From a virus: a DNA stretch of 31,845 nucleotides. The stretch spans positions 1 to 31,845 of IMG/VR virus record IMGVR_UViG_3300032282_006110; one strand, given 5' to 3'. Positions 1 through 31,845 of the stretch are shown here, piece after piece (within the stretch, counting starts at the first letter, position 1; each line of letters starts with the position of its first letter). A model generated the notes under the pieces. The model worked only from the letters and a program-made list of their open reading frames with translations, searched no databases and was not told where the DNA came from. The translations under genes were made by a program, and so were the position numbers.

Positions 1-1
1 A

Positions 2-286
2 ATGAAAAAAGTAATTAGACTTAATGAAAACGATATAGAAAATCTTGTTAAAAAGATTTTAAAAGAAAATGAAAGACCTAGAGGTGGAGCTTTATATGGT
101 GGCAGATCTGAGATAGTGGATGAAGTTGTGAATAGAATTGGTGAGTATGGTGATGATTACATATATGAACTTGAACAACTTAATAGTAGATTTCCTTCAA
201 CTAAATACAAAAAAATTAATCCCCCAAAAACTGTTGAACTTCCAAAAGGTATTAAAGTAAAAAGCACTGTCTATCCTAATAGATAA
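2..286 (+). CDS. Small charged phage protein, 94 aa
   Basis: Function not recognised. The protein opens with a charged amphipathic helix (MKKVIRLNENDIENLVKKIL), a style of N-terminus that recurs in phage proteins from Bacteroidota-type genomes. The middle is Gly-rich and acidic, and the last third is Lys/Pro-rich (KKINPPKTVELPKGIKVKS). There is no signal peptide or membrane segment. The ATG lies at the very edge of the window, so upstream context and possibly an earlier start are unseen. It ends just before a bidirectional terminator shared with the convergent phosphoesterase gene. A structural or virion-associated role is only a guess. Confidence 0.6.
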   Translation: MKKVIRLNENDIENLVKKILKENERPRGGALYGGRSEIVDEVVNRIGEYGDDYIYELEQLNSRFPSTKYKKINPPKTVELPKGIKVKSTVYPNR

Positions 287-312
287 AAAAAGGGACTATT
301 CAGTCCCTTTTT
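287..312. terminator. Bidirectional intrinsic terminator
   Basis: Stem AGGGACT/AGTCCCT with a 4-nt loop, flanked by A-runs on the left and T-runs on the right, so it can end both the + gene at 2-286 and the - gene at 296-1096. Confidence 0.8.
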
Positions 313-1096
313 CTTTTATTTCTTTTTCCCATTCAGGTTCATAATCTTTCCAATTTTTATACTCATAGATTTCATTAATCCCTAATAGTCTGTAATTAAT
401 ACCCTCAATGTTTGCAGTCCAATCTCTGTGGAAATGACCGTAGAACCAAAAATCAGGTTTATTTTTCTCTTTCAAAATATCATACATCTTAGTTAAGAGG
501 TCTCTTTCTTCTCTTAAATCAACGTATAATTTAGGGTCTTCCTTGGCAAATTGTTCAACCAAATAACCAAAACCTATTTTATTGTCAGGTGCACAAAAAT
601 CAGGTGCAGTGTGAGTTACAACAATATCAATGTTTTCAAAAGTTTTAAGTTTTTCTTCATCTAAAACAAAAACTTCGTCATGCCAATGAAGTTCAACCTC
701 ACGATTAACTCTTGCATACTCAAGTTGTTCTCTCATACGAGGTCTACGGTCAACACTCACAGCACCACCAACACCAAGGATTTTAGTACCTTCAATATCA
801 ATCACAGTATAATCAGCTAACAAATGTAGGTTATCAAAATGGTTAGCTAAATGACCGTCAAAAAACTTAGGGTTATCGTGGTTACCACGGATGGCATACA
901 TTTGGATATTGTACTCTTTTAAGAATCGATTTAACTCCCCAAGGGTATTCATATCGTTATACTCATTGGTAAATCCAATACCGAAATCACCTACCTGATA
1001 GATAGTACAATCCTTTATTTTATGTGTTTTGATGTACCACTTGATATGGTTAAAGTTACCGTGGATATCACCTAAAAACAATAATGGCTTTTTCAT
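296..1096 (-). CDS. Calcineurin-like metallophosphoesterase
   Basis: Predicted di-metal phosphoesterase of the calcineurin/Mre11-like fold. The ordered motifs are all visible: GDIHGN near residue 10, GDFG near 37, GNHD near 72, a histidine in VVTHTAP near 160, and GHFHRD near 221. These supply the metal ligands of the family. The length (266 aa) suits a stand-alone phosphoesterase such as a nucleotide phosphatase or phosphodiesterase; the substrate cannot be told from sequence. The start ATG overlaps the stop of the 49-aa gene upstream (ATGA), so the two are probably translationally coupled. The base composition looks less AT-rich than its neighbours. Confidence 0.85.
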   Translation of the reverse strand: MKKPLLFLGDIHGNFNHIKWYIKTHKIKDCTIYQVGDFGIGFTNEYNDMNTLGELNRFLKEYNIQMYAIRGNHDNPKFFDGHLANHFDNLHLLADYTVIDIEGTKILGVGGAVSVDRRPRMREQLEYARVNREVELHWHDEVFVLDEEKLKTFENIDIVVTHTAPDFCAPDNKIGFGYLVEQFAKEDPKLYVDLREERDLLTKMYDILKEKNKPDFWFYGHFHRDWTANIEGINYRLLGINEIYEYKNWKDYEPEWEKEIKEKGTE

Positions 1097-1242
1097 TTTT
1101 TCTTTACTTTATAAATTTCTAACAATTGAATTGGTTTTAATTTTTTAATCTTGGCGAACAATTCTATCGCTAATTCAAGACTTTCGGTTTTAATCTTATT
1201 TACGACATCACCCGAGTTGTTTAATAAATGATATTCTTCCAT
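1093..1242 (-). CDS. Small helical protein, 49 aa
   Basis: An intact 50-codon frame starting MEEYHLLNNSGDVV and ending in a Lys-rich helix (LLEIYKVKKK). Its TGA stop overlaps the ATG of the phosphoesterase (ATGA), which supports a real, coupled gene. A TATATTTG element lies upstream at 1261-1268. It is predicted to be a short helical pair with a basic tail and has no recognised family. It may be a small regulator or partner of the downstream phosphoesterase; that is inference from position only. Confidence 0.55.
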   Translation of the reverse strand: MEEYHLLNNSGDVVNKIKTESLELAIELFAKIKKLKPIQLLEIYKVKKK

Positions 1243-1283
1243 AATACACTCTTTATTAAGCAAATATACTACAAATGTATTAA

Positions 1284-1322
1284 AAAATAAAATCCCTGAG
1301 AAAAAATTTCAAGGATTTTTTT
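1284..1322 (-). terminator. Intrinsic terminator after tRNA-like RNA
   Basis: On the minus strand, AAATCCTTGA and TCAGGGATTT pair with one mismatch around a T-rich loop and are followed by a T-rich tract. It lies directly 3' of the tRNA-like RNA at 1322-1460. Confidence 0.6.
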
Positions 1323-1460
1323 GGCTTGCAGTTGAGGGAGGGACTCTCACCCTCCAAAACCTCTTTTCGTGTATAAATTCTCGGGGTACCCTATTTATAC
1401 CTTATTATTTGAGACCAGCCTATCCGTCAATAGTCCGTGTATGTTTTCCACCACTCAGCC
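1322..1460 (-). ncRNA. tRNA-like RNA with expanded anticodon region (139 nt)
   Basis: Reads 5' GGCTGAG-TG-GTGGAAAACATACAC, like the acceptor and D-arm of a class II (Leu-type) tRNA. It ends with a T-arm-like hairpin, GAGGG-TGAGAGT-CCCTC. The 3' acceptor strand reads CTCA, then 7 extra nt, then GCC: removing the insert gives an exact complement of the 5' strand. The middle carries CTAT/ATAG and a strong GTATAAAT/ATTTATAC stem whose loop holds GGGTACCC. No standard anticodon loop is evident. A good promoter (1466-1496) lies just upstream and a terminator just downstream, so it is a monocistronic RNA gene. It could be a Y-RNA-like or other tRNA mimic, or a decayed tRNA. Confidence 0.5.
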
Positions 1461-1465
1461 TAATA

Positions 1466-1496
1466 TAAATGTAGATGATTATTTTCAGACTGTCAA
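1466..1496 (-). promoter_or_regulatory. Bacteroidota-type promoter (TTGACA-N17-TACATTTA)
   Basis: TTGACA at 1491-1496 and TACATTTA (7 of 8 to TAnnTTTG) at 1466-1473 with 17-nt spacing. The inferred start lies a few bases upstream of the tRNA-like RNA at 1322-1460. Confidence 0.65.
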
Positions 1497-1504
1497 GAAA
1501 TAGT

Positions 1505-1789
1505 CTAAATAAAATTAAATTGTTTTAAAATTTTTTCAGGTTCTATCGGACCGTCCTTGACTATTTTCCAAGTACCGTTTCTAACTTGTTCTACAATATC
1601 TCTCACAGGCCAAGGTGGGTAAACATCTATCTCTTCATCCCCATGGGTTATTATTAAATTAACAACTCTTTCACCTTCTTGTTCAAAAATATCACTTAAT
1701 TTAAAAACAGCTCCTCCATTAGAAAGTATTATAACCCCTTCTTTTGGTTTCCATTTTGGTTTTTGTCTATGTTTACTAAACTTACTCAA
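1505..1789 (-). CDS. Hypothetical protein, 94 aa
   Basis: Not recognised. It has a basic N-terminus (SKFSKHRQKPKWKPKEG) followed by an apparently beta-rich segment (VIILSNGGAVFKLSDIF) and an acidic middle with HGDEEIDVYPPWP. No membrane segment. It starts by a 4-nt overlap with the 63-aa gene upstream and so belongs to the glycosylase operon (2788 to 1505). The basic N-terminus could bind nucleic acid; this is a weak inference. Confidence 0.55.
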   Translation of the reverse strand: MSKFSKHRQKPKWKPKEGVIILSNGGAVFKLSDIFEQEGERVVNLIITHGDEEIDVYPPWPVRDIVEQVRNGTWKIVKDGPIEPEKILKQFNFI

Positions 1790-1977
1790 AACTTATAGTA
1801 ATTTTTTACAACCTCAGTTATCTCTTCTTCTGATAGATAAAATTTACCCATAGCTTGTTTTATCAAATAAATAGGGCTAATATCATTAGGTTTAACGTTA
1901 TCAAGAGCTTTTTGGAGTCTTGCCTTTTCCATACCTGTATTAATTTCGTCGAAATATTCGTTTTTTATATTACTCAT
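1786..1977 (-). CDS. Hypothetical helical protein, 63 aa
   Basis: The start was set at 1977 (MSNIKNEYFDE) because it overlaps the glycosylase stop by 8 nt; the frame opens further upstream to 2061, but that would overlap the conserved glycosylase C-terminus extensively. The product is mainly helical and acidic, with a C-terminal LSEEEITEVVKNYYKF helix. The stop overlaps the next gene (ATGA). It has no recognised domain; the tight coupling on both sides supports a real gene in a three-gene operon. Confidence 0.5.
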   Translation of the reverse strand: MSNIKNEYFDEINTGMEKARLQKALDNVKPNDISPIYLIKQAMGKFYLSEEEITEVVKNYYKF

Positions 1978-2788
1978 AGGACAAAGATAAATCATATTTT
2001 TTGTTATACCAAAACTTTCTGTTGTTTTTATCCACCAAGTTGGCCATGTCTTTTCTACCATAACATTTTAACCATTGACTAAAAGTTAATTTATCTTGAT
2101 TGAATGGATTGGTCCATTCTTTTAATTGACCCCCACCAATAGAGTAAGTTTCCAAGGGGATTGTTCTACATAGTTCAAAAATTATTGGTTGTTTACCAAT
2201 ATACTCTTTGGCTGATAAAAATGGGTTCTCATCGATACGATAAAGAATTTCAGCTCTTAAGTAATTACCTATACCGTTAAAATATTGTTGGTTCATTAAT
2301 ACTTCATAAATTGGTTTTTGAAATATTTTTTTGTTTAAATTATCTCTAACATTTTTAACAAAGTTATCCCAATCTCTAATAGGGTCTGGTCCTCTTTTAT
2401 TAGACCAATTATTAGACCACTGCCATCTAGCAAACCTTCTCATATCAACTAGACAAAGAGACTCACCGTCATCGGTATCAAATATAAGGTGTGCATGTTT
2501 AGGTAATTTATCTGAAGGGGTTATTTGCCAATTACCCGACATACCCATGTTACATATCATGACTTGATTATCAAAATGTTTAAAACATTCAGGTTTGCGA
2601 CAAAACTTAATCATAAACTCTTTACCCCTAGTTTCTGATGTAATAGAAAAACCAAGAGACCAAGAACCTGTTTTTAAATCAGTTTTAACTTTACTGACAT
2701 CAGATTTTCTAACGTTAACAAAAGTCTTACCTTCAACCGTTTGGTTGAAATATTCTGACATTATTTTTACTTCACTCCACTCAGGCAT
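1970..2788 (-). CDS. Fpg/Nei-family DNA glycosylase (zincless)
   Basis: Base-excision repair glycosylase/AP lyase of the Fpg (MutM)/Nei family, 272 aa, close to the family norm. It starts MPEWSE, keeping the N-terminal Pro nucleophile and Glu that do catalysis. The helix-two-turns-helix is clear (GIGNYLRAEILYRIDENPF near residues 175-193). The C-terminal hairpin finger keeps the YGR-K signature (CYGRKDMANLV) but lacks the four cysteines that bind zinc, as in zincless viral and animal members. It heads an operon with two small unknown genes. Substrate (oxidised purine or pyrimidine) cannot be assigned. Confidence 0.85.
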   Translation of the reverse strand: MPEWSEVKIMSEYFNQTVEGKTFVNVRKSDVSKVKTDLKTGSWSLGFSITSETRGKEFMIKFCRKPECFKHFDNQVMICNMGMSGNWQITPSDKLPKHAHLIFDTDDGESLCLVDMRRFARWQWSNNWSNKRGPDPIRDWDNFVKNVRDNLNKKIFQKPIYEVLMNQQYFNGIGNYLRAEILYRIDENPFLSAKEYIGKQPIIFELCRTIPLETYSIGGGQLKEWTNPFNQDKLTFSQWLKCYGRKDMANLVDKNNRKFWYNKKYDLSLSYE

Positions 2789-2845
2789 AATATTAAATTT
2801 GATATTTATAATAATAAGAAATTATCTTATTTTAGAACAGCTCGA

Positions 2846-2855
2846 AATATTTATA
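2846..2855 (+). promoter_or_regulatory. AATATTTATA start-proximal motif
   Basis: AATATTTATA ends 4 nt before the ATG at 2860. It is one of 11 similarly oriented copies in the window; a candidate phage promoter element. Confidence 0.4.
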
Positions 2856-2859
2856 TTTG

Positions 2860-3846
2860 ATGGAAAATTTAATCACAGAAGGAAGATACGACCAAGTAAC
2901 AACTGAACTATCAAGAGAAATTGTTAGTGCAGCTAAAAGAGGTATTAAAAGATATCAAACACAAATTAATTTATTTTCACGTACCAAAGTTGACATCAGT
3001 GTTTATTTTCACTATGACGATGAAGAACCGATTGATATTTCAGCTGGTACATATATAAACCCTAAAGACATTCGTCCACATTATAAAAATAAAAGAATTG
3101 TTTTTCACGTTAATGTACCAAAAACAGAAAATTTAAGGTTACAAAAAATGTCTGAATTGGTTCCTGAAGTTAAAAACGTTGTTCGTCATGAAATTGAGCA
3201 TGTTGCTCAATCAAAATTTAAAGACAGAGAAAGAAAAGGATTTTTTTCTTCAAAACGTGGTTTTTACAGTGATGAGGCAGCGGCTAGAGGTAAGGGAATA
3301 ACTTATTTTGAATATTTAATGGAACCTTACGAGGTTGAGGCATATGTTAGAGGATTATACAAAAAGGGAAAAACATTAAAACAACCCCTTAATGTTTTAC
3401 TTGATGGTTGGCAAGACTATCTTGAAAATTCAACAAATTTAACAGATGAAGAAGTTAACCAAGTAATGAATGCTTGGAAAGTTTACGCTAAAAAACATCT
3501 ACCTCAATCACCACTAAGATTGTATGGTTATGTCGATGCCCCTGAAAACGTTAATGAAGATATTGGTTTTAGACTTTCTTATATGAAACCTGAAATAAAT
3601 GTTATAATAAATTTCAGTGCACCTGATGCCAATAAAGATTTAAAGCCTATCTTAGAGGAGATTTTGGAAAAGAAAAACATTAAGATTAATTCAATATCTG
3701 TCGGTACTGGTGTAAACAAAAATTGTAGACTTGACGTTGGTTTTTTTAATGAAAGAGATGTACAACACTTAATAGATGACTTACATAGAGAACTGATGGT
3801 AGTTCACGATGTTAGAATTAAAGACGTTACTCATTACATAAAATAA
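2860..3846 (+). CDS. Putative zinc metallopeptidase (HEIEH)
   Basis: About 328 aa. VRHEIEHVAQ around residue 110 gives the HExxH zinc site. A likely downstream glutamate ligand is in EPYEVEAYVRG about 50 residues later. The N-terminus (MENLITEGRYDQVTTEL) resembles starts common in phage virion-associated proteins. The C-terminal ~110 residues look like a separate alpha/beta domain (LRLYGYVDAPENV onward). ATG 2860 was chosen over an in-frame TTG at 2857. Possible roles are virion maturation or host protein cleavage. It is distinct in sequence from the HELTH protein at 25549-26775. Confidence 0.65.
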   Translation: MENLITEGRYDQVTTELSREIVSAAKRGIKRYQTQINLFSRTKVDISVYFHYDDEEPIDISAGTYINPKDIRPHYKNKRIVFHVNVPKTENLRLQKMSELVPEVKNVVRHEIEHVAQSKFKDRERKGFFSSKRGFYSDEAAARGKGITYFEYLMEPYEVEAYVRGLYKKGKTLKQPLNVLLDGWQDYLENSTNLTDEEVNQVMNAWKVYAKKHLPQSPLRLYGYVDAPENVNEDIGFRLSYMKPEINVIINFSAPDANKDLKPILEEILEKKNIKINSISVGTGVNKNCRLDVGFFNERDVQHLIDDLHRELMVVHDVRIKDVTHYIK

Positions 3847-3865
3847 TTAATTAAAAATAGTTCTT

Positions 3866-4063
3866 ATGGGGTTAAAAGATAAAAACGGCAAAGAAATCAA
3901 ACTTGGCCATGAATTAAATGTTCCTTTGGAAGTATTTTCAAATGGATATGTCGTGTTGGATAAAGAAAATCAATTGTCTTTAGAACTAAGACATGAATCC
4001 AAAAAATTACCGTTAAAACACTTTAACGAAAATTTCATCGCTCAAATAGAAATTCTTAATTAG
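3866..4063 (+). CDS. Small beta-rich phage protein, 65 aa
   Basis: MGLKDKNGKEIKLGHELNV resembles the beta-hairpin opening of small phage proteins of YopX-like or SH3-like type (DxxGxEI.xGD pattern), but the match is too short to assign. No signal or membrane segment. It follows the peptidase by 19 nt on the same strand, and its TAG stop abuts the 3' end of the convergent tRNA-Lys gene without a visible terminator between them. Confidence 0.55.
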   Translation: MGLKDKNGKEIKLGHELNVPLEVFSNGYVVLDKENQLSLELRHESKKLPLKHFNENFIAQIEILN

Positions 4064-4138
4064 TAACCCCGGTGAGATTCGAACTCACGATCCCTATATT
4101 AAAAGTATAGTGCTTTAAACCAACTAAGCTACGAAGTC
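4064..4138 (-). tRNA. tRNA-Lys(TTT)
   Basis: Cloverleaf with acceptor GACTTCG/CGGGGTT (three wobble pairs), anticodon stem CTATA/TATAG, loop CTTTTAA giving TTT, T-arm GTGAG-TTCGAAT-CTCAC, discriminator A. CCA is not encoded. Last gene of array 1. Confidence 0.9.
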
Positions 4139-4143
4139 ATTAG

Positions 4144-4214
4144 AGTTCGGTACAGGACTTGGACCTGTGTTTCCAGTTTTGCAGACTGTTGCCTAACCAC
4201 TCGGCCAACCGAAC
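4144..4214 (-). tRNA. tRNA-Cys(GCA)
   Basis: Acceptor GTTCGGT/ACCGAAC, loop CTGCAAA giving GCA, discriminator U, which is the Cys identity base. The T-loop is TCCAAGT rather than TTCAAGT. 71 nt. Confidence 0.9.
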
Positions 4215-4219
4215 ATTTG

Positions 4220-4324
4220 TGGACACAGGGGGAATCGAACCCTCTAATCAACTCATTGCAAGTGAGTGAGTCTGCCTTTGACTTCTGGCCCATAATTTGT
4301 GAGTCACGCTTAACTCACTGTCCC
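4220..4324 (-). tRNA. tRNA-Ala(TGC)-like RNA with ~26-nt insertion (105 nt)
   Basis: The anticodon arm ACTCA-CTTGCAA-TGAGT reads TGC (Ala). GGGACAG pairs with CTGT(G)TCC, leaving one bulged G and a G3-U70 pair, the Ala identity element. The T-loop is TTCGATT. A D-like hairpin GTGAGT/ACTCAC follows the acceptor, and then ~26 nt with a GCC/GGC mini-hairpin precede the anticodon arm. It is the only Ala candidate in the window. Alternatives: an intron-bearing or decayed tRNA, or a member of the expanded tRNA-like family. Confidence 0.5.
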
Positions 4325-4364
4325 TTGTACTTCGGGCTTACCTAGAAAACTAGGAGCGTTTTTG

Positions 4365-4437
4365 AGCGGGTAGACAGAATCGAACTGTCGTCTCTAGTTT
4401 GGAAGACTAGAGTAATAAACCACTATACGATACCCGC
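4365..4437 (-). tRNA. tRNA-Gly(TCC)
   Basis: Acceptor GCGGGTA/TACCCGC, anticodon stem CTAGT/ACTAG, loop CTTCCAA giving TCC, discriminator U as in bacterial Gly tRNAs. 73 nt. Confidence 0.92.
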
Positions 4438-4441
4438 GTGG

Positions 4442-4513
4442 CGGTCTATGACGGTTACGATCCGTCTACTTATCCGTGACAGGGATATATGATAGCCACT
4501 TCACCAATAGACC
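4442..4513 (-). tRNA. tRNA-Asp(GTC)
   Basis: Acceptor GGTCTAT/ATAGACC, anticodon stem TATCC/GGATA, loop CTGTCAC giving GTC, discriminator G (Asp identity). The T-loop is ATCGTAA, which lacks the usual T54 and A58; this is unusual but the rest is canonical. Confidence 0.85.
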
Positions 4514-4518
4514 TTTTG

Positions 4519-4592
4519 TCGTGTAGACAGGACTCGAACCTGCATTTTCTTGCTCCCAAAGCAAGCCCCTCACCAATTCGGGACACTACACG
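4519..4592 (-). tRNA. tRNA-Pro(TGG)
   Basis: Acceptor CGTGTAG/CTACACG with the C1-G72 pair typical of bacterial Pro, anticodon stem CTTGC/GCAAG, loop TTTGGGA giving TGG, discriminator A. Confidence 0.92.
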
Positions 4593-4601
4593 TTTTAAGA
4601 A

Positions 4602-4696
4602 TAGAGAATAATGAAAGAGTATTTTTTTTACTGTGGATTCGAACCACTTTAGTCAATTTTACAGATTGATTGTTTACCGATGTAACTCAATTCTCC
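4602..4696 (-). tRNA. tRNA-Tyr-like RNA (GTA) with 3' insertion (95 nt)
   Basis: The anticodon arm TCAAT-CTGTAAA-ATTGA reads GTA, and the T-arm GTGG-TTCGAAT-CCAC is intact. The only pairing acceptor is GGAGAAT/ATTCTCT, whose 3' strand sits 23 nt beyond the T-arm, separated by AGTA-A7-TACT and a short tail. The variable loop is short, unlike the class II Tyr tRNA next to it. It could be a tRNA with an insertion, a pseudogene, or a tRNA mimic. Confidence 0.4.
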
Positions 4697-4709
4697 GCTT
4701 CTATTCTTG

Positions 4710-4793
4710 TGAGAGAGGTGGGATTCGAACCCACTCAGACGAAAGCCACTTGTTTTACAGACAAGCCCAACTCTCCAACTTTGGCGTTCTCTC
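4710..4793 (-). tRNA. tRNA-Tyr(GTA)
   Basis: Class II cloverleaf: acceptor GAGAGAA/CTCTCTC (one mismatch at 7:66), anticodon stem CTTGT/ACAAG, loop CTGTAAA giving GTA, 14-nt variable arm, T-arm GTGGG-TTCGAAT-CCCAC, discriminator A. First gene of array 1, starting about 15 nt after the upstream terminator. Confidence 0.9.
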
Positions 4794-4807
4794 AAATTTT
4801 AACATAA

Positions 4808-4855
4808 ACAAAAACCCCACAACTTTTTCGGATTTCCTACTCGGTTGTGGGGTTT
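4808..4855 (-). terminator. Intrinsic terminator between leader ORF and tRNA array 1
   Basis: 11-bp stem AACCCCACAAC/GTTGTGGGGTT followed on the minus strand by TTTTTG. It separates the 33-codon leader ORF from tRNA-Tyr with no promoter visible between, so the array would need read-through. Confidence 0.8.
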
Positions 4856-4879
4856 AAAAACTCTTAATCTCGTATACTT

Positions 4880-4981
4880 TTATGAGACGGAATTGTACAT
4901 ACCACAACCATTCAGAGGACAGCCTTTATCGGCCTTCCCTGCTTTCGGTGCGTTAACTTGATATGTATAATTCTTTGTCAT
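4880..4981 (-). CDS. 33-aa leader ORF of array 1
   Basis: Short frame starting MTKNYTYQVNAPKAGK and containing a GCPLNGCG cysteine pair near the end. It has an A-rich leader (AAAACAAAATG) and lies between a structured 5' leader and the array 1 terminator. It could be a leader peptide for attenuation or an independent small protein; the paired cysteines argue it is not random. No family recognised. Confidence 0.5.
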   Translation of the reverse strand: MTKNYTYQVNAPKAGKADKGCPLNGCGMYNSVS

Positions 4982-4989
4982 TTTGTTTT

Positions 4990-5104
4990 AATTGTTTATG
5001 TTTTTAGGGTTTTCGTTGTCGACAGACCCCGTACTGTACCTGTCTTTTTTTAGGGGTAGTTCCTGAAACCCGTTAGAACCACAACTTCATTTAATAAATA
5101 TACA
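4990..5104 (-). promoter_or_regulatory. Structured 5' leader with H-type pseudoknot
   Basis: Downstream of the array 1 promoter, TGGTTC (5076-5081) pairs with GAACTA (5057-5062), and the hairpin loop GGGT (5068-5071) can pair with ACCC (5054-5057), giving an H-type pseudoknot followed by an A-rich run. A second stem, GACAG/CTGTC, lies further 3'. The layout recalls small riboswitches such as preQ1-I, but the consensus does not match well enough to claim one. Confidence 0.4.
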
Positions 5105-5135
5105 CAAATATATAAAAGTTTTTATTGACTGTCAA
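5105..5135 (-). promoter_or_regulatory. Array 1 promoter (TTGACA-N17-TATATTTG)
   Basis: TTGACA at 5130-5135 and TATATTTG at 5105-5112, 17-nt spacing: a full Bacteroidota-type promoter. An ATATTTATT motif follows within a few bases. It drives the structured leader and 33-codon ORF. Confidence 0.8.
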
Positions 5136-5227
5136 CGCTTTGTGTTAAGTTTTTGTTAAGAAAAAGAAACCCGAGTTTTATAGCTGATTGCCAACTTCAA
5201 CTTAACTATACAAATATACGTATTTTT

Positions 5228-5695
5228 TTAATTAAATTCTTCCCAATCAGCTTTTTTAATTGATTTTATTTTTCCGTTTTCTGCTTGACCGACAAACTCA
5301 TACCAAATGGTTTCTTTTGCTCCAATACCAATATTTTTATTTACACTGGTGTAAAATATAAAAGTACCTGTGTAATTTAAATCAACAATTTTAATATTGG
5401 TTTCTCTAATAGAACCAGCTAAGGCTATTATTGTACTAACATCAGAGTGTGGTCTTTGGTCCAAAGGTACTTCTTCCCAATCCGATTCTTTAATTTGTAA
5501 TTTATAAGGAAAATTTCTATCAACAAAAGAGTGTTTGTATTTTAATTCTTGGTCTTCAACAATATGGATATCGGTTAGAATATTCTCAAAATCTTTGCTT
5601 TGCCAACCTTTAACTTCATTCAATAGAGACTTTTCTTCTTGAGTTAGATCAGGAAGAATATTAGCATCTAATATTAAATTATCAAACATTCCCAT
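5228..5695 (-). CDS. Hypothetical phage protein, 155 aa (MGMFD start)
   Basis: Opens MGMFDNLILDANILPDL, an opening shared by many short uncharacterised phage proteins. It then has beta-rich sequence with LNYTGTFIFYTS and an aromatic C-terminus (TIWYEFVGQAENGKIKSI). Soluble, no signal peptide. It overlaps the membrane protein gene upstream by 14 nt, so they are co-transcribed. No function can be assigned. Confidence 0.65.
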   Translation of the reverse strand: MGMFDNLILDANILPDLTQEEKSLLNEVKGWQSKDFENILTDIHIVEDQELKYKHSFVDRNFPYKLQIKESDWEEVPLDQRPHSDVSTIIALAGSIRETNIKIVDLNYTGTFIFYTSVNKNIGIGAKETIWYEFVGQAENGKIKSIKKADWEEFN

Positions 5696-5960
5696 TTTGT
5701 CTTGCTTTACAAGCTTTACAACCAGTTTTTGGTGAACCTCCTGTTAGTTTAGGTCCCCCTGCGAAAAAACGCCCACGTAGATGGTTGGTTAATCCTATAA
5801 CTACAGTCCAAGAAAAACTAGTAGCGAATACATATTTCGCTATATAAGGGTCGGTGTCAATAAAGACATCTATTACTGAATTAAATGACAAATAAATTGC
5901 TGTTAAAAACCATACGAATAATCCGATGGTAAAGGGTAGGTTGTATTTTGATGTTATCAT
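5682..5960 (-). CDS. Small two-pass membrane protein, 92 aa
   Basis: Two hydrophobic segments (PFTIGLFVWFLTAIYLSF near residues 9-26 and a second near 43-57). The C-terminus is basic, Gly-rich and ends with a CKAC pair (GCKACKARQNG). It lies between the tube-like gene (5963-6478) and the MGMFD protein, all in the same direction with minimal gaps. No family recognised; holin-like topology is possible but unproven. Confidence 0.6.
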   Translation of the reverse strand: MITSKYNLPFTIGLFVWFLTAIYLSFNSVIDVFIDTDPYIAKYVFATSFSWTVVIGLTNHLRGRFFAGGPKLTGGSPKTGCKACKARQNGNV

Positions 5961-5962
5961 AT

Positions 5963-6478
5963 TTAAAATATTAAGTTTGCGTAATCGTAATTTAATCTTA
6001 TTGTAATATCACCAGTTGGAGAACCAGCGTTAGGAACAGTAACAGTTCTATCATAAACTATTTCATGGTGCATTTCTTGAATAAAAGAACCATAAAGTCG
6101 CCATTTTTCTTGTGTCACACCAACTGGGTCTAATTTCTCTAATGTAACATCGAACTTTCTATCCGATTCCATCCATCCACGTAAAAATTCAACAACATCT
6201 ACATCAGAAATTGTATCTACTATTTTAAGTTCTATGGGAGTCCAAGTTTGTCTAACAGGTAGATAATTTCCATTAATTACTTGTCTTTCAACATTAGTAT
6301 TAGGTCTTGATTCTACTCTAACAAAAAATAAAATATCACCAGGTGCTGACCTAGAAATATCTAAAATATTGTTAATAGGTAATCCATGTATTTTTAAAAC
6401 CCAACGGTATCTAATTCTTTCTTCGTAATTTAAAGTTATAGGCCTAAAGAAAAATTCTCCTTTAACCAACACACCCAT
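5963..6478 (-). CDS. Tail-tube-like protein (T4 gp19 type)
   Basis: About 171 aa from ATG 6478; a GTG at 6508 would add 10 residues. The C-terminal half carries the tail-tube signature: LEKLDPVG followed by a W..YG turn and FIQEMHHEIVYDR, then beta strands ending in ITIRLNYDYANLIF. T4 gp19 and related tube or baseplate-hub proteins have the same pattern (a DP-G motif, a turn, a strand, and a C-terminal R-YDYA strand). It probably forms a tail tube ring or a tube-fold baseplate component. It compares with the shorter protein at 16212-16661, which shares LEFLDPVG. Confidence 0.65.
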   Translation of the reverse strand: MGVLVKGEFFFRPITLNYEERIRYRWVLKIHGLPINNILDISRSAPGDILFFVRVESRPNTNVERQVINGNYLPVRQTWTPIELKIVDTISDVDVVEFLRGWMESDRKFDVTLEKLDPVGVTQEKWRLYGSFIQEMHHEIVYDRTVTVPNAGSPTGDITIRLNYDYANLIF

Positions 6479-6550
6479 TGAATGTTCTTTTATATTCTTT
6501 TTAATCACAGTTAAAATATATTCAAGAGATTTAAGATTGTAAATAATTCG

Positions 6551-6560
6551 AATATTTATA
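6551..6560 (+). promoter_or_regulatory. AATATTTATA start-proximal motif
   Basis: Exact AATATTTATA ending 7 nt before the ATG at 6568. Confidence 0.4.
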
Positions 6561-6567
6561 TATAACT

Positions 6568-6819
6568 ATGAGTGTTATCCCAATGTCATACAAAGATTTT
6601 TTAAAGAATCCTGTTATAGGTATTCTTTTCCTTTCATTGTTTGCAATAACTTATTTATACCTCGATAATAAAAGTAATTATAAAGATGTTATTTCAAAAC
6701 AAGAAAATCGTATTATTAAACTTGAAGGTACTGTTGAAAGACTACAAGTTGAGGTTAATAGAAGAGATAGTTTAATAATGGTAATTAATAGTAGATTAAA
6801 TAATTTAAAAAATGATTAA
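6568..6819 (+). CDS. Membrane-anchored coiled-coil protein, 83 aa
   Basis: One N-terminal membrane segment (PVIGILFLSLFAITYLYL near residues 15-32) followed by a charged helix with heptad-like spacing to the C-terminus (ENRIIKLEGTVERLQVEVNRR). Its stop overlaps the start of the next gene by 8 nt (ATGATTAA). The paired arrangement of two membrane-anchored coiled-coil proteins recalls phage spanin-type pairs, but there is no lipobox in either product, so this is only a suggestion. Confidence 0.6.
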   Translation: MSVIPMSYKDFLKNPVIGILFLSLFAITYLYLDNKSNYKDVISKQENRIIKLEGTVERLQVEVNRRDSLIMVINSRLNNLKND

Positions 6820-7222
6820 AAAAAATATTAGTTACATTGTTTCATTAGTTTTACTAGTTTTATTGGTTGTGGTTGTAATAATGGATAGGTCAGAAACTTT
6901 TGACCGTGTAAGAAATAAACCAAACATAGACACATTAATAGTTCAACCCCCAACTTCAAGTAATGTCGATACTATAATTAAACAAATGGAAGATGTTGAT
7001 AGTATCTATATTAAGTTGAAACAAGAAAAGAAAAGATTAGAAGCGATTCAAAAAAAGAATACGATGGAAAAATCAAGAATTAAAGATTCCATCATGAAAA
7101 TCGAAAGATTAAAGGCAAAAGAGGAAAAGTTAAAAATAAAAGAACTTTACGAAAAACAATTAGATAATATACCTAATTATCGTGGTTGTGATATTGATAC
7201 CTTTAAGGTAGAAATTAAGTAG
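6812..7222 (+). CDS. Membrane-anchored coiled-coil protein, 136 aa
   Basis: N-terminal membrane segment (YIVSLVLLVLLVVVVIM near residues 8-24), a Pro/Thr-rich linker (IVQPPTSSNVDT), then about 75 residues of highly charged coiled coil (Lys/Glu/Ile-rich). The C-terminus has a lone cysteine in YRGCDID. Translationally coupled to the preceding gene. Its TAG stop overlaps the 3' end of convergent tRNA-Arg(ACG) by three bases. A spanin, lysis-accessory or envelope-spanning role is possible but not shown. Confidence 0.6.
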   Translation: MIKKNISYIVSLVLLVLLVVVVIMDRSETFDRVRNKPNIDTLIVQPPTSSNVDTIIKQMEDVDSIYIKLKQEKKRLEAIQKKNTMEKSRIKDSIMKIERLKAKEEKLKIKELYEKQLDNIPNYRGCDIDTFKVEIK

Positions 7223-7291
7223 TCCCAGAAGGATTCGAGCCCTCATTTTAAAGTCCGTAACTTTACGTGTTATCCATTACACTATGGAACC
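7220..7291 (-). tRNA. tRNA-Arg(ACG)
   Basis: Acceptor GGTTCCA/TGGGACT (two wobbles), anticodon stem TAAAG/CTTTA, loop TTACGGA giving ACG, T-loop CTCGAAT, discriminator A. The discriminator lies within the stop codon of the convergent + gene. Confidence 0.85.
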
Positions 7292-7297
7292 ATTTGG

Positions 7298-7370
7298 TAG
7301 AGATGGAGGGAATTGAACCCCCGACCTTGATGGTATAAGCATCCTGCTCTCACCCCTGAGCTACATCTCC
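7298..7370 (-). tRNA. tRNA-Ile(TAT), CCA encoded
   Basis: Acceptor GGAGATG/CATCTCT, anticodon arm GGATG-CTTATAC-CATCA (outer pair mismatched) giving TAT, T-loop TTCAATT, discriminator A followed by genomic CCA (7295-7297). A UAU anticodon is unusual in bacteria, where AUA is normally read by a modified CAU tRNA. Confidence 0.8.
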
Positions 7371-7375
7371 ATTCG

Positions 7376-7458
7376 CGGAAGTGGTGGGTGCCGACCCCAC
7401 TCATCCTAAGACCTACAAGTTTAGCAAACTCGCCCCTTTGCCGATTGGGTACACTTCC
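7376..7458 (-). tRNA. tRNA-Ser(GCT)
   Basis: Class II: acceptor GGAAGTG/CACTTCC, anticodon stem CGAGT/ACTTG, loop TTGCTAA giving GCT, long variable arm, discriminator G (Ser). The T-loop GTCGGCA is atypical. Confidence 0.88.
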
Positions 7459-7498
7459 AAAATTTCCCGACCTAGCTCGTGAATACACATCGGATTTG

Positions 7499-7571
7499 CA
7501 CGCCCTGTAGGATTTCAACCCACCCTTTTAGTTTTGGAGACTAATGTGCTAAGCACTAACACTAAGGACGC
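7499..7571 (-). tRNA. tRNA-Trp(CCA)
   Basis: Acceptor GCGTCCT/AGGGCGT, anticodon stem TTAGT/ACTAA, loop CTCCAAA giving CCA, discriminator G (Trp identity). The T-loop reads TTGAAAT (C56 replaced by G). Confidence 0.88.
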
Positions 7572-7602
7572 TTATTTCACTAAAGTACAAAAACGACCCA
7601 GG

Positions 7603-7675
7603 TAGTAACGGTGGGAGTCGAACCCACTTTTCCCATGGTATCAGCATGGTTCCTAAACCGTTCAGACACGTTACT
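7603..7675 (-). tRNA. tRNA-Ile(GAT)
   Basis: Acceptor AGTAACG/CGTTACT, anticodon stem CCATG/CATGG, loop CTGATAC giving GAT, T-arm GTGGG-TTCGACT-CCCAC, discriminator A. Confidence 0.92.
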
Positions 7676-7681
7676 ATTTAG

Positions 7682-7754
7682 CGGATTGTATAGGAGTCGA
7701 ACCTATTATGGCTTGATTAACAGTCAAGTGCTATTCCTCATTAGCTTACAATCC
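7682..7754 (-). tRNA. tRNA-Asn(GTT)
   Basis: Acceptor GGATTGT/ACAATCC, anticodon stem CTTGA/TCAAG, loop CTGTTAA giving GTT, T-loop TTCGACT, discriminator G. Confidence 0.92.
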
Positions 7755-7768
7755 TTAAAAAACCCCAG

Positions 7769-7844
7769 GGTATCTGATGGGAATCGAACCCACGATCTTC
7801 TGAACCACAATCAGACGCTTTAGACCAACTAAGCTACAGACACC
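7769..7844 (-). tRNA. tRNA-His(GTG)
   Basis: Carries the extra 5' G(-1) opposite C73, the His identity pair. Acceptor GTGTCTG/CAGATAC, anticodon stem TCTGA/TCAGA, loop TTGTGGT giving GTG. Confidence 0.93.
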
Positions 7845-7849
7845 ATTTG

Positions 7850-7932
7850 CGGAAGCGAAGGGAATCGAACCCCCAAACCTTTTACAGCCGCTTGTTTTCA
7901 AGACAAGTTCCTCGTCCATTCGGACCACTTCC
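7850..7932 (-). tRNA. tRNA-Ser(TGA)
   Basis: Class II: acceptor GGAAGTG/CGCTTCC, anticodon stem CTTGT/ACAAG, loop CTTGAAA giving TGA, long variable arm, discriminator G. First gene of array 2, 13 nt after the upstream terminator. Confidence 0.92.
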
Positions 7933-7944
7933 AATATTTTAAAT

Positions 7945-7982
7945 AACAAAAAACCCACCTACATTTTTCATGAGGTGGGTTC
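7945..7982 (-). terminator. Intrinsic terminator between leader ORF and tRNA array 2
   Basis: 9-bp stem AACCCACCT/AGGTGGGTT followed on the minus strand by TTTTTTG. No promoter is visible between it and tRNA-Ser(TGA). Confidence 0.8.
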
Positions 7983-8003
7983 CTTTAATCTTATAATCCT
8001 ATT

Positions 8004-8090
8004 TTAGTTCAGATTAGACAAAACACACCTCATATAGTCCGAATTAATTCGGTTACTAATGTTTATCGATATGTTATGCCAATTCTTCAT
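8004..8090 (-). CDS. 28-aa leader ORF of array 2
   Basis: Short frame beginning MKNWHNISINISNRINS, Asn/Ser/Ile-rich, between the array 2 promoter and terminator. No SD sequence, but the A-rich lead-in (TTACAACAATG) is usual for Bacteroidota. Candidate attenuator leader peptide; may be non-coding. Confidence 0.4.
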   Translation of the reverse strand: MKNWHNISINISNRINSDYMRCVLSNLN

Positions 8091-8123
8091 TGTTGTAATT
8101 ATTGTTTGTTTATAAATATGGTA

Positions 8124-8153
8124 CAAAGATACTAAAGTTTTTTTATTTGTCAA
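8124..8153 (-). promoter_or_regulatory. Array 2 promoter (TTGACA-N16-TATCTTTG)
   Basis: TTGACA at 8148-8153, TATCTTTG at 8124-8131. Nearly identical over about 45 bases to the array 4 promoter, including a CATATTTAT motif just downstream. Confidence 0.8.
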
Positions 8154-8723
8154 TTAGTTTTCTTCTTTTTTTTCGGATTTTATTTCATCCATCATTTTTT
8201 TAATTTCAGCAGCCTTCTCATATCTTTCTTGTTCAACCGCTCTATCCAAAGCTATCTTAAGTTTTGCTAATTTAACATTCTTAATTTCTTCAGGACTACT
8301 TTCTTTTTTCTTACCAAATGTTTTTTCCCATCTTCTAGCAATTTCATCAGATAAATCTGTTTCATCACCGGCACTTGAAGACCTACTAAATGAACTGTAA
8401 GAGATTGAACCGTCAGGTGATGTCCAATTTTTAGTTTCCCATTCACCGTTTTCATCCTTACCACTTTCAATGTCTAATTCATCCTCTGGAATTTCAAAAT
8501 TCTTCTTGAAGTCTTCTTTTGAAGTTAGAGGTATAATTCTAAAATCCAAAGGAGTTCCAAAATCTTTTTGAGAAAGTAACATTTTCATTAATTCTTGAAA
8601 ATCTTTTTGAGCCCTTTCCATTTCTCTTTTGAAATCTTCATCGTTTTGCATACGATTGTTAAATTTTTCCCAACGATTCATAAAATCGTCATTAAATTCA
8701 TCATCATTATCAAAAATTCCCAT
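8154..8723 (-). CDS. Charged UVR-motif protein, 189 aa
   Basis: The N-terminal ~55 residues are an acidic/aromatic helical region (MGIFDNDDEFNDDF onward). The middle contains WTSPDGSISYSSFSRSSS, a low-complexity Ser stretch. The C-terminus (residues ~155-182) reads KIALDRAVEQERYEKAAEIK, a good match to the UVR helical hairpin of UvrB/UvrC and Clp adaptor proteins, which mediates protein-protein contact. No catalytic domain is present, so it may be an adaptor. Monocistronic, with a TTGACA-type box and a GATATTTATA motif upstream. Confidence 0.6.
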   Translation of the reverse strand: MGIFDNDDEFNDDFMNRWEKFNNRMQNDEDFKREMERAQKDFQELMKMLLSQKDFGTPLDFRIIPLTSKEDFKKNFEIPEDELDIESGKDENGEWETKNWTSPDGSISYSSFSRSSSAGDETDLSDEIARRWEKTFGKKKESSPEEIKNVKLAKLKIALDRAVEQERYEKAAEIKKMMDEIKSEKKEEN

Positions 8724-8737
8724 AGTAATTGTTTTTA

Positions 8738-8747
8738 TATAAATATC
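8738..8747 (-). promoter_or_regulatory. GATATTTATA start-proximal motif
   Basis: GATATTTATA on the coding strand, 14 nt before the ATG at 8723, preceded by TTGACA about 18 nt upstream. Confidence 0.45.
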
Positions 8748-8771
8748 GTTACGATATTTTATTTTGTCAAG

Positions 8772-8798
8772 CCATAAAAAAAGGGACCTAAGTCCCTT
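8772..8798 (-). terminator. Intrinsic terminator ending tRNA array 3
   Basis: Stem AAGGGAC/GTCCCTT with a 4-nt loop (CTAA/TTAG) and a T7 run on the minus strand, immediately after tRNA-Met 8803-8871. Confidence 0.8.
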
Positions 8799-8802
8799 GT
8801 GG

Positions 8803-8871
8803 TAGCGGGGCTTGGAATTGAACCAAGAAAACCGAGCTTATGAGACTAGTTGGGCAACCTGCCTCCCCGCA
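8803..8871 (-). tRNA. tRNA-Met(CAT) with mini D-arm, CCA encoded
   Basis: Acceptor TGCGGGG/CCCCGCT with an unpaired 1:72 position, an initiator-like trait. Loop CTCATAA gives CAT; the anticodon stem has one mismatch. T-arm CTTGG-TTCAATT-CCAAG, discriminator A, then genomic CCA (8800-8802). Only 15 nt lie between acceptor and anticodon stem, holding a GGC-AGGTT-GCC mini-arm, so the D-arm is 4-5 nt short of normal. Confidence 0.75.
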
Positions 8872-8877
8872 ATATAG

Positions 8878-9301
8878 TACACAAGGGAGGACTTGCACCT
8901 CCACCCACTTTCGTGGATATAATCCCTGTTCAGTTCTAAAGATTTCTTTTCCCCATTTAAGATTATAATGGTATGGGGGACCTTTTCATCTATAATATAT
9001 AATTATTATATTTAATAACCCACTAAGCTATTTTGATTTCTTTTAGCCGTTAGTAGAGTTTTTAATTCTACCACCACATCCCTGTGGTCTTAAGGTCAGA
9101 CTTTCGTCCTTTTAGTGGGGTCACCTTACATCATTGATGGTTTAGTTTAAAGACCTAAATCCAAATCCTCACCATGACGAAAGAATTTAGAATAAGTACG
9201 TCTACCCATAAGGTCTTGTTGATTTTTTGAGGTAACCTCAACAACATCCTACTTTAGATTTCCTGAACGAGTTATACGCGTCTGCATTTCGCCACTCGTG
9301 T
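8878..9301 (-). ncRNA. Split tRNA-Leu-like RNA with ~340-nt intervening sequence (424 nt)
   Basis: The 5' part reads ACACGAG-TG-GCGAAATGCAGACGC-G-TATAA, a Leu-type acceptor, D-arm and anticodon stem. The 3' part reads TTATA, then a CCACGAAAGTGG class II variable arm, T-arm GGAGG-TGCAAGT-CCTCC and CTTGTGT-A. The acceptor (7 bp) and anticodon stem (TATAA/TTATA) pair across the gap. The intervening ~340 nt is highly structured: AAGACCT/AGGTCTT and CCCACTAA/TTAGTGGG enclose smaller hairpins. It contains GACGAAAG (9101-9108), matching GNCGAAN(0-1)G. It could be a group I-type tRNA intron (no convincing P7/core was found by eye) or a tRNA-like Y RNA. Confidence 0.55.
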
Positions 9302-9320
9302 ATGTAAAAGAACGTTTTTG

Positions 9321-9426
9321 TCCATCCAGTTGGATTTGAACCAACTTACTCTTATGATGTTCGTCTGTCATGAACAGAAAGGGCGACATCATCGTCACTG
9401 TGTTTTACTACATAAACTACAGATGG
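9321..9426 (-). ncRNA. tRNA-like RNA with elongated anticodon arm (106 nt)
   Basis: Acceptor CCATCTG/TGGATGG (two wobbles), D-arm GTTT/AAAC, T-arm GTTGG-TTCAAAT-CCAAC, discriminator A. In place of a 17-nt anticodon arm there is a long imperfect hairpin: ATGATGTCG pairs with CGAACATCAT (one bulge), capped by TCTGT/ACAGA around TCATG. If the terminal loop is read as TTCATGA the anticodon would be CAT, but the geometry is wrong for a decoding tRNA. Confidence 0.55.
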
Positions 9427-9431
9427 TCTTG

Positions 9432-9505
9432 TAGCGGGGGCCCGACTCGAACGGACGATCTCCAGGTTATGAGCCTGGCGGGATACCATCTTCCACCACC
9501 CCGCA
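9432..9505 (-). tRNA. tRNA-Met(CAT), initiator-like
   Basis: Acceptor TGCGGGG/CCCCGCT with 1:72 mismatched, as in bacterial initiator tRNA. Anticodon stem CCAGG/CCTGG, loop CTCATAA giving CAT, T-arm GTCCG-TTCGAGT-CGGGC, discriminator A. The D-arm is full length, unlike the other two Met tRNAs here. Confidence 0.88.
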
Positions 9506-9512
9506 ATGTTTG

Positions 9513-9720
9513 TACCGAGAGAAGGACTTGCACCTCCAAGGTCTACTGCCGTCCCGATCTGTTAGATACAATTGGACTCTTTCGACCATTATCATCACCC
9601 ATTAGTTTTGTATGTAGGAATCGGACCTACTCTTACCCTTTTAGGGGTCGTGCTTACCAAATACACTAATACTATTCAAGAGTGTGTTAGACAACGTGTT
9701 TACCGTTTCACCACCTCGGC
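9513..9720 (-). ncRNA. tRNA-Leu-like RNA with ~120-nt insertion and Y-RNA-like helix (208 nt)
   Basis: 5' GCCGAGG-TG-GTGAAACGGTAAACAC pairs at the acceptor with 3' TCTCGGT-A (two wobbles). T-arm GGAGG-TGCAAGT-CCTTC. Between them lie ACCC-CTAAAA-GGGT, a T-arm-like GTAGG-TCCGATT-CCTAC, and a helix of GGTC, an internal loop (GAAAGA opposite GGCAGTA), then GTCC/GGAC, closing on GACC. The 5' strand contains GTCGAAAG (9579-9586), matching GNCGAAN(0-1)G; the helix, asymmetric loop, helix layout resembles the Ro-binding stem of Y RNAs. An alternative anticodon stem TTGTC/GACGG would make this an intron-bearing tRNA-Leu. Confidence 0.5.
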
Positions 9721-9740
9721 GTGTTTTTCAAATAACAGTA

Positions 9741-9771
9741 CAAATATACTAACTTTTTTATTCTCCGTCAA
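9741..9771 (-). promoter_or_regulatory. Array 3 promoter (TTGACG-N17-TATATTTG)
   Basis: TTGACG at 9766-9771 and TATATTTG at 9741-9748, within the 3' end of the DUF5522 gene. The first RNA starts at 9720. No leader ORF or terminator intervenes, unlike arrays 1, 2 and 4. Confidence 0.75.
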
Positions 9772-9955
9772 TATCTTTTAAATATTTTTTTAATTCACCA
9801 TTACCTTTTGTATGGATAGGATCGAAGGGACAATGTCTACAGCCTGAGCCACAACATTTACCCCTTCTTTTAAGATAAGATTCGGTCATGATTATCTGAC
9901 CTTTTTCAAGGTAATAATCTCTCCCTTGTTCAAATTTAAATTCCTTTCCTTCCAT
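9758..9955 (-). CDS. DUF5522-like cysteine-cluster protein, 65 aa
   Basis: Core KRRGKCCGSGCRHCPF (near residues 30-45) matches the short cysteine-cluster family (DUF5522) typical of Bacteroidota, where it reads KRRGyCCGsGCRhCPy. Four cysteines probably bind a metal. The function is unknown even in hosts. It overlaps the HNH gene by 1 nt (TAATG). Its 3' end holds the promoter of RNA array 3. Probably acquired from a Bacteroidota host. Confidence 0.75.
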   Translation of the reverse strand: MEGKEFKFEQGRDYYLEKGQIIMTESYLKRRGKCCGSGCRHCPFDPIHTKGNGELKKYLKDIDGE

Positions 9956-10440
9956 TATTTATCGTTCATTAAGTATGGTTTCCAATCTTCATTAATCTTA
10001 TTCATTTTATGTAAGAAAAACAAGTAACTTGGGGTAAAAGGCTTATACTTTAATACCATATCTGTTTCTTCAAGTAATCTATCACCCTTAGAAACGTTAC
10101 ACTTCATACAACAAGTAACTAAGTTGGTCCAACTATTTTTTCCACCCCTACTTCTTGGTACAACGTGGTCAAGAGTTAAAGTATCTTTAGAACCACAGTA
10201 CAAACATTTGTAATCATCTCTTCTGTAGATGTTAAATCTTGAGAGAGTTACTTTTTTGTAAGGGAAATAAACATACTTAACTAATCTAATTACAGAAGGT
10301 CTATCATAGTCCTTACCTGCAGATATTGGATCCCCTTTTGAGGACACAATCTCCGCCTTACCCTTGTATATCAATCTGAAAGCACGTTTCAGTTGCATTA
10401 CGGTAAGTGGTGTATAATCTGCGTTTAATACTAAAATCAT
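9955..10440 (-). CDS. HNH endonuclease, 161 aa
   Basis: N-terminal MILVLNADYTPLTVMQLKRA is the opening of a common bacterial HNH family. The HNH core follows: CLYCG (near residue 79), LTLDHVVPRSRGG, then NLVTCCMKCNVSKGDR. The zinc-binding CxxC pairs and the DH metal-binding pair are all present. It is probably a DNase, either an ordinary host-type nuclease or a phage homing or packaging nuclease. It lies between RNA arrays 3 and 4, a typical place for mobile HNH genes. Full length. Confidence 0.85.
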   Translation of the reverse strand: MILVLNADYTPLTVMQLKRAFRLIYKGKAEIVSSKGDPISAGKDYDRPSVIRLVKYVYFPYKKVTLSRFNIYRRDDYKCLYCGSKDTLTLDHVVPRSRGGKNSWTNLVTCCMKCNVSKGDRLLEETDMVLKYKPFTPSYLFFLHKMNKINEDWKPYLMNDK

Positions 10441-10487
10441 AATCTTTTGTTTTTAAATTTATTCTTAAAGACCATAACTTTACTTTG

Positions 10488-10569
10488 TACTCGGGGAGGG
10501 ACTCGAACCCTCACGACTTTTAGTCAAAGGATTTTAAGTCCTTCGTGTCTACCATTCCACCACCCAAGC
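10488..10569 (-). tRNA. tRNA-Leu(TAA)
   Basis: Class II: acceptor GCTTGGG/CCCGAGT, anticodon stem AAGGA/TCCTT, loop CTTAAAA giving TAA, 14-nt variable arm, T-arm GAGGG-TTCGAGT-CCCTC, discriminator A. Confidence 0.92.
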
Positions 10570-10609
10570 GTGTGATATAATTATAGTAATTTATTTTGTC
10601 TTTATCAAG

Positions 10610-10690
10610 TGGAGTGGGTCAGATTTAAACTGACTGAGAACTTTCATCCCTTTCGAAATAACTTGGCCATGACCCCAAGTCTCTCACCCC
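10610..10690 (-). tRNA. Aberrant tRNA or tRNA-like RNA (81 nt)
   Basis: Acceptor GGGGTGA/CCACTCC (one mismatch), D-stem GACT/AGTT around an unusually long 14-nt D-loop, anticodon-type stem TTTCG/TGAAA with loop AAAGGGA, T-arm GTCAG-TTTAAAT-CTGAC, discriminator A. The loop lacks the invariant U33; read literally it would be AGG. Decoding ability is doubtful. Confidence 0.45.
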
Positions 10691-10700
10691 ATATTTTTTG

Positions 10701-10773
10701 TACCCCCAGTAGGATTCGAACCTACAAAAACTTATTTCTAAGACAAGTGCGTATACCGTTCCGCCATGGGGGC
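10701..10773 (-). tRNA. tRNA-Leu(TAG), short variable loop
   Basis: Acceptor GCCCCCA/TGGGGGT, anticodon stem CTTGT/ATAAG, loop CTTAGAA giving TAG, T-arm GTAGG-TTCGAAT-CCTAC, discriminator A. The variable region is only TTTTT, whereas bacterial Leu tRNAs carry a long class II arm. Confidence 0.8.
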
Positions 10774-10778
10774 CTTTG

Positions 10779-10884
10779 AGGTTGGTGAGGGTCTTGAACC
10801 CACTCAAGGTAATACCATCACTGAATACAGTTACTCTTTACCTACGTACACGTCCCACTGTGAAGCCATTTACAGTGACCAACC
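10779..10884 (-). ncRNA. tRNA-like RNA with expanded anticodon domain (106 nt)
   Basis: Perfect 7-bp acceptor GGTTGGT/ACCAACC, D-arm CTGT/ACAG with a GG-containing loop, T-arm GTGGG-TTCAAGA-CCCTC (one mismatch), discriminator U. The centre has ACGT-GT-ACGT and a stem AGGTAA/TTACCT enclosing ACTG-TATT-CAGT. No canonical anticodon arm. Same length as the RNA at 9321-9426. Confidence 0.55.
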
Positions 10885-10889
10885 ATTTG

Positions 10890-10961
10890 TACCCCCAAGT
10901 GGAATCGAACCACTGCCTTTTGGATGTAAGCCAAATACGACTACCATTACGCCATGGGGGC
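10890..10961 (-). tRNA. tRNA-Val(TAC)
   Basis: Acceptor GCCCCCA/TGGGGGT (identical to tRNA-Leu(TAG) in the same array), anticodon stem TTTGG/CCAAA, loop CTTACAT giving TAC, T-loop TTCGATT, discriminator A. Confidence 0.9.
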
Positions 10962-10966
10962 GTTTG

Positions 10967-11106
10967 TAGAAAGAGAGGGAATCGAACCCCCAGCATCTTG
11001 TGTTGAACAACATCTTTAAAGTTATGTTTCAAACTCGTCTCTTTTAAACATCAAGAAGTTGTATCCTGTCCCAAGTACAAAACGTTACAGACTTTGACAT
11101 CTTTCT
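10967..11106 (-). ncRNA. tRNA-like RNA with long central hairpin (140 nt)
   Basis: Perfect acceptor AGAAAGA/TCTTTCT and a T-arm (GGGGG-TTCGATT-CCCTC, one G-U pair), discriminator A. The centre folds as a long hairpin: CAACTTCTT pairs with AAAGATGTTG (one mismatch), continuing to ATGTTT/AAACAT. A D-like domain is also enlarged (TGTC/GACA around AAGT/ACTT). No standard anticodon loop. Confidence 0.5.
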
Positions 11107-11111
11107 ATTTG

Positions 11112-11183
11112 AGCTCCCACCCAGAATCGAACTGAGTTATCCTGATTACAAGTCAGGTGCATCACCACTTATGCTTTGGAAGC
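11112..11183 (-). tRNA. tRNA-Thr(TGT)
   Basis: Acceptor GCTTCCA/TGGGAGC, anticodon stem CCTGA/TCAGG, loop CTTGTAA giving TGT, T-arm CTCAG-TTCGATT-CTGGG, discriminator U. Confidence 0.9.
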
Positions 11184-11187
11184 GTTG

Positions 11188-11256
11188 TACCGTATGTGGG
11201 TACCGACCCCACCAAATCAGTCTTATGAGAACTAATCGTACACCTGTACTTACGGC
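11188..11256 (-). tRNA. tRNA-Met(CAT) with mini D-arm
   Basis: Acceptor GCCGTAA/ATACGGT (7:66 mismatched), anticodon stem TAGTT/GACTG, loop CTCATAA giving CAT, T-arm GTGGG-GTCGGTA-CCCAC, discriminator A. The D-region is a GTAC-AGGT-GTAC mini-hairpin, giving the same 69-nt length as the Met tRNA at 8803-8871. Confidence 0.75.
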
Positions 11257-11265
11257 TTATTTTTG

Positions 11266-11338
11266 TGGACCTTTTCAGTTTCGAACTGAACTCTTACCCT
11301 CTTCAGGGGTACGCTTTCACCAGATTAGCTTAAGGTCC
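11266..11338 (-). tRNA. tRNA-Phe(GAA)
   Basis: Acceptor GGACCTT/AAGGTCC, anticodon stem TACCC/GGGTA, loop CTGAAGA giving GAA, T-arm TTCAG-TTCGAAA-CTGAA, discriminator A. The 74 nt between this gene and tRNA-Gln hold no tRNA that could be folded by eye. Confidence 0.92.
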
Positions 11339-11412
11339 ATATATGTGTCTCTCCACATCTGTCACCACAACTTATTTATTTTATTTCGTTAGTCTGGTTC
11401 CAACGATGTATG

Positions 11413-11483
11413 TTTTCGGGGATAGAATCGAACTACCATTAGATGCTCCAAAAACATCTGTCCTGCCCTTAGACGACCCGAAA
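11413..11483 (-). tRNA. tRNA-Gln(TTG)
   Basis: Acceptor TTTCGGG/CCCGAAA with the weak U1-A72 pair typical of Gln, anticodon stem GATGT/GCATC, loop TTTTGGA giving TTG, T-arm GGTAG-TTCGATT-CTATC, discriminator A. First gene of array 4, directly after the terminator. Confidence 0.92.
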
Positions 11484-11490
11484 GTGTAAA

Positions 11491-11528
11491 AACAAAAAAC
11501 CCGAAGATTTTTACGTCCTTCGGGTTTT
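11491..11528 (-). terminator. Intrinsic terminator between leader ORF and tRNA array 4
   Basis: 10-bp stem AAACCCGAAG/CTTCGGGTTT followed on the minus strand by TTTTTTG, with tRNA-Gln starting about 10 nt later. Confidence 0.85.
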
Positions 11529-11552
11529 CTAATTAGTTAATATTTTAAATGA

Positions 11553-11645
11553 TTAACTTAGACATAGGAACCCGAGTTCAGTTTGTAAAAACTGAAATAA
11601 CACCGTTAGTGTCATCACGAATAATATGTTTGTTAAGTTTTTCAT
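11553..11645 (-). CDS. 30-aa hydrophobic leader ORF of array 4
   Basis: Short frame beginning MKNLTNILFVMTLTVLFQF, almost entirely hydrophobic, so probably a single membrane helix. It has a rare good SD-like sequence (AAAGGAAATCAAATG), unlike most genes here, which supports translation. It lies between the array 4 promoter and terminator: either a leader peptide or a small membrane protein. Confidence 0.55.
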   Translation of the reverse strand: MKNLTNILFVMTLTVLFQFLQTELGFLCLS

Positions 11646-11677
11646 TTGATTTCCTTTATTTTTTAATAAATATGATA

Positions 11678-11707
11678 CAAAGATACTAAAGTTATTTTAT
11701 TTGTCAA
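11678..11707 (-). promoter_or_regulatory. Array 4 promoter (TTGACA-N16-TATCTTTG)
   Basis: TTGACA at 11702-11707 and TATCTTTG at 11678-11685. It is a near copy of the array 2 promoter, with CATATTTATT just downstream. Confidence 0.8.
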
Positions 11708-11726
11708 GATATTTTTTTATTTTTTT

Positions 11727-12047
11727 TTAGAAACCATATTCATTTCTGGGTTCGTTGGGACTTAAGTCTTGTAGTTCCATCATTTCTTCAGTCACTTCTT
11801 CTGCTGTTAAATAACCTTTAACGTCACCGTCACAACTTCTCCAAATTTCAAAAGTTGTTATTCCATCACCATAAAGACCTATACCACCACCAACAACTGA
11901 TATACGGTGTCCGTTATCAAATTCCATGATAGCCTGTTTTCCACCCATACCATTACGATGTGGGTAAAACTTTAAATCCTTAAAGGTCTTATAACCATGA
12001 TAAGGATCTGTTAAATTATGCCTCTGTATTTTCTTGTGTGGTTTCAA
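11727..12047 (-). CDS. Hypothetical phage protein, 106 aa
   Basis: Basic N-terminus, then MGGKQAIMEFDNGHRISVVGGG-type beta sequence and IWRSCDGDVKGYLT. Its layout (an F.NG..ISVV strand, then glycines and an acidic tail) is common in small conserved phage proteins of unknown role. The start as drawn overlaps the upstream gene by 32 nt; a later internal Met is possible but would remove conserved-looking sequence. Soluble, no signal. Confidence 0.55.
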   Translation of the reverse strand: MKPHKKIQRHNLTDPYHGYKTFKDLKFYPHRNGMGGKQAIMEFDNGHRISVVGGGIGLYGDGITTFEIWRSCDGDVKGYLTAEEVTEEMMELQDLSPNEPRNEYGF

Positions 12048-12240
12048 CTGATTTTACTTCTTCAATTATTTTTTTATACTCCTTTAACAAATTTTCATAA
12101 GATGCCAAATCCAATGGTTTAAGTCTGTTAAAATATTTTCCGATTTTTGATTCTGCCATTGTGATTTCACGATTTTTAATTTGAAACATAAGGTTTGCAA
12201 CTTTTCTTTCTAAGGTCTCGATTTGTTTATCTGGGTTCAT
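12016..12240 (-). CDS. Small coiled-coil protein, 74 aa
   Basis: Helical throughout: ETLERKVANLMFQIKNREITMAE fits heptad spacing, followed by a second helix (YENLLKEYKKIIEEVKS) and a polar tail. No catalytic motif. It is divergent from the flavodoxin-fold gene at 12301 across a 60-nt intergenic region. Function unknown; a dimeric scaffold or regulator is a guess. Confidence 0.55.
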   Translation of the reverse strand: MNPDKQIETLERKVANLMFQIKNREITMAESKIGKYFNRLKPLDLASYENLLKEYKKIIEEVKSVETTQENTEA

Positions 12241-12286
12241 ATAATTTATTTTTAATAAAGATAATGATAAACTTATATAAAATCAA

Positions 12287-12296
12287 AATATTTATA
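12287..12296 (+). promoter_or_regulatory. AATATTTATA start-proximal motif
   Basis: Exact motif ending 4 nt before the ATG at 12301, the same spacing as at 2846 and 26780. Confidence 0.45.
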
Positions 12297-12300
12297 ACAT

Positions 12301-13077
12301 ATGTCTGATATTAGAATAAAAATAAAAGAAGAGGTTTTAAAATTCCGTCAAGAGATTTTATCTGAAGAAATGGTACAATCTGATGCTTACAAAGCTTTAT
12401 CAAAAACTTTAAAAGTGTTAAAGAAAAAGAATAAAGTTTTATTATTAACTTGTTCCAACAGATTTAATTGGGATGATAACAATATTGATGTACCAAAATC
12501 AACAATTATTGCTCACTACTTGGAGGAAGAATTGGGTGATAAAGTTGTTTTAATAGATGTTCCTGAATTAAAAATATTTGCATGTGAGGGTAATGTATCA
12601 AGAAAAGATGGTAACAGTTGTGGTCTTAAAAAAGCCTTATTAAAAAACAAAGATAAAAATCCTTCAGGTTTTCATAGATGTTGGGCAAGTTTTAATAATA
12701 AATCGGATGAATTGTGGAAAATTTCAAAAGAATTGTTTGAATCTGATGCTGTAGTTTTCTTTAGTTCTATTAGATGGGGTCAGGCCAATATGCATTACCA
12801 AAATTTAATTGAGCGTTTAACTTGGATTGAAAATAGACACAATACCTTGGGTGAAAGTAATATTATAAAGGATATTGAATCAGGTTTTATCTGTGTAGGT
12901 CAAAATTGGAATGGTGAAAATGTTACTGAAACTCAGAAGAAAGTTCACGATTTTTACGGTTTCAAAACAAATAATGATTTATATTGGAATTGGCAATATA
13001 CCAAAGATGTTTATGATGAAACGCAAGAGTCTTATAAAAAGGCTTACGGTAAATTTATTAAAGACACAAAAATCTAA
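12301..13077 (+). CDS. Flavodoxin-fold NAD(P)H-dependent oxidoreductase-like protein
   Basis: 258 aa. After a helical N-terminus, KVLLLTCSNRFNWDD begins a flavodoxin-like beta1-loop with a phosphate-binding character (PKSTIIAHYLEEELG helix). It is followed by VVLIDVPELKIFACEG and VVFFSSIRWGQAN, matching the strand order of NADPH-dependent FMN reductases/WrbA-like proteins. The FMN-binding role is inferred. It carries an added C-terminal aromatic segment (YWNWQYTKDVYDETQ). Convergent with the LpxH-like gene; the ends overlap by 4 nt. Confidence 0.6.
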   Translation: MSDIRIKIKEEVLKFRQEILSEEMVQSDAYKALSKTLKVLKKKNKVLLLTCSNRFNWDDNNIDVPKSTIIAHYLEEELGDKVVLIDVPELKIFACEGNVSRKDGNSCGLKKALLKNKDKNPSGFHRCWASFNNKSDELWKISKELFESDAVVFFSSIRWGQANMHYQNLIERLTWIENRHNTLGESNIIKDIESGFICVGQNWNGENVTETQKKVHDFYGFKTNNDLYWNWQYTKDVYDETQESYKKAYGKFIKDTKI

Positions 13078-13790
13078 ACAAAAATAATTTTCCAATTACC
13101 CTCAAAATCCTCAACCAAACAGGTAGAGTTTTCACAAAAATCACCAGAGTTCATATAATCAACTTCTAATTTTGGTTGGTGTATATGTCCGCATACGGCG
13201 ACATCGTAACCTTTTTGTTTTGTTAAATCTTTAGCATTTTTTTCAAAATCTGAAACAAAATTTATTGCACTTTTAACACTTTGTTTAATTGTGTTTGCTA
13301 ATGAGTGGTACGGTAGATTAAAAGTTTTTCTTATTTTATTATACATTGTATTTAATCTTATAACAAAATCATAAGACCAACCACCCAAAACAGCTAACCA
13401 TCTAACTTCCATTATAACAAAATCTAAAACATCACCATGAAAACAGTAATATGCCCTACCATCAATACCAGTATGTACATACTTCCTAACTATTTGAATA
13501 TTGTTCATTGTAAAAGGTATAAAGGGTTTTAAAAAATCATCATGATTACCTCTAATGTAGATAACCTCACAACCTTTTTCAGACCTTTTCATAAACTTTC
13601 TAAATATCTTTGTACAATCATCATTCCACTTACCTTTGTTTTTTAAGGCCCAACCATCAACAATATCACCATTTAATATTAATTTTTCTGATTTATTTTC
13701 TTTTAAAAAATTTAATATTTTTTCTGTTTGTGATTGTCTTGCACCTAAATGTAAATCACTCATTATTATTGTTTTCCATTTCATGACCAA
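13074..13790 (-). CDS. LpxH/LpxG-like metallophosphoesterase
   Basis: 238 aa. Calcineurin-type motifs in order: SDLHLG near residue 11, NGDIVDGW, RGNHDDFL, FHGDVLD, and CGHIHQP near 200. The spacing and the HGD block followed by a helical insert fit UDP-2,3-diacylglucosamine hydrolase relatives (LpxH/LpxG), which act on lipid A precursors. The gene lies downstream of, and overlaps by 10 nt, a family 2 glycosyltransferase. The pair suggests modification of host envelope glycolipid, though nucleotide substrates are not excluded. Confidence 0.75.
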   Translation of the reverse strand: MVMKWKTIIMSDLHLGARQSQTEKILNFLKENKSEKLILNGDIVDGWALKNKGKWNDDCTKIFRKFMKRSEKGCEVIYIRGNHDDFLKPFIPFTMNNIQIVRKYVHTGIDGRAYYCFHGDVLDFVIMEVRWLAVLGGWSYDFVIRLNTMYNKIRKTFNLPYHSLANTIKQSVKSAINFVSDFEKNAKDLTKQKGYDVAVCGHIHQPKLEVDYMNSGDFCENSTCLVEDFEGNWKIIFV

Positions 13791-14485
13791 TAGTTTTTAT
13801 CGTATTTAAAATAATTTGTATCATTTCTATTAATATAAGACCCAATAAAAATTTTAAACATATACAACAAACCTTTATTATCGAATCTTCTTGGTGTGGT
13901 GAAGACTACATTATTTAATACGTCAAATTTATTTGAACTTATTTTACGTGTTAACTGATAATCTTCAGCAATAGTCAGCTTCTCATCAAATCCACCTATT
14001 TCTTTAAATTTTTTTGATTTTATTAACATGAAACCACCTAAACAAAACGGTGAAACCCACTTTGTGAGTTTTTGAAACTTATAGAATAAATTATATACAT
14101 AATTGTATTTACCATTTGATGTGTTGAATTTGCAAGAAATTAAATCTTTATTTTTAAACTCTATATGTCTTACAGAATTTATTAATAGCTCATTATCTAA
14201 TAAAAATATATCAGCATCTAAAAATAAAACGTAAGGTGTCTTACAGAATTTAAAACCATTGTTTCTAGCGACAGAAGGTAAACCACCTTTTACTACTTTA
14301 AGTTTAAAAAAATATTTATCCTCTTCTAATATTTTTTTAGTAAACTTATCATCCGATATATCGGCGACGATAACACTAACATTTTCTATGTCACTTTGGT
14401 GATTTAATAATTCTAAGGTTTTTTTAATTGTTAAACCTTCATTTTTACAGGGTATAACAATTGTTAATTTTTTAGATAAACTCAT
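13781..14485 (-). CDS. Family 2 glycosyltransferase
   Basis: 234 aa. GT-A fold: LTIVIPCKNEGLTIKKTLELL at the N-terminus, LPSVARNNGF, then FLDAD as the metal-binding DxD near residue 93. GGFDEKLTIAEDYQLTRKI near 168 is the acceptor-side ED motif. The C-terminus has amphipathic, weakly hydrophobic segments but no clear transmembrane helix. Donor and acceptor unknown. Operon with the LpxH-like enzyme. A TTGACA box lies upstream near 14510. Possible roles: host surface glycan change or virion/DNA glycosylation. Confidence 0.8.
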   Translation of the reverse strand: MSLSKKLTIVIPCKNEGLTIKKTLELLNHQSDIENVSVIVADISDDKFTKKILEEDKYFFKLKVVKGGLPSVARNNGFKFCKTPYVLFLDADIFLLDNELLINSVRHIEFKNKDLISCKFNTSNGKYNYVYNLFYKFQKLTKWVSPFCLGGFMLIKSKKFKEIGGFDEKLTIAEDYQLTRKISSNKFDVLNNVVFTTPRRFDNKGLLYMFKIFIGSYINRNDTNYFKYDKNYWS

Positions 14486-14540
14486 ACATATAATTATCTT
14501 GGGTGTATATATGTCAAGTTAATTATATGTTAAATTCTAA

Positions 14541-15182
14541 CTAACCGTTTTGGTCTCTTCTTCTACGAGATTTACGTTTAGGTATAAATTTAAATGGTAA
14601 CATATCAATTTTAATCAATATAGATTCAAATATACCTTTTGTATACCAACCTTCTTCGTTAGGTAATGAAATATAATTACTGTCGGTAAAGTATTGATTG
14701 TAATCTAAAAACTCTAAAAGACCCCCTGTCGGTGGTTCCAATGGTTGTACTGTAACTAAATCTAAACCCATTGTTTGTACAGCAACTCTTCTAGCTATAG
14801 GCAACATGATATTCCCAAAATCAGGTTGATTATTATCTTGTGGGGCTCTATAACCTTGATTTAAAATATTACCACCGATTTGGTTCCATCTGTTAAAAAT
14901 TTCTTCTTGTCTATTGTTGTTGTAAAACCTTTGATTGTCATGTAAATCTCGGAGTATTTGTTGGTCAATTTCGTTTCTTATATTTTCAGTCAGTAAAGCA
15001 GTTAATTCAGCCTCAGCATCTATATTATGAAAAGCAGTTATGTCTTGTGCCATTTCAGGAGTCCATACAGCTCTAATTCTACGAGTTTCACCAACAACAT
15101 TAACTGAAGTAAATCTTATATTAATAGTTTCTTTATTTGTTGGGTCGACAAAACAAAATCCAGGTACTGATTTACTAATCAT
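14541..15182 (-). CDS. gp23-type capsid-motif protein with permuted segment order
   Basis: 213 aa. Residues ~35-82 match the central block of T4-type major capsid protein gp23: TRRIRA-W-PEMAQD, then DAEAEL and IRNEID. Residues ~127-165 match the gp23 N-terminal block: PIARRVA...L..VQPLEPPTGG. In gp23 the N-terminal block comes first, so here the order is reversed. The C-terminus is basic (KRKSRRRRDQ). It overlaps the 75-aa gene upstream by 4 nt. It is probably a virion shell component or a rearranged paralogue; it is too short to be a normal major capsid protein. Confidence 0.65.
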   Translation of the reverse strand: MISKSVPGFCFVDPTNKETINIRFTSVNVVGETRRIRAVWTPEMAQDITAFHNIDAEAELTALLTENIRNEIDQQILRDLHDNQRFYNNNRQEEIFNRWNQIGGNILNQGYRAPQDNNQPDFGNIMLPIARRVAVQTMGLDLVTVQPLEPPTGGLLEFLDYNQYFTDSNYISLPNEEGWYTKGIFESILIKIDMLPFKFIPKRKSRRRRDQNG

Positions 15183-15406
15183 AACGTAATTGTACTATAG
15201 TATCCGTTATTTATGGTATTAATTCCGTATCTTGATAACATACCCTGTCTAGGTTGGAAATCTGTCACAAAGTCAACACTCATTATATAAGGTGCCCAAG
15301 TATATCCAGGGTTAAGAAAAGGTTGACCTTTACTCCCAAGTATAATACGCCACTTAGGTCCACCCCTTAAAAAATCATGTACCCTAATATCTTTCTCAAT
15401 CACCAT
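15179..15406 (-). CDS. gp23 C-terminal-like capsid fragment, 75 aa
   Basis: GYTWAPYIMSV and FQPRQGMLSRYGINTI match the C-terminal block of T4-type gp23 (pattern: aromatic, APY, then FQP-x-G-x(2)-[TS]RYG). It is encoded immediately 5' of, and overlaps by 4 nt (ATGA), the gene holding the other gp23-like blocks, so the C-terminal part comes first in the operon. It could be one subunit of a split capsid protein. The AATATTTATT motif ends 4 nt before its ATG. Confidence 0.65.
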   Translation of the reverse strand: MVIEKDIRVHDFLRGGPKWRIILGSKGQPFLNPGYTWAPYIMSVDFVTDFQPRQGMLSRYGINTINNGYYSTITL

Positions 15407-15410
15407 ATTA

Positions 15411-15420
15411 AATAAATATT
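15411..15420 (-). promoter_or_regulatory. AATATTTATT start-proximal motif
   Basis: On the coding strand, ends 4 nt before the ATG at 15406, overlapping the stop of the preceding gene. Confidence 0.45.
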
Positions 15421-16153
15421 ACTCAACTTCCATTGAAACTGTACACTTAGGACAAGGATAATCAATATTAAAACGTTTATCTTTTACGATTTTTGTACTA
15501 CCACAACAATCGTATTGTTTAGTGTCCGTTTTTTTCGGATAAGATTGTTGTTCATACAAACATTTTAAAGTTTCGTCGATAATATAAGCGTATCTATGTT
15601 TTTGAGTCCGATTAATCCAAACACCTTGCTTATCTTTTGTCGGTCCCCTTGGGTTAACTTTCCATTCACCATTTTCATTAAAGTGGAAAAAGTCTGACTT
15701 CTTATCAGTTAAACCATAGTATCTAAAGTTACAAACTTGGTAGATACTTCCATTATGTCGACTATCGTCAGCTAAAGTTATAACTGCTCTAATACCTTCT
15801 TTTTTCAATAACCTTATACTATTACCTAAAAGGTAGGAAGTTGCATTAGTACCGTTTAAATCAGGTAATACACATAGTCTACTAAGTTCCATTACTGTTT
15901 GGTCTGAGTTTTCTAACCCAAACCAACCTTTAAGTGCCACATTACCTTGTGGATTACTAAAGGTAGTTACACCCATTAATTCGTTTGTTTCCTTATGGTA
16001 TAAGCCAAAAGAAAATTTAGCAAAGAATTTAGCCTCACCTAAGTAATGATAGGTTTTAACAAAATCGTAAGCAATTTTTTTATCAATTAATTTTATAGTA
16101 AAAATTGTGTTCGCCTTTACTTCTCTAGTAATGAACTTTATAATATTATCCAT
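15419..16153 (-). CDS. Mom-like GNAT-fold protein (putative DNA modification)
   Basis: 244 aa. YHYLGEAKFFAKFSFGLY, LMGVTTFSNPQGNV, ELSRLCVLPDLNG, ATSYLLGNS and TLADDSRHNGSIYQVCNFRYYG follow the pattern of phage Mom-type acyltransferase-fold proteins, which modify adenine in phage DNA to block restriction. The ELSRL block and the AD..H.G.iYq..nF block are the strongest signs. A C-terminal CCG...CPKC zinc-ribbon-like region (residues ~218-238) could bind DNA. Anti-restriction activity is inferred from the family; activity on this phage's DNA is not shown. Confidence 0.7.
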   Translation of the reverse strand: MDNIIKFITREVKANTIFTIKLIDKKIAYDFVKTYHYLGEAKFFAKFSFGLYHKETNELMGVTTFSNPQGNVALKGWFGLENSDQTVMELSRLCVLPDLNGTNATSYLLGNSIRLLKKEGIRAVITLADDSRHNGSIYQVCNFRYYGLTDKKSDFFHFNENGEWKVNPRGPTKDKQGVWINRTQKHRYAYIIDETLKCLYEQQSYPKKTDTKQYDCCGSTKIVKDKRFNIDYPCPKCTVSMEVE

Positions 16154-16186
16154 ATTATAATTTTAAACAATAAAAATTACAACCTA

Positions 16187-16196
16187 AATATTTATT
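16187..16196 (+). promoter_or_regulatory. AATATTTATT start-proximal motif
   Basis: Lies in the divergent region between 16153 and 16212, 15 nt before the ATG at 16212. Confidence 0.4.
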
Positions 16197-16211
16197 AAAA
16201 AATAATGTTAT

Positions 16212-16661
16212 ATGGCAGAAAAAATTTCAGAATTCAAACTACAAGAACCTTTAAGAACCAATAGATGGTTATTAAAAGTTGGTAAAGTACCAGCATGGTT
16301 GGTTCGTTCCACAAACTTAGAGACCTTTGTTGAGAAGGGGAAAACTTATACAAAATTAAATTTTTCCTTATTAAACACGGTTGATTACACAATAGTACCT
16401 GATGATGTTATTCAGTTAAGAAAAATTAAATTAGAATTTTTAGATCCAGTTGGTCACGTAATTAACGGTTACGACATGAATGTTGAATTTGAAAAAATGA
16501 GTTTAAAGTGTGACTATTCTGATGATGGTTTATTAACACATGAATTTGTTTTCTATGTTAAAAATTTAAATCAACTTCACACCAATGTTGGTGAGGAATC
16601 GGAAAAGGAGATTATTGAAAAGTATAAAAACAATAAGAAAAAAGAAAAGGAGAGTGTTTAA
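16212..16661 (+). CDS. Putative tail-tube/baseplate structural protein, 149 aa
   Basis: N-terminus EPLRTNRWLLKVGKVPAW with a strand-rich middle. LEFLDPVG followed by INGYDMNVEFEKMSL and HEFVFYVKN resembles the second half of T4 gp19-type tube proteins and shares the DPVG block with 5963-6478. No membrane segment; the C-terminus is a Lys/Glu-rich helix. It is probably a tube-fold baseplate or tail component. It ends in an intrinsic terminator whose stem includes the stop codon. Confidence 0.55.
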   Translation: MAEKISEFKLQEPLRTNRWLLKVGKVPAWLVRSTNLETFVEKGKTYTKLNFSLLNTVDYTIVPDDVIQLRKIKLEFLDPVGHVINGYDMNVEFEKMSLKCDYSDDGLLTHEFVFYVKNLNQLHTNVGEESEKEIIEKYKNNKKKEKESV

Positions 16662-16673
16662 CTCTCCTTTTTT
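16646..16673 (+). terminator. Intrinsic terminator of the tube-like gene
   Basis: AAAGGAGAGT/ACTCTCCTTT stem with a GTTTA loop and T-run. It overlaps the CDS end and lies next to the convergent Ro60 gene. Confidence 0.8.
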
Positions 16674-16675
16674 AA

Positions 16676-18271
16676 TTAGGCCTGAACTTCTTGTTCGGTT
16701 TCAACTTCGACCTTAGTCTCGATTTCATCCCAAACAGAGATTAATTCACTAGCGTACAACGCTTCTTTTCCAGTCCAACCTGTTAATATTCCACCTCTAT
16801 AAAGATTACAAGGTATTAAACTGTTATTGTAACCCGCAACTTGGGTTGTAAATATATTAACTTTTGAGTTAACCTTTTCACGATATTCTTCCACCATTTT
16901 AAGTACGTCAACGTAGTTACCACCATTTTCGTGGACATCATTACGATTTATGTTTGTACCGTACAAATTCCCTGTGCCTGCTTGCATATCACTATAGATA
17001 AAGATTGTATCATAGTGAACTTTATTGTCAATTGCTTCACGTAAAAACAACCAAATTCCATGTTCACAAGATTGGCCTTGTGCTTTACCTCTTTTACAAG
17101 TTTCTTCCAACTGAGTGATAATACCGTCTCTTTTAGAAACAGGTTTTAAACTTAATCTTTCACCAAAAACACCAACATATCCTTCATCAGAACATAATGC
17201 CGTGATGATAGAAGATAAGTTTGCAATTTCTGCGATGTGTGTACTTCCGTATTCAGAAGTCATTTGACCCCAAGAAGAACCTGAGTTATCAGACAAACAA
17301 GCCACTTTACCCTTTAACTTAGGGAAGTTTGTTAGGGAGATATCCAAACACTCTTGTAAAGTGTCAAGAATCATACCCTTATGGTTGATGGTAATCTTGT
17401 CGATTTCCTTATACGCCGTGTAGTAACGGAATGGAAATTGTTTACCGTAAAGAACACCACCTTTAAGGTCGGCCATAACTTTCTTAGCCAACTCAGTATC
17501 GTTCACTTCAGTAAAGATACCACGAAGGTTTCTTAAAAGAGCCATGTGTGGAACCTTAATTGTGTTAAGGATTTCCTTCCAATTTTTACCTTGGGACTTA
17601 AGTGACTCCCATGTTTGTTCCGTTTCAGAAACAGCCACGTCACCTTTCTTCATTAACTCGTCAATTACTTCTGAGTGAGCGTGAGAAATACGTACCAAGT
17701 CAATTAATGACTTTGACTTGTACTTGTGGATTTGGTATCTCCCAAAAGTAGCTAACTTATCGGCCCAAGTACGTTTTACGATTGAAGGGAGATTGTTCTT
17801 AGAACCCTTCAAGAACATGTAATAGTCGAATTGATTGGTGATATCATCAGGACGACCAACGATTTCCATACCAATTTTCTTCATAAAACCTGGGTTGGCC
17901 TCATTAAACTCAACACGCTTTGGGTGTTGAGATGCTCTAATGAAGATAACCGCTGGGTTAAGTCTCATGAACATTTCATGACGAAGTTTAACCGCGAATT
18001 CAAGGGTTGCCTTGAAGTCATAGTCCAATGCGGCATCAATAGCCTTAGTGAAAACATCAGTGGTTGTCTCACTTGGGTCGGTATACATACCCAAAATGTC
18101 GTGTCTTTTCAGAGTTGACAAGTTTGAAGGTTTGTCATGAGAACCTCTGTAATAAGAAGGTTCACCGAAGATAGATGAGGCTGCCACGATACGAAGAGTA
18201 TCAAGTGGGTTTAAGGTATAAGAAATACCACCATCGAAATTTTCTACTGCTTTTGATTTGAATTTTGTCAT
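16676..18271 (-). CDS. Ro60 (TROVE-domain) RNA-binding protein
   Basis: 531 aa, close to the ~540 aa of animal Ro60. The N-terminal ~300 residues are helical-repeat (TROVE) sequence. The C-terminal von Willebrand A domain has an intact MIDAS DxSxS (D328, S330, S332 in LSDNSGSSWG) and a later acidic position in IYSDMQAG (~428). Ro60 is a ring that binds Y RNAs and the ends of misfolded RNAs; in bacteria a Y RNA can tether it to polynucleotide phosphorylase. It is the last gene of an operon: SLOG protein, 3-nt gap, Ro60, with a long non-coding transcription unit upstream. The base composition is visibly less AT-rich than its neighbours. Confidence 0.92.
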   Translation of the reverse strand: MTKFKSKAVENFDGGISYTLNPLDTLRIVAASSIFGEPSYYRGSHDKPSNLSTLKRHDILGMYTDPSETTTDVFTKAIDAALDYDFKATLEFAVKLRHEMFMRLNPAVIFIRASQHPKRVEFNEANPGFMKKIGMEIVGRPDDITNQFDYYMFLKGSKNNLPSIVKRTWADKLATFGRYQIHKYKSKSLIDLVRISHAHSEVIDELMKKGDVAVSETEQTWESLKSQGKNWKEILNTIKVPHMALLRNLRGIFTEVNDTELAKKVMADLKGGVLYGKQFPFRYYTAYKEIDKITINHKGMILDTLQECLDISLTNFPKLKGKVACLSDNSGSSWGQMTSEYGSTHIAEIANLSSIITALCSDEGYVGVFGERLSLKPVSKRDGIITQLEETCKRGKAQGQSCEHGIWLFLREAIDNKVHYDTIFIYSDMQAGTGNLYGTNINRNDVHENGGNYVDVLKMVEEYREKVNSKVNIFTTQVAGYNNSLIPCNLYRGGILTGWTGKEALYASELISVWDEIETKVEVETEQEVQA

Positions 18272-18274
18272 AAC

Positions 18275-18610
18275 TTAAAATTTAATTATTAAAATATTTT
18301 TATTTAACTCTTCTGCTTTTTTAATCGAATCCAATGTACCCTTAGATTTACCATCCCAAAAGGCTATTACCATTTCCGATTCATTTATAATATCACTGTT
18401 TCTTATAAATCCCGCTTTTTTACCATATTTTTTCCAATCAGGATAAAAAATCTTGGTTGGTATTTCATTTAACTTTGCGTATTGTTCACCTAGTAAGTCA
18501 GCCCCTATGGCCCCACCAGATACTAATAGTGTGATATCTAACGTTGATAAGGTTTCTTTTACCAACCTATAATCACTGAATGTTCTACTGCCTATTACCG
18601 CTACTTTCAT
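18275..18610 (-). CDS. SLOG-fold (YspA/DUF2493-like) protein, 111 aa
   Basis: MKVAVIGSRTFSDYRLV, then LLVSGGAIGADLLGEQYA and YPDWKKYGKKAGFIRNSDII: the glycine-rich loops and the R-N helix of the Rossmann-like SLOG superfamily (YspA/DprA/LOG relatives), thought to bind nucleotides or their derivatives. Length is typical. It lies 3 nt upstream of Ro60, so the two are almost certainly co-expressed. The ligand is unknown; a sensing role for the Ro60 complex is speculative. Confidence 0.8.
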   Translation of the reverse strand: MKVAVIGSRTFSDYRLVKETLSTLDITLLVSGGAIGADLLGEQYAKLNEIPTKIFYPDWKKYGKKAGFIRNSDIINESEMVIAFWDGKSKGTLDSIKKAEELNKNILIIKF

Positions 18611-18619
18611 GTTAATAAA

Positions 18620-18654
18620 ATAAAAAAGTCCCTACAATTTTACTCGTAGGGACT
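18620..18654 (-). terminator. Intrinsic terminator of the ~500-nt RNA
   Basis: 9-bp stem AGTCCCTAC/GTAGGGACT followed on the minus strand by TTTTTTA. It lies immediately before the SLOG gene start and could also act as an attenuator for SLOG-Ro60. Confidence 0.85.

Positions 18655-31845: not shown

Follow-up and report, generated by a model that had tools for sequence, protein, structure and literature searches.

The window analysed here, a fragmentary virus record of 31,845 bases (IMG/VR IMGVR_UViG_3300032282_006110), carries two small genes, g1 and g2, which together are a conserved accessory operon composed of the N, M and C blocks of the T4-type capsid protein gp23, a new tail and a basic end (Table 1). 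The pair does not encode the shell protein but belongs to a widespread and apparently undescribed group of capsid-derived proteins that would act as helpers, decoys or inhibitors. Tentatively, we propose that its products may be capsid mimics, acting in trans and modulating head assembly.

Capsid blocks split and rearranged over two genes

An earlier note on this DNA had claimed that T4-type capsid motifs are split over two genes and stand in reversed order, and our profile comparisons bear out both points. The Pfam model of Gp23 (PF07068, 376 positions) matched g1 at model positions 303-354 and g2 twice, at 132-196 (g2 aa 18-82) and then at 4-38. In an HMM built from eight full-length gp23s of other phages, g1 corresponded to positions 476-535 of 542 and g2 to 293-358 followed by 63-116, and the clade HMM agreed. 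Block HMMs, for which 81 gp23s from the related clade of huge phages were used, gave the M block of the window 87 bits (1e-25), the C block 34.8 bits (2e-9) and the N block 15 bits (0.003), the last of these being weak taken alone. Against gp23 models overall, the N block gave E values of 1e-3 to 1e-6, and that of a relative (L065/G029) reached 25.3 bits, above Pfam's cut-off. Reversed-protein decoys of the same ORF sets produced no match at E<=0.01 for any block, which, together with the profile scores, rules out a chance resemblance of motifs. In the PDB, the g2 family matched T4 gp23 at 253-308 (M) and weakly at 68-120 (N), and a blind search with the g1 family returned T4 gp23 chains as the sole matches, at E of about 0.7.

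The block order is thus C in one chain and M-N in the other, and the pair lacks gp23 regions of about 117-290 and 360-475, which correspond to the E-loop/insertion and to most of the A-domain. The view of g1-g2 as a capsid-derived, split and rearranged product of about 288 aa in total agrees with the gp23 profiles; the coordinates, the sum of 75 + 213 aa and the 4-nt overlap reported before were also right. Since C, M, N reverses the gp23 order of N, M, C, a single circular permutation cannot produce it, and we rejected an origin by circular permutation or tandem duplication as belonging to the wrong cyclic class. The g1 stop and the g2 start share the four nucleotides ATGA, through which translation of the two genes is probably coupled. 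A natural g1-g2 fusion by frameshift was rejected as well: no fused homologue was found, and all junctions read as coupled starts.

Table 1. Positions of the gene pair, its blocks and other features mentioned in the text (window coordinates unless a record is named)
Feature	Position	Strand	Description
g1	15179..15406	minus	75 aa; C-terminal gp23 block; homologues in 10 loci
g2	14541..15182	minus	213 aa; M then N block; homologues in at least 11 contigs
C block	15185..15358	minus	g1 aa 17-74; gp23 C-terminal region, ...GYxxAPY...P..G..SRY...NN.YY
M block	14934..15131	minus	g2 aa 18-83; gp23 strand plus spine-helix region, RRIRAVWTPEMAQD..NIDAEAELTALL
N block	14685..14846	minus	g2 aa 113-166; gp23 N-arm region, LPIARRVAVQTMGLDLVTVQPLEPPTGG
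g2 conserved tail	14583..14675	minus	aa 170-200, 31 aa; YISLPNEEGWYTKG.FESILIK.DM.PFKFI
g2 Arg/Lys-rich C-terminus	14544..14582	minus	PKRKSRRRRDQNG
Spacer between Mom-like gene and g1	15407..15418	minus	12 nt; contains motif AATATTTAT
Mom-like (GNAT) gene	15419..16153	minus	PF25680, 7.9e-28; phrog_1384; constant upstream neighbour of the pair
Ro60/TROVE RNA-binding protein gene	16676-18271		PF05731; adjoins the Mom-like region in relatives too
GEVED/Ig protein	19181-22303		1040 aa; type IX secretion signal (CHU_C)
Relative of the GEVED/Ig protein	23802-24353		183 aa; 42% identical to the C-terminal end of the 1040-aa protein
DnaJ-type co-chaperone (PF01556, PF00226) and HNH endonuclease	26788-27798, 22437-22958
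gp23 N block/gp21 protease chimeras	L208:757-1335, L209:3731-4402		the L208 region adjoins a phage IF-3-like gene (L208:226-720)
Tagged LR745206.1 ORFs (L322-L353)	e.g. 222206-222391, 255010-255237, 440158-440361, 460435-460686		35-83 aa
ORFs starting with MRNLIKKILKE or MKFIITE	L095:6264-8063, 8063-8488, 11853-12524; L096:13827-14672; L007:849-1229; L054:6552-6929
Large ORFs directly downstream of normal gp23	L096:12111-13793, L203:4958-6592		may be homing endonucleases

The pair accompanies a normal gp23

No full-length gp23 was found in the 31.8-kb window. However, a relative of 317,983 bp (G027) has its Mom-g1-g2 operon near 10-12 kb and encodes, at 142,300-144,069, a complete, normally ordered gp23 of 589 aa. 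The full-length capsid gene that the earlier note had proposed to look for elsewhere in the genome was thus located in this 318-kb relative and not in the window fragment. Its presence rules out the reading of the pair as a fragmented version of the true capsid gene, and the co-occurrence of both in one genome makes the pair an accessory paralogue. Neither is the pair the sole or main capsid gene within a gp20-gp21-gp22-gp23 neighbourhood; its neighbours in the window are the Mom-like gene and glycosyltransferase genes. Relatives that share the glycosyltransferase and phosphoesterase genes of the window lack the pair, from which we conclude that it is an accessory cassette.

Regarding the rest of the window, the 1040-aa CHU_C protein and its 183-aa relative point to a Bacteroidota host. 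The motif ATATTTAT is enriched in the window (16 versus 6.0), and [AG]ATATTTAT is located 2-21 nt upstream of 8 of the 33 window ORFs of at least 100 aa, as well as upstream of several G027 genes; it is possibly a phage promoter or start-site signal. We rejected AATATTTAT as a late promoter: although enriched upstream of genes, it lies too near the g1 start, and the normal gp23 does not have it.

Conservation and ancestry of the pair

The pair or part of it was found in about 11 IMG/VR contigs representing at least six divergent lineages. In each of the pair loci, the start of g2 either overlaps the stop of g1 or directly adjoins it, the spacer between the Mom-like gene and g1 measures 12-13 nt, and the Mom-like gene is present wherever the sequence extends upstream. 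Pairwise dN/dS values of g2 were mostly 0.25-0.6 (by region: N 0.26, M 0.32, tail 0.37 and linker 0.45), and its reading frames were still open at dS near 1; g2 is under purifying selection and does not show the lack of constraint that characterises debris. For g1, the values were about 0.2-0.9, with indels, and for the Mom-like neighbour about 0.03-0.16. The tail is kept in all g2 homologues, and so is the basic end, the sequence of which varies. Except for the family itself, searches of phages, of local loci and of three large genomes found no relatives of the tail, and hhalign gave no match between the tail and gp23. Some loci have lost blocks: L011 retains M plus the tail, having lost g1 and the N block, and the C block is reduced in L095 and L005.

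In a tree of the M block, based on 65 columns and unsure in its finer placement, the g2 M blocks composed one group (98/82) beside gp23 of the huge-phage clade, on branches longer than those of gp23. Such a topology argues for a single origin of the g2 M block near that clade. The N block of the window scored 101 against another gp23 type and 71 against the huge-phage clade, so that the pair was possibly derived from more than one gp23 lineage. It should also be mentioned that g2 is 99-100% identical among the window, L005 and L008, with g1 much more diverged, and that between the window and L008 the Mom-like gene is much more diverged than g2; this suggests a recombination patch covering g2 in the three. 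No bacterial or proviral copies of the pair were confirmed in the genome contigs searched, and PADLOC found no match of g1 or g2 to a known defence family.

Head-protein fragments in other huge phages

A survey combining a profile scan with whole-record searches (P denotes the gp23 propeptide region) revealed similar fragments elsewhere. In G060 (109 kb), N, M and C each have a gene of their own; these three genes, like a fourth that is P-N-like, carry an MRT-type leader. G064 carries a P gene, an M+C gene and a chimera of N with the gp21 protease, the latter two having, by eye, a common N-terminal leader region. A C gene and an N+gp21 chimera accompany normal gp23 and gp21 in G062, and G061 has an N gene alongside its own gp23. 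The gp21 part of the chimeras matched phrog_207 at 7e-7, and PF03420 under its cut-off. G042 (345 kb, same clade), which served as a negative control, had the normal gp23 only, as did the cultured phages immuto, PTm1 and pT24. The PTm1 annotation places a Hef-like homing endonuclease directly after its capsid gene.

In deposited huge-phage records, PF07068 matched small ORFs besides normal gp23; several of these matches, weak alone, recurred with the block HMMs. In LR745206 (635 kb), a 157-aa ORF matched the phage's own gp23 over 8-118 (1.6e-19), and P+N, M and C pieces as well as a prohead-core piece were found in small ORFs. The pieces in this phage and in G060 are separated by tens to hundreds of kb. 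A C-terminal tag, R[KR]x(1-2)[KSN]I[DENK][KRN][ILV][FI], occurs 11 times in the 1,047 ORFs of LR745206, always in a small protein and among its final 14 residues, and nowhere else, against shuffled expectations of 0.05 and 0.1, the former being that for C-terminal occurrences; as the pattern was drawn from some of the members, only the positional restriction and the extra members count as independent evidence. Three of the tagged proteins carry gp23 pieces, and one bears a piece sharing 54% identity with the ORF that immediately precedes gp23 and is probably the prohead core; at least 4 of the 11 bear head-protein pieces. The tag common to all 11, of the form RK.KI..IF, resembles a short docking motif, perhaps a clamp-binding one (PIP-type). 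In other records (L095, L096, L007 and L054; Table 1), many ORFs start with MRNLIKKILKE or MKFIITE. Such starts resemble the capsid-targeting sequences of T4, which end in a gp21 cleavage site, (L/I)xE, and the ORFs are perhaps a large set of packaged internal proteins.

We see an even chance that huge phages carry dispersed small proteins derived from pieces of their own head proteins (gp23 P, N, M and C, the prohead core and gp21), which in some genomes share a short tag or leader and which would act in trans on the partners of the capsid. The pair in the window would then be a compact, non-cyclically rearranged example, maybe a two-chain, A-domain-free mimic of the P-domain.

Possible roles of the pair

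Under our tentative proposal, g1 and g2 would display the conserved surfaces through which gp23 normally makes contact with neighbouring gp23, the scaffold, the chaperone or EF-Tu and would be unable to form the capsomer centre; by occupying the partners of gp23, they would modulate the assembly of the phage's own heads or those of co-infecting T4-type phages. If only docking pieces are needed, block order and single-chain connectivity become irrelevant, which would explain why relatives have the same pieces split, fused or scattered. Capsid mimicry would account for the retention of the most conserved docking regions along with the loss of capsomer-centre and loop regions, for the fact that order and chain seem not to matter, and for the core and protease pieces. 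At the level of sequence, it draws support from the block homology, the paralogy in G027, the purifying selection, the preserved operon spacing and overlap and the recurrence of head-morphogenesis pieces in G060, G064, G062 and LR745206, and, by analogy, from the Gol and Ccm precedents (see below). On the other hand, the Mom-like neighbour gives no hint of a connection with head assembly, the block losses in L011, L095 and L005 imply that not all gp23 surfaces are always required, and the differing tags and leaders of the phage groups weaken the case for one common mechanism.

The same pieces might instead be immune decoys that mimic gp23 and occupy or mislead host sensors of the capsid protein (of the CapRel or Lit/Gol/EF-Tu type) without triggering them, which we consider unlikely. 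The N block matches what we take to be the gp23 region holding T4 Gol, the pieces correspond to motifs that rank among the best conserved in gp23, and fast-evolving g1, with its indels, adjoins the slow Mom-like gene. Capsid proteins do act as immune triggers, Gp23/MCP being a known one (PMC9712102; Gol-Lit). Yet isolated gp23 fragments activate Lit instead of blocking it, no sensor is known for these hosts, and a decoy of capsid sensors sits poorly with the prohead-core and gp21 pieces. We give still less credence to a two-chain capsid subunit, in which g1 and g2 would fold together into an HK97 P-domain with rearranged parts and become a minor protein of the virion head. All three blocks do trace back to a single protein family, the C gene mostly stays beside M-N, with a translational overlap, and BPP-1 proves that a non-circular HK97 permutation exists (PMC3863775); however, the A-domain and E-loop regions are missing, the pieces in G060 and LR745206 lie far apart, and the BPP-1 authors held that the HK97 N-element cannot be permuted (PMC3863775), whereas here M precedes N. 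AlphaFold2 gave no confident model and spoke neither for nor against this reading: g2 reached a pLDDT of 38, and a normal gp23 used as control was equally weak (mean 47, core unresolved).

Just as improbable, in our opinion, is a nucleic-acid-binding protein that would use the capsid helix as a scaffold, the tail and basic end being its functional part, perhaps together with the Mom-like DNA-modification enzyme. Both elements are found in every g2, even in L011 without N and C, and the Mom-like gene always adjoins, but purifying selection also acts on the N and M blocks, and related fragment proteins elsewhere have neither this tail nor a Mom-like neighbour. Least credible of all, the pieces would be recombination debris, i.e., captured gp23 fragments without function. 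The many scattered pieces of varied size and the loss of blocks in some members fit such an origin, and capture could be biased to gp23 by its abundant mRNA. Against it stand the open frames, with dN/dS well below 1 in g2, the conserved overlap and spacing and the strictly C-terminal tag of the LR745206 fragments.

Returning to capsid mimicry, if the fragments act on capsid partners, they would be regulators, competitors or anti-immune decoys of a kind new to phages. In the open-licence literature, we found no matching description of split or fragmentary capsid genes in huge phages, nor of extra genes for cut-up, reordered capsid pieces beside an intact capsid gene. Since such fragments are present in several huge-phage records, deposited ones included, the idea can be checked at once. 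Annotation with gp23 models will mis-call the fragment genes as capsid proteins.

Comparison with known capsid systems

The pair is homologous to the gp23 family (PF07068, phrog_138) in its N, M and C blocks, most clearly in M and C. Unlike gp23, which is one chain with N, E-loop, M, A-domain and C in order, it comprises two chains lacking the E-loop/insertion and most of the A-domain and exists beside a normal gp23. The capsid protein of BPP-1 (Bbp17) is likewise an HK97-type protein with a non-circular order of elements (PMC3863775), and in the open-licence literature we found no such rearrangement described other than that of BPP-1 and the related capsid protein of Epsilon15. However, Bbp17 is a complete major capsid protein made as one chain, with beta and alpha elements exchanged, whereas the pair is not a major capsid protein, its N-element is cut, with M before N, and C is a separate chain. 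The pair tests the proposal of the BPP-1 authors on the N-element, and if g1 and g2 folded together as a P-domain, this would be a third HK97 topology.

A further system for comparison is Ccm of SaPIbov5, a capsid homologue that redirects assembly (PMC8569155). As in the case of the pair, an extra capsid homologue exists here beside a normal capsid gene (in G027 for the pair), and Ccm itself alters head assembly. Still, Ccm is a satellite-encoded homologue of the phi12 CP that builds whole pentamers, whereas the pair consists of short, rearranged, phage-encoded pieces without a complete capsid fold. Finally, Gol, a 29-residue gp23 region that binds EF-Tu (PMC3014915), provides in the Gol/Lit/EF-Tu system a precedent for a short gp23 region acting in trans on a host protein, with the difference that Gol is a part of normal gp23 and the pair is encoded by separate genes.
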